From Methylobacterium oryzae (GTDB taxonomy: Bacteria; Pseudomonadota; Alphaproteobacteria; Rhizobiales; Beijerinckiaceae), in the NCBI RefSeq assembly GCF_021398735.1, contig NZ_CP090349.1:2238501-2302500 (forward strand): a stretch of 64,000 nucleotides of DNA. The letters run 5' to 3'. The stretch's first letter is position 1; every line of letters starts with the position of its first letter. The position numbers and the translations under genes were made by a program. Of this stretch, positions 1 through 64,000 are shown in pieces. A model generated the notes under the pieces. It worked only from the letters and a program-made list of their open reading frames with translations. It was not told the origin of the DNA and made no database searches.

Positions 1-447
1 TCGACGGGTTGGTTCGCACGCCACTCATGCGCCCCAGCGCAGGGGTCGATCCGGATGTGGTCCGTCCGCAGTGTGACATATCTCAGAACGGATTCGGCGA
101 AGTCCCGCGCGACGAATGCCGGCGGGGCTGAGGTCGGCTCAGGGATGAGAGCATAGTCTGCGCGCGGGCGGCGCGGCTCCTGTCAGCCGGGGGGGGCGGG
201 CGGATCCTTCGGCGCGGTGCGATTGCCGATGATAATCCTGACCATCGGCGTCAAGAGCGCCTGTGCCGGGAGTCAGGCTTGAGCGCGGCCGGATCGGCCG
301 GGCAGGCAATGCGCCACCGCCGCGACAGCTCAGTGTGCGCTGGTCCGGCATCCGCCGCGGCAACCTTGACGCCTGGATTGCGACGTCGAAGACCCATGCA
401 CAGCCGATATCGACAGGACGCTCGAAGGCCGAAACCTTAGCTCAGTT
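1..447. other. No convincing gene (left edge)
   Basis: Short overlapping open frames on both strands lack a ribosome binding site and recognisable motifs. I see no tRNA or clear promoter here. Confidence 0.5.
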
Positions 448-1494
448 TCACTCATGGAGAGCCTTGCGCCCCGGCCTGATGATGGCGCCACGGGCGTAAC
501 TGAGGATAGATTTTGCGGTTCTGGCGAGCAGTGTTCTACCATTCAACCTGACACGAAGTATCAGTTTTGATACACGATTAGGTAAGAAGATCATGGAGAT
601 CGCCGCGCTCAAGGTCATCAATCTCCTCGCCGAACCGTACCATTTCGGAAAATATTCCGCCAGCTCGACTACCTGTTTCAACGTGAGCTTTTCCCCAGAG
701 ACAATATTGATGTATATCTGGTCTCTCAAGTATATATAATTTCTGCGACTCCCAATAATGTCATGGTCAATTTTTCTGGCGGAAAGTATGTGCTTCAAAT
801 GTTCCAAACGATTGGAAAATCGTTCTTGACTGTATTGAAGCCGCTCGACTGAAGGCAAGCGCCCGGTCGAGGACATATTTTTATCGTGAACCCTATAGTA
901 GCCCAGCGCCTCATTGAACGTGTAGATTTCGCCCATGAACGGAGCCGCGATAAGGATTACACCGTCCACCGTATCATAGGATGCCTCCCGAAGAAGATCG
1001 CACACATCTCTTCGAAAAATATTCCCCGAGGTCGGAGGCGAAACATATGCTCCTGTTTCAGATATGTCCTGAATGTAGGAATTTTTGGTTTTTTGAGCGC
1101 TCAGATCAGGGAAAATTCTACCTTGTTCGTCCCCTTTTTCATCGATTATTGACAAGGGAAACTGAAGCTTAGAGTATTTTTCATCTAATGCACCGACAAT
1201 TTTCCGTAAAGACCCTGAAGAAAGCTTATCGTCAGCATCCAAGAACAGAACGTGCCTCGCTGTCGTATTATCTAAGCCGAGTACGCAGGCGCTTACAGGA
1301 CCACCGTTTTCCTTACGTAGACATTTTACCCCAGTGCCCTGAATCAAAGTCCACGAATTATCTGTCGATCCATCGTCCACGACCACCAGTTCACAGCCAT
1401 CAAGGAGCTGTAAACTCACACTTTCGATCGCTTCGACTATATATTTCTCGTAATTATAACAGTTGACAATGATCGCGAGCTTCTTGCCACCCAT
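448..1494 (-). CDS. Family 2 glycosyltransferase
   Basis: The predicted 348-residue protein should transfer a sugar from a nucleotide-sugar donor to a surface polysaccharide or lipid acceptor in the cytoplasm. The N-terminal GT-A fold is clear: a hydrophobic beta strand leads to NCYNYEKYI, then VVDDGSTD at residues 38-45, and the metal-binding DADD at 86-89. The C-terminal half is less conserved, with a basic helical end. No membrane segment is obvious. The gene is visibly richer in A and T than the rest of the window and uses many codons ending in A or T, which suggests recent acquisition. It stands alone next to a decayed integrase. The acceptor cannot be inferred. Confidence 0.85.
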   Translation of the reverse strand: MGGKKLAIIVNCYNYEKYIVEAIESVSLQLLDGCELVVVDDGSTDNSWTLIQGTGVKCLRKENGGPVSACVLGLDNTTARHVLFLDADDKLSSGSLRKIVGALDEKYSKLQFPLSIIDEKGDEQGRIFPDLSAQKTKNSYIQDISETGAYVSPPTSGNIFRRDVCDLLREASYDTVDGVILIAAPFMGEIYTFNEALGYYRVHDKNMSSTGRLPSVERLQYSQERFSNRLEHLKHILSARKIDHDIIGSRRNYIYLRDQIYINIVSGEKLTLKQVVELAEYFPKWYGSARRLMTLSAAISMIFLPNRVSKLILRVRLNGRTLLARTAKSILSYARGAIIRPGRKALHE

Positions 1495-1814
1495 CTGTCG
1501 GCTCCCAGTTCAGCCACTGAAACCCCGGGGGCCCAGCCGCGAATCATCCGCATCTGAATCTATCTTCGACTGCAAATACGGCAAATATCACCCATACGGA
1601 TACGGGGAATTTCACTGAAGATTTGCTGGCGGCCAATTCAGATCAAGAAAAGTAATTTTTGGTCTCAGCTATCCATTTTCGGCTCAATCCCACATCATCG
1701 CGTAGGAAAATTATTTCATTATTTTTCAATTGCCATCGAATGTTCGGCCCTACGTGACAAAGATTCTAAATCTAGCCGTAATAGCCCCCAGTTTCGGAAA
1801 CAGTGCTGTGCTCA
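1495..1814. other. AT-rich intergenic stretch, no gene seen
   Basis: This stretch shares the lower GC of the glycosyltransferase gene and probably carries its promoter. I see no coding frame with support. Confidence 0.4.
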
Positions 1815-2917
1815 TTTGCCAATGGAGCTTCGAAATAACCGACTGAGCGGTCCGCAACGATTGTGTGGCCGAGAGAAATTCGACTCCTGATCGAGCGCCA
1901 CCCTCCTTTCAACATTATAGAGGGTGTGGTTGTAGACATCGACCACATCTCGGGATCCCGAGATGTGGTCGAGCAAAGCATCGACACCGTGAGGCAGCAC
2001 GCCCCGCTCGTTCATGCCGGTGGACACCGTCCGCCGCAGATCGTTCAACCGCCACTCCGTGACGCCAGACCGCTTGTTTGTCGCGGCCTTCGCGTTCAAG
2101 AATCCCGAGAACCTGGCGGCGCCCCCACCGAACAGGAGCGGCCAGCCAGCACTGGGCTGGACCTTTGCGAGCAGGTCGAGGCGCGGGACAGTGGCACGTC
2201 GAGCAGCAGACTATTCTTGGTCCGCTGGCCCGGTAGTCGCCAGATGCCGCTCGCCAAATCAAGCTCGGCCCGCGTCATGCCCGCCACCTCCTCGCGGCGC
2301 TGACCGGTCCGCGTTCGCGAGCGGACGATGCGGCCGAAGTCGTCATCCCGACAAGCCTTCAACGCAACCTTGATCTCGTCGGGCGCGAGCAACCCGGCAG
2401 CGCTTCTCCTCCTGGGCCGTCTCGATCGTGCCGACTACTGGGTTGGGCTCGGCCCTGCCGTTCCCGATCAGCCACCCAAAGATGGCTGAGAGCGTGGCCC
2501 GCGCCCTTTTCGCCGCGTCCGGCTCGTTCTCCTTCAAGATCACCCCGAGGCGCTCGGCGACTGTCGCCCGGCTCACAGCGTGAAGCGACTCGCGCAGCTT
2601 CCCGGTGGCTGCTCGGTCTTCGATCCGAACGTCACGGTGGCCCGCGCCTCGGCGAAATGCTCCTCGTCAGGCGAATCCGACCCGAGCTTGGCCAGCGCCG
2701 GCCGCTCGCTCGCCGCTCGCCAGGCATCGGTCGAGCAGCACGACCCGGCCGAGGGTGTCCCGCTTGGTCTGACCGATCGCGTTGCGGTATTGGACGATCC
2801 GCTGCCGCGAGCCGCCCGCGCCGACGCGCAGGCCGAAGCCAGGGAAATCGAACACGATCAAGCGTTCTATTCCGACCGAGAGTTCGCGGCGGCAGCGGTC
2901 TGATCGGCGAGGCGCAT
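1815..2917 (-). pseudogene. Tyrosine integrase, multiply frameshifted remnant
   Basis: Pieces of one phage/island-type tyrosine recombinase lie in order on the minus strand but in changing frames. A start ATG at 2917 leads, after a frameshift, into the Arm-binding segment (FDFPGFGLRVGAGG, near 2840-2860). The core-binding segment is near 2343-2600 (AERLGVILKENE, LSAIFGWLIGNGRAEPNPV). The catalytic part has the first Arg in TGQRREEVAGM near 2270 and the second box in WRLNDLRRT near 2050. It ends with LLDHISG and a VYNH tyrosine near 1910. At least four frame changes are needed, so no working enzyme is made. Together the pieces amount to about 360 residues, near the normal length. The gene probably marks an old island boundary next to the AT-rich glycosyltransferase. 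Confidence 0.85.
1939..1972. repeat. Perfect 34-bp palindrome
   Basis: The stretch reads identically on both strands, from TCGACCACATC through a central GGATCC to GATGTGGTCGA. It lies inside the catalytic-domain codons of the broken integrase (DHISGSRDVV). As RNA it would form an uninterrupted hairpin. Confidence 0.95.
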
Positions 2918-3366
2918 TCCGGCACACAGGCGGAGCGATTTCAACAGTGCCCAGCGTTGGACAATCGGCGGGTCCATTGATTTCGAGAGCGCGCTCGAGC
3001 TGTCGGCGACGCCGGCAAGCAGAACATGCGTGTCTCGGCGCCCGGAGCGTCGTCCTCTTACGCAGCGGGTCCGAAGTTCGAACCCCAGCGCGCCCACCGA
3101 GCCTTCGAGGACCATGGCCGAACCGCTCGGCAGCGTACTCCGCCAACCTTTCTTGCCTTCGGCGCGTCCTACGAAGGTGCGGCGCGTTTTCCGATCTCGA
3201 CGTGGGGGCGCCGTCCCGGTTAGCTGGTGTGACACGGATCGGAGGGTCAGGAGGGAGCTGTGACAGGAGTTCGGCTGCGCGTGTCCGCCCCAAGGTGTCG
3301 TGCCCGCGCCGGTCGCGTCGGCGTAACGCCCTGCATGTCCGGCGGAGAGCGGGATCGGGAGGGGAC
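2918..3366. other. Intergenic, no supported gene
   Basis: This segment lies upstream of the integrase remnant. It contains a short stretch resembling a tRNA 3' end near 3048-3097, but the T-stem does not pair. Nothing else is supported. Confidence 0.4.
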
Positions 3367-3639
3367 ATGACGTCCACCGCTCTCGCCGTGATGATGGCCG
3401 GCGTGCTGGGGGCCTTCTGCACGATCGTGTTCGCGGTCGACTGGGTACCGGGCTCCGTCGTTGGATTGCCGAACCTGCCGAGCCGGCGGGTGATCGGCCT
3501 GTGGGTCTACAACGGCGTTCTCTGCCTCGCCCTGGCCGCTTGGTTGGTGTGCACGTATTTCTGCACCGTCGACGGCTACGACGACATTCCCGCGGTGCGC
3601 GACAGCTACTGCAGGCCGCACGCGACCGTGGGCGCGTGA
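3367..3639 (+). CDS. Small membrane protein, unknown
   Basis: This frame encodes 90 residues that I do not recognise. The start ATG is preceded by a purine-rich GGGAGGGGAC element at good spacing. Two hydrophobic segments are visible: residues about 4-24 (AVMMAGVLGAFCTIVFAV) and about 42-64 (VIGLWVYNGVLCLALAAWL), separated by a short VPGSVVGLPNLPSR loop. The polar tail is rich in Asp and Cys. It would sit in the inner membrane. Longer readings upstream lack a ribosome binding site, so I prefer this start. Confidence 0.5.
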   Translation: MTSTALAVMMAGVLGAFCTIVFAVDWVPGSVVGLPNLPSRRVIGLWVYNGVLCLALAAWLVCTYFCTVDGYDDIPAVRDSYCRPHATVGA

Positions 3640-3812
3640 CCGGCGCTTCTCCGGGCTCGGCGGGGTGCCGTGGCCCGCACGGGGGCCACGCTGAAAGTCG
3701 GGTCCGCGGCAGCGCGGTACGGGTCGGGGCATGATCATCCACTCGCCGCGCGGCATGCCGACGGTGCTGGATCGGCCGGTGACGTCCGGCCGGAATGCCC
3801 GGCGCGGATCTG

Positions 3813-4106
3813 TTAGCTGAGCTTGTCGTCGGGCTCCGTGGGCTCCACGCTCGTGCCCAGCGCACCGCCCGCGGGCGGATCGGTCCGACCGCGCTGGTCC
3901 CGGCCCGAGACTCCGTCCGTCTCGCCCGCCCGCTGCCCATGCGGGTGCAGCGCGTGACGGTTGGCGCGGGCCATCTCCTTGTGGGTCGGGATGGACCGCC
4001 ACGGCGCGGAAGCGGTCCCCAGGCGAAGCGTTGAAGGGGACCGCGTGAGGAACACCGCGAGCAGGACCCACGGAATGACGAACACGGCGAACGCGGTGAG
4101 GCCCAT
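3813..4106 (-). CDS. Small membrane-anchored protein, unknown
   Basis: This 97-residue protein is not recognised. A GGAGG ribosome binding site lies 6-7 bases before the ATG. The first 20 residues are a single hydrophobic segment (AFAVFVIPWVLLAVFL), followed by a polar, Pro/Gly/Arg-rich, probably disordered tail that would stay in the cytoplasm or periplasm. It stands alone between a convergent small membrane protein gene and the uvrA-like gene. Confidence 0.55.
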   Translation of the reverse strand: MGLTAFAVFVIPWVLLAVFLTRSPSTLRLGTASAPWRSIPTHKEMARANRHALHPHGQRAGETDGVSGRDQRGRTDPPAGGALGTSVEPTEPDDKLS

Positions 4107-4337
4107 GGCGATCCTCCGGAGAATTCAGCAGTAACGGTGGAAACTCCGGCGACTCAGTACTGATCCCGCAAACCTCACTTTAATCGATACTGCACCGCAG
4201 CGCGTTCTCCGGCGCGCAAGACGCGGAACACGATCGACCGGCCAGACCGTCGGACCACTGCCGGCAACCCGGCGCGTGACGCGTGCGCGCGGCACGCCTT
4301 CGTCCTCCGAGCCCTGTGCCGGCCGCGGTGGGTGACC

Positions 4338-7013
4338 TCAGCCCGGCGGCCGCGTTCGGACCGTCGCGAATTCCTCGCGCAGATAGGGCGCCGTGCGGCC
4401 GGCCGCGGCCGCGGCGACGATCTCGGGCCGGCCGGCGGCCACGACGGTGCCGCCCTGGTCGCCGCCGCCGGGGCCCATGTCGATCACGTGGTCGGCCCGG
4501 GCGACGACGCGCATGTCGTGCTCGGCCATGACGACGGTGTTGCCCGCGTCGACCAGACCGTTGAGCTGGACCATGAGGCGGTCGACGTCGGTCGGGTGCA
4601 GGCCGGTCGTCGGCTCGTCGAGGACGTAGAGCGTGCCGCCGCGCTGCCCGCGCTGCAGCTCGGTGGCGAGCTTGATGCGCTGGGCCTCTCCACCGGAGAG
4701 TTCGGTCGCCGGCTGGCCGAGCCGCAGGTAGCCGAGGCCGAGATCGCGCAGCACGGTGAGCGGCCGCAGCACGGACGGCTCGTCCGCGAAGGCCGCGCAG
4801 GCCCGGTCGACGGTCAGCGCGAGCACGTCCGCGATGCTCAGCCCGTTCCACGTCACCGCCAGCGTCTCCGGCGCGTAGCGCATGCCGTGGCAGGTCGGGC
4901 AGGGGGCGTAGACGCTCGGCATGAAGAGCAACTCGACGCTGACGAAGCCCTCGCCCTCGCAGGCCGGGCAGCGCCCCTTGGCCACATTGAAGGAGAAGCG
5001 GCCCGCATCGTAGCGGCGCCGCCGAGCCTCCGGGGTCGCGGCGAACAGCTTGCGGACGGCGTCGAACAGGCCCGTGTAGGTGGCGAGGTTCGAGCGCGGC
5101 GTGCGCCCGATGGGCTTCTGGTCGACCTGCACCAGGCGCCCGATCCCGTCCATGCCGCCGGCGATGCGGCCCTCCGACGGGCCCGGCACCTCGTCCAGGG
5201 GATCGTCCGGCTCGTCCTCGGTCTTCACCGGCCGGCCGAGACGCTCGCCGACCAGCTCGAGCAGGGCCTGACTGACCAAGCTCGACTTCCCGGAGCCCGA
5301 GACGCCGGTCACGGTGGTGAGACACCCGATCGGGAAGGGGACCGAGACGCCCTTCAGGTTGTTGCGAACGATGCCTTCGAGGCGCAGCCACCCCGCGGGC
5401 TCCCGCGACGGCCGCGGGGGCGCCTCCACCAGCCCGAACAGGTAGAGCCGCGTCCGGGACGCCGCGACGTCACGCAGGCCCTCCGGCGGCCCGCTATAGA
5501 GGATCGTGCCGCCGTTCTCGCCCGCTTCCGGCCCGACGTCGACCAGCCAGTCGGCGCGGCGCATGGTGCCGATGTCGTGCTCGACGACGAAGAGCGAATT
5601 GCCCGCGGCGAGCAGCCCGGCCAGCGCGTCGTGCATGGCATCCCCGTCGGCGGGGTGCAGACCGGCCGTGGGCTCGTCGAGCACGTAGACGACGCCGAAC
5701 AGCTGCGAGCGCAGCTGGGTCGCGATGCGGAGGCGCTGCAGCTCACCCGACGACAGGGTCGTGGTGACACGGTCCAGCGAGAGGTAGCCCAGGCCCAGAT
5801 CCGCGAGCGTCCCGATGCGCGCGATGAGGTCCGAGGCCAGGCGCTGGGCGGCGAGGCGCTTCTCGATCGACAGGTTCGGCGTGACGCGCACGTCCGGCGC
5901 GCCCGCATGGGCCGAGCCACCGGACGCGGCACGCTCGGCGCGGTCCTTCCGGCCCACCGCGCGGTCGAGGGTGGCGGGTGCGGCGTCGGCCTCGGGCTGC
6001 CGGTCCTCGGCCGCCGGCCTCAGGGCCTCGGCGAGCGCCGAGAGCGGCATGCGCGAGAGCGCGCCGATATCCAGCCCGGCGAACGTGACCGAAAGCGCCT
6101 CGGGCTTCAGCCGCTTGCCGTGGCAGGCCGGGCAATCCTCGCTCACGAGGTAGCGCGCGGCGCGGCGGCGCATCAGCGCGCTCTGCGAGTTGGTGAAGGT
6201 GCCGAGCACGTGGCGGCGGACGCTGGTGAAGGTGCCCATGTAACTCGGCTCCAGGCCGCGGCGGCGGGCGAGCTGCGTCTGCTCCGGGGTGAGGCCGGCA
6301 TAGACCGGCTCCTGCGGCTGCTCGTCCGTGAAAAGGATCCAGTCCCGGAGCCTCCGGGGCAGCGCTTTCCAGGGCGTGTCGACGTCGACGCCCCGGCTGA
6401 CAAGGATGTCCCGCAGGTTCTGGCCGCCCCAGGCCTGCGGCCAGGCCGCGACGGCCCGCTCGCGGATCGTAAGGGACGGGTCCGGCACCATCGAGGCTTC
6501 CGTCGCCTGGTAGACCCGCCCGAGGCCGCCGCAGGACGGGCAGGCGCCCTGCGGCGTGTTGGGCGAGAAATCCTCGGCGTAGAGCATCGGCTGGCCGGGC
6601 GGGTAGGTGCCGGCGCGCGAGTACATCAGGCGCACGAGGCTCGACAGGGTCGTGACGCTGCCGACCGACGAGCGCGCGCTCGGCGTGCCGCGCTGCTGCT
6701 GGAGCGCGACAGCGGGCGGGAGGCCCTCGATCGCGTCGACGTCGGGGACGCCGACCTGGTCGATCATCCGCCGCGCGTAGGGCGCGACCGATTCGAAGTA
6801 GCGGCGCTGCGCCTCCGCGTAGAGGGTGCCGAAGGCCAGCGAGGACTTGCCGGATCCGGAGACGCCCGTGAACACAACGAGCGCGTCGCGCGGCATCTCC
6901 ACGTCGATGTCGCGCAGGTTGTGCTCCCGCGCGCCCCGGACCGTGACGTAGCCCGTCCGCCCCGCACCCGCCCGCGCGATCGTCGTGTCGCGCCGGGGTT
7001 TCGCTTGGTCCAT
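4338..7013 (-). CDS. UvrA-family ABC ATPase (UvrA2-like)
   Basis: The protein has 891 residues and belongs to the UvrA excinuclease ATPase family, which finds damaged DNA as a dimer. It has two ABC modules. The first has P-loop GVSGSGKSS at residues 50-58, a CPSCGG zinc element, CPACHG, and a signature LSSGELQRL followed by DEPTAGLHP. The second has another GVSGSGKSS, the CPACEGEG and CPTCHG pair, LSGGEAQR and DEPTTGLHP. It is shorter than housekeeping UvrA (about 940-970), as expected for UvrA2/DrrC-type paralogues, some of which lack the UvrB-binding domain. I chose the ATG at 7013 because homology begins just after it; longer upstream readings look spurious. No SOS box was found upstream. 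The alternative role is drug or antibiotic self-protection. Confidence 0.9.
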
Positions 7014-7377
7014 GAGCAGCCTTCTCGGAGGAGGCCGGCGCCCCCGGCGGATCGTGAAATCGGGAGACCGGAGACCGGCGCGGGCGACGGGGCCGTCACC
7101 GCGCGGGCCGCCGTGGCGACCCGTATACCGTCCGGCCCACAAACCGAAACCGGACCGCGCCGGGAACGCGTCAGACCGCTGGCTTCGCGGCGGAGCGACC
7201 GGGATAGCTCGGTCGCAGGCGAGGACCGTCGCCGCAGCACCACCGGACCGGATCAGGTCACGGGCCTTCTCCTCGCTCATGGCGACCGGCGGCCCGAGAC
7301 GTGGGGTGCGGTCGACGGCCTGGCGATTTTCCGAAGGCGGGCGCAGAACGTGTGGGCGCCCCGTCGAGGAACCGAGC
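7014..7377. other. Divergent promoter region
   Basis: This is the intergenic region between the uvrA-like gene and the dienelactone hydrolase gene, which diverge from it. I found no GTTC-N7-GTTC SOS box or other recognisable operator. Confidence 0.4.
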
Positions 7378-8121
7378 ATGGTCAACGAGCACGTCGCGAT
7401 CCGGACCGAGGACGGCGTATGCGGGACGCACGTCGTCGCGCCGGACGGCGCGGGGCCCTGGCCGGCCGTGATCCTGTACATGGATGCCGGCGGTATCCGA
7501 CCGGCCCTCGTCGACATGGCGCGGCGGCTCGCGACCGGCGGCTATCTCGTTCTGTTACCGGACCTCTTCTACCGCTACGGGCCCTATGGCCCCTTCGTCC
7601 CCGCGGACGTGTTCAAAGGCGATTTCCGAGCGATCCTCGGCCCGCTGATGGCGACGACGGACAATCTCAAGGCCGCGACCGATACAGCGGCGCTCCTCGC
7701 CTATCTCGACACGCGCGACGACGTCGCGGGGCGCGCGGTCGGGGCGGTGGGCTTCTGCATGGGCGGCCGCATGGCCATCACGGCGGCCGGCACGTATCCG
7801 GACCGGTTCGCCGCCGTCGCCAGCTTCCACGGCGGCAATCTCGCGACCGAGGAACCCGCGAGCCCGCATCGTCTGGCACCCGCGCTGAGGGCCGAGGTGT
7901 ATATCGCGGCAGCCGAGAACGACGGAAGCTACCCGTCCGCGATGGCCGAGCGGCTGGAGACGGCGCTGTCGCGAGCCGGTGTCCGGTATGCAGCGGAGAC
8001 CTATCCCGCCGCGCACGGCTGGATGATGCCGGATTTCCCCGTCCACGATCGCGTAGGCGCGGAGCGCGGCTGGGCGGCGATGAGCGCCCTGTTCGACCGC
8101 ACCCTGCGCAGCACGGGCTGA
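7378..8121 (+). CDS. Dienelactone hydrolase family protein
   Basis: The 247-residue alpha/beta hydrolase is of the carboxymethylenebutenolidase type, which opens lactone or ester bonds in the cytoplasm. The nucleophile elbow is GFCMGG with Cys as nucleophile, as in classical dienelactone hydrolase. The catalytic His is in AAHGW near the C terminus, and an oxyanion-side MDAGG loop lies near residue 32. Length fits the family. The ATG at 7378 follows a GAGGA element. It stands alone, divergent from the uvrA-like gene, so the true substrate is not indicated by context. Confidence 0.85.
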   Translation: MVNEHVAIRTEDGVCGTHVVAPDGAGPWPAVILYMDAGGIRPALVDMARRLATGGYLVLLPDLFYRYGPYGPFVPADVFKGDFRAILGPLMATTDNLKAATDTAALLAYLDTRDDVAGRAVGAVGFCMGGRMAITAAGTYPDRFAAVASFHGGNLATEEPASPHRLAPALRAEVYIAAAENDGSYPSAMAERLETALSRAGVRYAAETYPAAHGWMMPDFPVHDRVGAERGWAAMSALFDRTLRSTG

Positions 8122-8135
8122 GCGCGGCTGCGTCG

Positions 8136-8660
8136 CTAAGCGGCCACCGGCAGCCGCAGCACGTCGTCCATCGTGATCGGCCGGCCGGCCTCGCGGCAGA
8201 GGTGGAGCAGGGTGGACTGGCGGAACCGCAGGTCGCCGGTCACCTCCTCGCCGAGCCAAGCGGGCTTGCTGAAGGACTGATCGGCCCGCGCGAGCTCGAC
8301 CTCGGCCAGGACCATCCCGGCCAGCGAACCCTGGAAGACGTCGACCTCCCAGGTCAGCCCGTCGTGCGGCACGCAGTAGCGGATCTTTTCGATCACGTTG
8401 CCGGTGCACACCTGATCGACCATGGCGGCGCCGTCGGCATGCGGGATCTCGTACTCGAACTCCGCGCGGGCGATGCCTTCGCGGGCGCCCTTGACCGTTA
8501 GCCAGGCACGCTCGCCGTCGAGCCGCACCCGGACCTTCCCGCGCGCGAAATGACCGACCAAGCCGTCCTTCAGGTGCCGAATGGATGTGGCCGCGTCGCG
8601 CCAGCCCGCGCCTGCCACGAGGAACTTCCGCTCGATCTCTAACCGCATCCACGCGTCCAT
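8136..8660 (-). CDS. CYTH domain protein (triphosphate tunnel fold)
   Basis: This 174-residue protein has the CYTH/triphosphate tunnel metalloenzyme fold, whose members hydrolyse inorganic or organic triphosphates, with some acting as class IV adenylate cyclases. The EXEXK signature is visible as EIERK near residues 8-12, followed by alternating Arg/Lys and Glu strands (KVRVRLDG, LTVKG, FEYEIP, LAEVELA) that line the tunnel. The start may be the second Met at 8648 (MRLEIERKF). It converges on the hydrolase gene with a 14-base gap. Substrate is unknown; tripolyphosphatase is the commonest role for stand-alone members. Confidence 0.85.
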   Translation of the reverse strand: MDAWMRLEIERKFLVAGAGWRDAATSIRHLKDGLVGHFARGKVRVRLDGERAWLTVKGAREGIARAEFEYEIPHADGAAMVDQVCTGNVIEKIRYCVPHDGLTWEVDVFQGSLAGMVLAEVELARADQSFSKPAWLGEEVTGDLRFRQSTLLHLCREAGRPITMDDVLRLPVAA

Positions 8661-9178
8661 TGCTTCGGCCGGACGCCTCGTAGCCCATCGGGGCCGCCGA
8701 GTCAGGCGTACTGGATCATCCGGTGCGGACGCACGGGAACGGGACTCGGCCTCGACGCAGATGTGCCGCTCACCGTTGCGGCAGAACGATCGTCAGCCTC
8801 TCGGATCGCCGTCGATCCGGCGACGTCGTGCCCGGGCGCGAACCGTGCCGTCGGCGTGACCGAGTCGATGATCGTGGGAGCGTGAAGAACAAGCGGCGGC
8901 GCCGCGAACGATGCGCCTGCAAAGGAACGCGAGCGTTCCTGCACAATATGTTCTCATCGCTGTCTAAATCGGTACCAATGCTGCAGTGCATTGTGAATTC
9001 ATGACGGTAAAATTCCGGACGCGTCGTCTTCCCGCCGGAAAGCGTCGCAGGAAGGCAAGCCCGTGAGGGGCCCGCCGGTAGCTTTTCATTGTCATTGATA
9101 AAAGGCTCTCTCGGCTCAGGGCAACAAATGACGACTGGAAAGTGCAATAGATCGCAGAGTTCGTAACCACATGGCTCG
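8661..9178. other. No gene seen; left flank of sox remnant
   Basis: GC drops in 8930-9180 and no frame has support. Recognisable soxA coding sequence begins abruptly after about 9179, so a deletion or rearrangement end point probably lies here. Confidence 0.4.
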
Positions 9179-10065
9179 TATTACCTTAGCGGGCGCGAGC
9201 TAGATCTTCGGCTGGAGCTGCGCGAGGGCCTCAGGACCCAGTGTCAGAACCACTGGCCGTTCCAGCGCTACGATGTCGGCGCGGTGAACGACCTGCTCTT
9301 GCCAGTCTTCGTCGCGGGGTTATACTACAAGACCTTCATGTGGCCCCGGAAATTCTGGGACGAGGTCTACGAGCCGTTCATCCGCGGCGCGGCCGGTCTC
9401 GGCAAGGCGCCGACCGAGGCCGATCCGGAGCGCTACGCCAACCGCCACTCCCACTGCGACGTCCTGATCGTCGGCGCCGGGCCGGCCGGCCTCGCGGCCG
9501 CGCTGGCGGCGGCGAGGACCGGCAAGCGGGTCATCCTCGCCGATGAGGGCGCGGAGCCCGGCGGCAGCCTTCTGCACGACGTGACCTCCGAGATCGACGG
9601 CCGCCCGGCCGCGGAGTGGCTGAAGACCGCCCTCGCCGACCTCGACGGGCGGGAGAACGTCATCCTGCTGCCGCGCACGACGAACTTCGGCTACTGCAAC
9701 CACAACCACCTCGCGCTGGCCGAGCGGATCACCGACCACCTGCCCGCCGGGTCCGCGCAGACGCCGCGCGAGCGGCTCTGGCAGGTGCACTCCGGCGAGG
9801 TCGCGCTCGCCGGCGGCTCGCACGAGCGGCCGCTGGTCTTCGCCGACAACGACCGTCCGGGCATCCTGCTCGCCGAGAGCGTGCGGGTCTTCATCAACCG
9901 CTACGGCGTCCTGCCGGGACGGCGCGTCGTGTTCGCGACCGCCGGCGCCTCGGCCTACGTGGCGGCCCTCGACGCCAAGCGGGCCGGGGCCGACGTGACC
10001 GTGGTCGACCTGCGTCTCGAGGCCGATTGCGGGACCGAGCCGGCGCGGTCCCCGCTCGTCGGCGG
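9179..10065 (+). pseudogene. soxA: Sarcosine oxidase alpha subunit, internal fragment
   Basis: Sarcosine oxidase alpha normally has about 1000 residues and, with beta, delta and gamma subunits, oxidatively demethylates sarcosine to glycine and 5,10-methylene-THF. Only an internal stretch of about 295 residues survives. It begins without a start codon (REGLRTQCQNHW), then has AGLYYKTFMWP, the dinucleotide-binding VLIVGAGPAGLAAALAAAR and the FADNDRPGILLAESVR region. It stops near VTVVDLRLEADC. The N-terminal [2Fe-2S] part and the whole C-terminal half are missing. The reading then switches frame into soxG sequence, so the locus has suffered a deletion and cannot make an active oxidase. Confidence 0.85.
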
Positions 10066-10069
10066 CCAG

Positions 10070-10512
10070 TTTTCCCCCTCGACCGCCCGATCAACACCCT
10101 GTCGGGCGACGAGACTCGGTGGATCGCCCGCCTCGGTCCCGACGAGTGGCTGATCGACGCGCCCGAGACCGATGCCGACATCCTGGCCGCCGCCGTGAGC
10201 ACCGACCTCGCCGGCCGGACGCACGCCCTCGTGGACGTGTCGCACCGCAATGTCGGGATCGACGTCCGCGGGGACGCGGCCGCGATCGCCCTCAACGCCG
10301 GCTGCCCCCTCGACCTCGGCGACGCCGCCTTCCCGGCGGGCAGCGCCACCCGCACGCTCCTCGGCAAGGCCGAGATCGTGCTGATCCGTCGCCCCGGCCC
10401 GGTCCCGACATACCGGGTTGAGTGCTGGCGGTCCTTCGCGACCTGCGTGTATGGCTTGCTGCAGGAAGCCGCCTTCGGGGCCGGCCCGCTGGAGAGAGCC
10501 GCCGCGCGATGA
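10070..10512 (+). pseudogene. soxG: Sarcosine oxidase gamma subunit, 3' fragment
   Basis: About 146 residues matching the C-terminal two thirds of the gamma subunit follow directly on the soxA fragment in another frame. Diagnostic pieces are RLGPDEWLIDAP, LVDVSHRNVGIDV, LNAGCPLDL and YRVECWRSFATCVYGLL. The N terminus and any start codon are gone. In intact operons the order is soxB-soxD-soxA-soxG, so a single deletion taking out the rear of soxA and the front of soxG explains the junction. The stop codon overlaps the sdaA start (ATGA), an intact relic of the ancestral operon. Confidence 0.85.
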
Positions 10513-11861
10513 TCAGCGCCTTCGATCTGTTCAAGATCGGGATCGGCCCGTCGAGTTCCCACACGATCGGGCCCATGGTGGCCGCGCGCCGCTTCCGCGA
10601 CCGCGTCTCCGGCCGGGCCGGCGTCGCGCGGGTGTCCGCGGAGATCTTCGGCTCCCTCGCCTGGACCGGGCGCGGCCACGGCACCGACCTGGCGATCTTC
10701 CTCGGCCTGCTCGGCCACGAGCCCGCGACCGTCGATCCGGACGCCGTGACGGGCTACACGCGAACCCTGGCCGAGACCGGCGCCATCGGCCTGCCGGGCG
10801 TCGCCTTCGACACGACGAAGGACCTTGTCTTCAACTTCGCCGAGGTCCTGCCCCGCCACACCAACGGCATGCGCTTCCGCGCCCTGAACGCCGACGGCGC
10901 CGTGCTGGACGAGGTGGTCTGCTACTCGGTCGGCGGCGGCTTCGTCGAGGAGGAGGGGGCGGGGGAGACCGGCGGCCTCGGCGCCGTCGCGGTGCCCCAC
11001 CCGTTCGAGAGCGGTGCCGACCTGCTGCGGATCTGCGCCGAGACCGGCCTCACCATCCCGCAGGTCCAGATGGCCAACGAGCGCGCCCTGCGCACCGAGG
11101 CGGAGATCGAGGCCGGGCTCGACGCCGTCCGCGACGCCATGCTGGCCTGCATCAGTCGTGGCCTGCGCATGGACGGCGAGCTGCCCGGCGGCCTCAGGGT
11201 CCGGCGGCGCGCGAAGCGCCTGCACGAGACCCTCGAGGCGAACCGCCTCACGAACAGCCGGCCGGCCCACGAGATCATGGACTGGATCAGCCTGTTCGCC
11301 CTGGCGGTGAACGAGGAGAACGCGTCCGGCGGCCGGATCGTCACGGCGCCGACCAACGGCGCGGCCGGGATCGTGCCGGCGGTGCTGCGCTACATCGTCG
11401 ACTTCTATCCCGGCTGGAGCGAGGCGCGCGGCCGCGACTACCTCCTCGCCGCCGCGGCGATCGGCGGCCTGATCAAGCGCCGGGCCTCGATCTCGGGCGC
11501 CGAGGTCGGCTGCCAGGGCGAGGTCGGCTCCGCGGCCGCCATGGCGGCGGCCGGGCTCGCGTCCGTCCTCGGGGGCGACGCGCGGCAGGTCGCCAACGCC
11601 GCCGAGATCGCCATGGAGCACCATCTGGGCATGACCTGCGACCCGATCGGGGGGCTCGTCCAGATCCCCTGCATCGAGCGCAACGCCTTCGGTGCCAACA
11701 AGGCGGTGGCGGCCGCATCCCTCGCCCTCCACGGCGACGGGGTGCATTTCGTCAGCCTCGATCAGGTCATCGAGACGATGCGCCAGACCGGCCACGATAT
11801 GCAGGCCAAGTACAAGGAAACCTCCCTCGGCGGCCTCGCGGTCAACGTGGCCGCCTGCTGA
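10509..11861 (+). CDS. sdaA: L-serine ammonia-lyase, iron-sulfur type
   Basis: The 450-residue enzyme deaminates L-serine to pyruvate and ammonia using a [4Fe-4S] cluster in the cytoplasm. Both the beta and alpha domains are present in one chain. Residues 1-25 carry the typical FKIGIGPSSSHTIGPM start. Cluster cysteines are expected in GCQGEVGSAA, MTCDPIGG and QIPCIERN, all present. The length is normal. Its ATG overlaps the soxG stop by four bases, so it was translationally coupled to the sarcosine oxidase operon, whose products glycine and methylene-THF yield serine. Unlike its upstream neighbours it looks complete. Confidence 0.95.
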   Translation: MISAFDLFKIGIGPSSSHTIGPMVAARRFRDRVSGRAGVARVSAEIFGSLAWTGRGHGTDLAIFLGLLGHEPATVDPDAVTGYTRTLAETGAIGLPGVAFDTTKDLVFNFAEVLPRHTNGMRFRALNADGAVLDEVVCYSVGGGFVEEEGAGETGGLGAVAVPHPFESGADLLRICAETGLTIPQVQMANERALRTEAEIEAGLDAVRDAMLACISRGLRMDGELPGGLRVRRRAKRLHETLEANRLTNSRPAHEIMDWISLFALAVNEENASGGRIVTAPTNGAAGIVPAVLRYIVDFYPGWSEARGRDYLLAAAAIGGLIKRRASISGAEVGCQGEVGSAAAMAAAGLASVLGGDARQVANAAEIAMEHHLGMTCDPIGGLVQIPCIERNAFGANKAVAAASLALHGDGVHFVSLDQVIETMRQTGHDMQAKYKETSLGGLAVNVAAC

Positions 11862-11896
11862 GCGCGACGTCCCGCGCGGCCTCGCAGGGGACCGTG

Positions 11897-12421
11897 TCAG
11901 GCCGCCTGCGACGCCCCCGGCAGCGCGAACGGCTCCGGCGCGTGACCCTCCGCGCGGAGCGCGGCCAGCAGGTCGTCGGGCGCGAGGTTGAGGGTGCGCG
12001 TGCTCACCAGGGGATGGACGTTGATCCGCGCCTCCGCGAGCAGGCTGTCCTGGACGAAGATCCGCACGCTGCCCGGCGCGGCGTTGAGGGCGGCGAGCGG
12101 CGACACCGCGCCGCTCGCGACGCCGAGCTGCGCGCCGAGCGCCTCGGCACTGGCGAAGGACAGGCCGCCCCGCGCGCCGAGGACGGCCCGGAACGCCTTC
12201 AGGTCCACCTGGGCGTCGTGACGGAGCGTGACGAGGAAGTGCGTCTTCTTGCCGTCGCGCAGGAACAGGTTCTTGGTGTGCGCGCCGACGATGTCGCCGC
12301 AGGCCGCCATCATCGCCTCGACGGTCAGGACCGGCGCGTGCTCGTAGAGCTTGTAGGCGACCCCGAGCGCGCGCAGCCGGGCCAGGAGATCGTCGGAGTT
12401 CAAAGGCATCGGGTTCCTCAT
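11897..12421 (-). CDS. YbaK/ProX-type aminoacyl-tRNA deacylase
   Basis: The 174-residue single-domain protein belongs to the YbaK/ProRS-INS superfamily, which hydrolyses mischarged tRNAs such as Ala- or Cys-tRNA(Pro). It contains VGAHTKNLFLRD with the conserved Lys, and FVQDSLLAEARINVHPL near the end, as in stand-alone ProX. Its start codon overlaps the stop of the etfB-like gene in the form ATGA, which implies translational coupling to that gene. It converges on sdaA with 35 bases between the stops. Confidence 0.85.
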   Translation of the reverse strand: MRNPMPLNSDDLLARLRALGVAYKLYEHAPVLTVEAMMAACGDIVGAHTKNLFLRDGKKTHFLVTLRHDAQVDLKAFRAVLGARGGLSFASAEALGAQLGVASGAVSPLAALNAAPGSVRIFVQDSLLAEARINVHPLVSTRTLNLAPDDLLAALRAEGHAPEPFALPGASQAA

Positions 12422-13200
12422 CGCGGTTCGGAGGCCGGCGGCGCGAGGACGCCGATCCGGCGCAGGTGAGCCAGGATCTCGCGCGCGGCCGCGTCGGGCT
12501 CGGGCCGCACGAGCAGGCGCCCGCCGACGGACGCCGCCTCGCCGGTCGCAGCCCTCAGCCGCTCCGCCGCCGAGCCGCCGGACGGCGCACCTTTCACGAG
12601 TTTCGGCCGGCGGCGATAGGGGCGTTCCTCGAAGACCGGGACGGGGGCGGCGGCCGCGGCCGGGTCGCCCGCGACGGTCTCGATCACGCCGCGCCGCGCC
12701 TGCCCGTAGGCGAAGGGGAGCGGCGCGGGCGCGTCGGGATGGATCGTGGCCAGGACCGGGCCGCGCAGGGTCACGCGGCGGCGCGCGCCGCGGCCGAGGG
12801 TCTGGTCGAGGGACAATGCGCCCGCGTCGCCGGCCGCGAGGGCGACGACGTCGGGGATCAGGAGGCCGTCGAGGGCCTCCGCGACCGCGTAGGGAACCAT
12901 CCCGGTCTCGTCGCCCCCCTGGCCGCGCCGGCCCGCGAGGATCAGGCCGGGCGCCATCCCCGCGAGGCGGGCGGAGAGGGCCGGCACCGGATCTGCCCCC
13001 GCCGGCACGCGGACGTGGACGATCCGGGACAGGCCGTGGCCCAGCGCGTCCGCGACGGCGGCCGCGGCCGGCCCGGCATGGAGGCCCACGGCCTCGCCGA
13101 GGCCCGTCGCGAGACGGATCGCCTGGGCCTCCAGCCGCGGCAGGGCCGTCGCGCCCGAGACCGGATGCCGTCCCGCGGAGAGGAGCACGACGCTGGTCAG
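12418..13200 (-). CDS. etfB: Electron transfer flavoprotein beta-like subunit
   Basis: About 260 residues match the ETF beta subunit type that accompanies dimethylglycine/sarcosine demethylation genes (DgcAB-linked). Recognisable parts are VVLLSAGRHPVSG at the start, LEAQAIRLATGLGEAVGLHAG, HVRVPAGADPVPAL, LILAGRRGQGGDETGMVPYAVAEAL and a basic PYRRRPKLVKG segment. The start is unclear: a CTG at 13200 overlaps the upstream stop (CTGA), and a GTG lies at 13188. It should bind AMP and pair with ETF alpha, but the adjacent etfA lacks its front part, so the dimer is probably not functional unless another alpha subunit exists elsewhere. Confidence 0.75.
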   Translation of the reverse strand: MTSVVLLSAGRHPVSGATALPRLEAQAIRLATGLGEAVGLHAGPAAAAVADALGHGLSRIVHVRVPAGADPVPALSARLAGMAPGLILAGRRGQGGDETGMVPYAVAEALDGLLIPDVVALAAGDAGALSLDQTLGRGARRRVTLRGPVLATIHPDAPAPLPFAYGQARRGVIETVAGDPAAAAAPVPVFEERPYRRRPKLVKGAPSGGSAAERLRAATGEAASVGGRLLVRPEPDAAAREILAHLRRIGVLAPPASEPR

Positions 13201-14213
13201 GGGCTGCCCACCGGGCACGCGGCTTCCTCGGCCAGGAGCCGCAGCAGGGCGGGCATGACCGGCTGCGCGTCCTGCACGATGGCGAGGCCCGCCCGCTCGA
13301 TCATCGCCGCGTGCAGGTCGGTGTTGACTGCCACGACGTGCTCGCAGCCCGCGACACCCTGCAGGTGCTGCGGCGCGCCCGAGATACCGAGGGCGAGGTA
13401 GCAGGTCGCCGCCAGGATGGTGCTGGAGGCGCCGACCTGGGTTCGGCGCGGCATCTGCCCGAAATCGCACAGGACCCGGCTCGCGCCCGGGGTTGCGCGG
13501 AGCGCCGCGACGAGCTGCCGGAACGCGTCGAGGTCGGTCACCCCGTTCCCCGCGGCGGTGACGAACGCGGCGAGCGCGAGCGGCACCGTGGCCGGATCGG
13601 CCGGGACGTGCCGCACCGAGAGGACCGCCGTCCGGGCGGGCGCGAGCCCCGCCATCGCGACCGCCAGCGGCCGCGCTTCCCGGGGCGGGCCGGCATACTC
13701 GGCCACCGCGTCGGAGGCGACGGTGGCGAGGAGACCCGGCGCGGCCCTCTGCTCAACGCTGCGGCCGCGCGCCGGGCGGATCAGCCCGGAGGCGGAGACA
13801 ACCTCGGCCTGGGTGAACAGCGGCGCGCCGAGCCGGACCGCGACCCTTCGGGCCAGGTCGCCGCCGTCGATGGATTCTGGGAACAGGACGTGCCGCGGAT
13901 CGAGCGCCGTCAGGGCCGCGGCGATCTGGGCGGCCCGGCCGGCGGGATCGTAGGCGCTATCGTGGAAGGCCCGCACGGCGCCGTCGTCGTCCCGGACGAT
14001 CGCCACCGAGGTCTTGCCGATGTCGACGACCATGACGTCGCCGGCCTCCGGCACGTCGGGCTCGACGCCGACGTAGATCCAGTGGCGGCCGAAGATGACC
14101 GCCATGTCGGCCTTGAAGACTTCGGGGCTCAGGTAGAACTCGGCCGGCAGGCTGTAGCCGCGACGGCGCTCGCACCAGAGACGCTGCAGAGGGGTCGGCG
14201 TCACGTCGAGCAT
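13197..14213 (-). pseudogene. Chimera: betaine Rieske oxygenase N-terminus fused to ETF alpha
   Basis: The open frame encodes 338 residues but joins two unrelated proteins. Residues 1 to about 84 match the start of a glycine betaine monooxygenase alpha subunit (GbcA type): SLPAEFYLSPEVF, FGRHWIYVGVEPDVPEAGDV and VRDDDGAVRAFH. They break off where the Rieske CXH motif should begin (normally HNVCRHRG). From about residue 86 the sequence is ETF alpha lacking roughly its first 95 residues: HVLFPESIDGGDLARRVA, then the FAD-binding QMPRRTQVGAS, CYLALGISGAPQHLQGV and VAVNTDLHAAMIERA. The fusion at about 13960 is in frame and starts from a good GGAGGT site. Neither parent activity is expected; a residual FAD-binding domain could still fold. 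Confidence 0.85.
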
Positions 14214-14343
14214 GGGACCTCCGGAGCCATTCAGGCCCCGAAACTATCGTCGCCGGACCGGCCGCCCGCTGCCACGCCAGCGACACTCGCTTGGTCAACG
14301 GCGACGTGGCGTGGACCGGCCCGCGCCGGGGGCCGGGGCGCCG

Positions 14344-16230
14344 CTACTCGGCGGCCGACCGCGTGACGGTCTCCGCCCCGTCGTCCACGCCGAAGCGCGC
14401 GATGCTGTCCTCCAGCCGCAGCGCGGCGTTGATCAGGGCCATGTGGGAGAAGCCCTGCGGCGTGTTCCCGCGCTGTGCCCCGGTGGCCGGGTCGATCTCC
14501 TCGGCGAGCAGCCCGACATCGTTGCACCGGGCGATCAGGCGCTCGAATGCGGCCCTGGCCTCGCTGGTCCGCCCGTCGAGGGCGAGGCAGCCGACCCGCC
14601 AGAACGCGCAAGCCGTGAACGTGCCCTCGTCGCCCTCCAGCCCGTCCTCCATGCGGTAGCGGTAGATCAGGTCGCCGACGCCCAGTTCGCGCTCGACCGC
14701 CGCCAGGGTCTCGCGCATGCGCGGCTCCCGAGGGTCGAGAGCCCCGAACAGGGCGACGCGCAGGACCGCGGCGTCGAGGTGGTGCGAATCGTAGGCGCCG
14801 ACATAGGCCCGCTTCTCGGCGTTCCAGCCCTTCTCCAGGTATTCCGACCGGATCTCGGCGGCGATCCGCTCCCACTCGGCGATCCTCGCCTCGGGCACGC
14901 CCGCGATGTTGCGGGCGATCCGGGCCGCGTCCCGCAGCGCGACCCAGATCATCGCCTTGGTGTGGACCTGCTGGCGCGGCCCGCTGCGCAGCTCCCAGAT
15001 GCCGTTATCCGCGTCGTGGCGGTGGCGGATGGCCCGGGCGGTGAGGTTGTCCAGCACCTCCGGCAGCCGATCGTTGACCTTCTCGGGCGGGTCGTAATCG
15101 ACCGCCTCGAGGAAGACGCACAGCGCCCGGATCAGCTCGCCGTAGATGTCGTGCTGGTCCTGGCACTCGGCGATGTTGCCGATCATCACCGGCCCCACGC
15201 CGTTCCAGCCGGCGAGGTGGCTCAAGGCCTCCTCCGGCGGCATGTCGCCGGCGATGCCGTACATGAGCCGCGTCTCCCGCCCGAAGGTGCCGTCGCGCTC
15301 GCGCAGGAAGCGCAGGAACTCGGACGCCTCGCGGACGTAGCCCAGCATCACGAAGGCGGTGACCGTGAAGGCGGCGTCCCGCATCCAGGTGAAGCGGTAA
15401 TCGTAGTTGCGGTTGCCCGGGACCGCCTCGGGCAGGCCGGCCGTGGCCGCCGCGACGATCCCGCCCGAGGGTGAGTAGGTCAGCAGCTTCAGGCACAGGG
15501 CGGACCGCATCACCGCGTCCCGGTAGGCGCCGCGATAGGTGCTCCGGGCGCACCAGCGGCGCCAGTAATCGGCGGTCGACTCCAGCCGCCTTTGGGCGCC
15601 GGCGAAATCCTCGATGCAGGCCTCGTCCTGATCCTCGCCGTGGGTCAGGACGAGGTAGGCGGTCTCGCCCTCCGCGAGGTCGAAGCGGACCTCGGCCGCG
15701 TCGCCCGCGAGGGTCGGGCACGCGTGCGCGTTGACCCGCACGCGCCAGTCACCGGCCTCGAACAGGACCGACCCGCCCTCGACCAGCGGGGTGCAGGGGC
15801 GGCGGGCGTAGTCGAAGGTCGGGCGGATCCGGAACACGCCCGAGACCCGGCCCTGCTCGCAGGTCAGCAGCCGGATCAGGCGGCTCTCGCTCTCGCCGTC
15901 CGGCCCCTCGTCGGGCTCCGGGCTCGGCGGGTTGACGGGCATCAGGTCGACGAGGCGCGCCCGGCCGGTCTCCGTGGTGAAGGTCGTCTCCAGGATGTTG
16001 GTGTCGGGCAGGTAGCGGCGCGCGCTCCCGGTCGGGCCGTCGAGGGCGAGGCTGCACGATCCGCCCTTCTCGTCGTCGAGGAGCTTCACGAACAGCGCCG
16101 GCGAATCGTGGCGCGGCCAGCACAGCCAGTCGATGGAGCCGTCCCGGGCGATCAGCGCGCAGGAATGGGTGTCACCGATGAGGGCGTAATCGCTGATGGG
16201 CTTCGACACGGGGCTTCCGGATGGCGGCAC
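14344..16230 (-). CDS. Glycoside hydrolase family 15 protein (glucoamylase/trehalase-like)
   Basis: The 628-residue protein combines an N-terminal beta-sandwich domain with a GH15 (alpha/alpha)6 barrel, the architecture of bacterial glucoamylase-like trehalases. It is expected to release glucose from alpha-glucosides. Landmarks are SDYALIGDTHSCALIARDGSIDWL near the start, NYDYRFTWMRDAAFT near residue 270, and EGTFTACAFWRVGCLAL towards the end, which normally carries a catalytic Glu. No signal peptide is evident, so a cytoplasmic role is likely. A GTG at 16209, just before SKPISDYALIG with a GGAAG site upstream, is a better start than the ATG at 16230. Confidence 0.85.
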   Translation of the reverse strand: MPPSGSPVSKPISDYALIGDTHSCALIARDGSIDWLCWPRHDSPALFVKLLDDEKGGSCSLALDGPTGSARRYLPDTNILETTFTTETGRARLVDLMPVNPPSPEPDEGPDGESESRLIRLLTCEQGRVSGVFRIRPTFDYARRPCTPLVEGGSVLFEAGDWRVRVNAHACPTLAGDAAEVRFDLAEGETAYLVLTHGEDQDEACIEDFAGAQRRLESTADYWRRWCARSTYRGAYRDAVMRSALCLKLLTYSPSGGIVAAATAGLPEAVPGNRNYDYRFTWMRDAAFTVTAFVMLGYVREASEFLRFLRERDGTFGRETRLMYGIAGDMPPEEALSHLAGWNGVGPVMIGNIAECQDQHDIYGELIRALCVFLEAVDYDPPEKVNDRLPEVLDNLTARAIRHRHDADNGIWELRSGPRQQVHTKAMIWVALRDAARIARNIAGVPEARIAEWERIAAEIRSEYLEKGWNAEKRAYVGAYDSHHLDAAVLRVALFGALDPREPRMRETLAAVERELGVGDLIYRYRMEDGLEGDEGTFTACAFWRVGCLALDGRTSEARAAFERLIARCNDVGLLAEEIDPATGAQRGNTPQGFSHMALINAALRLEDSIARFGVDDGAETVTRSAAE

Positions 16231-16335
16231 CCGGTCCGCCGGGCAGGACAGAGTCCTGAGGTAGCCGGGCGGCGCCGGGCGGGGAGTCCCGATCGACGAT
16301 TCGCCGCACGGCCGCGCGCGATCGCTCCCGGTCGG

Positions 16336-17580
16336 TCAGGCCCCGGGCCGCGGCAGCATGCGGTCGCTGATGATCCGCCGCTGGATCTCGCTCGTGCCCT
16401 CGAAGATCGTCGTCAGCCGCGCGTCGCGCCAGTAGCGCTCGACCCGGCGCTCGGTGGTGTAGCCGTTGCCGCCGTGGAGCTGCATCGCTTGGTTGGTGAC
16501 CCGAACCGCCATCTCGGTGGCCAAGAGCTTCACCATCGCCGACTCGCTCTCGGCGGCCTCGCCCTGGTCGAGGAGGTGGGCGACCTGATGCCAGAAGGCC
16601 CGCGCCTGCGCGACCTCGGCGGCCATGTCGGCCAGCGCGAAGCGCAGCGCCTGGAAGTCGCCGATCGGGTGTCCGAACTGGACGCGCTCCTGCAGGTAGC
16701 TCTGGCAATCCTCGACCGCCGCGCGTGCGACGCCGACGGCCCGGGCCGCCGTGTGCACCCGGGCGATGTTGAGGCCGCGCTGGACGGCGGCGAACCCTCC
16801 GGAATCCGCGTCCGCCCCCTGGTCGCCGTAGAGCCCGGTGAGCCGGTCGCTCTCGGGCACGCACACGTCCTCCAGGCTCAGCTCGAAGGTCTGGAAGCCG
16901 TGATAGCCGATCTTGTCGATCACCCGGCCGGTCACGCCGGGCGGGAAGCTGTCGCGCTCCTTGAGCACGAGGAACGGCTCGAGGCCGGCCGAGCGCGACT
17001 CGCCCGGCTCCGGGTCGCGGGTCCGGGCCAGAACCTCGATGAAGTCGGCGCCCTTGGCGAATCCCGCCCAGCGCTTGGTCCCGGTGATCCGCCACCGGTC
17101 GCCGTCGCGCACCGCGCGGGTCTGCACGCCGGCGAGGTCGGACCCGGCATCGGGTTCCGACAGCGAGATCGAGCCGATCCACTGCCCCCGGGCCGAGCGC
17201 CGGATCAGCTCCGCCCGGCGCTCCGCGTCGAGGGTCTGGGTGCCGAGGCCCTGACCGCGGGCCAGGATGCTGCCCACCGAGAGCCAGGCCCGGGCCAACT
17301 CCTCCGAGACGAGGCAGTACTCGAACACGCCGAGCCCGAGGCCGCCGTGCTCCGCCGGGATCGTGATCCCGAACCAGCCCTTCTCGGCCATGGCGTCGAT
17401 GAGCGACCGCGGCATCTCGGCCTTGTGACGGTCGAGCTCGTCGGCGAGCGGCAGGACGGTGTCGCGGGCGAAGGCCCGGGCCTCGTCCTGCAACGCCGCC
17501 CGCGCCTCGGTGCGCCAGGGCGAGGCGAGTTCCGGCGGCTTCGGCGCGATCAGGTCCTTCCGATCCTCGGTTCCGGTCAT
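16336..17580 (-). CDS. Acyl-CoA dehydrogenase
   Basis: The 414-residue flavoenzyme introduces a double bond in acyl-CoA thioesters and passes electrons to ETF. Motifs in order are FGITIPAEHGGLGLG (about 80), ISLSEPDAGSDLAG (about 135-150), FGHPIGDFQALRF, MQLHGGNGYT and the C-terminal IFEGTSEIQRRII, which holds the usual catalytic Glu of the family. The ATG at 17580 has a GGGGGGAA ribosome binding site. It stands alone between the glycosidase and a divergent two-component system. Chain-length preference cannot be read from the sequence. Confidence 0.9.
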   Translation of the reverse strand: MTGTEDRKDLIAPKPPELASPWRTEARAALQDEARAFARDTVLPLADELDRHKAEMPRSLIDAMAEKGWFGITIPAEHGGLGLGVFEYCLVSEELARAWLSVGSILARGQGLGTQTLDAERRAELIRRSARGQWIGSISLSEPDAGSDLAGVQTRAVRDGDRWRITGTKRWAGFAKGADFIEVLARTRDPEPGESRSAGLEPFLVLKERDSFPPGVTGRVIDKIGYHGFQTFELSLEDVCVPESDRLTGLYGDQGADADSGGFAAVQRGLNIARVHTAARAVGVARAAVEDCQSYLQERVQFGHPIGDFQALRFALADMAAEVAQARAFWHQVAHLLDQGEAAESESAMVKLLATEMAVRVTNQAMQLHGGNGYTTERRVERYWRDARLTTIFEGTSEIQRRIISDRMLPRPGA

Positions 17581-17704
17581 CGTTCCCCCCTGTGATGTGA
17601 CGCCGTGTGGCAACTCAGTTCAGGTCCGTGCGGGAAACACGCGCTTACAAAATGGTTCCGTGCCCCATCTTCGATTAATCGGCGGACGGGGTCATAATAG
17701 CTTG

Positions 17705-18460
17705 ATGATGCAGGCCGAACCGCAGACCGACTCCTTCGCGATGAGCGCACCCGCAACACCCCACATCCTCGTCGTCGAGGACGATCGGGAGATCTCGGCG
17801 CTGATCGCGCGCTACCTGCGCGGCAACGATTGCCGCGTCACGCTGGCTGGCGACGGCGCCGACATGGACCGGGTCCTGGCGGAAGCGCGGATCGACCTCA
17901 TCGTGCTCGACCTGATGCTTCCCGGCGAGGACGGGTTGAGCCTGTGCAGGCGCCTGCGCGGCACCTCGCAGATCCCGATCCTGATCCTGACCGCGAAATC
18001 CGAGGACGTGGACCGGATCCTCGGCCTCGAACTCGGCGCCGACGACTACCTCGCCAAGCCGTTCAACCCGCGGGAGCTGCTCGCCCGCATCCGCGCCATC
18101 CTGCGCCGGGTCGCCGCCGAGGCGCCGGACGCCGACGAGCGGCGGCGGCTGCACTTCTCAGGCTGGACCCTCGACGTCTCCCTGCGGCAGGTCCTGTCGC
18201 CAGAGGGTGCGCGGATCTCGATCACCGGCGCGGAGTTCGACCTCCTCCACGCCCTGTGCCTCCGGCCGGGGCGGGTGCTGTCGCGGGACCAGCTCCTCGA
18301 CCTCACCCAGGGCCGGGCCGCGGGCCCGTTCGAGCGGAGCATCGACGTGCTGATCTCCCGGATCCGCCAGAAGATCGAGCGCGACACCCGCAACCCGGAA
18401 TTCATCCGCACGATCCGCTCCGGGGGCTACCTGTTCACGCCGGAGGTCACGCGGTCATGA
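17705..18460 (+). CDS. OmpR-family response regulator
   Basis: The 251-residue protein has a receiver domain and an OmpR/PhoB winged-helix DNA-binding domain. The acidic pocket is VVEDD, the phosphoacceptor is Asp69 in IVLDLMLPGEDG, and the conserved Lys lies in LAKPFNPREL. The C-terminal part contains ITGAEFDLLHALC, GRVLSRDQLLD and ISRIRQKIE. Three Met starts are possible (17705, 17708, 17741), and none has a strong ribosome binding site. The stop overlaps the kinase start by four bases (ATGA). The pair resembles OmpR-EnvZ in layout. Confidence 0.9.
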   Translation: MMQAEPQTDSFAMSAPATPHILVVEDDREISALIARYLRGNDCRVTLAGDGADMDRVLAEARIDLIVLDLMLPGEDGLSLCRRLRGTSQIPILILTAKSEDVDRILGLELGADDYLAKPFNPRELLARIRAILRRVAAEAPDADERRRLHFSGWTLDVSLRQVLSPEGARISITGAEFDLLHALCLRPGRVLSRDQLLDLTQGRAAGPFERSIDVLISRIRQKIERDTRNPEFIRTIRSGGYLFTPEVTRS

Positions 18461-19866
18461 GCGGGCTGGAGCGGCTCCGCGCGCGGCTGCGTCCGAAGAC
18501 CATCGCGGGCCAGATCGCGCTCCTCGTGGTCGCCGGCATCGCCGTGGCGCACGTGGTCGCCACCGCGGCGTTCCTGATGCTGCACGAGTCGCAGAATCCC
18601 GACACGCTGCCGGGCGTGGCCGCGAGCCGCCTCGGCGTTCTGGTGAGACTCATGGACGCCGCCGACCCGGCGGCGCGACCGGCGCTGCTGGCGAGCGGCC
18701 GCAGCCTGCCGCTGATCCAAGTCGAGCCCTGGGACGGGACGGTGCCGCCGGGGGCGAAGCCGGCCCCCGACCTGCCGGTGATCCGCAAGCTGCGCTACGG
18801 CGCCGGCCGGCCGGTGACGATCACCGATCTCGCCGCGGCCGACCCGGCGCGCGACAAGTCGGACGGCCGCCTCCATATCGGCATCGTCACGCCGGCGGGT
18901 GTGCGGGTCCAGGCGACGCTGCCGAACGATCCTCTGCGGGGACCCCGCCAGGGGGCGCTGATCTTCACCGTGGTGTTCCTGGCGCTGACGCTGGCGCTGC
19001 TCTGCGTCTGGGCCACGCGCGCCCTCACGGCGCCGCTGAAGCGGCTCGCCGGCGCGGCGGAAGCCTTCGGCGCCCGCGACGACCACGTGGCGCTGCCGGA
19101 GGCGGGGCCGCGCGAGGTGCTCGCCGTGTCCCGGGCGCTGGACCGGATGCGGTCGCGCGTCCGTCGCCTGATCGACGACCGGACGCAGATGCTGGCGGCG
19201 ATCAGCCACGACCTGCGCACGCCGATCACCCGGCTGCGCCTGCGCGCCGAGTTCATCGAGGACGAGAACGCCCGGGCCTCGACCCTGCGCGACCTCGACC
19301 AGATGAACGGCCTCGTCGAGGCGGCGCTCTCCTTCGTGCGCGACGGCCAGATCCGCGACGCGAACAGCCACAGCCTCGTGGATCTCGCCTCGGTGGTGCA
19401 GACGGTCTGCGACGACTTCTCGGATTTCGGCGCCCCGGTCAGCGTCAGCCGCAGCCGGCACGTCCTGGTCCAGGGCCGGCCCGAGGAACTCCAGCGGGCG
19501 GTGACGAACCTCGTGGACAACGCCGTGAAGTACGGCGGCCGGGCCGACGTGCAGATGGAGGCCTCCGAGCGCGGCGTCCGGGTCTGCATCCTGGACAACG
19601 GCCCGGGGATCCCGGAGGCGGAGCGCGAGGCGATGCTCCAGCCCTTCGTGCGCGGCGACCGGGCGCGCAATCTCAACGAGGCCAGCGGCTTCGGCCTCGG
19701 CCTCTCGATCGTGCAGGCCATCGTCGAGGCCCATAACGGGCGCCTGCGGCTGGAGAACCGCCCCGAGGGCGGGCTCTGCGCGGCGATCGAGCTGCCCCTG
19801 GCCGCCCAGGCCTTCGCGGGGCGCGCGGCGCAGAAGCCCGCGCCGCTCCCGGCCGAGGCGGCCTGA
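18457..19866 (+). CDS. Membrane sensor histidine kinase (EnvZ-like)
   Basis: The 469-residue kinase should sense an envelope signal and phosphorylate the regulator encoded just upstream. TM1 spans about residues 18-41 and TM2 about 166-187 (FTVVFLALTLALLCVWA), framing a periplasmic domain of about 125 residues. A HAMP domain follows. The phosphoacceptor His is in AAISHDLRTPITRL near residue 251. ATP-binding boxes are NLVDNAVKYGG (about 350), LDNGPGIPE, and GFGLGLSIVQAIV near the end. Its ATG overlaps the regulator's stop, giving tight co-translation. The ligand is unknown. Confidence 0.9.
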   Translation: MSGLERLRARLRPKTIAGQIALLVVAGIAVAHVVATAAFLMLHESQNPDTLPGVAASRLGVLVRLMDAADPAARPALLASGRSLPLIQVEPWDGTVPPGAKPAPDLPVIRKLRYGAGRPVTITDLAAADPARDKSDGRLHIGIVTPAGVRVQATLPNDPLRGPRQGALIFTVVFLALTLALLCVWATRALTAPLKRLAGAAEAFGARDDHVALPEAGPREVLAVSRALDRMRSRVRRLIDDRTQMLAAISHDLRTPITRLRLRAEFIEDENARASTLRDLDQMNGLVEAALSFVRDGQIRDANSHSLVDLASVVQTVCDDFSDFGAPVSVSRSRHVLVQGRPEELQRAVTNLVDNAVKYGGRADVQMEASERGVRVCILDNGPGIPEAEREAMLQPFVRGDRARNLNEASGFGLGLSIVQAIVEAHNGRLRLENRPEGGLCAAIELPLAAQAFAGRAAQKPAPLPAEAA

Positions 19867-19890
19867 GGCCGCCTCGAGTCCCGTCCGCTT

Positions 19891-22047
19891 CTACGCCGCC
19901 CGCACGTTGCGGAGGAACTGCGCCACCTCGGCGCGGAGCTGCTCCGAGCGCGTCGCCAGCGAGTCGGACGCCTGCGCGACCGAGTCCGCGGCCTCGCCGG
20001 CATCGCCAGCGACCCGCGCGACCTCGGCGATCTCCAGGGTCATCGTGCCGGTGCCGGCCGACGCCTGCCCCATGCTGCGCACGATGTCCTGCGTGGTGAC
20101 GCCCTGCTGGTCCACCGCGGCGGCGATGCTGGTCGACACCTGGTTCATCGCCTCGATCTGGGCGGTGATGCCCTGGATCGCCCCGGCCGCGTCGCCCGTG
20201 ACCGTCTGGATCGAGGCGACCTGACGGCTGATCTCCTCGGTGGCGCGGGTGGTCTGCGCGGCGAGTTCCTTGACCTCGGCGGCGACCACCGCGAAGCCGC
20301 GGCCCGCCTCGCCGGCGCGGGCGGCCTCGATCGTGGCGTTGAGCGCCAGCAGGTTCGTCTGCCCGGCGATGGTCGAGACCATGCCGACCACGTCGCCGAT
20401 GCGCGTCGCGGCGGCGGCGAGGTCGGTCATGGTCTGCTCGGCCCGGCGGGCCTCGCCGACGGCGGTGGCGGACATGCCGGCGGCCTGCTCGACCTGCCGG
20501 CCGATCTCCTGGACGGTCGCGCCGAGTTCCTCGGCCGCGGCCGCCACGGTGTTGACGTTGTCGGAGGTCTGCTGCGCAGCCCCGGCGACGCTGGTCGAGC
20601 GCTCGGAGGTGCTGGAGACCGCGGCGCGCATCGTGTCCGAGGCGCCCTGAAGCTCCGTGACGGCGCCGGTCAGGCCCTCGACGATGCCGCCGACCGAGTG
20701 CTCGAAGCCGTCGGCCAGCTGCTTGAGCATGGCGCGCCGGCTCTGCTCCTCGCGCAGGCGCGCGGCCTCGGTGGTCTGGAGCTGCTGGGCGGCCTCCTCC
20801 AGCGACATGTCGCGGATCGTGACCACGGCGCGGGCGATGTCGCCGATCTCGTCCCGCCGCGCGCTGCCCGGCACGTCGGTCAGCGCCTGGCGATCGGCGA
20901 GGGCCTTGAGGGCGCGGGTGAGGGCACCGAGCGGCGCCACGATCGACCGGGCGAGCAGCAGGCCGAGCAGCGCCGTTCCGGCGAGCACGAACAGGCCGGT
21001 CAGGATCAGCGTGCGCGACAGGGCCTGGACCGCGTCGATCGCCTCGGCCTGGGTCTGCTCCGCCACCACCGTCCAGGGCGCGCCCAGGACGGTCACCGGC
21101 GAGGCGGCCGCCATGTGGGTGCCGTTCTCCGCCGCGAAGTCGACGGGACCGCCGGCCTTGACCCGGTCGGCGGCGAGGCCGATCCCGGCGAGGCCCGCGC
21201 CGGCACGCACGCCGGGGTTCAACGGCGGGTTGCTGCGCAGCAGGCCGTCCGCGCCGACCGCCAGGATCTGGCCCGTGTCGCCGAGACCGGTCCGCTTCGA
21301 CAGCGTCTGGTCGAACAGGGCCGGCGTGACCCGCATGACGATGAAGCCGATCCGCTCGGCGGCCTGCGCGGTGCCCATGGCGACGTTGGCACGCTTGGTC
21401 ATGGCGCGGCCGAGGAAGGCGGCCGGGACCCCGTCCACCGGGTAGGCGGCGAAATCCTCGTACAGGACCGCGCCCGGGTCGGCGGATTTCAGGCGTTCGA
21501 CGAGGCGCGTGAGCGCCGTCCCCGCCAAGCCGTCCTCCGTGACCGCTTTGCCGAAATCGGCGCCCTTCGTCGTGGTGTAGTCGATCCGGCCGTTGTCATC
21601 GATGAACATCAGGTCGGCGTAGCCCGGCTGGGCGACGAGCTTGCGCGCCACCTCCTGAACCTTGACGTGCCGGCGGGCATACATCGACGACATGCCGCTG
21701 CCGTCGAGGGCGACCCGCGCCTCGGCGGTCTGCGGCGCGCGGAACGCCGCGATGACGCTCTCGGTGTCGGGCTTCGCCGGGTCGAGGTTCTCGAGCAGGT
21801 CGGGGAAGTTCGAGACGATCTGCGGGTGGGCCGCCACCGCCAGGAAGTCGGCCTGCGCCCGATCCGCCACCAGCTCGATCGCGTCCCGGCGCGCCGCCGC
21901 GGCGAGTTCGAGGCGCTCGTGGGCGGCGGTCATCAGACCCGCCCGCGCCGAGTACCAGCTGAATCCGCCCATGGCGGTGGCGCTCAGGAGCGCCAGGCCG
22001 ACGGTCGTCGCGGGAAGGCGCGTGCTCAGCCGCGATAGCGAGATCAT
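19891..22047 (-). CDS. Methyl-accepting chemotaxis protein (large periplasmic sensor)
   Basis: This 718-residue chemoreceptor signals through CheW/CheA. TM1 lies in residues about 13-32 and TM2 around 340-362 (LILTGLFVLAGTALLGLLL), enclosing a periplasmic domain of about 310 residues consistent with a double Cache fold. A HAMP domain follows, then the signalling hairpin with [23 protein letters not shown] at about 565-590. The ATG at 22047 is chosen because it has an AGGGG site and is followed directly by the first TM segment. A perfect inverted repeat sits just upstream. No CheW-binding pentapeptide is seen at the C terminus. The gene converges on the histidine kinase gene. Confidence 0.9.
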   Translation of the reverse strand: MISLSRLSTRLPATTVGLALLSATAMGGFSWYSARAGLMTAAHERLELAAAARRDAIELVADRAQADFLAVAAHPQIVSNFPDLLENLDPAKPDTESVIAAFRAPQTAEARVALDGSGMSSMYARRHVKVQEVARKLVAQPGYADLMFIDDNGRIDYTTTKGADFGKAVTEDGLAGTALTRLVERLKSADPGAVLYEDFAAYPVDGVPAAFLGRAMTKRANVAMGTAQAAERIGFIVMRVTPALFDQTLSKRTGLGDTGQILAVGADGLLRSNPPLNPGVRAGAGLAGIGLAADRVKAGGPVDFAAENGTHMAAASPVTVLGAPWTVVAEQTQAEAIDAVQALSRTLILTGLFVLAGTALLGLLLARSIVAPLGALTRALKALADRQALTDVPGSARRDEIGDIARAVVTIRDMSLEEAAQQLQTTEAARLREEQSRRAMLKQLADGFEHSVGGIVEGLTGAVTELQGASDTMRAAVSSTSERSTSVAGAAQQTSDNVNTVAAAAEELGATVQEIGRQVEQAAGMSATAVGEARRAEQTMTDLAAAATRIGDVVGMVSTIAGQTNLLALNATIEAARAGEAGRGFAVVAAEVKELAAQTTRATEEISRQVASIQTVTGDAAGAIQGITAQIEAMNQVSTSIAAAVDQQGVTTQDIVRSMGQASAGTGTMTLEIAEVARVAGDAGEAADSVAQASDSLATRSEQLRAEVAQFLRNVRAA

Positions 22048-22069
22048 GATGCCCCTGTACTCTTTGGAA

Positions 22070-22092
22070 GATTGGTTTGACGTGAACCAATC
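22070..22092. repeat. Inverted repeat before chemoreceptor gene
   Basis: GATTGGTT and AACCAATC form a perfect 8-bp inverted repeat with a 7-base spacer, 23 bases upstream of the chemoreceptor start. It could be an operator or a hairpin in the 5' leader. Confidence 0.6.
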
Positions 22093-22462
22093 GCCCAATC
22101 CTTATAAAAATCTCGTAAACACCGATACACCGCTCAAAACTTGAGCACACGCGGAACATACAACTTAAAGAACAGTCTAGGCACCATGATTCCAAGTTGT
22201 GAATGGTCGAGAGCCCGTTCCGGCAAGATTTCGCCGCGCGGGTCGTCACGGACGCCCGCGCGGCGTTGAGGGATGCGCGGCATCCGGCGAAGTTTCGGCC
22301 AGCCCGTTTCGGGCAGCCCGTCCTCCCGCGGCCGCCCCGGACACACCGTCACGGATCTTGCTGACCGATCCCGTCTCGCGGTCGGCGTCATCGGCCGGTT
22401 ATGAGTCCGGGTGGTAGAGCGGCCGCGGAGAACGGTCGCTTCGTGACGGCGATGGAGGTGGG
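22093..22462. other. Chemoreceptor/arginase divergent intergenic region
   Basis: The part near 22095-22190 is AT-rich, with TTATAAG on the minus strand as a possible -10 element for the chemoreceptor gene. The remainder before arginase shows no supported gene or riboswitch. Confidence 0.4.
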
Positions 22463-23431
22463 ATGAGCGGCGAAGACCAGCCGGACCGGGCGCGCAGCAT
22501 CGCGCTGATCGGGGCCCCGATCGAGGTCGGGACCAGCGAGGCCGGCGCCCTCATGGGCCCGGCGGCCCTGCGCACGGCCGGGCTGGTGCGGGCGCTCGCC
22601 GAACTCGGCCACGCGATCGCGGATCGCGGCGACGTCGCCCCGGACGGACCCGCCGGGACGCGCGGGCTGGACGGTGTCGCCGCCTGGACGCGGGCCCTGT
22701 CCCGCGCCGTGGAGGACGCCCTCGACGCGGGGGCGCTGCCGCTGACCGCCGGCGGCGATCACAGCCTGTCCCTGGGCTCCGTCGACGGGGTGATGCGGCA
22801 CTGCGCGCGGCGCGGCCAGCCCGTCTTCGTCCTCTGGCTCGACGCCCACGCCGACTTCAACACGCCGGCGACCTCGCCCTCCGGCAACGTCCACGGCATG
22901 CCGCTCGCCGCCCTGTGCGGCGAGCCGGGCTTCCCGCCGCTCTTCGCCGAGCCGGCGCCGGCGCCCCTGCCGCCCGCCGACGTCCACCTGTTCGGCCTCC
23001 GGTCGATCGATGCCGGCGAGCGCGCCCTCGTGACGGCGCGCCGGGTCGGCGTCACCGACATGCGCACGATCGACGAGTTCGGCGTCGTGGCGCCCCTGCG
23101 GCAGGTGCTCGACCGCGTCGCCGCGCGGGGCGCGCATCTCCATGTCAGCCTCGACATCGACTTCCTCGATCCGTCGATCGCCCCGGCCGTGGGCACCACC
23201 GTTCCGGGCGGCGCCACCTTCCGGGAGGCCCATCTGATCATGGAGATGCTCCACGATTCCGGTCTGGTCCGCTCCCTCGACGTGGTGGAGCTCAACCCCT
23301 TCCTCGACGAGCGCGGCCGCAGCGCCCGGGTGCTGGTCGAGCTGGTGGCCAGCCTGTTCGGCCGGCGCATCCTCGACCGGCCGACCCTGCCGATCGAGGC
23401 CGTTCCGGCAGAGCCGGCCGGGCGCGCCTGA
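22463..23431 (+). CDS. Arginase
   Basis: The 322-residue ureohydrolase should convert L-arginine to ornithine and urea with a binuclear manganese centre. Metal-ligand motifs are GGDHS (97-101), DAHADFN (127-133) and DIDFLDP (231-237). The arginase-type substrate loop SGNVHGM (140-146) argues for arginase over agmatinase. A conserved Glu is in VVELNP near 275. A GGAGGTGGG site precedes the ATG. The stop overlaps the start of ureD by one base, linking urea production to urease maturation. Confidence 0.9.
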   Translation: MSGEDQPDRARSIALIGAPIEVGTSEAGALMGPAALRTAGLVRALAELGHAIADRGDVAPDGPAGTRGLDGVAAWTRALSRAVEDALDAGALPLTAGGDHSLSLGSVDGVMRHCARRGQPVFVLWLDAHADFNTPATSPSGNVHGMPLAALCGEPGFPPLFAEPAPAPLPPADVHLFGLRSIDAGERALVTARRVGVTDMRTIDEFGVVAPLRQVLDRVAARGAHLHVSLDIDFLDPSIAPAVGTTVPGGATFREAHLIMEMLHDSGLVRSLDVVELNPFLDERGRSARVLVELVASLFGRRILDRPTLPIEAVPAEPAGRA

Positions 23432-24291
23432 TGCACGGCACTCTCGCGCCCTCATCCGCGCCCGAGATGACCGCGCCCGCGCGCCAGCGCTCGGACGGGC
23501 GCGTCCAGCTGCGTGTCGGACTGGCCCGTCCGGGCGGCGGGACGCGCATCCTGGATCTGGCAGAAGCCGGGCCGTCGCGGCTGCGCTTCCCCCGGGGCAC
23601 CGGCGCGCCGGAGGCGGTCCTCGTCAACACGGCGGGCGGCGTCGCCTGCGGCGACACCTTCGCCATCGACCTCACGCTCGAACCGGGGGCCGAGCTGGTT
23701 CTGACCACGACGGCGGCCGAGAAGATCTATCGCTCTGACGGCCCCGTGAGCCGCATCGTCAACACGCTGAATCTGGGGGAGGGGGCCGGCCTCGCCTGGT
23801 TGCCGCAGGAGACGATCCTGTTCGATCGGGCCCGGGTGCGGCGGCGCTTCGTGGCCGATCTCGCCGAGGGGGCCGCGCTGCTCGCCGTGGAGGTCGTGGC
23901 GTTCGGCCGCGCCGCCCGGGGCGAGCGGATCGGCGACGGGCTGTTCGCGGATTCCTGGCGGATCCGCCGGGGCGGGCGCCTCGCCTACGCCGACGACCTC
24001 CTGCTGGAGGGGCCGATCAGCGACCACCTCGCTCGCCCGGCCATCGGCGGCGGCGCCCGCGCCTGCGCGACGATCCTCGACCTCTCCGCCGGGGCGGAGG
24101 CGCGCCTCGAGGAGGCGCGGACCCGGCTGGCCGAGGCCGCGTCGCCCGGGACGACGGCGGCGGCGAGCGCCTGGAACGGCCATCTGGCGGTCCGCGCGCT
24201 GGGCGACGCGGTCGGGCCCCTGCGCGGGCTCGTCGCCCGCTTCCTCGCGGGCTACCGCGGCCTGCCGATGCCGCGGGTCTGGCAGAGCTGA
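23431..24291 (+). CDS. ureD: Urease accessory protein UreD
   Basis: This 286-residue protein matches UreD, the scaffold that binds apo-urease and, with UreF and UreG, delivers nickel to the active site. Recognisable parts are LVNTAGGVACGDTF near residue 65, LTTTAAEKIYRSDG near 90, and LPQETILFDRARVRRRF near 120, as in UreD/UreH. The ATG sits in a TGATG overlap with arginase, so the two are one operon. No ureABC, ureE, ureF or ureG gene is in the window, so this copy is separated from urease structural genes or pairs with a cluster elsewhere. Confidence 0.9.
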   Translation: MHGTLAPSSAPEMTAPARQRSDGRVQLRVGLARPGGGTRILDLAEAGPSRLRFPRGTGAPEAVLVNTAGGVACGDTFAIDLTLEPGAELVLTTTAAEKIYRSDGPVSRIVNTLNLGEGAGLAWLPQETILFDRARVRRRFVADLAEGAALLAVEVVAFGRAARGERIGDGLFADSWRIRRGGRLAYADDLLLEGPISDHLARPAIGGGARACATILDLSAGAEARLEEARTRLAEAASPGTTAAASAWNGHLAVRALGDAVGPLRGLVARFLAGYRGLPMPRVWQS

Positions 24292-24408
24292 CGCGGTCCG
24301 CGCGATCCGGGCCTCGGGGCCGTTGCCTGCGACCGCCGACCTCTGCTAGAGACGCGCACCCGGAGCTGTCCGCCAAGCTCCGGACGGGACGGCAGCGCCG
24401 TTCGGGAA

Positions 24409-24482
24409 GGCCTCGTGGCGGAGTGGTTACGCAGAGGACTGCAAATCCTTGCACCCCGGTTCGATTCCGGGCGAGGCCTCCA
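24409..24482 (+). tRNA. tRNA-Cys (GCA)
   Basis: The acceptor GGCCTCG pairs perfectly with CGAGGCC. The anticodon loop CTGCAAA gives anticodon GCA, the T loop is TTCGATT, and the 3' CCA is encoded. It lies between ureD and a chemoreceptor gene. Confidence 0.97.
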
Positions 24483-24530
24483 TCCTTCCCAGACAGATTG
24501 TGCCGGCCGTGACGGGCCGGTGCGCGCCCG

Positions 24531-26210
24531 TCAGGCGCCGTGGACCTCCACCATGAAGGTCTCGATCGCCCGCTGCAGGCTGTGGGTCCCGGCATTGACC
24601 CGGGCGGCGCTGCCGCGCACCTGCCCGGCCTGCGCCTCGTTGGACGCGGCCGCGGCCTGAACGCCCGCTACGCTCTCGGAGACCTGTCGGGCCTCCGCGG
24701 CCGCGCCGAAGATCGCCCGCGCGATCTCCTGGCTGGCCTGCCCCTGCTGGTCGGTGGCGTCCGCGACCTCGGAGGCGATCAGGCTCATCCGGGCGATGGT
24801 CTCGCCGATCGTGCCGATGGCGCCGACCGTGCGCCCGGCGGCCCCCTGGATCGCCCCGACCTGCCCGGTGATGCGGTCGGTGGCGAGCGCCGTCTGGCCG
24901 GCCAGCGCCTTCACCTCCGCGGCGACCACCGCGAATCCCCGCCCCGCGGCGCCCGCGCGGGCCGCCTCGATCGTGGCGTTGAGCGCGAGGAGGTTCGTCT
25001 GCTCGGCCACCTCGCGGATCAGAGTGACCACGGCGCCGATCTCCTCGGCCGCCTGCGAGAGGCTCATCACCGTCTCCTTGAGCCCCTGCGTGTCGGAGAG
25101 GGCCGAGGTGGCGATCGCGCTGGTGTGACGGACCCGCGCCTCGATCTCCCGCGCCGAGGCCGAGAGCTCCTCGGCCGCGCTGGCGATGCTGTCGACGAGG
25201 CCCGCGCTCTGCTGCGACGCTCCGGCGACGACGGCCGACTCGGCCGCCATCGCGCCCGCGTTGCCCGAGAGCGTGTCGGCCGCCGCCTGCATCGCCTCGG
25301 CCGAGTCGGCGAGATCGGTGACGGCGCGGTGCGTCTCGGCCTCGAAGGTGCGCGTGGCCGCGGCCAGGGCCTCCGCCCGGCTGCGGTCGCGGTCGCGCCG
25401 CGCCTGCGCCTCGGCGTCGAGGTCGCGCTTCTCGATCATCGCCGTCTGGAACGCCGCGATGGCGGCGGCCATCTCGCCGATCTCGTCGCGGCGGTGCGTG
25501 AACGGGATCGCGCGGCCGAGATTGTTGGCGGCGAGCGCCGTCATCCCCTCTTTGAGCCGATGCAGCGGCCGCCGCACTTGGCTCACGATGATCCAGATCG
25601 CCGCGAGGAGGCCGAACGCCAGCGCCGCGGCCGGCACGGCCACCAGGGTGATCCGCGCCCGACGGCGGTCGGCCGCGTCCGCGGCGCGACGGGCGTTCAG
25701 GCGGTTCAGCACCTCCCGTCCGAGAATGCCGATCTCGGCCACCATGCGCTCGCGGTTCTTCACGGTCGCCTCGTCGGTCGCCTGGATCAGCGCGGCCCTG
25801 GGCGAGACCGTGAGGCCGAGTTCGGCCGTATCGGTCTGGTAGGCGACGAATTCCTTGACGAAGAGGTCGAACCGCCGCCGACGGTCGGCGGGGAGTTGAT
25901 CCTCCATGGCCTCGAGGAAGGGCACCCGCACCTGCTCCACGGTGGCGAGGGCGTCGTGGAGCGCCGACAACCGTGTGCGCGCCTCCGTCGTGTCTTCCGC
26001 GGTGTAGAGGGCCGTGGCCTGCACGACCGCGTGCTCGATCGCCTGCCCCAGGGCGCCCGCCTGAAGGCCGGCGTTCCAGATCCGGTCGGTGGCGGCCGCC
26101 CGCTCCTGCTCCCAGTTCGATTGTCGAACCGCGAAGGCAGCGATGCCGATCGCCACCAGGGCCAGCAGCCCGATAACCGCGGAGAGCTTCAGGCCGAGTG
26201 AGATGCGCAT
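24531..26210 (-). CDS. Methyl-accepting chemotaxis protein (four-helix sensor)
   Basis: The 559-residue chemoreceptor has TM1 at about residues 7-28 and TM2 near 192-214 ([22 protein letters not shown]). They flank a periplasmic domain of about 160 mostly helical residues, typical of four-helix-bundle sensors. HAMP follows ([20 protein letters not shown]). The signalling tip carries [23 protein letters not shown] near 408-430. It differs from the other receptor in the window in sensor type and size, so it probably detects another ligand. It is a single gene, with no che genes nearby. Confidence 0.9.
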
Positions 26211-26528
26211 GGCGACGAGCCGCTTCTGGCCGGAGATTCGTGTGACCGCAGCTATATCGAAGCAAATCTTTTTGAACAGGTAAATATAGCCGGCAAAAAC
26301 ATTTATCTTATACTCCGAAGCTCCGAGATTTTTGCCATCGCGCAGCCCGGCTCAACCTCAGCATCCAGGGGCTCATCGGAGGAAGAATTCGTGGATCTCG
26401 GCCGGTGCCGGATTGTCAGTTCAGTCTCGCGAGCGCTGTCGGCAGATGCGCCGGCAGGCAGGAGGACTGTTTCGCCCGGACGAAGCTGGATCGCCGCGCG
26501 CCCGACCGCGCGGGACACGGGTCGGCGA
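26211..26528. other. Chemoreceptor upstream region
   Basis: AT-rich around 26250-26330, probably the chemoreceptor promoter. No supported gene. Confidence 0.35.
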
Positions 26529-26765
26529 TCACGGCAGGCGGATCTCGGTCCGACCTGGGATGCACGGCTCCGGAAGCGGTAGGGCGGCCACGATCTCGCG
26601 ACGGAGATCGTCGCGCTGGGCCTCCACGAGGTCGGGGAGGATATCGGCCTCGTGCTCGTCCAGGGCCGCGATCAGGCGGAGATGGTCGGCGCTCCACTCG
26701 AAGGCGACGCGCACCTCGCGTTCGGCGTAGGGGTCCTGTGGGTCGAGGCAGCGATGGGTCGGCAT
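26529..26765 (-). CDS. Small acidic protein, unknown
   Basis: The frame encodes 78 residues rich in Asp, Glu and Leu (WSADHLRLIAALDEHEADILPDLVEAQRDDLRREIV), which look like two amphipathic helices. No membrane segment or known domain is seen. The ribosome binding site is weak. The amino-acid composition is far more protein-like than the opposite-strand frames, so I accept it with caution. Confidence 0.45.
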   Translation of the reverse strand: MPTHRCLDPQDPYAEREVRVAFEWSADHLRLIAALDEHEADILPDLVEAQRDDLRREIVAALPLPEPCIPGRTEIRLP

Positions 26766-27033
26766 AGCGGCAGGGTCGTCACACCGGCGCGCCGGCAGGC
26801 GGTCCCCGTAGGAGCGGGAGACGACAGACGGATGACTTCCACCGGCCGCGGACCGGCAGAGCCGGCGACGGGCCTCGGCGACGATGTTGCCGATCAGTCA
26901 CATTCCGGGCCTCCCGACCTCCGCGGGAGTCGCCACGCGCTGTGTCGGGGGGTGCAGCGCGTCGGTTTGGACGCGGATCGTGCATCGAGGCCCTTGCGTC
27001 CCGCCATCCCGGTGTGTAGAGACCCCCTCGTGA

Positions 27034-27109
27034 TCCCCGATAGCTCAGTTGGTAGAGCAGGCGACTGTTAATCGCCTTGTCGCAGGTTCGAGTCCTGCTC
27101 GGGGAGCCA
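27034..27109 (+). tRNA. tRNA-Asn (GTT)
   Basis: TCCCCGA pairs with TCGGGGA. The D arm is TAGCTCAGTTGGTAGA, the anticodon loop CTGTTAA gives GTT, the T arm has GGTTCGAGTCC, and CCA is encoded. Confidence 0.97.
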
Positions 27110-27432
27110 TCCACTTACCAACATCTTGATCGAACTGAGTTTTCGGATCTCTCACCCGTCCCGGGTTCTGAGGTTCGGGAACAGCGTTGCCGTTCCGGCA
27201 TCCGTCAATACGTGCGACGTGCCGTGTTCGACTGGCGCGATGCGGGCGTGCCGGCGCCTCTGCCGACCGGTGCCGTCGCAGATCGATCCTCCACACCCCC
27301 CGCGGGATCCGGCGCGCGGTGGCGCCGACGGATGGCGGGATGTTTCGCGCGCCCTCGAACGTCTACGTCGTGCGCCCGTGCCGCCCGCCCCGTTGTGGCG
27401 CGGCGCGCTGAGCCACGACGACAGGCACGGCG
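27110..27432. other. No gene seen downstream of tRNA-Asn
   Basis: I saw no integrase fragment or repeated tRNA end here, so this tRNA shows no sign of an inserted island. Confidence 0.4.
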
Positions 27433-27678
27433 GTGATCCCGATGTCGGGCGGCATGCTCGGTTCCCTGGCCCTGGCGGCCGTCTTCACGCTGGGGTGCTT
27501 CGGCATCCACAGCGCGCGCCGGCATCCGGACGCGGTGACCATCGGTCTGTTCCTCCTGCTCGGCCTGCTCGCGTCCCTGTATGTCGGCCAGCACGTCGGA
27601 CCGGACGCGCACCATCCCACGTGGCAGCACGAGGCCCTGTATCGCGAGAGCGCGCCGACGTCGCATCCGACGATGTGA
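27433..27678 (+). CDS. Small inner-membrane protein, unknown
   Basis: The protein has 81 residues from GTG at 27433, or 78 from ATG at 27442. Two hydrophobic segments are clear: LGSLALAAVFTLGCFGI and VTIGLFLLLGLLASLYVG, joined by a short basic HSARRHPDA loop. The tail is polar and His-rich. No family is recognised. It sits in a run of small orphan genes. Confidence 0.45.
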   Translation: MIPMSGGMLGSLALAAVFTLGCFGIHSARRHPDAVTIGLFLLLGLLASLYVGQHVGPDAHHPTWQHEALYRESAPTSHPTM

Positions 27679-27804
27679 CGGATGCGGCATGGCGCTGTCG
27701 GAGCGCGCGGCGACATCGACTGTGATCGATCGCGACGACTGTCGCGTGTGGCCGATGGCCTCGCGGTGACCTAGTTCCCGGAGCCCTCCTGCGAGAGACC
27801 GGCC

Positions 27805-28047
27805 ATGGCTTTCCCCGATGCGAACGAACCCAGCGCCCCGTCGATCAGCGCCCTCGAGCTGGTCAATACCCTGATCGAGCGCAAGGAGAGCGGCGAGCCG
27901 GTCGACGCCGACATCCTGTCCTTCCTGACCGACATGGAACGGCTCGGGCTCACCGACACCGATGCCTACGCGACGCTCGACGCGTATCGGCCTGGGCCCG
28001 CACGGGGTGCGACCGGCGGGGATGACGCGAGCGAGGCGGACGCCTAG
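27805..28047 (+). CDS. Small acidic helical protein, unknown
   Basis: The 80-residue product has an amphipathic, acidic centre (LELVNTLIERKESGEP, DILSFLTDMERLGLTDTDAY) and a disordered Gly/Asp-rich end. There is no signal peptide or membrane segment. A GCGAGAG element precedes the ATG. I do not recognise the family. Confidence 0.5.
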   Translation: MAFPDANEPSAPSISALELVNTLIERKESGEPVDADILSFLTDMERLGLTDTDAYATLDAYRPGPARGATGGDDASEADA

Positions 28048-28163
28048 CGCCGGCGATCCGCCGCGCCGTCCTGGCCGGTCGTGACGATGGCACCTTCATC
28101 CCCGCCGACGCCGCGGCGGGGATGGTCCGAGCCGGATGCGGCCGTCGTCAGGACGGTCGCGGC

Positions 28164-28835
28164 TCACCGGCAGCGGTGGCGACGTCCATCCCGGCCGAGA
28201 TAGGTTCCGCTCTGCGGGTCGTAGGATCGGAACCGGCGCGCGCAGTAGCGGTCGTCGTCCGCGACGCGGTAGGTTTCGGTGTCGGCGTAGCCGTACGTGA
28301 CGGGCGCGTAACCGCCGTAGTACCCGGTGTCGTAGCCGTATCCCGGATAACCGTAGCCGCCGTACAGACCGCCCACGGCGACGCCGAGGCCGAGCCCGTA
28401 TCCGCCCCGTCCGTATCCGTATCCATAGGGGCGGCCGTAGTAGCCGCGGTTGTAGCCGTAATGGCGATGATGACCGTAGCCCCGGTGGGCGCCGAGCCCG
28501 TGCCCGAACCCGGGATTGGCGAATCCGCCGCCGACAGCCGGTCGGCCGAAATTGTGGTTGCCGAAGCCGTTATTGGCGAAGCTACCCCCTCCGGCACCGG
28601 CAGCCGGCCCGAAGGCGTGATTGCCGAAGCCCCGGTTGGCGAAGCCGCCGCCCGCGGCGCCAGCCCCGACACCGGGACTGCTGAAGCCGCCGCCGCCGAC
28701 GGCCGCGGCTCCGAAATTGTGGTTGCCGAAGCCGTGGTTGGCGAAGCTGCCCGCCTGCGCCTGGGCTCCGGTCGGCGCCCCGAGAAGAGCGCCGGCAAGG
28801 ATTGCCGACGCGATCGCTGTGACTGTCGTGTTCAT
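28164..28835 (-). CDS. Secreted BA14K-like protein with Gly/Asn/His repeats
   Basis: The start at 28835 (MNTTVTAIA) gives a signal peptide ending near GAQAQA. Four imperfect FAN-x-GFG repeats follow, with the form FANHGFGNHNFG, over about 85 residues. A Tyr/Gly-rich segment (YGYGYGRGGYGLG and similar) comes next. The C-terminal YCARRFRSYDPQSGTYLG matches the BA14K-type domain seen in Hyphomicrobiales surface or lectin-like proteins. It should be exported to the periplasm or cell surface. No partner gene is adjacent. The repeat part is low complexity and could vary in copy number between strains. Confidence 0.75.
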   Translation of the reverse strand: MNTTVTAIASAILAGALLGAPTGAQAQAGSFANHGFGNHNFGAAAVGGGGFSSPGVGAGAAGGGFANRGFGNHAFGPAAGAGGGSFANNGFGNHNFGRPAVGGGFANPGFGHGLGAHRGYGHHRHYGYNRGYYGRPYGYGYGRGGYGLGLGVAVGGLYGGYGYPGYGYDTGYYGGYAPVTYGYADTETYRVADDDRYCARRFRSYDPQSGTYLGRDGRRHRCR

Positions 28836-28960
28836 GGTCGCCACTCAGGCTGTGTTGCGTCTACTCTGATCAACGTCGCGCCCGAGACGGCCAATCCCGC
28901 TTCCTTTTGTCCCGCCACAGATCGGAGAGCGGCGCGCCGCCCTGCTCGTGAGCCGGAGAC

Positions 28961-29278
28961 CTACGAGTGTTGCTGGGCCTTGAGGCTGCTCTGCGCCCCG
29001 GACTCGTCCGTCTTCGGGTTCGCGAGGCCGCTCGTGTTGCCGTCGGTGTCGGCGTCCGTCTCGGCAACCACCTGCCGGTTGCCGGCGTGGTCCTGGTACT
29101 GCTCGGTCTGGACGTTCTTGCTGTCCAGCCCGCGCTCGTCGCTGTGCCGCGACTTGTCGCGGTTGCTGAGCACCATGTTCTCCGGCAGCACGCCTTCGGG
29201 CAAGTCCGACATGGCCCCGGATCCGGTTCCCTTGCCCTGAGCGCCGGGACCGACTTTGTGCCGACTGGCATTCGCCAT
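28961..29278 (-). CDS. Small hydrophilic protein, unknown
   Basis: This 105-residue protein is strongly hydrophilic and Gly/Ser/Asp/Gln-rich (GPGAQGKGTGSGAM, DSKNVQTEQYQD, ETDADTDGNTSG). It is probably disordered, which is a hydrophilin- or stress-protein-like composition. A GGAGAGAG ribosome binding site precedes the ATG, which supports translation. It lies next to another small disordered protein in the same direction. Confidence 0.6.
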   Translation of the reverse strand: MANASRHKVGPGAQGKGTGSGAMSDLPEGVLPENMVLSNRDKSRHSDERGLDSKNVQTEQYQDHAGNRQVVAETDADTDGNTSGLANPKTDESGAQSSLKAQQHS

Positions 29279-29347
29279 GATCTCTCTCCGATGCGGATCA
29301 ACACGTCTCGGGCACGGCGGCTCGCGGTGCCCGCGCGGATCGGGCGG

Positions 29348-29530
29348 TCAGCGATCCTGCTGGTAGCCCTGGTTGGTGGTGTTCACCTTGGAGTTTCCGG
29401 CCTGGCCCACCTTGTCCGGATCCTTGGTCTGGGATCCGGCGCGCCCTTGCGTGAGCGGCGCTTCGGTGGCGCTGCCGGGGCCCTTGTCGGACCGGTTGGC
29501 CGGCGGAACGGGCGGTGGCTTGGTCGTCAT
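29348..29530 (-). CDS. Small disordered protein, unknown
   Basis: The 60-residue frame starts at ATG 29530 after GAGGTG. It is Pro-rich at the front (TKPPPVPPANRSDKG), then Gly/Thr/Lys/Asn-rich with no hydrophobic core (GQAGNSKVNTTNQGYQQ). It resembles the preceding small hydrophilic protein in composition, and the two may be co-transcribed. No known family. Confidence 0.5.
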   Translation of the reverse strand: MTTKPPPVPPANRSDKGPGSATEAPLTQGRAGSQTKDPDKVGQAGNSKVNTTNQGYQQDR

Positions 29531-30006
29531 GTGCACCTCGTGGTGACCAGTAAGGAGCCAACCCGACAGGGTACTCATCGTTCCGGGCGCAGTTGTTCCG
29601 GCCACGCTCGAGAGCTGAGCCGTGGCGCGCGAATAGAACGACACAGGCACCTCCGCTCATCGCGACTGCGATAGAGCGATCGATCGACTGTTCTACTTCG
29701 GACAATCGCGCGACGACGGCGGCACGTCGCGGCTGTTCGAGATTCCGCGCGAGACGATGCGAACGGGCTCGGATCTCCGTGGCGGCGACCGCGGCACCGC
29801 CCGAGAAGCTGCGCCGTCGCGACGACCGGCGCGCGCGACCCGACCGAATCCGTGCCGATGCGGTATCCGTCGGTCGGCGCGGCCGGCAGATTCTGCCGCT
29901 CGGCCGATCCTGCCGGCCGAGAGCCCGGACCCGCCGCTGAGATCATTGGGAAAATTCTGGAACGACCCGTGCCTGACCACCGTGAGGGCGGTCGCGGAGG
30001 CGTACC
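29531..30006. other. Intergenic, no supported gene
   Basis: Neither strand shows a frame with ribosome binding site and protein-like composition. The promoter and GGAGG site of the next gene are at the right end. Confidence 0.4.
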
Positions 30007-30684
30007 ATGTCGGTCAACACGGTTTCGGGCAGTTCACTCCAGCGGGATCTCGTCAGCGCCCTCAGGCAGGCGCGGGCGGCGAACGTTGCCCGCCTCGATG
30101 TCGGCACCGCCGCGACGGCGAACCAGGAGACCGGCAAGCAGGCGGCCGCGGACGACACCGCCCCGTCGACCGGGACGGCCTCGACGCCGACCCTGTCGAA
30201 CGACCTGATGGCGTCGCTCCTCCAGCTGCAGTCGGACTTCAGCCAGATGGGGCTGCAGAACGGCGTCACGGCGCCCGCGGAAGCCGCGGCCATCGCCGAC
30301 GACACGTCGACGACCGGCACCGCCACCGGTACGGCGCCCGGTCAGGCCGCGGGCGGTGCGTCCGCCGTCCATCACCATCGCGGCCATCACGGCCACCGGC
30401 CGGCGTCGGATGCCGAGCAGAGCGAGGGTGCGGCCCAGGCCGGCACCGCGACCGACGCGTCCGCGGCCTCATCCGCGGCCTCGTCCGCGAGCACGTCCAC
30501 CAGCACGTCCACCAGCACGTCCACCAGCACGTCCGCCACCGCGACCGCCGATCCCGCGACGGCGACCGGCAGCGGCAGCGACCTGCAATCCTTCCTGCAG
30601 CAGGTGACCAAGGCGGTGACCGCCTACGCGGCCGGCGGACCGCTCGGCATCGCGGCCGCGCTGACCAGCACCACCAAGGCCTGA
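30007..30684 (+). CDS. Ser/Thr/Ala-rich low-complexity protein, unknown
   Basis: The 225-residue product has a GGAGG ribosome binding site. Residues 1-40 are helical (LQRDLVSALRQARAANVARL). A second helix follows (LMASLLQLQSDFSQMGLQNG). A His-rich HHHRGHHGH patch lies near 120, then an Ala/Ser/Thr tract with a strict (ST)n run encoded by a 12-base DNA repeat. The C-terminal helix is LQSFLQQVTKAVTAYAAGGPLG. No signal peptide is evident. The helix-spacer-helix arrangement, with the two ends alike in length and Gln content, is unusual. The family is not recognised. Confidence 0.6.
   Translation: MSVNTVSGSSLQRDLVSALRQARAANVARLDVGTAATANQETGKQAAADDTAPSTGTASTPTLSNDLMASLLQLQSDFSQMGLQNGVTAPAEAAAIADDTSTTGTATGTAPGQAAGGASAVHHHRGHHGHRPASDAEQSEGAAQAGTATDASAASSAASSASTSTSTSTSTSTSTSATATADPATATGSGSDLQSFLQQVTKAVTAYAAGGPLGIAAALTSTTKA
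30490..30537 (+). repeat. 12-bp tandem repeat, four copies
   Basis: The unit AGCACGTCCACC occurs four times in a row, the last copy with one change. It encodes the STSTST run of the host protein; because 12 is a multiple of three, copy-number change would keep the frame. Confidence 0.95.
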
Positions 30685-30756
30685 CGATCCCGGGCCCGGC
30701 CCGCGGCTGGAGCGGCGCGGCCGCCTCTGGCATGATCGGGGCAACCGGAGAGCGCC

Positions 30757-31335
30757 ATGGCCCTGACCGTCCCCGTGATCCTCGGCAGCGTTCGGAGCGA
30801 CCGCATCGGCATCCGCGCCGCGCGCTTCCTGATCGCGCAGCTGGAGTCCCGCGGCCACGCCGCCCCCCTGGTCGATCCGGCCGAGCTGGCGCTCCCGCTC
30901 CTCGACCGGATGTACAAGGAATACCCGGCCGGGACGGCGCCGGAGCCCCTGCAGCGCTGCGCCGACCTCTTCCGCCGCGCCGACGCCTTCCTGGTCGTCA
31001 CGGCGGAGTACAACCACGGTGTGCCGCCGGCACTGTCGAACACGCTCGATCACTTCCTCGAGGAGTATTTCTGGCGGCCCTCGGCCATCTGCTGCTACTC
31101 GGCCGGCCAGTTCGGCGGCGTCCGGGCCGCGATGCCGCTGCGGGCCATGCTCGCCGAGATGGGCATGTCCAGCATCCCCTCCCTTCTGCCGATCCCGCGA
31201 CTCCACAAGGTCATCGACGCGCAGGGCGTCCCCGCCGAGCCCTGGCTCGCGGCGGCGGCCGGCCGCTTCCTCGATGAGCTGGAGTGGCACGCCGAGGCCC
31301 TGCGGGACCGGCGCCGGGGCGGCACGCCGTACTGA
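30757..31335 (+). CDS. NADPH-dependent FMN reductase
   Basis: The 192-residue flavodoxin-fold protein should reduce FMN or bind it to reduce quinones or other acceptors with NAD(P)H. The phosphate-binding loop is LGSVRSDRIG near residue 9, and the flavin-binding EYNHGVPPALSNTLD lies near 87-101. A further loop is YSAGQFGGVRAA near 120. A GGAGAG site precedes the ATG. Length fits the family. It has no operon partner. Confidence 0.85.
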   Translation: MALTVPVILGSVRSDRIGIRAARFLIAQLESRGHAAPLVDPAELALPLLDRMYKEYPAGTAPEPLQRCADLFRRADAFLVVTAEYNHGVPPALSNTLDHFLEEYFWRPSAICCYSAGQFGGVRAAMPLRAMLAEMGMSSIPSLLPIPRLHKVIDAQGVPAEPWLAAAAGRFLDELEWHAEALRDRRRGGTPY

Positions 31336-31680
31336 CCCGCGGAGCGCCCTCCGGACGCCGCGGGCCCGGGTCGGACGGTGGCTCGAGCGGTGCGGCCCCC
31401 AGCATCGCCCCTGCCGGAGCGGAGGTATTCGGACGGCGAACCGGGCCTCCACGCGGGCGTTTCTGTGCGCTGAATCTGTCGAGACGGCGCATTCGATTCT
31501 GGAAATGCCCAAATACTCGGCACACGATTGTAGAACAACTGTGCCGGATCGGGCCCGCGAGACGTTGAACCCGCGGAGCGCTCATGTCGCGAGACAGTAT
31601 TGCGCTGTTGCAAAAAGGTGGCTGCACACAGCCCCGAAGTATGAGAGCTTGGCCGTGTTCCCGAACCCGGACCGATTCCG
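31336..31680. other. Intergenic, no supported gene
   Basis: GC falls around 31480-31640. I see no gene; the next gene's promoter probably lies here. Confidence 0.4.
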
Positions 31681-32013
31681 ATGAAGATCGACGAGAGGGC
31701 GCTCCTGCAGGAGCGCGTGCGGACGCTTGTCCTGCGCCACGCCCTGGAAGCCGTACTGGACCGCCTCGCGTCGGTGGCGCGCGAGGCCGGGAAAGATGCC
31801 GAGACGGAATTCCTGAGCCTGGAGCAGTCGCTCGTCTCGGCCGCGCGCGGTCTCGCCGATCGGGCCACCGCCCAGAAGCTGGCGGTGCTGGTCGCCGTCG
31901 AGGACGCGGGCACGACGATCCGGGCCGCGTTCGACAACGCCCATGACCGCCTCGAGGCGCTGCGGCCGGCCCATCTCACCCTCGTCGCACCGACGGCGGC
32001 CGTCGCCGCCTAG
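31681..32013 (+). CDS. Helical protein, unknown
   Basis: The 110-residue product is almost wholly alpha-helical by composition (LLQERVRTLVLRHALEAVLDRLASVAREAG), with heptad-like leucines that could form a coiled coil. There is no signal peptide or membrane segment. The ribosome binding site is weak. Function is not inferable. Confidence 0.5.
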   Translation: MKIDERALLQERVRTLVLRHALEAVLDRLASVAREAGKDAETEFLSLEQSLVSAARGLADRATAQKLAVLVAVEDAGTTIRAAFDNAHDRLEALRPAHLTLVAPTAAVAA

Positions 32014-32335
32014 CTGCGCGCGGTCTCGGGCTGAGCCCGGAGCGCCCGGCGCGGGCGCGATGTCGGTGCGGCCGCGCCTCGGGCTGGGACGCACCGCCGC
32101 GGGATCGTCGAGGACAGCGGGGATCTGGAACGCAGGGACCGGAATCCGGGACCGAACGTCCCGCCGCGCAACCGATACAGGCGGCGTCTCCTGCCGCACC
32201 GCTCGAAGATCCGGTCCCCGACTCGCCGTGGCTCACCGGAGACGTCCGCGAGGCTCCGCTCCGGCGCGGCCGGGGCTGGCGGAAGCCCGGATCGGGCGGG
32301 CGCGTCCGCGACGCGCCCGCCAGCTCACTGCCAGC
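32014..32335. other. Intergenic with hairpin
   Basis: Two genes converge here. The only clear element is the hairpin at 32295-32321; no gene is supported. Confidence 0.4.
32295..32321 (-). terminator. Strong GC hairpin, possible terminator
   Basis: GGCGGGCGCGTC and GACGCGCCCGCC form a perfect 12-bp stem with a 3-base loop, 14 bases after the stop of the minus-strand gene. There is no U-tract, so it may instead be factor-dependent or an RNA-protecting structure. Confidence 0.4.
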
Positions 32336-32569
32336 TCACTGCTTGGCGCGATTGATGATCGCCCAGAGCGCGTGAGCGACGGGCTCGGTGACGGTGCGGC
32401 GGTACTTGCGGTGAACCAGTTGCCCGTTGTGGTAGACGTCCTGCTCCACGTAGAGCCGCTCGCCGTCCCAGCGGACGATGTTGTCGGACTCGGTGGTCTC
32501 CTCGACGCCGAGATCGCCTCGGAGAATCGAGTTGCCTGTCTGGGTCAGCATACGCGCGTCCTCGTTCAC
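32336..32569 (-). CDS. Small protein, unknown
   Basis: The frame encodes 77 residues, or 71 from a second Met at 32551. The sequence is varied and globular-looking (ESDNIVRWDGERLYVEQDVYHNGQLVHRKYRRTV), suggesting a small beta-rich fold with a C-terminal helix (VAHALWAIINRAKQ). No family is recognised. Confidence 0.55.
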   Translation of the reverse strand: MNEDARMLTQTGNSILRGDLGVEETTESDNIVRWDGERLYVEQDVYHNGQLVHRKYRRTVTEPVAHALWAIINRAKQ

Positions 32570-32856
32570 GCAGTCGGTTCTACCCGGGAAGCGCCGCCGC
32601 GGCCCGTGCAGCGCGATCCCAGGCAGCCCCCGATGTGGGCAGCATAGGAGGGCATCGGCGGACTTGCCAGCGAGGTGATGGACGCAAGCGCCCGACCGTC
32701 ACGTCGTCCCCGCCGGCCCCGCGATCCGGGCACGACCTTAACGTTACCCATGTGCGCTTCGGCACGTCCAGCTCGGCCGTAAGGTGCGATCCTTCACAGG
32801 CGCACCCAGTCTGTCCGCACGACGCGGGCGGGATCGGCGGCGCGACGGAGGCGTCC

Positions 32857-33009
32857 ATGCTCGCTCGCCCGTTCCGCCTGCTCGCCCCGGCGCTCGCAGC
32901 CCTCGGACTCGTGGCCCTGCGCCTCGCGAGCCCGTTCATCGGGCCGGTGTCGCCCGCGCAACCGGCCGCGACCGACGACGCGGGCGTCGTCTTCCGGCAC
33001 TATCTCTGA
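32857..33009 (+). CDS. 50-residue exported or membrane peptide
   Basis: An ATG preceded by GGAGG opens a 50-residue frame. The N terminus is a basic-hydrophobic segment (RPFRLLAPALAALGLVALRLAS) that could be a signal anchor, followed by a short polar end. It is plausible because of the strong ribosome binding site, but is otherwise unsupported. Confidence 0.4.
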   Translation: MLARPFRLLAPALAALGLVALRLASPFIGPVSPAQPAATDDAGVVFRHYL

Positions 33010-33012
33010 CGC

Positions 33013-33492
33013 TCAACCCCGGCGGCTCAGCACGGGAGCAGCGGCCGGCAGCGGGCAAGACGCGCCGGCCGCGGGCCCGAGGATGATGTCGCCTTGGCGC
33101 GGGTTGTTGACGGTGAACGGGGCCGTCTCCTGGAGACCGATGAAGCCGCGCCCGATCTGCGGCACGAACAGGTCGCCCCCGAACCGGACGAAGCAGCGGT
33201 CGAGCACCGCCTCGTAATCGAAGGTCCGCTGGGTGACCGGGGTCCCGCCCGCGCCCGGCGCACCGCAATAGGCCGTGATGTCGATCTGGCCCGGCCGCGC
33301 CAGCCGCACCGGGAGCGACTGGCCGGGCAGCAGCGTGGCGGGCGGGCCGCCGTCCTGACGGGCGACCAGAACGAGGTTCGACCGGTTGTAGACCCGGCGC
33401 AGGCAATCCGCCGACGCGCCGGAGACGACCGAGACCGACCCGACGATGCCGAGCACGAGGCCGGCCCATGCGCACGCTACACGCTTCGTCAC
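33013..33492 (-). CDS. Secreted protein, unknown
   Basis: A GTG at 33492 with an ideal GGAGGAAT site starts a 159-residue protein. Residues 1-28 form a signal peptide (CAWAGLVLGIVGSVSVVSGASA) with cleavage before DCLRRV. The mature part has three further Cys and beta-rich segments (NLVLVARQDGG, PVRLARPGQIDITAYC, DRCFVRFGGDLFVP). It is probably periplasmic with disulfide bonds. No family is recognised. Upstream in-frame Met codons lack a ribosome binding site. Confidence 0.65.
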   Translation of the reverse strand: MTKRVACAWAGLVLGIVGSVSVVSGASADCLRRVYNRSNLVLVARQDGGPPATLLPGQSLPVRLARPGQIDITAYCGAPGAGGTPVTQRTFDYEAVLDRCFVRFGGDLFVPQIGRGFIGLQETAPFTVNNPRQGDIILGPAAGASCPLPAAAPVLSRRG

Positions 33493-33646
33493 CGCAATTC
33501 CTCCGCCGGCCGGGCGCTCGACCGGCCGAGGCCGTCGATGGTGCCGTCCCTGACTTGAACAGCGGCCAGCTTGGCCGCGCAAGACGAACGCGGCAAGACC
33601 CGCCGCGTTCACGCGCGCATCGTAAATTCCCGCGCGCGCCTCGGGA

Positions 33647-34897
33647 TCAGCGGCGCTCGTAGAGGAGGCGGGCCCGGATCGTGCCCGGGATGGCGCGGAT
33701 CTCGGTGAGCAGCGCCTCGGCATCCGCGTCGGTGGCGTCGGTCTCCAGCACCACGTAACCGACCTCGCCGTCGGTCTGGTAGAACTGCGCGGCGATGTTG
33801 ACGTGGCCGCGGGAGAACACGTCGTTGAGCCGCCCGAGCATGCCGGGCAGGTTGCGCTGGACGTGGATGAACCGCGTCCCGGTCGGACGGGCCGGGAGCT
33901 GCACCTGCGGGAAGTTCACCGCGCCGACCGTCGAGCCGATATCGGAATAGTCCACGAGCTTGCGCGCCACCTCGGAGCCGATCCGCTCCTGCGCCTCCTC
34001 GGTGGAGCCGCCGATATGCGGGGTGAGGATCACGTTCTCGAGGCGCTGGAGCGGGCTCACGAACGTTTCGGCGTTCGAGCCGGGCTCCACCGGGAAGACG
34101 TCGACGGCCGCGCCCTTGAGATGGCCGTCGCGCAGGGCCGCGGCCAGCGCTTCGAGATCGACCACGGTGCCCCGGGCGTTGTTGATCAGGAAGGCGCCGG
34201 GCTTCATCGCCCGGATCTCGGCGGCGCCGATCATGTTGGCGGTGGCGTCGGTCTCCGGCACGTGCAGCGAGACGACGTCGCTCTGCGCCAGCAGGGCGTG
34301 CAGCGTCTCGACCGGCTCGGTGTTGCCGTGGCGCAGCTTGTCGGTGTGGTCGTAGAACAGCACCCGCATGCCCATGGCCTCGGCCAGGGTCGAGAGCTGC
34401 GTGCCGATATTGCCGTAGCCGACGATGCCCAGCGTCTTGCCGCGCACCTCCAGCGAGCCCACCGCCGACTTGTCCCAGCGGCCCGCGTGGGCGCCCACCG
34501 AGCGCGGAACGATCCGGCGCAGCAGCATCACGATCTCGCCGATCGTCAGCTCCGCCACCGAGCGGGTGTTGGAGAAGGGCGCGTTGAAGACCGGGATGCC
34601 CCGGTGGCGCGCCGCGTCTAGGTCGACCTGGTTGGTGCCGACCGAGAAGCAGCCCACGGCCAGGAGCCGGTCCGCCGCCTCGAAGGCGGCCGCGTCGAGC
34701 TGCGTGCGCGAGCGGATGCCCACCATGTGCACGCCCTGGAGCGCCTCGTGCAGGGCCTCCCGGTCCAGCGCCTTCGGCAGGCGGGTCAGGTTGGTGTAGC
34801 CGGCCGCCCGCATCAGCGCCACGGCGCTGTCGTTGATGCCCTCGAGCAGCAGGACGCGGATCTTGTCCTTCGGCAGGGAAAGCTTGTCGGGCGTCAT
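33647..34897 (-). CDS. serA: D-3-phosphoglycerate dehydrogenase
   Basis: The 416-residue enzyme oxidises 3-phosphoglycerate to 3-phosphohydroxypyruvate, the first step of serine synthesis. The catalytic domain is split around a Rossmann domain: GYGNIG (about 160) binds NAD, INNARGTVVDL (about 245) holds the catalytic Arg, and ILTPHIGGSTEEAQ (about 300) the catalytic His. A C-terminal ACT domain (residues about 345-416, RFIHVQRNLPGMLGRLNDVF) is the usual serine-feedback site, as in the 410-residue E. coli type. The ATG at 34897 precedes the first domain. In a serine-cycle methylotroph it may be one of two paralogues. Confidence 0.92.
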   Translation of the reverse strand: MTPDKLSLPKDKIRVLLLEGINDSAVALMRAAGYTNLTRLPKALDREALHEALQGVHMVGIRSRTQLDAAAFEAADRLLAVGCFSVGTNQVDLDAARHRGIPVFNAPFSNTRSVAELTIGEIVMLLRRIVPRSVGAHAGRWDKSAVGSLEVRGKTLGIVGYGNIGTQLSTLAEAMGMRVLFYDHTDKLRHGNTEPVETLHALLAQSDVVSLHVPETDATANMIGAAEIRAMKPGAFLINNARGTVVDLEALAAALRDGHLKGAAVDVFPVEPGSNAETFVSPLQRLENVILTPHIGGSTEEAQERIGSEVARKLVDYSDIGSTVGAVNFPQVQLPARPTGTRFIHVQRNLPGMLGRLNDVFSRGHVNIAAQFYQTDGEVGYVVLETDATDADAEALLTEIRAIPGTIRARLLYERR

Positions 34898-35248
34898 GGG
34901 CGTCGATCGTCTGGCAGCAGGCCGGGCCGGGCGGTGCCGGCAGGCCCTGGAGTCGAGCGGCCTGGGATAAGAGGGCGCCGTGTGCGTTGCAACATGGCGC
35001 GGTGACGGACCGCCCCGCTTGACCGCAGCCCCGCCCCCGGCCTGCCGCATGGCTCACCGGATGCTGGCCGGCCCAGACGCGGCACGATTGCCGCAGGCGT
35101 CACCCTGCCAAATATTCGGGCAGCCCCAACCGTCCTGAACTGACCTCGCCGACGGAACTCGGCCTCCTCTCGCGGCTTATTGGGCCCTGTACTGTAACGA
35201 CCCGCCTGCCGCTCCGTCGGCCGGCGTCCTTCCTCACGGTCCCCGACG
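34898..35248. other. serA upstream region
   Basis: The region lies between serA and the divergent transglutaminase-like gene. No gene or clear operator is seen. Confidence 0.35.
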
Positions 35249-36097
35249 ATGCATATCCGCACCGGCTTCTCGATCGCCTTCGACACATTCGGCCCCACGC
35301 CGATGAACCTGCTCCTCAACGTGCGCCCGGAGCGGCGGGGCGACCTCCTGACGCCGGAGGTGATCGCCTTCGATCCGCCGGTCGCGGCGTCGCAGCACGT
35401 CGACGCCTTCGGCAATGTCTGCACGCGCATCGTCGCGCCGGGCGGCCGGATCACCATGGCGGCCGATTTCACGATCGCCGACAGCGGGCTGCCGGACGAT
35501 CAGGCCCCCGGCGCCCGGCAGATCGCCGTCCAGGACCTGCCGGACGACGTCGTGCCGTACCTGCTCGGCTCCCGCTACTGCGACACCGACAAGCTGTCGA
35601 GCATCGCGTGGTCCCTGTTCGGCGGCACGCCGGAGGGCTGGGCCCGCGTCCAGGCGATCGTCGACTTCGCCCACACCCGCCTGCGCTTCGACTACCAGCA
35701 GGCCGACGCGACCCGCACCGCCTTCGACGGCTACACGCAGGGCGTCGGCGTGTGCCGGGACTTCGCGCACCTGGCGATCACCCTGTGCCGGTGCATGAAC
35801 ATCCCGGCGCGCTACGCCACCGGATACCTCGGCGATATCGGCGTGCCGAAGGACCCGGCGCCGATGGACTTCTCCGCGTGGTTCGAGGTCTTCCTCGAAG
35901 GGCCCGAGGGGCCGCGCTGGTACACGTTCGACGCCCGCCACAACCGGCCCCGCATCGGCCGCATCGTCATGGCCCGCGGCCGCGACGCCACCGACTGCGC
36001 CCTGACGACGAGCTTCGGTGCCGCCCATCTGGTCCGGTTCGACGTCCACACCGACGCGGTGGTCGAGCCGCCGGAGACCTTGGCCCGGGCCGCCTGA
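35249..36097 (+). CDS. Transglutaminase-like domain protein
   Basis: The 282-residue protein has a bacterial transglutaminase-like (papain-fold) domain, usually a peptidase or amidase rather than a true transglutaminase. The catalytic Cys is in GVGVCRDFAHLAI near residue 170. MNIPARYATGYLGDIG and DFSAWFEVFLEG follow, and the Asp/His part is YTFDARHN. The N-terminal beta domain has LLLNVRPER. No signal peptide is seen. It stands between serA and a Crp/Fnr regulator. Confidence 0.8.
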   Translation: MHIRTGFSIAFDTFGPTPMNLLLNVRPERRGDLLTPEVIAFDPPVAASQHVDAFGNVCTRIVAPGGRITMAADFTIADSGLPDDQAPGARQIAVQDLPDDVVPYLLGSRYCDTDKLSSIAWSLFGGTPEGWARVQAIVDFAHTRLRFDYQQADATRTAFDGYTQGVGVCRDFAHLAITLCRCMNIPARYATGYLGDIGVPKDPAPMDFSAWFEVFLEGPEGPRWYTFDARHNRPRIGRIVMARGRDATDCALTTSFGAAHLVRFDVHTDAVVEPPETLARAA

Positions 36098-36131
36098 GGC
36101 GCGCGCCCGCCGCGTCACCCGGCCCCACCCG

Positions 36132-36899
36132 CTAGATCGCCTCGGCGGTCTCTCGGGCCGGCGCCGGGTTGTTCGCCAGGTGCAGGAACGTCTGGTCGAA
36201 CTCCGCAACCTCCGTCAGCGCGTCCCAATCCTCGATGGTCAGGATGCCGCCGCTCAGCGTGACGAGCCCGCGTCCACGCAGGGTGCGCAGGACTCGGTTG
36301 AGGTGGACGCTGGTCAGGCCGAGCGCGTCGGCGAGTTCGGACTGCTTGGGCACCAGGGGGCAGCTCAGGCCGCGCGCGAGCCCGACCGCCTTCTGCCGCA
36401 GGTACAGCTCGCAGAACAGGTGGGCCACGCGGCCCAGCGCCTGCCGCCGCCCGAGGCTGGTGATCCGCTCGCGGTAATGGGCGGCGTCGATGAGGCTGTC
36501 GCGCCAAAGCGTGCCGGCGAGCCCCGGATTGCGCAGGAGGACCGCGCGCAGGTCGTCGTGCGCGATCAGTGCCACGACGCAGGACGTCAGGGTGGCGAGG
36601 TTGTGATCCATCCGGTGCAGATGGAGGCTCTGCAGATCCGGCAGGTCGCCAGCGATGTAGAACGACAGGATCTGCCGCCCGCCCTCGGCGAGGGCGGCGT
36701 AGCGGTAGACCCATCCCTGCAGGACGAGGCAGCTGTGGGTCGGCCGGTCACCGAACCGGACGATGTCGTGGCGGGCCGGCAGGTTCCGGACCGTGTGCGG
36801 CAGATCGAGAAGCGCCGCGCGGTCGGACTCGGCGAGCCGCGCGATGCTGTCGAGCTTGCGCGCCAGCATCTCCATCGGGGCGTTGTACCCGTTCGGCAT
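36132..36899 (-). CDS. Crp/Fnr-family transcriptional regulator
   Basis: The 255-residue protein has an N-terminal cyclic-nucleotide-binding-type beta roll (about 25-135, HDIVRFGDRPTHSCLVLQGWVYRYAAL) and a C-terminal winged helix (KQSELADALGLTSVHLNRVLRTLRGRGLV, about 180-210). It lacks the Cys cluster of Fnr, so it is not an oxygen-sensing Fnr. Length and architecture match the many Crp-like regulators of Methylobacterium. The effector and targets are unknown; it converges on the transglutaminase-like gene and lies upstream of rpsA in the opposite direction. Confidence 0.85.
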   Translation of the reverse strand: MPNGYNAPMEMLARKLDSIARLAESDRAALLDLPHTVRNLPARHDIVRFGDRPTHSCLVLQGWVYRYAALAEGGRQILSFYIAGDLPDLQSLHLHRMDHNLATLTSCVVALIAHDDLRAVLLRNPGLAGTLWRDSLIDAAHYRERITSLGRRQALGRVAHLFCELYLRQKAVGLARGLSCPLVPKQSELADALGLTSVHLNRVLRTLRGRGLVTLSGGILTIEDWDALTEVAEFDQTFLHLANNPAPARETAEAI

Positions 36900-37433
36900 C
36901 GGGGGCTCAGGCCCCGGAGCGCGCGGTGCCGCTGCGCCGACGGGGGGCAGACCGAGAGTCGAGATCAGGACAACCCACGCTTCACCCCCCCTTACGCCCC
37001 GGATCGCCGACCGGCGCGGACCTCGGTCGAGCGGGGTTACCCCCTCAGCCGGCGGAAGCGCGACCGCAAACGTTCGACGGCGGACAAGTTTGCCGGATCT
37101 GCGGCCGGCGGCAAGACCACCGATATCGCCCGGACCCCGCGGACCGTCCTCCGCCCCGCGAGCCTAAAACCCTAATCGGTTGAAGTCGCAAGGCCGATGT
37201 TGTAAGGGACGCGCGTCCTCCCGGATCCGCCCTCGCGCGCTCGTCTTCTGGCGCGCCCGCCGGGCCGCCGGACGGACCGCCCTCGTCATCCGTATCGACG
37301 CGTCGGCAAACCGGGTCCCGCGGGACCGGTCGCCTCTCCCGAAAGACTCCGGGAAGGCCGCGGCGAACGGGGGCGCCTGCAACGCGAGCCGCCGACGCAA
37401 CGGGCCTCCGCCGGGGGCCGTTCAGGAGACAGA
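36900..37433 (+). promoter_or_regulatory. Long rpsA upstream region
   Basis: About 530 bases separate the regulator from rpsA with no supported gene. The first gene upstream is not cmk, the common partner of rpsA. A GGAGACAG ribosome binding site ends the region. It must hold the rpsA promoter and a long leader, where S1 autoregulation could act, but I could not assign promoter boxes with confidence. Confidence 0.45.
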
Positions 37434-39146
37434 ATGACCGCAGGTACCGCTCTGGGGCGTGGCCCGAGCCGCGAGGATTTCGCAGCCCTCCTCGAGGAGA
37501 GCTTCCTCGAACACGAGATCACCGAAGGCTCCGTCGTCAAGGGTCGCGTCGTCGCGATCGAGAAGGACGTGGCCGTCATCGACATCGGCGCCAAGACGGA
37601 AGGCCGTGTCGCGCTCAAGGAATTCACCGGTCCCGGCCGCGAGGGCGAGCTGAAGGTCGGCGACGAGGTCGAGGTCTACGTCGACCGGATCGAGAACGCG
37701 CTCGGCGAGGCCGTCATCTCGCGCGACAAGGCGCGCCGCGAGGAGAGCTGGGTCAAGCTTGAGAAGTCGTTCGAGAACAACGACCGCGTCACCGGCACGA
37801 TCTTCAACCAGGTCAAGGGCGGCTACACGGTCGACCTCGACGGCGCCGTGGCGTTCCTGCCGCGCTCGCAGGTCGACATCCGCCCGGTCCGCGACGTCAC
37901 CCCGCTGCTGGGCACCCCGCAGCCGTTCCAGATCCTCAAGATGGATCGCCGCCGCGGCAACATCGTCGTGTCGCGCCGGACCGTCCTCGAGGAGAGCCGC
38001 GCCGAGCAGCGCTCCGAGCTGGTGGCCAACCTCGAGGAAGGTCAGGTCATCGACGGCGTCGTCAAGAACATCACCGAGTACGGCGCGTTCGTCGACCTCG
38101 GCGGGATCGACGGCCTGCTGCACGTCACCGACATGGCGTGGCGCCGCGTGAACCACCCGTCCGAGGTGGTCACGATCGGCCAGACCGTGAAGGTCAAGAT
38201 CATCAAGATCAACCACGAGACGCACCGCATCTCGCTCGGCATCAAGCAGCTGCTCGCCGATCCGTGGGAGGGCATCGCCGCCCGCTACCCGGAGGGCGCC
38301 AAGCTCAAGGGCCGCGTGACCAACATCACCGATTACGGCGCCTTCGTGGAGCTGGAGCCGGGGATCGAGGGCCTGATCCACGTCTCCGAGATGAGCTGGA
38401 CCAAGAAGAACGTCCATCCGGGCAAGATCGTCTCCACCTCCCAGGAGGTCGAGGTTCAGATCCTGGAGGTCGATCCGGTCAAGCGCCGGATCTCGCTGGG
38501 CCTCAAGCAGACCCTGCAGAACCCCTGGGAGGCCTTCGCCGAGAAGCACCCGGTCGGTTCCGAGGTCGAGGGCGAGGTCAAGAACAAGACCGAGTTCGGC
38601 CTGTTCATCGGCCTCGAGGGCGACGTCGACGGCATGGTCCACCTGTCAGATCTCGACTGGAACCGTCCCGGCGAGCAGGTCATCGAGGAGTTCAAGAAGG
38701 GCGACATGGTCCGCGCCCAGGTTCTCGACGTCGACGTCGAGAAGGAGCGGATCTCGCTGGGCGTGAAGCAGCTCGGCGGTGACCCCTTCGCCGAGGCCGG
38801 CGAGATCAAGAAGGGTCAGATCGTCACCTGTGAGGTGGTCGAGGTGAAGGATGCCGGCGTCGAGGTGAAGATCGTCGACACCGACATGCAGACCTTCATC
38901 CGCCGGGCCGAACTCGCCCGCGACCGCGGCGACCAGCGCCCCGAGCGCTTCGCCACCGGCGAGAAGTTCGACGCCCGCGTCGTCCAGTTCGACCGGAAGG
39001 CCCGCCGCGTGCAGGTCTCGATCAAGGCCCTCGAGGTCGCCGAGGAGAAGGAGGCCATGGCCCAGTTCGGCTCTGCCGATTCGGGTGCCTCCCTCGGCGA
39101 CATCCTCGGCGCCGCCTTCAACAAGAAGCGCTCCGACGACGAGTGA
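37434..39146 (+). CDS. rpsA: 30S ribosomal protein S1
   Basis: The 570-residue protein brings mRNA to the 30S subunit and aids initiation on structured messages. Six S1 (OB-fold) repeats are visible, starting near residues 31, 117, 203, 288, 375 and 463. Typical cores are GRVVAIEKDVAVIDIGAKTEG, GVVKNITEYGAFVDLGGIDG and GRVTNITDYGAFVELEPGIEG. The acidic N terminus binds protein S2 in the family. Length is standard for alphaproteobacteria. The gene ends at a strong terminator before sppA. Confidence 0.97.
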   Translation: MTAGTALGRGPSREDFAALLEESFLEHEITEGSVVKGRVVAIEKDVAVIDIGAKTEGRVALKEFTGPGREGELKVGDEVEVYVDRIENALGEAVISRDKARREESWVKLEKSFENNDRVTGTIFNQVKGGYTVDLDGAVAFLPRSQVDIRPVRDVTPLLGTPQPFQILKMDRRRGNIVVSRRTVLEESRAEQRSELVANLEEGQVIDGVVKNITEYGAFVDLGGIDGLLHVTDMAWRRVNHPSEVVTIGQTVKVKIIKINHETHRISLGIKQLLADPWEGIAARYPEGAKLKGRVTNITDYGAFVELEPGIEGLIHVSEMSWTKKNVHPGKIVSTSQEVEVQILEVDPVKRRISLGLKQTLQNPWEAFAEKHPVGSEVEGEVKNKTEFGLFIGLEGDVDGMVHLSDLDWNRPGEQVIEEFKKGDMVRAQVLDVDVEKERISLGVKQLGGDPFAEAGEIKKGQIVTCEVVEVKDAGVEVKIVDTDMQTFIRRAELARDRGDQRPERFATGEKFDARVVQFDRKARRVQVSIKALEVAEEKEAMAQFGSADSGASLGDILGAAFNKKRSDDE

Positions 39147-39152
39147 GATACT

Positions 39153-39187
39153 GGCTCCGCCGCCCGGCCTGTCCGGGCGGCGGAGCC
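39153..39187 (+). other. Perfect 15-bp hairpin after rpsA stop
   Basis: GGCTCCGCCGCCCGG pairs fully with CCGGGCGGCGGAGCC around a CCTGT loop, seven bases after the stop. It has no U-tract. It may protect the rpsA message or act with the next hairpin. Confidence 0.75.
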
Positions 39188-39197
39188 GACGGTTGAG

Positions 39198-39235
39198 ACC
39201 CGCGCGGGACCCCGGTCCCGGGCGGGTTTTTCTTT
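39198..39235 (+). terminator. Intrinsic terminator of rpsA
   Basis: ACCCGCGCGGGACC and GGTCCCGGGCGGGT form a 14-bp stem with one mismatch, directly followed by TTTTTCTTT. Confidence 0.85.
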
Positions 39236-39488
39236 GGGCGCCGGCAATCCAAGGTTGCCAGGAGCGCGCGGCCGGTCCGGTCGTGCCGCCCGACGCGACA
39301 GCGACGGGCGGCCCCGTCATTTTCTTCGCGCGCCCCGTATCCAGGCCCGCGGAAAATGCTCTAGAACACCGGCCTCGCTCGGCTCGGGCCGGGCGAGCCG
39401 AAGGAAACCAAGGACTTGCCCGGCGCGGGGGTACGCCTCCCGCACCCCGTCGAGGGGCCGGTCGGGGTGCTTTAGGGGAAGCGACAGC

Positions 39489-40451
39489 ATGGCAGCCGAT
39501 GCCGAACTGCTGATTGACCGGCGGCGCCTGCGCCGCAGGTTGTCCCTCTGGCGCGTGCTCGGCGTCGGCGGCCTCATCGTGGCGGTCGGGGCCCTCGGGT
39601 ACCGGGTGCGGACGGGCGCGGACGGCGCCTTCGCGGTGCAGCCCCAGATCGCCCGCATCTCCGTCTCGGGCTTCATCGCCGGGAGCGAGGCCACCGCCAA
39701 GCTGATGAAGCGGGTCGGCGATTCGGACGCCGTGAAGGGCGTGATCGTCTCGATCAACTCGCCGGGCGGCACGACTACGGGCTCGGAGGAGATCTTCCGC
39801 AACCTCCGGGCGCTCGCCGCCAAGAAGCCGATCGTGGCCTTCGTGGACGGCACCGCCGCGTCCGGCGCCTACATCACCGCGATCGCGGCCGATCACATCG
39901 TCGCGCGCGAGACCAGCCTGGTCGGCTCGATCGGCGTGCTGTTCCAGTACCCCGACTTCTCGGGTCTGCTGGACAAGGTCGGCGTCAAGGTCGAGTCGGT
40001 GAAGTCGTCGCCGCTCAAGGCCGAGCCCTCGGGCTTCACCCCGACCTCGCCGGAGGCGCGCGCCGCGCTGGCCTCCGTGGTGGGCGACACCTACGCGTGG
40101 TTCAAGGGCCTCGTCGCGGAGCGCCGCGGCATGGATCCGGCCCAGCTCAGCACCGTCTCGGACGGACGGGTGTTCAGCGGGCGCCAGAGCGTGCCGCTGA
40201 AGCTCGTCGACGAGCTCGGCGGCGAGCGGCAGGCGGTGGCGTGGCTGGAGAGCGCCCGCGGCGTCCAGACGAACCTGCCGATCAAGGACTGGAAGCCTGC
40301 CTCGGAGAGCCGGTTCTCCCTGTGGTCGGCCGCCGGGATCGGCGCCGACCTCCTCGGCCTGGAAGGCCTGGCGGCGCGGCTGCGATCCGTCGGCGCCGAG
40401 GCCGAGGCCGCCCGAGGCGGGATGCTCGCCCTCTGGCGCCCGGAACCCTGA
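39489..40451 (+). CDS. sppA: Signal peptide peptidase SppA
   Basis: The 320-residue inner-membrane serine protease degrades cleaved signal peptides. One TM segment spans about 20-38 ([19 protein letters not shown]), with the catalytic domain in the periplasm. The nucleophile is Ser125 in GTAASGAYI and the general base Lys177 in [11 protein letters not shown]. Oxyanion loop SINSPGG lies near 88-94. It is the short, single-domain form. The GGGGAAG site supports the ATG at 39489. It leads the sppA-ihfB-lapA-like run after the rpsA terminator. Confidence 0.92.
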
Positions 40452-40501
40452 ACGACCGCCGCCGCGCAGCCCGCCCCGATCCCGCGAGAAGATCCCACGC
40501 C

Positions 40502-40813
40502 ATGATCAAGTCGGAGCTCGTCCTCAAGATCGCCGAGCAGAACCCGCATCTCTACCAGCGCGACGTGGAGATCCTGGTCAACGCGATCCTCGACACCATT
40601 TCCGACGCGCTGGCCCGCGGCGACCGGGTCGAGCTGCGCGGCTTCGGCGCTTTCTCGGTCAAGCGCCGGGAGGCGCGCCGGGGACGCAACCCGCGCACGG
40701 GTGCCGCCGTTGCCGTGTCCGAGAAGGCGATCCCCGTGTTCAAGACCGGCAAGGAGATGCGCCAGCGCCTGAACGCCGCCGGGATCGGCGAGAATGCCTC
40801 GGCCGCCGAGTAG
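40502..40813 (+). CDS. ihfB: Integration host factor beta subunit
   Basis: The 103-residue DNA-bending protein pairs with IHF alpha. The N-terminal helices ([28 protein letters not shown]) form the dimer body. The beta arm contains [24 protein letters not shown], with the DNA-intercalating Pro in RNPRTG. Fifty bases separate it from sppA, in the usual rpsA-sppA-ihfB neighbourhood. Confidence 0.95.
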
Positions 40814-40822
40814 GAAGGACCT

Positions 40823-41200
40823 GTGAGCGCGATGATCCGTTTCCTGAAGAGCCTCGTGCTGCTGCCGATCGCCGCCCTGGTGATCCTCCTGGCGGTGGCC
40901 AATCGCGCGCCGGTGCGGCTCTCCTTCGATCCGTTCAACGTGGACGCGCCGGTCTTCAGCGTCGATCTCCCGCTCTACGCGATCCTGTTCGGCGCGGTGG
41001 CCCTGGGCATCGTGGTGGGCGGCATCTTCACGTGGCTCGGCCAGGGCAAGACCCGCGCGCGGGCGCGCTATCACCGCCGCGAGGCCGTCCGGCACGAGCG
41101 CGAGGCGACCCGCCTGCGGGCCTACGCGCCGGAGACCGAGACCTCGGGCGTCTACACGGTCCCGAATACCGGCCGGACGGCCCTGCCGGCCCCGCGCTGA
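40823..41200 (+). CDS. LapA-domain membrane protein
   Basis: The 125-residue protein starts at GTG 40823, or ATG 40832, after AGGAAGG. Two TM segments (LVLLPIAALVILLAVANR and LYAILFGAVALGIVVGGIFTWLG) are followed by a basic helical tail (RARARYHRREAVRHEREATRL). This is the LapA/YciS type, which in E. coli helps assemble lipopolysaccharide and control LpxC turnover. It follows ihfB by ten bases. Confidence 0.85.
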   Translation: MSAMIRFLKSLVLLPIAALVILLAVANRAPVRLSFDPFNVDAPVFSVDLPLYAILFGAVALGIVVGGIFTWLGQGKTRARARYHRREAVRHEREATRLRAYAPETETSGVYTVPNTGRTALPAPR

Positions 41201-41210
41201 GGCGGCCCCC

Positions 41211-41870
41211 TCAGCGCCGGCCGCGCGCGGCCGCCACGAAGGCCGCGATCTTCGCCGGATCCTTCACCCCGGGCGCCGTCTCGACACCCGACGAGACGTC
41301 GACGGCGCCGATCCCCGTGCGGGCGAGGGCGTCGGCCACGTTTCCGGCATCCAGTCCGCCCGACAGCATGGTCCCGGGCGGGAGCGCGGCGCCGCGCAGG
41401 ATCTCCCAATCGAAGCGCCGGCCGTTGCCGCCCGGCAGGGCGGCGTCCGGCGGCGCCTTGGCGTCCAGCAGGATCCGGTCGGCGACCGCCGCGTAGGCCG
41501 GCAGGGCCGCGAGATCCGCCGACGTCGCGATGCCGAGCGCCTTCATCACCGGCCGCCCGGTCCGGGCACGGATCGCCGCGACGCGCTCCGGGCTCTCCCG
41601 GCCGTGGAGCTGGACGAGATCCGGATCCACCGCCTCGACGGACGCGGCGAGAAGCGCGTCGTCCGGATCGACGAGCAGGATGACCCGCTCGGCCCGGCCG
41701 CGGGCCAGAGCGGACAGCGCGGCGGCCCCCGCCAGCGCCACGTGCCGGGGACTGCGGGGGAAGTGCACGAGGCCGATCCAGTCCGCCCCGGCCTCCAGAG
41801 CGGCGGTCAGGGTCGCTTCGGTGCTGAGCCCGCAGATCTTCACGCGGGTCGGGGGCGGGGAGGAGGCCAT
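41211..41870 (-). CDS. trpF: Phosphoribosylanthranilate isomerase
   Basis: The 219-residue TIM-barrel enzyme performs the Amadori rearrangement in tryptophan synthesis. It begins VKICGLSTE with the catalytic Cys, has FPRSPRHV near 45, LVQLHGRESPE near 90, the catalytic Asp strand RILLDAKAPP near 133, and the phosphate site MLSGGLDAGNV and VDVSSGVE. An AGGAGG site precedes the ATG. It faces the LapA-domain gene with ten bases between stops. trpB and trpA are not adjacent. Confidence 0.95.
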   Translation of the reverse strand: MASSPPPTRVKICGLSTEATLTAALEAGADWIGLVHFPRSPRHVALAGAAALSALARGRAERVILLVDPDDALLAASVEAVDPDLVQLHGRESPERVAAIRARTGRPVMKALGIATSADLAALPAYAAVADRILLDAKAPPDAALPGGNGRRFDWEILRGAALPPGTMLSGGLDAGNVADALARTGIGAVDVSSGVETAPGVKDPAKIAAFVAAARGRR

Positions 41871-41983
41871 CGGCCTCCTATAGCCGATCCCGCACCGACG
41901 AGCAGGCCCGCGGCGCGCCGAGCGGTCATACCGGTCGCGCCCGCACCGCCCACCCGGCAGTGCCGGCCGGCAGGGCCGCTCGC

Positions 41984-43090
41984 CTAGTACAGGGCCGGCA
42001 CGTAGACGTTCGGGATCGGGAAGCCGCTGAAGACGAGCTTGCCGTCGACGAGCCGCAGCGGCGGGAGCGCCTTCAGCGGCGTCCCGTCGGCCGGCGCGTC
42101 GGGGCCGGGGCGCTGGGCCAGCCCCAGGAGCCCGCCGACCAGCTGGCCCACCAGCGCGCCCCGGTCCGAGCCGAAGCGCTGGCCGACGATGCTGCCGACC
42201 AGCGCGTCGACGCCGGCCGCCCGCAGGTCGATCTGCCCGGCGGGCCGGTGGGCGGCGTCGAGGGCGAGGCTGCCCTTCGCCTGGACGCGCTGCGGGCCCT
42301 TGGCGAGCGACAGGGCCGTCAGGTCCAGGGCACCGCCGGCCTGACGCCAGCGCTCCAGCTCGCGCGCCACCGTCCCGGTGCGCAGCACGGTCGCCTGCGT
42401 CAGGGTCGCGTCCAGGGCGAGGTCGGCCGGATCCTGCGTTCCGGTTACCGCGTCGAGCTGCGGAACCGCCGCCTGGTTCAGGCGCAGGCTGACATCCACG
42501 GCGCCGTCGGAGTCGAAGCGGCCCGGGCTCGGCCGGGCATGCAGCTCGAGGTGCCGCCCCGAGACCGCGATCGGGCCGGGCTCGGCGCCCGTCACGGTGA
42601 TGTCGGGCTTGTCGACGACCAGGGACGCGCGGCTGAAGCCCCCCGCGGCGCCGTGGAAGCTGCCCTGGAGCGCGGTCCAGGACGCGTCGCCGGTCAGCGG
42701 GCCCTGCTCGACGTGGAAGGGGCCCGCGCTCTCGAAGACGACCAGGCGGGGCTGGTAGATCTGCGCCACCGCTGTGCTCGGGCCGAGCCGGAAGCGCCCG
42801 TCGGCGCGCTCGAGGGTCACGGCGCTGCAGCGCAGTTCCAGGCGGAACGGGTAGCCGCCGAGGGATCGGTCCGCGCAGGTCCAGGTGCGTCCGGCGGTCG
42901 CCTCGCGGGCGATCCAGCCGTCGATCTCGCTGGCCGCGCGCTCCCGCATCCACAGCCAGCCGGCCGACCAGCCCACGACCACGAGTGCGAGCAGGATGTA
43001 GGGCAGGAACAGCCCCCGCCGGGATCGCCGCGCGCCCCGTACCGGAGCTGTCTCAGCGGCACCCTCCGGCCGCGTCCGATCCTGCACCAT
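41984..43090 (-). CDS. DUF2125-like membrane-anchored protein
   Basis: The 368-residue protein has one N-terminal TM segment at about 22-42 (LFLPYILLALVVVGWSAGW) after a basic stretch, so most of it is periplasmic. The rest is beta-rich (CADRSLGGYPFRLELRCSAV, RLGPSTAVAQIYQPRLVVFES) and resembles the DUF2125 family of alphaproteobacteria, of unknown role. The end reads FPIPNVYVPALY. It lies next to trpF on the same strand, 113 bases upstream. Family assignment rests on pattern memory. Confidence 0.75.
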   Translation of the reverse strand: MVQDRTRPEGAAETAPVRGARRSRRGLFLPYILLALVVVGWSAGWLWMRERAASEIDGWIAREATAGRTWTCADRSLGGYPFRLELRCSAVTLERADGRFRLGPSTAVAQIYQPRLVVFESAGPFHVEQGPLTGDASWTALQGSFHGAAGGFSRASLVVDKPDITVTGAEPGPIAVSGRHLELHARPSPGRFDSDGAVDVSLRLNQAAVPQLDAVTGTQDPADLALDATLTQATVLRTGTVARELERWRQAGGALDLTALSLAKGPQRVQAKGSLALDAAHRPAGQIDLRAAGVDALVGSIVGQRFGSDRGALVGQLVGGLLGLAQRPGPDAPADGTPLKALPPLRLVDGKLVFSGFPIPNVYVPALY

Positions 43091-43226
43091 GCGTTCCGCT
43101 CCCCGACCCGTCCCCGCGGGGACATCGTGACCCCGGCTTGTGGCCACGCAAGGGGCGAAACTGGGGCAGCACCGCCACGGGTCGACCGCCGCGGACGCGA
43201 TCCGTCCGCGCGCGGCGCGTTCCCGG

Positions 43227-43673
43227 TCAGACCTGCGCCGGCTCGACGGTGTCGACCTGCAGATCCTCGACGATCGCCGTCCGCTCGGCCTCGTTCTCGG
43301 CGAGGCGGTGGACGTGCATCTCGGTGGCGCCCCGGCGGCGGACACGGTCGAGCCAGGTCCGGCGCAGGTGGTCGCGCGGGCTCTCGCTGGAACTCGCCAC
43401 CGAGACCATCTCGGCGATGCCGGCGTTGTCCCGGCGGACGGCGATCACCACGGCCTGCGCCATCTCGTCGAGGTCGAAGCCGCCGGCCGGGTGGACACCG
43501 ACCACGTAGCGCCGGCCGGAGCGGCCGCGCCAGGCCGAGAGCGGGAGCGCGGGGGAGCCGCGCAGACCCGCGGTCGTCTTGAGGCGTTCTTCACGCACAT
43601 CCTGCCTCCGGGTGCGATCGTCCTTCAGGTCGCGGAGCGCGGCCGACCAGGACAGGGCTCTTCTGTTCGCCAT
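43227..43673 (-). CDS. Probable SOS-regulated protein, unknown
   Basis: The 148-residue protein is not recognised. It is basic at the front (SAALRDLKDDRTRRQDVREERL), then has a compact middle (SGRRYVVGVHPAGGFDLDEMAQAVVIAVRRDNAG) and a charged end (DHLRRTWLDRVRRRGATEMHVHRLAENEAERTAIVEDL). No membrane segment is seen. The ATG lies inside a GTTC-N7-GTTC SOS box, and a -35/-10 pair with 17-base spacing sits just upstream. There is no ribosome binding site, so the message is probably leaderless or nearly so. A role in DNA damage response is inferred from this control alone. Confidence 0.7.
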   Translation of the reverse strand: MANRRALSWSAALRDLKDDRTRRQDVREERLKTTAGLRGSPALPLSAWRGRSGRRYVVGVHPAGGFDLDEMAQAVVIAVRRDNAGIAEMVSVASSSESPRDHLRRTWLDRVRRRGATEMHVHRLAENEAERTAIVEDLQVDTVEPAQV

Positions 43674-43679
43674 TTGTTC
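43665..43679 (-). promoter_or_regulatory. SOS box (LexA site)
   Basis: GTTCGCCATTTGTTC is an exact match to the alphaproteobacterial LexA consensus GTTC-N7-GTTC. It overlaps the start codon of the 148-residue gene and the expected transcription start. Confidence 0.8.
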
Positions 43680-43681
43680 TA

Positions 43682-43710
43682 ACCTAACGCGCGATATCCA
43701 CAGGCGTCAA
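43682..43710 (-). promoter_or_regulatory. Sigma-70-type promoter of SOS gene
   Basis: On the minus strand TTGACG (43705-43710) is followed after 17 bases by TTAGGT (43682-43687). Transcription would begin within a few bases of the ATG at 43673. The -10 match is weak. Confidence 0.5.
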
Positions 43711-43805
43711 GGGCGACGTTCCTAGAGCGAGATGTGGCGACGATGCCCGTTATCCACAAGCCGCCGGGCGCCGGTCCGACGCGGAAAACCGCGCTCGCGA
43801 ACGGC

Positions 43806-44585
43806 TCAGCGTCGGGCGTCTGCGGCGGCCGGCGCCTCGTCGGCCGGCACGGCGTGCCCCTCGGCTGCGAGGCCCTGGAGGCCGCCCTCGACGAGGGCGT
43901 TCGAGGCCGTCTCGAGCCGCTCCTGGGCCAGCGCCTGGAACTCCTGGCGGGGCAGGCCCGGCGGGATGGGCGGCAGGAACTCGATCACCGCCCGGCCCGG
44001 CCGGCGCACGAGGCTGTTGCGCGACCAGAACAGGCCGGTGTTCAGCGCCACGGGCAGGCAAGGCACGTTCAGGGCGGTGTAGAGGTGCGAGAGCCCCTGC
44101 TTGTAGGCGGGCGGCGCCCCGACCGGACGCCGGGTGCCCTCGGGGAAGATGATGAGCTGGCGGCCGTCCCGGATCGCCGCGCCGGCGGCGGCGTTCATCA
44201 GGCTCATGGCCCGGCTGCCCTTCGACCGGTCGATCGCCACCATGCCGCTGCGCGACAGGTACCAGCCGATCAGCGGGATAAGCAGCAGCTCCTTCTTCAG
44301 GATGTAGGCGAAGTTCGGCAGCACCGTGCAGAGGGCCAGCGTCTCCAGGGCCGACTGGTGCTTGGCGGCCACCAGCAGGGGGCCGGCCGGGATGTTCTCC
44401 AGCCCGCGGAACTCGACCCGCGTTCCCGCGACGACCCGCAGGAGCCACAGGGTGATCCGCCCCCAGGCGCGGGCGAGCCGCAGCACCGACCGGCCGGAGA
44501 CCAGCATGGGCAGGCCGGCGAAGGCCAGGACCGTCGTGACGGCGTAGAAGCAGATGTTGAAGGCGAGAGAGCGGAGGGTGAGCAT
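43806..44585 (-). CDS. plsC: 1-acyl-sn-glycerol-3-phosphate acyltransferase
   Basis: The 259-residue membrane enzyme acylates lysophosphatidate to phosphatidate. A hydrophobic N terminus (SLAFNICFYAVTTVLAFAGLPML) anchors it. The acyltransferase motif is KHQSALETL, an HX4E version of HX4D that is usual in alphaproteobacteria. Further motifs are MVAIDRSKGS and FPEGTRRPVG, then VPCLPVALNTGLFW. The ATG at 44585 directly precedes the hydrophobic segment. Same strand as the SOS-controlled gene, but separated from it by about 130 bases. Confidence 0.88.
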   Translation of the reverse strand: MLTLRSLAFNICFYAVTTVLAFAGLPMLVSGRSVLRLARAWGRITLWLLRVVAGTRVEFRGLENIPAGPLLVAAKHQSALETLALCTVLPNFAYILKKELLLIPLIGWYLSRSGMVAIDRSKGSRAMSLMNAAAGAAIRDGRQLIIFPEGTRRPVGAPPAYKQGLSHLYTALNVPCLPVALNTGLFWSRNSLVRRPGRAVIEFLPPIPPGLPRQEFQALAQERLETASNALVEGGLQGLAAEGHAVPADEAPAAADARR

Positions 44586-44659
44586 CGGGAACCGTGTCGT
44601 GGCGGCTCCCCTGTAGCGCGCCCGCGTGTCCGCGGCCAAGGGCGACGTGCCGGGCGGCG

Positions 44660-45175
44660 TCAGGTCCCCTCGGGGCGATGCCCGTCCCGGACGAGCCCCG
44701 CGCCGCGCCCGGCGACCAGCCAGTAGACCAGGCCGGCGCTGGCACCGACCGCGAACAGGATCAGCGTCAGGCGCGCCTCGCCCGCGAGGAGGGCGGCGTC
44801 GCGGGCGCCGCCGGACCGGAGCGCGCCGCGCGTCAGCCAGGGGAGGGCGGCGGTGAGCAGCCCGCAGCCGGCGCCGTACCACAGCAGGCCGCGGCGCCCG
44901 AGGATCTCACCGCCGAAGCCGATCACGGCCGGGGGTACGAACAGCAGCGCGAACAGCGCCTTGGCGAGGCCGGCGAGGAGCAGGGCGAGCCCCTCCGGCG
45001 GCAGCCCGGCCGAGAGGTCCGGCAGGGCCATGTCGAGTCCGGCGAGCGCCCCGCCGGACAGCCAGGCCTGCGCGGCCGGGTCGACGAGCAGCGCCAGGAC
45101 CAGGACCGCGAGACCCGTGGGGACAGCGAGCAGGAGGGCGAAGGCCCCTAGAATCAGGCGACCGAGGGCGTGCAT
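44660..45175 (-). CDS. Integral membrane protein, unknown
   Basis: The 171-residue product has four hydrophobic segments: about 6-30 (LILGAFALLLAVPTGLAVLVLALL), 66-88, 97-115 and 138-158. Charged residues are sparse. No family is recognised. It is upstream of plsC on the same strand, with a 74-base gap. Confidence 0.6.
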   Translation of the reverse strand: MHALGRLILGAFALLLAVPTGLAVLVLALLVDPAAQAWLSGGALAGLDMALPDLSAGLPPEGLALLLAGLAKALFALLFVPPAVIGFGGEILGRRGLLWYGAGCGLLTAALPWLTRGALRSGGARDAALLAGEARLTLILFAVGASAGLVYWLVAGRGAGLVRDGHRPEGT

Positions 45176-45284
45176 GCCGCGAGCCTCTACACCGGGTGCC
45201 CCCGCCCGTCGCGCGGAAGCCGCGCCCGATCCTCGCGGATCCGGCGCGGCTTCCATCGTTCCGCGGCCCGGGGGGCGTATGCCG

Positions 45285-48200
45285 TCAGCCGTGGGCCGGG
45301 GCCGCGCCGCCGGGATCGCCGTGCGTGTGCTTCTTCCGGAACCGGCCCAGCCAGATCGAGAAGTGGCGGATCACCACGTAGAAGACCGGGGTCAGGAACA
45401 GGCCGAAGAAGGTCGCGCCGATCATCCCGAAGAACACCGCGGTGCCGAGCGCCTGGCGCATCTCGGCGCCGGGGCCGGTCGCCACGACCAGCGGAAGGGT
45501 GCCGAGGATGAACGCGAAGGCGGTCATCAGGATCGGGCGCAGGCGGAGACGGCAGGCCTCGACCGCCGCCTCGACCGGGCCGCGATGCTCCCGCTGCTCG
45601 ATGTCGTGCGCGAACTCGACGATCAGGATCGCGTTCTTCGCCGCGAGGCCGATGAGCACGATCAGGCCGATCTGGGTCAGGATGTTGTTGTCTTGCCCCC
45701 GGAACTGCACGCCCGCGAGCGCGGCGAGCACGCCGGTCGGCACCACCAGCAGGATCGCGAGCGGCAGCGCCCAGGATTCGTACTGCGCGGCGAGCACGAG
45801 GAAGACCAGCAGCACGCCGAGGGCGAAGACCGCGCCGGCCGTGCCGCTCGCCGCCTTCTGCTGGTAGGCGATCTCGGTCCAGTCGTACGAGTAGCCGTCG
45901 GGCAGCGCCTTCTTGGCGATCTCCTCCATGGCGGTGAGCGCCTGTCCGGTGGAGACGCCGGGCTTGGCCACGCCCTGCACCGGGACCGAGTAGTACAGGT
46001 TGAACCGCTGCACGATCTGCGGACCGGTCACGTCCCGCACCGAAGCGAGGGTGCCCATCGGCACCAGGGCGCCGGTGGAGGAGCGCACCTTGATCTGCGA
46101 GATGTCCTGCACCGACGTGCGGAACGCCGCGTCGCCCTGCAAGCGCACCTGGTAGATGCGGCCCAGGGTGTTGAAATCGTTGACGTAGGTGCCGCCGAGA
46201 TCCGCCTGGACCGACGAGAACACGTTGGCCAGCGGCACGTTCAGCATCCGCGCGATGGTGCGGTCGATGTCGAGGAAGAGCTGCGGCGTCGAGTTGTCGA
46301 AAGTCGTGAACACGCGCTGCACGTCCGCGCTCTGGTTCGCCTGGGCGATCACCTCGCCGGCGGCGGCCATGAGCGGGCCGATATCCGAGGATTGGCGGCT
46401 CTCGATCTGCATCTTGAAGCCGCCGCCGTTGCCGAGACCGCGGACGGGCGGGGGCGGGATGACGATGACCCGCGCCTCTTGGATGTCCGAGGTGGCCTTC
46501 AGCACGTCGCCGGTGATGACGGCCGCGCTCCGACCCACTTCCGCGCGCTCCTTCGCCCCCTTGAGGGTCAGGAACATCACGCCGGCATTGGTCGTGTTGG
46601 TGAAGGTCGCGCCGTCGAAGCCCGCGATGATCACCGCGTTGGCCACGCCGTCGACCGTCCGGGCCTGCTTGGCGGCGCGCAGGCACACCTCCGTGGTGCG
46701 GTCGAGGGAGGAGCCGGACGGGAGCTGGACGACGCCGATCAGGTAGCCCTGGTCCTGGTCCGGGATGAAGCCCGTGGGGGTCGTCTGCGCGAGGTGGAGC
46801 GTGCCAGCGATCACCGCGGCGTAGACCAGCAGCATCACGCCCAAGCCCACGATCCCGCCGGTGAGCACCCGGATCGTTCGGCCGTAGGCGTTCGACGTGG
46901 CGTCGAAGCCGCGGTTGAAGCCGTTCGCCAGCCAGTTCACGAACCGGGTCAGGAAGAACTTCGGCTCCTTGCGGGCGTGGTGGGGCACCAGCAGCAGCTT
47001 GCAGAGCGCCGGCGACAGGGTCAGCGAGTTGAAGGCCGAGATCAGGGTCGAGGCCGCGATGGTGAGCGCGAACTGCTTGTAGAACTGGCCCGAGATGCCC
47101 GGGATGAACGCCGTCGGCACGAACACCGCGGCGAGCACCAGCGCGATGGCGATGACCGCGCCGCCGACCTCGTCCATGGTCTTGTGGGCGGCGTCGCCCG
47201 GCGACAGGCCCTCGGCCATGTTGCGCTCGACGTTCTCCACCACCACGATCGCGTCGTCGACCACGATGCCGATCGCGAGCACCAGCCCGAACAGGGTCAG
47301 GTTGTTCAGCGAGAAGCCGAAGGCGGCCATCGCCGCGAAGGTGCCGATCAGCGAGACCGGGATCGCGATGACCGGGATCAGGGCGGTCCGCCAGCTCTGG
47401 AGGAACACCAGGACCACGATGACCACGAGGCCGACCGCCTCGAACAGGGTCTTGTAGACCTCGTGGATCGATTCCTCGATGAACTCCGTCGGGTTGTAGG
47501 CGATGCGGTACTCGACGTCCGGCGGGAAGTTCTTCTTGACCTCCTCCATCACCTTCTTGACCGACGCCGCCGCGTCGAGCGCGTTGGTGCCCGGCCGCTG
47601 GAAGGCGCCGATGCCGACCGCGGGCGTGTCGTTGAGGAACGAGTTGGTCGTGTAGTCCTTCTGGCCCATCTCGACGCGGGCGATGTCCTTGACCCGGACG
47701 AGGCGCCCGTCCTGCGCCTTGATGATCACCTCGGCGAACTGCTCGGGCGTCTTGAACCGCGCCTGCGACTGCACGACGAGCTGGAACGCCTCGCCCTTGG
47801 CGGCCGGCGGACCGTTCAGCTGGCCGGCGGCCACCTGCACGTTCTGCTCCTGCAGGGCCGTCGTGACGTCGGTGACCGAGAGGCCGTAGGCGGCGAGCTT
47901 GTTCGGGTCGACCCAGACGCGCTCGGCGTACTCGTTACCGCCGAAGATGGTGATGTCGCCGACGCCGTCGAGGCGCAGCAGCTCGTCGCGGATGTTCAGG
48001 TAGATGTAGTTGGCGAGGTAATTCTGGTCATAGGTCTTGTTCGGCGAGAGCAGGTGCACGACCAGCATCAGGTCGGGCGAGGCCTTGCGGACCGTGACGC
48101 CGAGGTTGCGCACGTCCGGCGGCAGGCGCGGCTGCGCCACCGAGAGCCGGTTCTGCACCAGCACGTTCGCGATATCGAGGTTGGTGCCGACCTTGAAGGT

Positions 48201-48482
48201 CACGGTCAGCAGCATGTTGCCGTCGTTGGTCGACAACGACGTCATGTAGAGCATGTTGTCGACGCCGTTGACCTCCTGCTCGATCGGCGTCGCGATCGTG
48301 GCGGCCACGGTCTCGGCGTTGGCGCCCGGGTAGGAGGCGCGCACCGTCACGGTCGGCGGCACGATCTCGGGGTACTGCGAGACCGGCAGGCTCTCGTAGG
48401 CCACGAAGCCGAGGATCAGGAACACGATCGACGTGACGGACGCGAAGATCGGTCTGTCGACGAAGAAATGGGCGAAACGCAT
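45285..48482 (-). CDS. RND efflux transporter, HAE1 type (AcrB-like)
   Basis: The 1065-residue inner-membrane proton/drug antiporter has the usual twelve TM segments and two large periplasmic loops. It begins FFVDRPIFASVTSIVFLILG. TM4 holds the proton-relay pair in GIVVDDAIVVVENVERN near residue 400. Later motifs are LPSGSSLDRT and GLAAKNAILIVEFAHD. It extrudes hydrophobic drugs as a trimer with the adaptor encoded immediately upstream and an outer-membrane channel not found here. Substrate range is not predictable. Confidence 0.93.
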   Translation of the reverse strand: MRFAHFFVDRPIFASVTSIVFLILGFVAYESLPVSQYPEIVPPTVTVRASYPGANAETVAATIATPIEQEVNGVDNMLYMTSLSTNDGNMLLTVTFKVGTNLDIANVLVQNRLSVAQPRLPPDVRNLGVTVRKASPDLMLVVHLLSPNKTYDQNYLANYIYLNIRDELLRLDGVGDITIFGGNEYAERVWVDPNKLAAYGLSVTDVTTALQEQNVQVAAGQLNGPPAAKGEAFQLVVQSQARFKTPEQFAEVIIKAQDGRLVRVKDIARVEMGQKDYTTNSFLNDTPAVGIGAFQRPGTNALDAAASVKKVMEEVKKNFPPDVEYRIAYNPTEFIEESIHEVYKTLFEAVGLVVIVVLVFLQSWRTALIPVIAIPVSLIGTFAAMAAFGFSLNNLTLFGLVLAIGIVVDDAIVVVENVERNMAEGLSPGDAAHKTMDEVGGAVIAIALVLAAVFVPTAFIPGISGQFYKQFALTIAASTLISAFNSLTLSPALCKLLLVPHHARKEPKFFLTRFVNWLANGFNRGFDATSNAYGRTIRVLTGGIVGLGVMLLVYAAVIAGTLHLAQTTPTGFIPDQDQGYLIGVVQLPSGSSLDRTTEVCLRAAKQARTVDGVANAVIIAGFDGATFTNTTNAGVMFLTLKGAKERAEVGRSAAVITGDVLKATSDIQEARVIVIPPPPVRGLGNGGGFKMQIESRQSSDIGPLMAAAGEVIAQANQSADVQRVFTTFDNSTPQLFLDIDRTIARMLNVPLANVFSSVQADLGGTYVNDFNTLGRIYQVRLQGDAAFRTSVQDISQIKVRSSTGALVPMGTLASVRDVTGPQIVQRFNLYYSVPVQGVAKPGVSTGQALTAMEEIAKKALPDGYSYDWTEIAYQQKAASGTAGAVFALGVLLVFLVLAAQYESWALPLAILLVVPTGVLAALAGVQFRGQDNNILTQIGLIVLIGLAAKNAILIVEFAHDIEQREHRGPVEAAVEACRLRLRPILMTAFAFILGTLPLVVATGPGAEMRQALGTAVFFGMIGATFFGLFLTPVFYVVIRHFSIWLGRFRKKHTHGDPGGAAPAHG

Positions 48483-48589
48483 CGGTCAAACCTCTGAGGC
48501 CCGCCGGTCTCCCGGACGGGGCCCTGCGTCGTCGGTGCGGGGCGCGCCGCGCGGCGCGCACGAAGGCGTTCGTGTCGAGCCGCGCGGGC

Positions 48590-49744
48590 TCAGGTCTTGC
48601 TCGGGGGCAATTCGATCGTCTCGGGGGTGACCTTCGCGCCCGGACGGACACGAGACAGCCCGTTGACCACCACGGTCTCGTCGCCCTTCAGCCCTGACTG
48701 GATCACCCGGTAGCCGTCGACCTTCGGTCCCAGCACGACGTCCTTCTGCTGGATCACGTTCTCGGGCCCGACGATGTAGACGATCCGCTTGTCCTGATTG
48801 GCCGCCACGGCGTCGTCGGGCAGCAGGATGCCCTGGAACGGCTTGGTCGCCGGCATCGAGACGATGCCGAACAGGCCGGGCTTGATGAACAGGTCGGGGT
48901 TCGGGACGGTCGCGCGCAGCAGGATCGTGCCGGTGGCGTTGTCGACGCGGTTGTCGACGAAGTCGAGCGTGCCCTTGCGGGTGGGCTTCGCCTCGCCGGA
49001 CAGGGCGATCAGGATCGGCACGCCCTTACCCTGCTGGGTCTGGCCCATGCCGATGCCGAGGCTGTTCTGGTACTTGAGGAACGACTTCTCATCGACCGTG
49101 TAGCTGAAATAGATCGGGTCGAGGGACACGATCGTCGTCAGCATGGTCTGGTCGGCGCTGACGATGTTGCCCTCGGTCACCAGGCGGCGGCTGATACGGC
49201 CGTTGATCGGCGCCTTCACCTCGCTGAAGTCGTAGTTCAGCTGGGCGTTGTTGAGGGCGGCCTGGGCGCTGTCGACGTCGGCCTGGGCGGTCTGCGAGGC
49301 CTGCCGGCGCTGGTCGGTGACCTGCTCGGAGATGTTGCCGCTGCGGGACAGGGTCTGCGCGCGCTCCAGGTCCGTCTGCGAGAAGGACTGGCGCGCCTTG
49401 GCGGAGGCCAGGGCCGCCTGGGCCTGCTCCAGCGCCGCCTTGTAGGGGCGCCGGTCGATCACGAACAGGACGTCGCCCTTCTTCACCGTCTGGCCGTCGA
49501 CGAAGTTGATCTTCTCGAGGTAGCCGGTGACGCGGGCGCGGACCTCGACGTAATCGATCGCGTCGAAGCGGCCGGTATACTGATCCTGCTCGACGATCTG
49601 GCGCACCACGGGCTTGGCCACGGTGACCTTGGGCGGCGGGCCGCCCGGCGCCTGCGCGCGGGCCGAAGTCGCGAGGGGGCCTGCCGCGAGAGCCGCGATC
49701 AGGCCAGACAAGACGGTGAGTAGGCTGGGAAGCCGGCTGCGCAT
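48590..49744 (-). CDS. RND efflux membrane fusion protein (AcrA-like)
   Basis: The 384-residue periplasmic adaptor links the RND pump to its outer-membrane channel. A signal peptide spans residues 1-30 and ends ATSARAQA; no lipobox Cys is seen. The biotinyl-lipoyl halves are EVRARVTGYLEKINFVDGQTVKKGD and DFSEVKAPINGRISRRLV, separated by a helical hairpin (about 95-160). Beta-barrel and membrane-proximal domains follow. It precedes the pump gene by 107 bases in one operon. No regulator is adjacent. Confidence 0.92.
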   Translation of the reverse strand: MRSRLPSLLTVLSGLIAALAAGPLATSARAQAPGGPPPKVTVAKPVVRQIVEQDQYTGRFDAIDYVEVRARVTGYLEKINFVDGQTVKKGDVLFVIDRRPYKAALEQAQAALASAKARQSFSQTDLERAQTLSRSGNISEQVTDQRRQASQTAQADVDSAQAALNNAQLNYDFSEVKAPINGRISRRLVTEGNIVSADQTMLTTIVSLDPIYFSYTVDEKSFLKYQNSLGIGMGQTQQGKGVPILIALSGEAKPTRKGTLDFVDNRVDNATGTILLRATVPNPDLFIKPGLFGIVSMPATKPFQGILLPDDAVAANQDKRIVYIVGPENVIQQKDVVLGPKVDGYRVIQSGLKGDETVVVNGLSRVRPGAKVTPETIELPPSKT

Positions 49745-49889
49745 CGGGTCCTGCTGTCCGTTGGCCGACCGTCCGGTCGCGCCGAGCTTGACGATTGTTC
49801 CGCCGCGGGTGCGCCGTAACCCGCGGTCGACGGTGTTGCTTGTGCGCGAACGCACATCACGGTCCCGCGAGCCGGATTGAAACGGCAGA

Positions 49890-50210
49890 TTAGGCGACAG
49901 TTTCGCCCGCGCTGTACCAGTCCTTGAAACCGCCCTTGTAGTGTTCGGCGAGGTCGAGCCCGGCATTCTGCGCCGCCATGAGCGCGTGAACCGAGCGGAC
50001 GCCCGAGGCGCACGAGAACACCGCCCGCCGGCCGTCCTCGGCGACGAGGGCCGCGACCGCCTGCGGGTCGAAGCCGGAGAGCGGGTGCGAGACGGCGCCG
50101 GGGATGTGCCCGGCCTCGTACTCGTGCGATTCACGGACGTCGATGAGCAGCATCGAGCCGTCATCGAGCCCTTGCTTGACCGTCTCGCGATCGAGGTCGA
50201 CCACCCGCAT
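49890..50210 (-). CDS. Single-domain rhodanese
   Basis: The 106-residue rhodanese transfers sulfane sulfur through a Cys persulfide. Signature parts are LLIDVRESHEYEAGHIPGAVSHPL near residues 21-44 and the active-site loop FSCASGVRS with Cys near residue 67, ending in YKGGFKDWY. No signal peptide, so cytoplasmic. It precedes the efflux operon on the same strand by 145 bases but is probably independent. Confidence 0.9.
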   Translation of the reverse strand: MRVVDLDRETVKQGLDDGSMLLIDVRESHEYEAGHIPGAVSHPLSGFDPQAVAALVAEDGRRAVFSCASGVRSVHALMAAQNAGLDLAEHYKGGFKDWYSAGETVA

Positions 50211-50376
50211 CGGCAGGATCTCCGTTCCGCCCGCTCTCGGCCAGGCTGGCTGACTGACGCTTTTCCTTATTCGTCAGACTCCGGCGGCGCAACGTGCGTC
50301 GTCGTCCCGCGGTCGCGGGCCGCGACCGTCGGCCGGCGGGCAGGCGTCTGGGTCCGGCGCGGATCGGCGGTCGCCG

Positions 50377-51657
50377 TCAGAGCGCCGCGAGGGTCGGCGC
50401 CACGGCCGCGAAATGCGCGGGCCAGTCCGGCGGCCGGTACCCGGTCAGACGGCCGGCTAGTTCGGCGCGGAGCGACCCGTCGGGCCGCGCGAGCGCCTCG
50501 ATCGCCTCGATCCAGCCCGGACCGTCCAGGGGATCGCGGAACAGCGCGAAGCCGTCGGCGATCTCGCGGTGGACGGCGATGTCAGAGGCGATTACCGGCA
50601 GCCCCGAGGCCGCGGCCTCGACGACGGGGATGCCGTAGCCCTCGGTGAAGGACGGCATCAGCAGGGCGGTGCAGCTGCGCATCAGTGCCGCCAGACCGTG
50701 GGTCGACAATCCCGAGGCCTCGATGACGTGGGCGCGCACGCCGGGGCAGCGCTCCAGCATGTCGATGGCGCTCTCCGCCTCCCAGCCCCGGCGCCCGACC
50801 ACGACGAGCCGGGGTGCCGCCGCCCCGTGGCGCTCGGCCAGGAGCCGCCAGATCTGGAACAGCAGCAGGTGGTTCTTGCGCGACTCGATGGTGCCGCAGA
50901 CCAGGAAGGTCGGCCGGTCGGGGGTGAACCGGGGCCCGGCGTGGCCGAAGGCGGGCTCGACCCCGAGATGGCCCACGGCCACCGGCGGCCGCCCGAACCC
51001 CTCGGCGGCGAGATGCGCGAGGGTGCGCCGGCCGGTATCCTCCGAATTCACCAGGATGGCGGAGGCGTGCCGCCCGATCGTGCGCAGGCGCGCCCGGTGC
51101 CGGTCAGCCTCACCGGACCGGCCGTATTCCGGGTGGGTGATCGGGATGAGGTCGTGGACGAAGAACGCCGCCCGCACGTCCCGCCGGGTATAGAGCCAGT
51201 CGAACCGCCGCGGGTCGTCGAGGCGCAGGTGCGAGGTGTGCAGGTATAGCGCGTCCCGGGGCAGGATCGCGACCGACCGGCCGCGCAGCGCGATGTCGAC
51301 GGTCTTGCGCGCCTGGATCCGCCGCCGGTCGGCGGACCCGGCCTGCGGTGCGGTGCCGGGCGCCGGCGCGGCGGCGGGATCGCCGCAGCGGGACGCGAGC
51401 CGCCGGTAGACCGGGTCCGACGCGGCGTCCCGGTCCTCGACCCAGCCGGCCGCCACGGCCTCGACGATCTCCAGCGCCTGCGCGCGGTCGAGGATGCGCG
51501 GTCCGAACGCCGTGGAGACGACGCCGACGCCCGTCTCCGCTCGGCCGAGATAGGCGCGCGCGTAGGCGAGGTCGACGCGGTCGATGCCCGACGGGCTCGC
51601 GTGGCGCAGCCGCGTGACGAGGCGCGTGAGATCGAAGGCGATCGGTCGGTCCGTCAT
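50377..51657 (-). CDS. Glycosyltransferase, GT4-like
   Basis: The 426-residue GT-B enzyme has the family 4 signature in its C-terminal half: FLVCGTIESRKNHLLLFQIW (about 240), LVVVGRRGWE (about 275) and the donor-binding LLMPSFTEGYGIPVVEAAASGLPVIASD (about 330-360). The N-terminal half includes FFVHDLIPITHPEYG. The ATG at 51657 follows AGAGGA. It should transfer a sugar from an NDP-sugar to a surface glycan. No other polysaccharide gene is near. Confidence 0.85.
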   Translation of the reverse strand: MTDRPIAFDLTRLVTRLRHASPSGIDRVDLAYARAYLGRAETGVGVVSTAFGPRILDRAQALEIVEAVAAGWVEDRDAASDPVYRRLASRCGDPAAAPAPGTAPQAGSADRRRIQARKTVDIALRGRSVAILPRDALYLHTSHLRLDDPRRFDWLYTRRDVRAAFFVHDLIPITHPEYGRSGEADRHRARLRTIGRHASAILVNSEDTGRRTLAHLAAEGFGRPPVAVGHLGVEPAFGHAGPRFTPDRPTFLVCGTIESRKNHLLLFQIWRLLAERHGAAAPRLVVVGRRGWEAESAIDMLERCPGVRAHVIEASGLSTHGLAALMRSCTALLMPSFTEGYGIPVVEAAASGLPVIASDIAVHREIADGFALFRDPLDGPGWIEAIEALARPDGSLRAELAGRLTGYRPPDWPAHFAAVAPTLAAL

Positions 51658-51796
51658 GATCCTCTGGCAATCGCGGGGGCGAGGCCTCCCCGTAGCGGGC
51701 CTGACCCGCGAGAGCCAGCACATCCGCGCGGCCCGCGCGCCGAAGGGCTTGCGCGGGCGCGGCGCGGAGGCTAAGAGCCGCGAGCCCTAGCGGCGT

Positions 51797-51874
51797 CGGA
51801 GTGTAGCGCAGCCCGGTTAGCGCACTAGTCTGGGGGACTAGGGGTCGTGGGTTCGAATCCCGCCACTCCGACCA
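51797..51874 (+). tRNA. tRNA-Pro (GGG)
   Basis: CGGAGTG pairs with CACTCCG. The anticodon loop CTGGGGG gives GGG, the T loop is TTCGAAT, and CCA is encoded. Confidence 0.95.
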
Positions 51875-52408
51875 TTCAAGCCTTTGGGCAACAAGGCTCT
51901 GTCCTGGAACGATCGCTAGTCAGTCCGCGAGCAAAGGCGGAACGCGCGGTGCACGTGGGCACTATGGGCCACCAGAGCCACCCACGGTCTGTTCTCGGTC
52001 GGTGCATTCCTGGCGGCGAAGGGTCGCCGAAGCCCATGGCCTCGAACCCGACCGTCTCGGCGCTTCACGAGGCCGCCGAGCTCTCTGACGAGGCGATCGA
52101 CTTGGATCCCCGGCAGCGCGGCCGGCGGCGGAGGCGCGCCTCCCCGACTTTCATCGCCCGCAGGTAGGCGCGGCCGTCCAGGCTTCGCCCTGCCTTGGCC
52201 AGATCGGATCATTCCACCACACGTCGACGAAGCGGTGCGGAGCTGCGGGTGCTGTCGGTGTGCCTGGTGAGAACTCCCTTCCGCGCTGCCCAAACTCGCC
52301 ATCGCGCGACGCGGCGCGGAGGGTCAGGATCGACGGCGCTGGCGCCCGGCCGATCTCAACCCCTGCACGCCGACACGCGCCGGATCCGCGACCTCTCCGG
52401 ACTCGCGA
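51875..52408. other. No supported gene downstream of tRNA-Pro
   Basis: Short frames on both strands look like noise. No integrase, direct repeat of the tRNA end or transposase fragment was recognised. Confidence 0.4.
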
Positions 52409-53230
52409 TCACGGGACCTGCGGGAGGCGCATCTCCTTGCGGAAGCTCTTGTCGAAGGCGGTGGCCGGCACGAAGCGGCGCAGCAGGCTGACCTGCTTCG
52501 CCTTGGGGCCCGCCGTGTAACGGCGCTTCGGGCTCGTCGCGGTGGCGGCTTCGACGATGACCTTCGCCACGACCTCGGGCGCATCGGCGGACTTCATGAC
52601 CTCGCTCAGGAACCGGTCCCGACCGGCGCGCTCCGCCTCGTAGATGCCGAGCGGCGCGTCGGGGCGCACGAGGTTCCGGTCGAAGGCCGTCCGGGTGAAG
52701 GCGGGCTCGACGAGCACGATCCGGATCCCTTGCCCACGAACCTCGTGGTCCAGCGACTCGGAGTAGCCTTCGACGGCGTGCTTGCTGGCGCCGTAGAGCG
52801 CCATGTAGGGGGCCGGGATCAGGCCCTGGACAGAGCTGACGTTGACGATCCGGCCACCCTTCTGCGCGCGCATCAGGGGAAGCACGGCGCGGGTCGTCCG
52901 GATGACGCCGAACAGGTTCACGTCGAACATGGCCTGAGCCTGCGAGACCGACGATTCCTCGGCCGCGCCGCTGATGCCGAAGCCGGCGTTGTTCACGAGG
53001 AGGTCGATCCTCCCCGTCTCGCCGAAGACGGTCTCGACCATCTCAGTGACCGATCTCTCATCGGTGACGTCACAGACGATGGTGGCCATCCCGCCGTCCA
53101 CGGCCAGAGACGCCCTCCGGCTGGTCCCGAATACGCGGTAGCCCGCAGCCTGAAGGGCCTTCGCCGTTTCCAGCCCGATGCCGGACGAAGCGCCTGTGAC
53201 CACCGCGGTCTTGATGCTGCCCTTGCTCAT
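52409..53230 (-). CDS. Short-chain dehydrogenase/reductase
   Basis: The 273-residue SDR should reduce or oxidise a small carbonyl or alcohol with NAD(P). The cofactor motif is TGASSGIG near residue 12, followed by VNNAGFGISG. The catalytic Ser is in VNVSSVQG near 140, and the Tyr-Lys pair is in YGASKHAVEGY near 155-160. A GGAGGG site precedes the ATG at 53230. A half-site matching the inverted repeat in front of the MATE gene lies about 50 bases upstream, which suggests shared control. Confidence 0.9.
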   Translation of the reverse strand: MSKGSIKTAVVTGASSGIGLETAKALQAAGYRVFGTSRRASLAVDGGMATIVCDVTDERSVTEMVETVFGETGRIDLLVNNAGFGISGAAEESSVSQAQAMFDVNLFGVIRTTRAVLPLMRAQKGGRIVNVSSVQGLIPAPYMALYGASKHAVEGYSESLDHEVRGQGIRIVLVEPAFTRTAFDRNLVRPDAPLGIYEAERAGRDRFLSEVMKSADAPEVVAKVIVEAATATSPKRRYTAGPKAKQVSLLRRFVPATAFDKSFRKEMRLPQVP

Positions 53231-53558
53231 ATCGCCCTCCGATCCACGCGGCACCTTGCCCGCCGCGGCTCGATATAAATTATGGTCATCATTTTTGAAA
53301 GCAAGCCAGATCCGAGGGCCTCGCCAATCCGGTCCAGGGTCTCGGAGGATTCATCGGCGATCTCCGTCATGGATCACGAGCGCGGGTCGGTCGGTTCGAG
53401 GATCCTGCCGAACTGCTCCTCGGGTGCTCCCAGCACCGTCGCCTCGAGACAGGCGGGCGCCCCGCTCATCCCGAAGGAGACGCGGCCCCGGGACGCGGAC
53501 GCCGTTCGCCTCGGAGGCGCCGACACCCATCGGCCTCGTCCGCGTCGCAGGCCTCGTC
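53231..53558. other. SDR promoter region
   Basis: No gene is supported. The AT-rich 53271-53300 stretch contains an operator-like half-site. Confidence 0.4.
53280..53292. promoter_or_regulatory. Operator half-site before SDR gene
   Basis: TTATGGTCATCAT matches TTATGATCGTCAT, one arm of the repeat at 55321-55350, at 11 of 13 positions. No second arm is evident. Confidence 0.4.
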
Positions 53559-54965
53559 TCAGCGTCCCGAATTGGCGGCCGCCGTAAGGCTTGGCGGAAC
53601 AGGGGATGTGCTCGGCGCGGGCTCCGCCAGGAACATCCGGCCGGTCGCGAAGGCGGCCGCGTTGACGAGGCCCATGGCGACGAAGCCGGCCGAGAGGGCG
53701 ACGAACATCCCGACCAAGCCCAGCCCGAGCCTCGCCGCGATCCAGGCTCCCCCCAGGGCCACGGCCATCCGAAGGACGCTCGCGGCGAGCGGCCAGCCGA
53801 CACGCCCGGCCCCCTGGGCCGCGAAGTAGAGGGCAAGGCCGGCCCCGAAGAATCCGTAGAACGGTCCGACGACGCGCAGGTAGGTCGAGCCGGTGGCGAG
53901 CATCGCCGGATCGTGCCCGAACAGGCCGAGCCACCCGGCAGGATGGAGGGCGGCCGTGAGGCCGATGGCCTCCGTCAGGACACCCGCCACGAGGGCGCCG
54001 GTCAGCGCGGCCTGACGGGCGCGTGCGTGCATCCCGGCCCCGAGGGCGGTCCCGACGAGGGCGGCGATCGGCGAGCCGAGCCCGAACACCAGGGGGACCA
54101 GCAGGTACTCAAGCCTCGCGCCGGTCCCGTATCCCGCCACCGCCGCCGGTCCCGCCGTCCCGACGAAGCCGGTCGCGGCGATGACGGTGACGTTGGAGGT
54201 CATGCTGGCGATGCCGGAGAGCAGGCCGACGTGCAGGATCTCGCGGGACGGCGCCCAGGTCAGCCTCGGCGGGCGAGGGCTCGGGCGCAGGACACCTCGG
54301 CCGGACCAGATGTAGGCGGCGAAGACGGTGGCGCCGACGGCGTAGTAGGCGGCGAAGGCGACACCGCCGCCCACGACCCCGAGGCGGGGGAACGGCCCCC
54401 ACCCGAAGATCAGCGCGGGCGAGAGCGGGATCAGCAGGACGGCCCCGGCGCAGGTGACGCCGGCCGGGAGCGCCATGTTGCCGGTCCCGCGGATCACCGC
54501 CGCCAGCGCGTTGAACAGCCAGATCAGGATCGCCGCGCCGAACACGACGGTCGCGTAGGCCGTCGCGGCCCGGAGCGAGGCACCCGTACCGCCCATCGCC
54601 GCGTAGAGGCGCGGTCCCAGGGTCAAGGCGAGCAGGCTGGTCACCGCACCGAGGCCGAGGCCGATGGCGGCGGCGTGCCACGCGAGCAGACCCGCCGCGT
54701 CCTGCCGACCGCCGCCCAGGGTGCGCGAGACCGCCGACTGGATGCCGCCGCCCATGCCGCCCGCGGACAGCATCTGGACGAGCATGACCACCGGGAAGAC
54801 GAGCGCCATTCCGGCGAGGGCGTCGGTGCCGAGCTCGGCGACGAAGTAGGTCTCGATCAGGCCGATGGAGGTCTGGACGACCATGACCGCGACATTCGGC
54901 ACGGCCATCCGGGCCAGTGTCGGCAGGAGAGGGGCCGTCAGCAGTCGGCGCGTCCTGATGTCCAT
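53559..54965 (-). CDS. MATE-family efflux transporter
   Basis: The 468-residue transporter has about twelve hydrophobic segments in two similar halves, as in MATE drug/sodium or drug/proton antiporters. It begins PTLARMAVPNVAVMVVQTSIGLIETYFV and has the loop motif GGGMGGGIQSAVSRTLGGGR-like near residue 75, LFNALAAVIRGTGNMALPA near 150, and YFAAQGAGRVGWPLAASVLRM near 395. A GAGGAA site precedes the ATG. It is downstream of an inverted-repeat operator and on the same strand as the SDR gene. Confidence 0.88.
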   Translation of the reverse strand: MDIRTRRLLTAPLLPTLARMAVPNVAVMVVQTSIGLIETYFVAELGTDALAGMALVFPVVMLVQMLSAGGMGGGIQSAVSRTLGGGRQDAAGLLAWHAAAIGLGLGAVTSLLALTLGPRLYAAMGGTGASLRAATAYATVVFGAAILIWLFNALAAVIRGTGNMALPAGVTCAGAVLLIPLSPALIFGWGPFPRLGVVGGGVAFAAYYAVGATVFAAYIWSGRGVLRPSPRPPRLTWAPSREILHVGLLSGIASMTSNVTVIAATGFVGTAGPAAVAGYGTGARLEYLLVPLVFGLGSPIAALVGTALGAGMHARARQAALTGALVAGVLTEAIGLTAALHPAGWLGLFGHDPAMLATGSTYLRVVGPFYGFFGAGLALYFAAQGAGRVGWPLAASVLRMAVALGGAWIAARLGLGLVGMFVALSAGFVAMGLVNAAAFATGRMFLAEPAPSTSPVPPSLTAAANSGR

Positions 54966-55320
54966 GAGGGCTTCCTCGTCCGTGACAGCTTCGGCGGCCG
55001 GCTACGCGATGCCCGAGGAGCGGACTCGGGAGGTCGGGCCCCCTCGTCCGGCTTCGGGGGTATTGGACAGGAGCCCCGGCCGGCCATCCGAGACCTGGAT
55101 GTTGGCGTCGACGATGGTCACGCCGATGGGGCCTCCGAACTGCTCAAGGCCCTCGATCTCGGCGCCGCTACCCTCGACCATCCCCGCGGCCGGCGCGACC
55201 TCGGAGGCCTGGACCAAGGCTGGCTTCAGGGTCACGGAAATCCGGGCCGGCCAAGCCGGTGCGTACGATGACCAGTCCGCATCCATCGCCGGCTCCCCCG
55301 CGGGCCCTCGACGGTTTGAT
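54966..55320. other. MATE upstream region, gene uncertain
   Basis: A minus-strand frame from ATG 55331 to 55002 (109 residues) could be translated, but I do not recognise it, and its start falls inside the inverted repeat. I treat it as unproven. Confidence 0.3.
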
Positions 55321-55350
55321 ATGACGCCCATAATCTATTATGATCGTCAT
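55321..55350. promoter_or_regulatory. Inverted repeat, probable repressor operator
   Basis: ATGACGCCCATAA and TTATGATCGTCAT form a 13-4-13 inverted repeat with 11 of 13 pairs, of the size bound by TetR-like dimers. It is upstream of the MATE gene. The divergent position, where a regulator gene would be expected, holds an IS3 remnant. Confidence 0.6.
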
Positions 55351-55534
55351 CTATCGTCAACGGCCTTCCCATCTGCCAAGCGAGGCTTTCTTGGACAATC
55401 GGGCCGCGCATCCCGAGCCGGCGGTCGGCGAGGCCCGGGGCCCACGCGAGGTCCTCGAAGCCCGGGGCGTTGCCTGTGTCAGCGCCGATCTCCCGGCCGT
55501 CGCGACGCGCGGTCGTCACGCCCTCCCTGGTCAA

Positions 55535-56090
55535 AGGGATTCTGCGGAACCTCGAGCCTTTCGCGACGCCCGATGCGCCGAACCCGATCCTGGCCCGCTT
55601 GCCAGCAATCCGCTCGCAGCAGTGCGGTGACACGGCAGCAGCCGCAGCGCCCGCACTCGGATGCCAGGGTGATGATGGCAGGGGTCAACGCGTCCTCTTC
55701 GGCCGACACGGAGGGCACATCGCGTCGCGTGCCGCGGCGCTGGTCGACGGTCCGGCAGGCGTGGCGTTCCGGAAGACCGTACCTCTCCCGGATATCTGCA
55801 ACCGCCTAGCGGCGTCGCTCGGATGCTACGAGGCTCCGGCCGCCACGTCCGCCAACATCTGCTTCTTCAAGGTCAGATCGGCCACGAGCCGCCGCGGCCG
55901 AGCCTTCTCGCGGTCTGGATCCTTCATCTTCCGAGCCTGATCGACTCGGAGACCGGCGTACGCCTTGCGCCAGCGTGAGGCACTCTGCTCAGAGATCTCC
56001 GCTTCCTCGCACGCAAGCGCCAAGTTCTTGCCCCGGGCTGTCTGCACCTCGATCTGGTGCAGCTTCGGCGCGCCCTGCTCCGCGCGCGTC
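55535..56090 (-). mobile_element. IS3-family element remnant (orfA and orfB fragments)
   Basis: OrfA lies at about 55826-56085: KLHQIEVQTARGKNLALACEEAEISEQ, WRKAYAGLRVDQARKMKD and RRLVADLTLKKQML, the IS3 helix-turn-helix plus leucine-zipper part without its true start. OrfB starts beyond the orfA stop with AVADIRERYGLPERHACRTVDQ, then shifts frame to LASECGRCGCCRVTALLRADCWQAG, and ends abruptly near VPQNP at about 55545. The DDE catalytic domain is missing. Terminal inverted repeats were not found. The element is dead. Confidence 0.75.
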
Positions 56091-56385
56091 GTCCGACCGC
56101 GCCGCCTGTCCGGCTCCTCCGGTCCTGGCAGATCCTCTCGATCAGCTCGGTCCGAAGGCGGCCGGTCAGGTCAGCCTGGACGCAGGCCGGGCGCCGTCCT
56201 CGTCGGAGGCTTAAACCGTCCCGCCTGCCCACGCGTCGACCGGGCCTCGGCATGCCCTCGAGGCTACCGCCTTCAGCCCCGACGGCACCGCCGCGCGGGA
56301 CGTTCTCGCTGCCGCTGCACGCCCGCCGGGGCTCGAATCCGGACGGGCCATCCGGTTCGCCGGTCGGAGCTTTCCTGTCTCGCCC

Positions 56386-56577
56386 CTAGGCTTTCATCTC
56401 GGCGAGCATCTTCGCGCCCTCGGTCAGAAAGAACGCCTTGATCTTCGGGTTGCGGACCCGCAGGGTGCAGTGCCTCGCGATCTCGCTCATCGACCGGTTC
56501 TTCGGATTGTTGAGGAGATCGGTCAGGTACGTCTGAGCCTGGGCCTCGGTGTCGATGGTGAATGGCTGGGGGTCCAC
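56386..56577 (-). CDS. Small protein, unknown
   Basis: A GTG at 56577 after GAGAGGTG opens a 63-residue frame (DPQPFTIDTEAQAQTYL, NPKNRSMSEIARHCTLRV, AFFLTEGAKMLAEMKA). It reads as a compact helical protein with varied composition. Not recognised. Confidence 0.5.
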   Translation of the reverse strand: MDPQPFTIDTEAQAQTYLTDLLNNPKNRSMSEIARHCTLRVRNPKIKAFFLTEGAKMLAEMKA

Positions 56578-56669
56578 GAAGCACCTCTCGCTTTGACCTG
56601 CCCGGCGCGCCGTGGCGCGCCTCTCGATGCCCCGCCGACCGATGAATGGCGAGTCCGTGTCGAGCGCCC

Positions 56670-56849
56670 TTAGCGCGTCGCCTGCAAATCGATGATCGGG
56701 CCGCCGATGTCGAAGAATTCGTCGTCGGTGAACTCTGCCAACTCGATCTCCTCGCGCGGACGCTGAAACGGCAGGAACGCGGAGATCATTCCGAGACACA
56801 GCGCCCCGGCAATCAGGACGGCCAACAGCGCGAGGGTCATGGTCAACAT
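56670..56849 (-). CDS. 59-residue membrane peptide
   Basis: The frame starts MLTMTLALLAVLIAGALCLGMI, a single TM segment, and continues with an acidic cytoplasmic or periplasmic tail (EEIELAEFTDDEFFDIGG). A second ATG at 56840 is possible. No strong ribosome binding site is seen, but the sharp hydrophobic-to-acidic layout is protein-like. The family is unknown. Confidence 0.45.
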   Translation of the reverse strand: MLTMTLALLAVLIAGALCLGMISAFLPFQRPREEIELAEFTDDEFFDIGGPIIDLQATR

Positions 56850-57040
56850 CGGAACGCAATGCGATGTCAGACATATAGAACGGTAATCTTAAAACTTGCT
56901 TTCGGTGCACGGGATACCGCCCGGTAACCGCCGGCCGCGAAGCTGCCGCCGGGCCGCGTTGCGTATCGGCTCGGCTCACACGCTGGTGAGATCAGGCGCT
57001 CCCCCGCCCCGTGAGCAGATCGGGGCGGGGCCGAGCGGAC

Positions 57041-57340
57041 TTACCGACCGAGGGACGGGCCGCCCGACGTGCCGCCAGTGCCGGGCGGCCCACTCGTGGG
57101 GGTGCCGCCAATGTTGACGCCCGGCGTCGTGCCCGGGATCGACGAGTTGCTCGGGTTGGCCTCATTTCCACGGGTGACCGGGCTCGGTCCAAGATCCCGG
57201 GCACCCGGGCCGGCACCTCCGGTTGTCGCCGGCGGGGCGACCCCGGTGTTTCCAGCGCCGCCTGTCACCGTTTGCGCTGAGACCGGCGCGGCCAGGGCGA
57301 TGGACAAGGCTCCTGCGAGCGCCGCGAGCGTGCGAGTCAT
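57041..57340 (-). CDS. Secreted Gly/Pro-rich protein, unknown
   Basis: The 99-residue product has a clear signal peptide (RTLAALAGALSIALAAPVSAQ). The mature chain of about 77 residues is Gly/Pro/Thr/Asn-rich and disordered (GGAGNTGVAPPATTGGAGPG, GTPTSGPPGTGGTSGG). An AGGGA element precedes the ATG. No family recognised. Confidence 0.6.
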   Translation of the reverse strand: MTRTLAALAGALSIALAAPVSAQTVTGGAGNTGVAPPATTGGAGPGARDLGPSPVTRGNEANPSNSSIPGTTPGVNIGGTPTSGPPGTGGTSGGPSLGR

Positions 57341-57412
57341 GAAGTCGTCCCTGCGATTGCTGTGGCACAGGAACGGTTCATGTCGAGGGAAGTTCAGGGA
57401 CGGGCGCGTCCA

Positions 57413-57613
57413 TCACCCGCGCGCCGCTCGCCAGCCCGCGGCCTCGACCTCGCGGCAGAGTAAGCGCTCGCCGGAGCCCGTGTCGATCATGGTCCGGTCG
57501 TAGTCCCTGCTTCCGGGAAGCTGGTCGATCTCGTCGCCCTTGCGCGGGATGTCGCCCTCGATCGCGCAGACAGCCCGCGTGAGCGCTGCCGTGGGCGCCA
57601 CGGGCTTCTCCAT
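57413..57613 (-). CDS. Small protein, unknown
   Basis: A 66-residue frame from ATG 57613 (MEKPVAPTAALTRAVCAIEGDIPRK) with two Cys and a charged C-terminal half (SRDYDRTMIDTGSGERLLCREVEAAGW). No signal peptide or membrane segment. Unrecognised. Confidence 0.45.
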   Translation of the reverse strand: MEKPVAPTAALTRAVCAIEGDIPRKGDEIDQLPGSRDYDRTMIDTGSGERLLCREVEAAGWRAARG

Positions 57614-58537
57614 TTCCGGCCGGTCTCGACGCCACTGGCGCACTAAGCACGCTTCCAGTCCGACGGCGGATGCGGGTCCGGCAGATCACCCCGGTGTCGC
57701 CGTCGGTGACCGAAACGCGGCCGATCGGCAAACGCTGGGATCAGCCCGCAGCGATAAAAACCGGTCAGCCTGACCTCACCCGCAGCCTGTTCCCTCGGCG
57801 ACAGCGCTATCGAGGGGGGCAGCAACGGCGGTGCGCATCCCGGTGCACCCCGAGGGTGACTGATCGGAGCAGGCGTCTCGCTGGTCCAGAAATGGAGAGT
57901 TCGTCGCGGGACCGTCGAGCATTTCGCCTGTGCGAGACCACCATTCGCGCTCGAATGTATCACCGCGGGAACGTTATTTAGTTGCATGCCCGCGCATTGG
58001 CTGCGATTTCAGCTCAAGCAGACAATGTTATATCATCATCGATAGGTAAATTATTACTGAATTATCATCTGGCCGACATCGAGGATCATCGTGTCGAAAT
58101 ATAGATCCAGCTCGTCCGGCTGAATTCTGCAGTGGCCCTCACTGCTGCCGGAGGGAGCCGCATTCCATGTGTATCGTGAGACAAAAGTGCAAGTGCTCGA
58201 CCCGCGTTCGGTATCAAATCGGGCAATCGCTTGGTTCACGCGACAAGTGCGCGCATCCGGTCGTGCGCTGGATCGGCTTCTCTAAACGTCGACGTAGTGA
58301 GATATCTCGGAGACGATCTGTCGGACAAGAAAGAATCAGCGTCATTCAGTTGAGTTGGGCACAGACATTTGGTCGACCGGTCAGTGTAGCGACGACCGGA
58401 ATCGTTCAGCCTATGGCGACGGTGGTGCCGTTCGAATCGCCCTCGCGTTGACCGGCTCGAAGCCGATCGCGAGACGAAGAGACCGTTCTCGAGACGGCCG
58501 GTCTGGGGGTTCGCGGCCGAGGGGCGCGGCTAACGAT
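57614..58537. other. No supported gene; AT-rich in the middle
   Basis: The 57940-58400 part has clearly lower GC than its surroundings. Short frames on both strands have no ribosome binding site or known motif. It may be degenerate foreign DNA. Confidence 0.4.
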
Positions 58538-58833
58538 CAGCCCTGCAGGCTGTCGGCGACGTCGTCGGGGATCTGTACCCCACTGACCGGAAATCGTGAC
58601 GCTCTCCGCCTCGCCGGTCTCACCGCCGGCCACCACCTTCGGCGCCGCTGCGCCCGGCATCCGGCGTCCGGCATCCGCTTGGCCAGATTCTCGGCCTTCT
58701 TCGCCACCCCGCTCCCGGCCCGCGCCGGCGTCCTGTCCGCGGCCGACAGTTCCTCGAAGGCGCGCTGGAACTGCCCCGCTGGCGCGTGCCGAACCCGCCC
58801 GCCACCTTCCTGCGGCGTAGCGCGGGCTCGTCA
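58538..58833 (-). pseudogene. Decayed small gene with compensating frameshifts
   Basis: One open minus-strand frame reads GQFQRAFEELSAADRTPARAG and AKKAENLAKRMPDAG, then turns to Arg/Trp-rich nonsense, and ends VQIPDDVADSLQG before a TGA at 58537-58539. Across the nonsense part the next frame reads sensibly (APKVVAGGETGEAESVTISG). Two opposite frameshifts inside one gene explain this. The original family is not recognised, and the start is lost. Confidence 0.35.
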
Positions 58834-59129
58834 GGGAGGGCGCCGGCAAGTTCGCGTTGCGCACCCCGCGTTGCGCGACGCAAGTGAGCGAACTGCCGGT
58901 TGCGCACTCACAGGGTGCGCACCGTCCGGCTTCGCGACTGCCTGGGGTGGAGAGCGGAAGCCACCTCAGGCCAAGGGTCGACACTGGACAGGCGGTCTCG
59001 CGCAGCTGAACGTCAAGATTGACGCGGATCATTCTGCCAATCCCGTCGTATCTTCTCTTTCGCCGTTCGACGGGGCAGCGCAAGCGTCGCCGTCGCGTTA
59101 GGATGGTTGAACGTCGTGATGAAGCGATC

Positions 59130-60116
59130 ATGAAAGCGGATCGACCGGACGGTGTGAGGCCGCGCCGTGTCCTCTTCCTGGGAGCAACCGGCACAATCGG
59201 CCGGGCAACGGTTCGGGCACTGGTCTCGCGCGGCCACGAGGTCGTCTGCCTCGTCAGGCGCCCTGCCGAAACCGCAATCCCCTCAGGCGCTACCGCGCGC
59301 ATCGTGGATCTGACCGACACGGTGTCGCTGGCGCGCGACGGTGTCCGCGGCGAACGCTTCGACGCCCTGGTGTCGTGCCTCGCCTCGCGCACGGGGCTGC
59401 CCGACGATGCCTGGGCGATCGATTACGGCGCGCAGGTCGAGGCCTTGCACGCGGGCCGGACGGCCGGCGTCACGCATGTCGTGCTTCTGTCGGCGATCTG
59501 CGTCCAGAAGCCGATCCTCGCTTTTCAGCACGCCAAGCGCGCCTTCGAGGCAGAGCTGATCGCATCGGGGCTCGACTACACGATCGTTCGGCCCACCGCC
59601 TTCTTCAAATCGCTCTCGGGACAGATCGAACGCGTGAAACGCGGCAAGCCATTTCTGGTGTTCGGGGACGGGACCTTGACGGCCTGCAAGCCGATCAGCG
59701 ACGACGACCTTGGCCGCTATCTCGCGGACTGCCTCGACGATGGGGACCGCCGCAATCGCGTTCTGCCGATCGGCGGCCCGGGCGAGGCGATCACGCCGCG
59801 CGCGCAGGGCGAGCGGCTCTTCGCCCTTCTGGGGCGCGAACCGCGCTTCACGCACATTCCGGTCGTGCTGCTGGACGCGATCGTCGCCGTTCTGACGACG
59901 ATGGGCCGATGGGTGCCGGCCCTGGCCGCCAAGGCCGAACTCGCGCGGATCGGGCGCTACTACGCGACGGAGTCCATGCTCGTCCTGGACCCGGCGACCG
60001 GGCGATACGATGCCCAGGCCACTCCGTCGACGGGATCGGAGACGCTCTTCGACTACTATGCGCGCGTGGTCCGTGGCGAGGCGGTCGCCGAGCGCGGCGA
60101 CCACGCGGTGTTCTGA
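59130..60116 (+). CDS. bciA: 3,8-divinyl chlorophyllide 8-vinyl reductase
   Basis: The 328-residue Rossmann-fold reductase matches BciA, which uses NADPH to reduce the 8-vinyl group of divinyl (bacterio)chlorophyllide a. The cofactor motif is LFLGATGTIGRATVRALVSRGHEV near residue 14. Diagnostic stretches are VSCLASRTG, WAIDYGAQ, LLSAICVQKP, YTIVRPTAFFKSLSGQ, LTACKPISDDDL, VLPIGGPG and RIGRYYATESMLVLD. An upstream in-frame ATG at 59103 is an alternative start. No other photosynthesis gene is in the window, so the gene is unlinked from the main photosynthesis cluster here. Confidence 0.88.
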   Translation: MKADRPDGVRPRRVLFLGATGTIGRATVRALVSRGHEVVCLVRRPAETAIPSGATARIVDLTDTVSLARDGVRGERFDALVSCLASRTGLPDDAWAIDYGAQVEALHAGRTAGVTHVVLLSAICVQKPILAFQHAKRAFEAELIASGLDYTIVRPTAFFKSLSGQIERVKRGKPFLVFGDGTLTACKPISDDDLGRYLADCLDDGDRRNRVLPIGGPGEAITPRAQGERLFALLGREPRFTHIPVVLLDAIVAVLTTMGRWVPALAAKAELARIGRYYATESMLVLDPATGRYDAQATPSTGSETLFDYYARVVRGEAVAERGDHAVF

Positions 60117-60430
60117 CGACGCGCGACAGGAGGTGTCGGCTTTTCCGGCAGTTTCACTCCGGAGCAGACCGGCATCTTTCGGCCAGCTTCTGCCGCCGCG
60201 CATGGCTCTCCCCAACGTCTCAGATGAATGGTTCCCTGCCCGACCGCATCTGGATTGTGGACGCATCGAAGCGGGCGTAGCCGTAGACATCGCTCGAGAT
60301 CCTCTCGAGGTCGCTCGCTGCATCCGCTTTGCGCACTTGAGACAAGGGCGGTTAACTCCGCGGGTGGAAGATGCAACCACGCCCTCTGTGGCCGTCTCTT
60401 CATCATTCCAGCGTTGGCTAACCCGCTCCC
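60117..60430. other. Intergenic, no supported gene
   Basis: Nothing recognisable; should include the GST promoter. Confidence 0.35.
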
Positions 60431-61054
60431 ATGATCCGCATTCTCGGCAAGGCCAGTTCGATCAATGTTCGCAAGGTGCTTTGGACCTGTGCCGAGATCG
60501 GATTGGATTACGATCGCCAGGACTACGGCAGCGGTTTCCAAGCAACGGATACCCCGGAATTTCTGGCTCGCAACCCGAACGGCCTCGTGCCCGTGATTGA
60601 AGACGCGGCAGGGGCCTTGTGGGAGTCAAATACGATCTGCCGCTACCTCGCTGCGAGCGCCACTCGGACGGATCTGCTCCCTGCTGACCCACGTGGACGC
60701 GCTCTGGTTGAACAATGGATGGACTGGCAAGCGACCGAGTTGAACGCGTCTTGGCGGGCGGCTTTCCTCGGCCTCGTTCGTCGTGATCCGGCCTACGCCG
60801 ATCCAGACCGGATAGTGGCGGGGGTCGAGGCCTGGAACGCGAATATGGGGATCCTTGACCACCATCTCTCCTCAACCGGAGCTTATGTGACCGGAGGAGC
60901 CTTCACGTTGGCGGATGTCGTTCTCGGCTTGTCCGTAAACCGTTGGCGCATGACGCCAATGGAGCGCCCGAGCTATCCCGCCGTCTCGGCCTATCATGAT
61001 CGCCTTCTCGCTCGATCCGGCTACCGAGACCACGGGGCGAATGGGATTCCTTAG
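60431..61054 (+). CDS. Glutathione S-transferase
   Basis: The 207-residue protein has the GST layout: an N-terminal thioredoxin fold (IRILGKASSINVRKVLWTCAEIGLDY, with the catalytic Ser expected near SSIN), the cis-Pro and glutathione site GLVPVIED and WESNTICRYLA, and a helical C-terminal domain with TLADVVLGLSVNRW. The substrate is not indicated by neighbours. Codon use is slightly less GC-biased than core genes. Confidence 0.88.
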   Translation: MIRILGKASSINVRKVLWTCAEIGLDYDRQDYGSGFQATDTPEFLARNPNGLVPVIEDAAGALWESNTICRYLAASATRTDLLPADPRGRALVEQWMDWQATELNASWRAAFLGLVRRDPAYADPDRIVAGVEAWNANMGILDHHLSSTGAYVTGGAFTLADVVLGLSVNRWRMTPMERPSYPAVSAYHDRLLARSGYRDHGANGIP

Positions 61055-61643
61055 TGGAATGCCAACCGCGCCTTCAATCCGAGGTTGCTGGACGATCGAT
61101 AAGTGGCGGCTTTCGGCAGGCAACGACCGCTCTCCGAACGCCTGGGTTGGGTAGCTTGCGAATCGGCAACGTGGCGTGGATTCCCGCCGGTCAGCTTCGG
61201 CGTCGCGGATCTGTCGGAGCGCACGCCGTCATCCGGCCGCGTCGATATCCCTTCCGGCCCCCGGCGGGTACAGGTCAATGATCGGAACGTGCAGAACAAG
61301 AACTTCATTAGCGCTCTTGCTTTTTGTGGCGAAGGCTATAGACAGTACCGACGACTAAGATGATAAATCAACAGCCTCCGCGTCGGCGCAAAGCGCCACT
61401 CTCGAGTTTAAGAAAGACGTTCTTGGTCGGCATCTTACCGGAAGAAGGGAGCAGAATATCTGCTTCGGCCGCCACAGCTACGTTTATTTATTTTCATCCA
61501 AATCCGTTCGATTAAGACTGTGGCCCCAAATGAATACGCGCTCACCCGATAGCAAGAACTCGAGAGGCCACCCGTGACCGAGAGATGGTCTGATTGTTGC
61601 CCCGACCGCAGAAGATAGCAATCCGTTTCGTCAGGACATCATC
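61055..61643. other. AT-rich intergenic stretch, no gene
   Basis: GC falls sharply from about 61280. No gene, tRNA or repeat was recognised. It may hold the glycosyltransferase promoter. Confidence 0.45.
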
Positions 61644-62655
61644 ATGCGATATGAACATGGTGTTTCTGTTGTTCTTGCCACGCATAACGGATCGAGATTT
61701 ATCCGCGAACAGCTTGAAACTCTCGTCGGGCAAACAGTACATCCTCTTGAGATCATCGTTTCCGACGATGCATCTACGGATGACACGCTAGAAATTGTCC
61801 GAAATCTCTCTTGCGGCAGCGCAACCGAGTTCAAAATCCATGAGAACGTGCCCGCGCTCGGCTTTCGAAGCAATTTCTTGAGAGCCGCTCGGTTGGCGCG
61901 TGGAAAATTCGTCGCCTTCTGCGATCAGGACGATATCTGGGACACGAAGAAGATCGAGTTTTGCTCACCCTATCTGGACGATCGCAGCGTCTCGATGATC
62001 GCCCATACGGCCATCACTATCGACTCCAACAATCGCGAGCTTGGCGTCTTTCGGCAAGGCATTCATCGTACCGGCCTCAGAAAACCGCTCACCTACGATC
62101 CGTGGTTGACGTTCTTCGGATTTTCGATCGTCTTTCGACGAGAACTCTTGGATCTGTGGGATGTCGATGACCGTTTTATCGATTTCATTGTCCCCAGCGA
62201 GATGATCGCTCACGACCGTTGGGTAATGTTCCTGGCGCAAGTCGTCGGTCAGACCGTCGAGATCGATGTACCCCTGGTCCGCTATCGGCAGCACGCCCAT
62301 AATCTGTTCGGAAACGGTGAGCGCGAGCGGAGCGCGGGTCGGAGGACGGTAGCTTGGGGGCTTGGATCCCTACAGGGAAGCCACGACCGCCATGATCGAT
62401 ATCGTCGAGCGGCTTCCGGAAGCGACGGCTGAGCATTTTCCACTCTTCGATCGGGCAAGGGCGGCCGCTTTCTTTCGCAGCGCGCTTGACCAGCTCGAGA
62501 AGCGCGAAGCGATCTATCGAACTGAGACGCGCCTGGAGGCACTCCAGGGCCTGTCGGCACGTGTCGCCGGTGGAACCTATCGGGCGGTTCACAACGGCCG
62601 TCCACGATGGCGATCGATCGCGAAAGATCTCAGATTCGCACTCCTTCGTCGTTGA
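61644..62655 (+). pseudogene. Family 2 glycosyltransferase, one frameshift
   Basis: The first 225 or so residues form a good GT2 (rhamnosyltransferase-like) enzyme: VSVVLATHNGSRFIREQLETL at the start, IVSDDASTDDT near residue 38, FCDQDDIW near 90-97, and MIAHDRWVMFLAQVVG with the catalytic acid near 190. After YRQHAHNLFGNG the frame is lost. Removing one G from the five-G run at 62356-62360 restores a frame through LDPYREATTAMIDIVERL to the stop at 62655, giving about 336 residues. It is either a true frameshift, a sequencing error, or slippage. Lower GC than its neighbours, like the other GT2 gene at the left end. Confidence 0.8.
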
Positions 62656-62978
62656 CCGCCTTGGCGGGCTTGCAACAGGTCCCGTCGAACGTCTTCATCC
62701 ACGCCTTTACGACACAGCATCGCCTGTCATTCTGACTTAAGCTTCGGTTTTACCGGACACTGGGTTTAGGCTTGCTATGACGCCGAGATTTACCGGCGAT
62801 CGGCAAAAATTACGCTCCACGACGAGCACTGCGATCGAGCAGGGAGTTTGGGCCAACGCTTCGGACGGTCGCCACCTCATGGTCGAGATGCCGGGTCCCG
62901 CCCCGAACAAAGATTTCCGAACCGCCGACGGATGGCCGCTCGCGAACCGTCATACAGACCTCGCCACATGGTCCTGCG
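62656..62978. other. Intergenic, no supported gene
   Basis: No gene seen between the glycosyltransferase remnant and the LysR gene. Confidence 0.4.
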
Positions 62979-63869
62979 TCACCGGATGGCTGCGTTGCGC
63001 AGCCAGTCGATCAGCACCCCGACGCGTCCCGCCTGGGCCGGATGTCGCGGGTGGACGACCCAGTAGGGGTGCGCGTCGAGGACGGGGCCGAAGGGTTGAG
63101 TCAGCGTGCCGCTCGCTAGGTCGTCGGCGGTCAGTACGACCGAGACCAGCGCTATGCCCTGACCGGCGATCGCGGCCTGGATGACGTGACCTTCGTCGCT
63201 GAAGCGGATGCCCGCACCGCCATCGATATCGGTGATCCCGGCCTTCCGCAGCCAGGCCGGCCAGGTCGGCGTCTCGTCGGTCAGGTCGGGCCACTCGAAG
63301 TGCAGCAGGGGGTGGCGGGCCAGATCGCTCTCGGATCGAATGGCGAGACGCGGACTGCAAGCGGGTGCGACCCGGTCGACCACCAGCCTGTGCGCGTCGA
63401 GGCCGGGATAGGGACCGGGCCCGTATCGGACGGCGACGTCCACGCCGTCGCGGGCGAAGTCGACCAGGCTGTCGGACGCGTGCAGTCGCAGATCGCAACC
63501 GGGATGCGCGGCCCGGAAGTCGGCGAGCCGGGGCACGAGCCACTTCGCCACGAAGGCGGTCGGGGCCGAGAGCGTGAGAACGCCGGCCGCGTGCCGGCCG
63601 CGGATCTCATCGATGGCTCGGGCGAACGCGTCGAAACCGTCGCGCAGCACGGGCAGGAGAACGGTGCCCTCGGCGGTCAGCCGGACCCGGCGCGTCTCGC
63701 GGTGGAAGAGACGCAGCCCCGGGGTCTGCTCGAGAAGCCGGATCTGATGACTGATGGCGGTCGCCGTGACACCCAGCTCGTCGGCGGCAGCGCGGAAGCT
63801 CAGGCGGCGCCCGGCCGCCTCGAAGGCCCGGAGCGCCGCGAGGGGAGGAAGCGATCTCCGCATCGTCAT
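62979..63869 (-). CDS. LysR-family transcriptional regulator (GcvA-like)
   Basis: The 296-residue regulator has an N-terminal winged helix (LAALRAFEAAGRRLSFRAAADELGVTATAISHQIRLLE, residues about 9-46) of the GcvA subgroup, and a C-terminal effector-binding domain (VLTLSAPTAFVAKWLVPRLADF near 95, DVAVRYGPG near 145). Start at 63869 or the Met two codons later. It diverges from an oxidoreductase gene 95 bases away, the classic arrangement in which LysR regulators control the divergent gene. Confidence 0.92.
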   Translation of the reverse strand: MTMRRSLPPLAALRAFEAAGRRLSFRAAADELGVTATAISHQIRLLEQTPGLRLFHRETRRVRLTAEGTVLLPVLRDGFDAFARAIDEIRGRHAAGVLTLSAPTAFVAKWLVPRLADFRAAHPGCDLRLHASDSLVDFARDGVDVAVRYGPGPYPGLDAHRLVVDRVAPACSPRLAIRSESDLARHPLLHFEWPDLTDETPTWPAWLRKAGITDIDGGAGIRFSDEGHVIQAAIAGQGIALVSVVLTADDLASGTLTQPFGPVLDAHPYWVVHPRHPAQAGRVGVLIDWLRNAAIR

Positions 63870-63964
63870 GGCTGAACGTAGCTCATCGGCCTCGTGAGGA
63901 GAACGCGTTCGTCATCCCGCAGCCCGGCTGACACAAGGTTGGCCGGTCAGGACGGGAGGCTCTC

Positions 63965-64000
63965 TTGAAGGCGATGGTGTTGACGAAGTTCGGGGGGCCG
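63965..64000 (+). CDS. Quinone oxidoreductase/zinc alcohol dehydrogenase, start only
   Basis: A TTG start after GGGAGG opens the frame LKAMVLTKFGGP, the characteristic beginning of medium-chain NAD(P)-dependent quinone oxidoreductases and alcohol dehydrogenases. Only 12 codons are inside the window. The divergent LysR gene probably regulates it. Confidence 0.55.
   Translation, partial: MKAMVLTKFGGP

Follow-up and report, generated by a model that had tools for sequence, protein, structure and literature searches.

A probably leaderless gene under a LexA box in Methylobacterium oryzae, encoding a likely non-catalytic descendant of the GIY-YIG family

Organization of the locus

The window analysed here, a stretch of 64,000 nucleotides from Methylobacterium oryzae, contains on its minus strand a gene (43227..43673) for a 148-residue protein that has no Pfam or NCBIfam match and belongs to an order-wide family. 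The upstream neighbour encodes a plsC-type acyltransferase (PF01553; 43806..44882, minus strand) and the downstream one, on the same strand 133 bases further on, a DUF2125 protein (PF09898; 41984..43093). The promoter would consist of a -35 element TTGACG (43705..43710, minus strand) and, 17 bases away, a -10 element TTAGGT (43682..43687, minus strand), with the ATG beginning 8 bases after the latter. The TA of the -10 element is 98% conserved among 93 distinct sequences of the genus.

In Alphaproteobacteria, LexA sites have the form GTTC-N7-GTTC. An exact match, GTTCGCCATTTGTTC on the plus strand at 43665-43679, reads GAACAAATGGCGAAC in the orientation of the gene (GAAC-N7-GAAC) and encloses the ATG (43673-43671). 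This LexA/SOS box lies over the predicted transcription start as well as over the start codon. The original prediction had described an exact box with the ATG of the 148-residue gene in its spacer, and a TTGACG/TTAGGT pair with 17-base spacing close to this ATG. Both are confirmed, the pair being found at 43710-43705 and 43687-43682. Two further types of signal surround the start; the internal GTG with its GGAGG and the perfect DnaA box do not figure in the original prediction. One is an alternative GTG start at codon 26 (43596..43598, minus strand), which would give a 123-residue form and is preceded by a Shine-Dalgarno-like GGAGG (43605..43609, minus strand). The other is the DnaA box, of which a perfect copy, TTATCCACA, lies 85 bases upstream (43750..43758, plus strand) and a near-copy, TGTGGATAT, within the promoter spacer (43694..43702, minus strand).

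Use of the motif in the genome

The 64-kb window contains two copies of GTTC-N7-GTTC for 1.32 expected, and two or more were obtained in 36 of 100 shuffles; a single copy therefore proves nothing by itself. The second copy (60456-60470), located 25 bases inside a frame that looks by eye like a GST, is probably due to chance. Genome-wide, there are 106 occurrences of GAAC-N7-GAAC and 41 of the reversed control pattern. Exact boxes precede the genes for LexA, DinB, SSB, a RadA-like ATPase and a gyrase/topoisomerase IV A subunit (identities from Pfam), at distances of 37 to 174 bases from the start. An exact box is also found before an imuA candidate, identified from its sequence and having no Pfam match, and a box differing at one base lies 77 bases before recA. 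Boxes at such genes indicate that the motif is in use in this genome. In an excerpt of PMC7916467, recA and the SOS response are mentioned for Methylorubrum extorquens, and lexA and imuA are not.

Other small genes of the same genome lie behind exact boxes. In a DUF3072 gene (L191), GAACATTTAGGGAAC follows a TTGACG and lies 15 bases upstream of the start, so that this promoter may be a second one of similar design. Further unnamed genes of this kind are L174, L189, L168, L156 and L159, the first three of which gave no match in a Pfam scan.

Conservation of the box

The gene is present in all 111 genomes of the genus that were searched, and the named relatives returned by the protein search belong to Methylobacterium or Methylorubrum. 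An exact box occurs between -110 and +60 at each of the 111 loci, against none for a control motif and 0.13 expected from the flanks. At 96 loci the box encloses an in-frame ATG. At the 15 others this start is lost and the box is kept, the ATG letters being absent in 14 (L084, L096-L107, L109) and out of frame in one (L108). Thirteen of the 15 (L097-L109) have, where codon 26 would be, an ATG with a Shine-Dalgarno sequence that replaces the lost start. A run of three GAAC units, giving boxes at -17 and -6, is seen at 13 loci of the genus. Paralogues also occur in the genus (L111-L149), with up to four matches per genome, orthologue included. They number at least 39, and all 39 among the matches listed were read. 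None of these 39 has a box between -110 and +30, though the N-terminal residues are retained in many of them; further upstream, at 145-203 bases, an exact box is found in six.

Beyond the genus, a profile search found the gene in at least 181 of 298 genomes of the family (including 25 from the genus), in at least 211 of 397 genomes of the order (including 11 from the genus and 8 from elsewhere in the family) and in at least nine of 387 genomes of a class sample, six of these nine lying outside the order. The three counts are lower bounds, with at most 13, 9 and 10 candidates scored per genome. Bosea is one genus of the family with the gene. For the family and order loci, the last box served as reference, and the first ATG from there on was taken as the start. 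Among 44 loci read in other genera of the family, 40 then have an exact box near the start (the misses being L250, L251, L252 and L257), as do 31 of 43 loci of the order set, or 30 of 42 without L287, which is from the same family; the control motif was found at none. The misses of the order set are L299, L304-L308, L312, L316, L320, L324, L328 and L330, and several box misses form one sequence subgroup (ANYxLVRR...NLAxIR). These counts omit L233 (truncated), L227 (a locus of the genus) and L297 (no usable frame). A recount from the alignment start, which involves no choice of start codon, gives a box at 41 of 46 family and 31 of 44 order loci, for 1.01 and 0.77 expected, respectively. The order set is not a random sample: L287-L300 are the best-scoring loci, with L290, L294, L296 and L298 from one genus and L287 from the family of the window, and L301-L330 represent one or two matches per family. 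Conservation of the box before orthologues had been proposed as a check of the original prediction, which was not refuted in the genus, in the family or in the order.

It may be imagined that the box is a fortuitous product of coding constraint, exerted on GCG AAC codons, and of a promoter element, without any role of LexA. Its downstream GAAC does lie in conserved codons, and CGAAC is found there in many paralogues too. The upstream GAAC is non-coding, yet it is present in all. Moreover, the paralogues keep the codons but none of the 39 read has the box there, the 15 start-loss loci of the genus keep the box without that start, and at 14 loci of the order it immediately precedes the ATG, at -16 or -17. 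An origin in coding constraint was rejected on the evidence from paralogues, start-loss loci and order loci, and we consider it extremely improbable. LexA regulation of the gene, as first predicted, appears well supported by comparison, through the conservation among orthologues and the same motif at lexA, dinB and ssb.

A mobile or phage origin of the gene was also rejected. No match was found in a phage collection, PHROGs gave one weak match (E 0.052), and the single match in a plasmid collection is a 2.8-Mb Methylobacterium bullatum record. Of 20 loci read, five from other genera and families, chosen by eye for likeness, also have a plsC-type acyltransferase (PF01553) upstream; L241, L288, L293, L303, L309 and L325, not plsC-like by eye, were left out of the Pfam scan. 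The genomic position of the gene is old, and neither neighbour points to a function. At seven of 44 order loci (L289, L301, L302, L306, L310, L314 and L322), the gene follows a C-terminal zinc-ribbon motif of ribonucleotide reductase; PF02867 was found at both of the loci scanned, L302 and L310. By eye, the same setting is seen outside the order in L374.

A leaderless message and a second start

The distance from the end of TTGACN to the start is 31 bases in 93 of 96 loci of the genus and 29, 30 or 32 bases in the others; the 96 include L084, with ATA at the place of the start. Among 44 other family loci, 17 show a distance of 29-33 bases, and 15 of 44 order loci, from ten families, one of 29-31 bases; 14 of the latter 15 have a box ending just upstream of the ATG. 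Given the 17-base spacer and the 31-base distance, the predicted transcription start coincides with the ATG or is adjacent to it. A Shine-Dalgarno-like run (GGAG, GAGG or AGGA between -18 and -4) precedes the upstream ATG in only three of 95 genus orthologues. The claim that no ribosome binding site is present there is borne out, and the constant distance from the -35 element fits the leaderless reading that had been proposed. Judging from these sequences, the message is likely leaderless in the genus. In other loci, among them eight of Bosea with the ATG at a distance of 47-49 bases, the geometry differs, so that the leaderless arrangement is common without being universal.

Codon 26 deserves attention. 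All 95 genus orthologues starting at the upstream ATG have GTG at this position, with a Shine-Dalgarno-like run before it. This signal is found in two of 36 paralogues where the place could be located and also in seven loci of one neighbouring genus. The working product might thus be the 123-residue GTG form, with a real box and promoter and with codons 1-25 serving mainly as a 5′ leader. Such a reading would account for the contrast between the orthologues and the paralogues, for the later ATG with its Shine-Dalgarno sequence that replaces codon 26 in 13 of 111 genus loci, and for the unusually low variation at third positions of codons 4-9 (0.07). Nevertheless, the variation within codons 10-25 is that of coding sequence (0.136, 0.068 and 0.255 at positions 1, 2 and 3), the N-terminal residues are conserved in paralogues starting at the upstream ATG, and the internal signal is absent in several related loci that keep this ATG (L234, L237, L238, L241 and L242 among them). 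We therefore view a leader role of codons 1-25 as possible, with the balance of probability against it. The preferred reading is that two products, of 148 and 123 residues, are likely made from the one gene.

A likely descendant of the GIY-YIG family

The product had been said to belong to no recognised family. This holds, since Pfam and NCBIfam scans of the window protein and of 20 and 10 relatives gave no model at cut-off. Sub-threshold matches of the relatives (best E 0.0087) were set aside, being far below the cut-offs and scattered over unrelated families. A search of solved structures by sequence returned none at E 10, fold searches with a model of the window protein gave nothing clear, and no description of this family was found in titles and abstract openings of the literature.

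The fold of the model of one homologue suggests a link to GIY-YIG (PF01541). Compared directly with the GIY-YIG profile, the whole family reached a probability of 0.2%, and the order set scored 16.9, with shuffled decoys up to 19.8; the order set together with the linking relatives scored 20.7, with decoys up to 20.3. The direct comparison is negative. Through five relatives from outside the order, the profile comparison gave 99.6%, then 91.4%. Not included in this linking set are L377, of the same family, and L378, which gave the weakest of the six outside-order matches. In Pfam scans of the linking relatives, two of six proteins matched GIY-YIG below cut-off (E 0.0074 and 0.011). Rare relatives outside the order do carry GIY-YIG nuclease motifs; in one of them, L375, the motifs are clear and an exact SOS box, GAACATATCAAGAAC, is present as well. 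At the corresponding positions of the window protein, the tyrosines of GIY and YIG are replaced by V and S, the glycine of YIG by A, the arginine by D, the histidine by R and the glutamate by V, and the asparagine is missing. None of the 111 genus orthologues keeps either tyrosine, the glycine, the arginine or the glutamate. In view of the outside-order relatives, the protein is probably a GIY-YIG descendant without catalytic residues.

An active small nuclease of the GIY-YIG kind, similar to Cho and induced to cut at lesions, would agree with the suggested fold and profile links and with the SOS box of L375. It would also have precedents under SOS control, as passages of the sources place E. 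coli cho under LexA (PMC3820734) and report an SOS box for the Caulobacter UvrC-like gene CC3518 (PMC1839093). However, the replacement of the catalytic positions, with tyrosine, glycine, arginine and glutamate kept in none of the 111 genus loci, makes such an activity improbable and favours the non-catalytic descendant. An excerpt of PMC12700426 contains no mention of GIY-YIG. The H-x-H stretch of the protein (EMHVHRLAE) had suggested an HUH nuclease; this candidate was dropped because several members of the order lack the first histidine and some genus paralogues have a tyrosine at the second.

An upstream DnaA box

The perfect DnaA box TTATCCACA occurs once in the window (0.05 expected) and six times in the genome. 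Because the reversed control occurs eight times, the genome-wide count is not raised. A perfect box is present between -250 and +10 at 57 of 111 genus loci, mostly 81-90 bases upstream, and 666,033 flanking bases used as a control contain none. Beyond the orthologues of the genus, it was found at none of 46 family, three of 44 order and two of 39 paralogue loci read. An upstream perfect DnaA box is common only within the genus. Three of the six perfect boxes of the genome lie at most 105 bases from an exact GAAC-N7-GAAC, at this gene, L337 and L338. In the latter two, the distances between the two boxes are 19 and 105 bases; one pair precedes a frame that looks by eye like a LigD-type ligase and the other a 77-residue protein.

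A model for regulation and its significance

Considering these data together, the locus is probably best explained as a LexA-repressed, leaderless SOS gene encoding a likely non-catalytic GIY-YIG descendant. In the undamaged cell, LexA bound to GAAC-N7-GAAC would cover the end of the -10 element, the predicted transcription start and the ATG, a position from which a block of initiation may be deduced. After DNA damage, cleavage of LexA would release a message beginning at the ATG itself. This message would yield the 148-residue protein and probably also, via the internal Shine-Dalgarno sequence and GTG, the 123-residue one. In the genus, the DnaA box 85 bases upstream probably provides a second input, from replication. 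As to the protein, our guess would be a repair accessory that binds DNA or a partner without cutting, or a damage checkpoint factor.

A bolder proposal may be made, to which we give a clearly lower probability. The family would be an undescribed, order-wide SOS effector, a nuclease-stripped GIY-YIG descendant, made from a leaderless message and controlled by LexA and, in the genus, by DnaA, which once damage has occurred would hold back replication or division or shield damaged DNA; it might even be the missing SOS checkpoint protein of the order.

What is known of SOS regulons beyond E. coli comes mostly from shared repair genes. A family present in roughly half of the order genomes searched (at least 211 of 397), often with an exact LexA box and having no Pfam or NCBIfam match, would be a core and unnoticed part of the damage response of this order. 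The locus offers a concrete target, with one short gene, one promoter and a natural series of lineages that differ in whether the box contains the start codon. Such a target lends itself to studies of the action of LexA on a leaderless message and of the role of a GIY-YIG protein devoid of catalysis. From its sequence, the gene looks like an overlooked component of the response of these bacteria to broken DNA.

Comparison with known systems

With the alphaproteobacterial LexA regulon, the gene shares the exact motif, its location over the promoter and the presence of the same motif before lexA, dinB and ssb. It differs in that its product has no Pfam or NCBIfam match, and in that the box lies over the start codon of a probably leaderless gene. 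In E. coli, uvrB is an SOS gene described, in part of PMC6015884, as jointly controlled by DnaA and LexA. The likeness resides in the DnaA and LexA sites within one SOS promoter, whereas here a single perfect DnaA box at -85, known from sequence, is common only within the genus.

The probable resemblance to PF01541, of the UvrC and URI type, would concern the fold of the homologue model and the link via outside-order relatives; on the other hand, the signature residues are lost in the genus and there is no direct profile match. Cho and CC3518 are comparable through LexA control, by record or by box, and through a single domain of GIY-YIG type, which is here the likely ancestry. Unlike them, the window protein has no catalytic residues, it carries an extra N-terminal stretch, W-x-G-x-S-G-x-R-Y, and it belongs to a family of its own which, in the class sample, is largely confined to one order.
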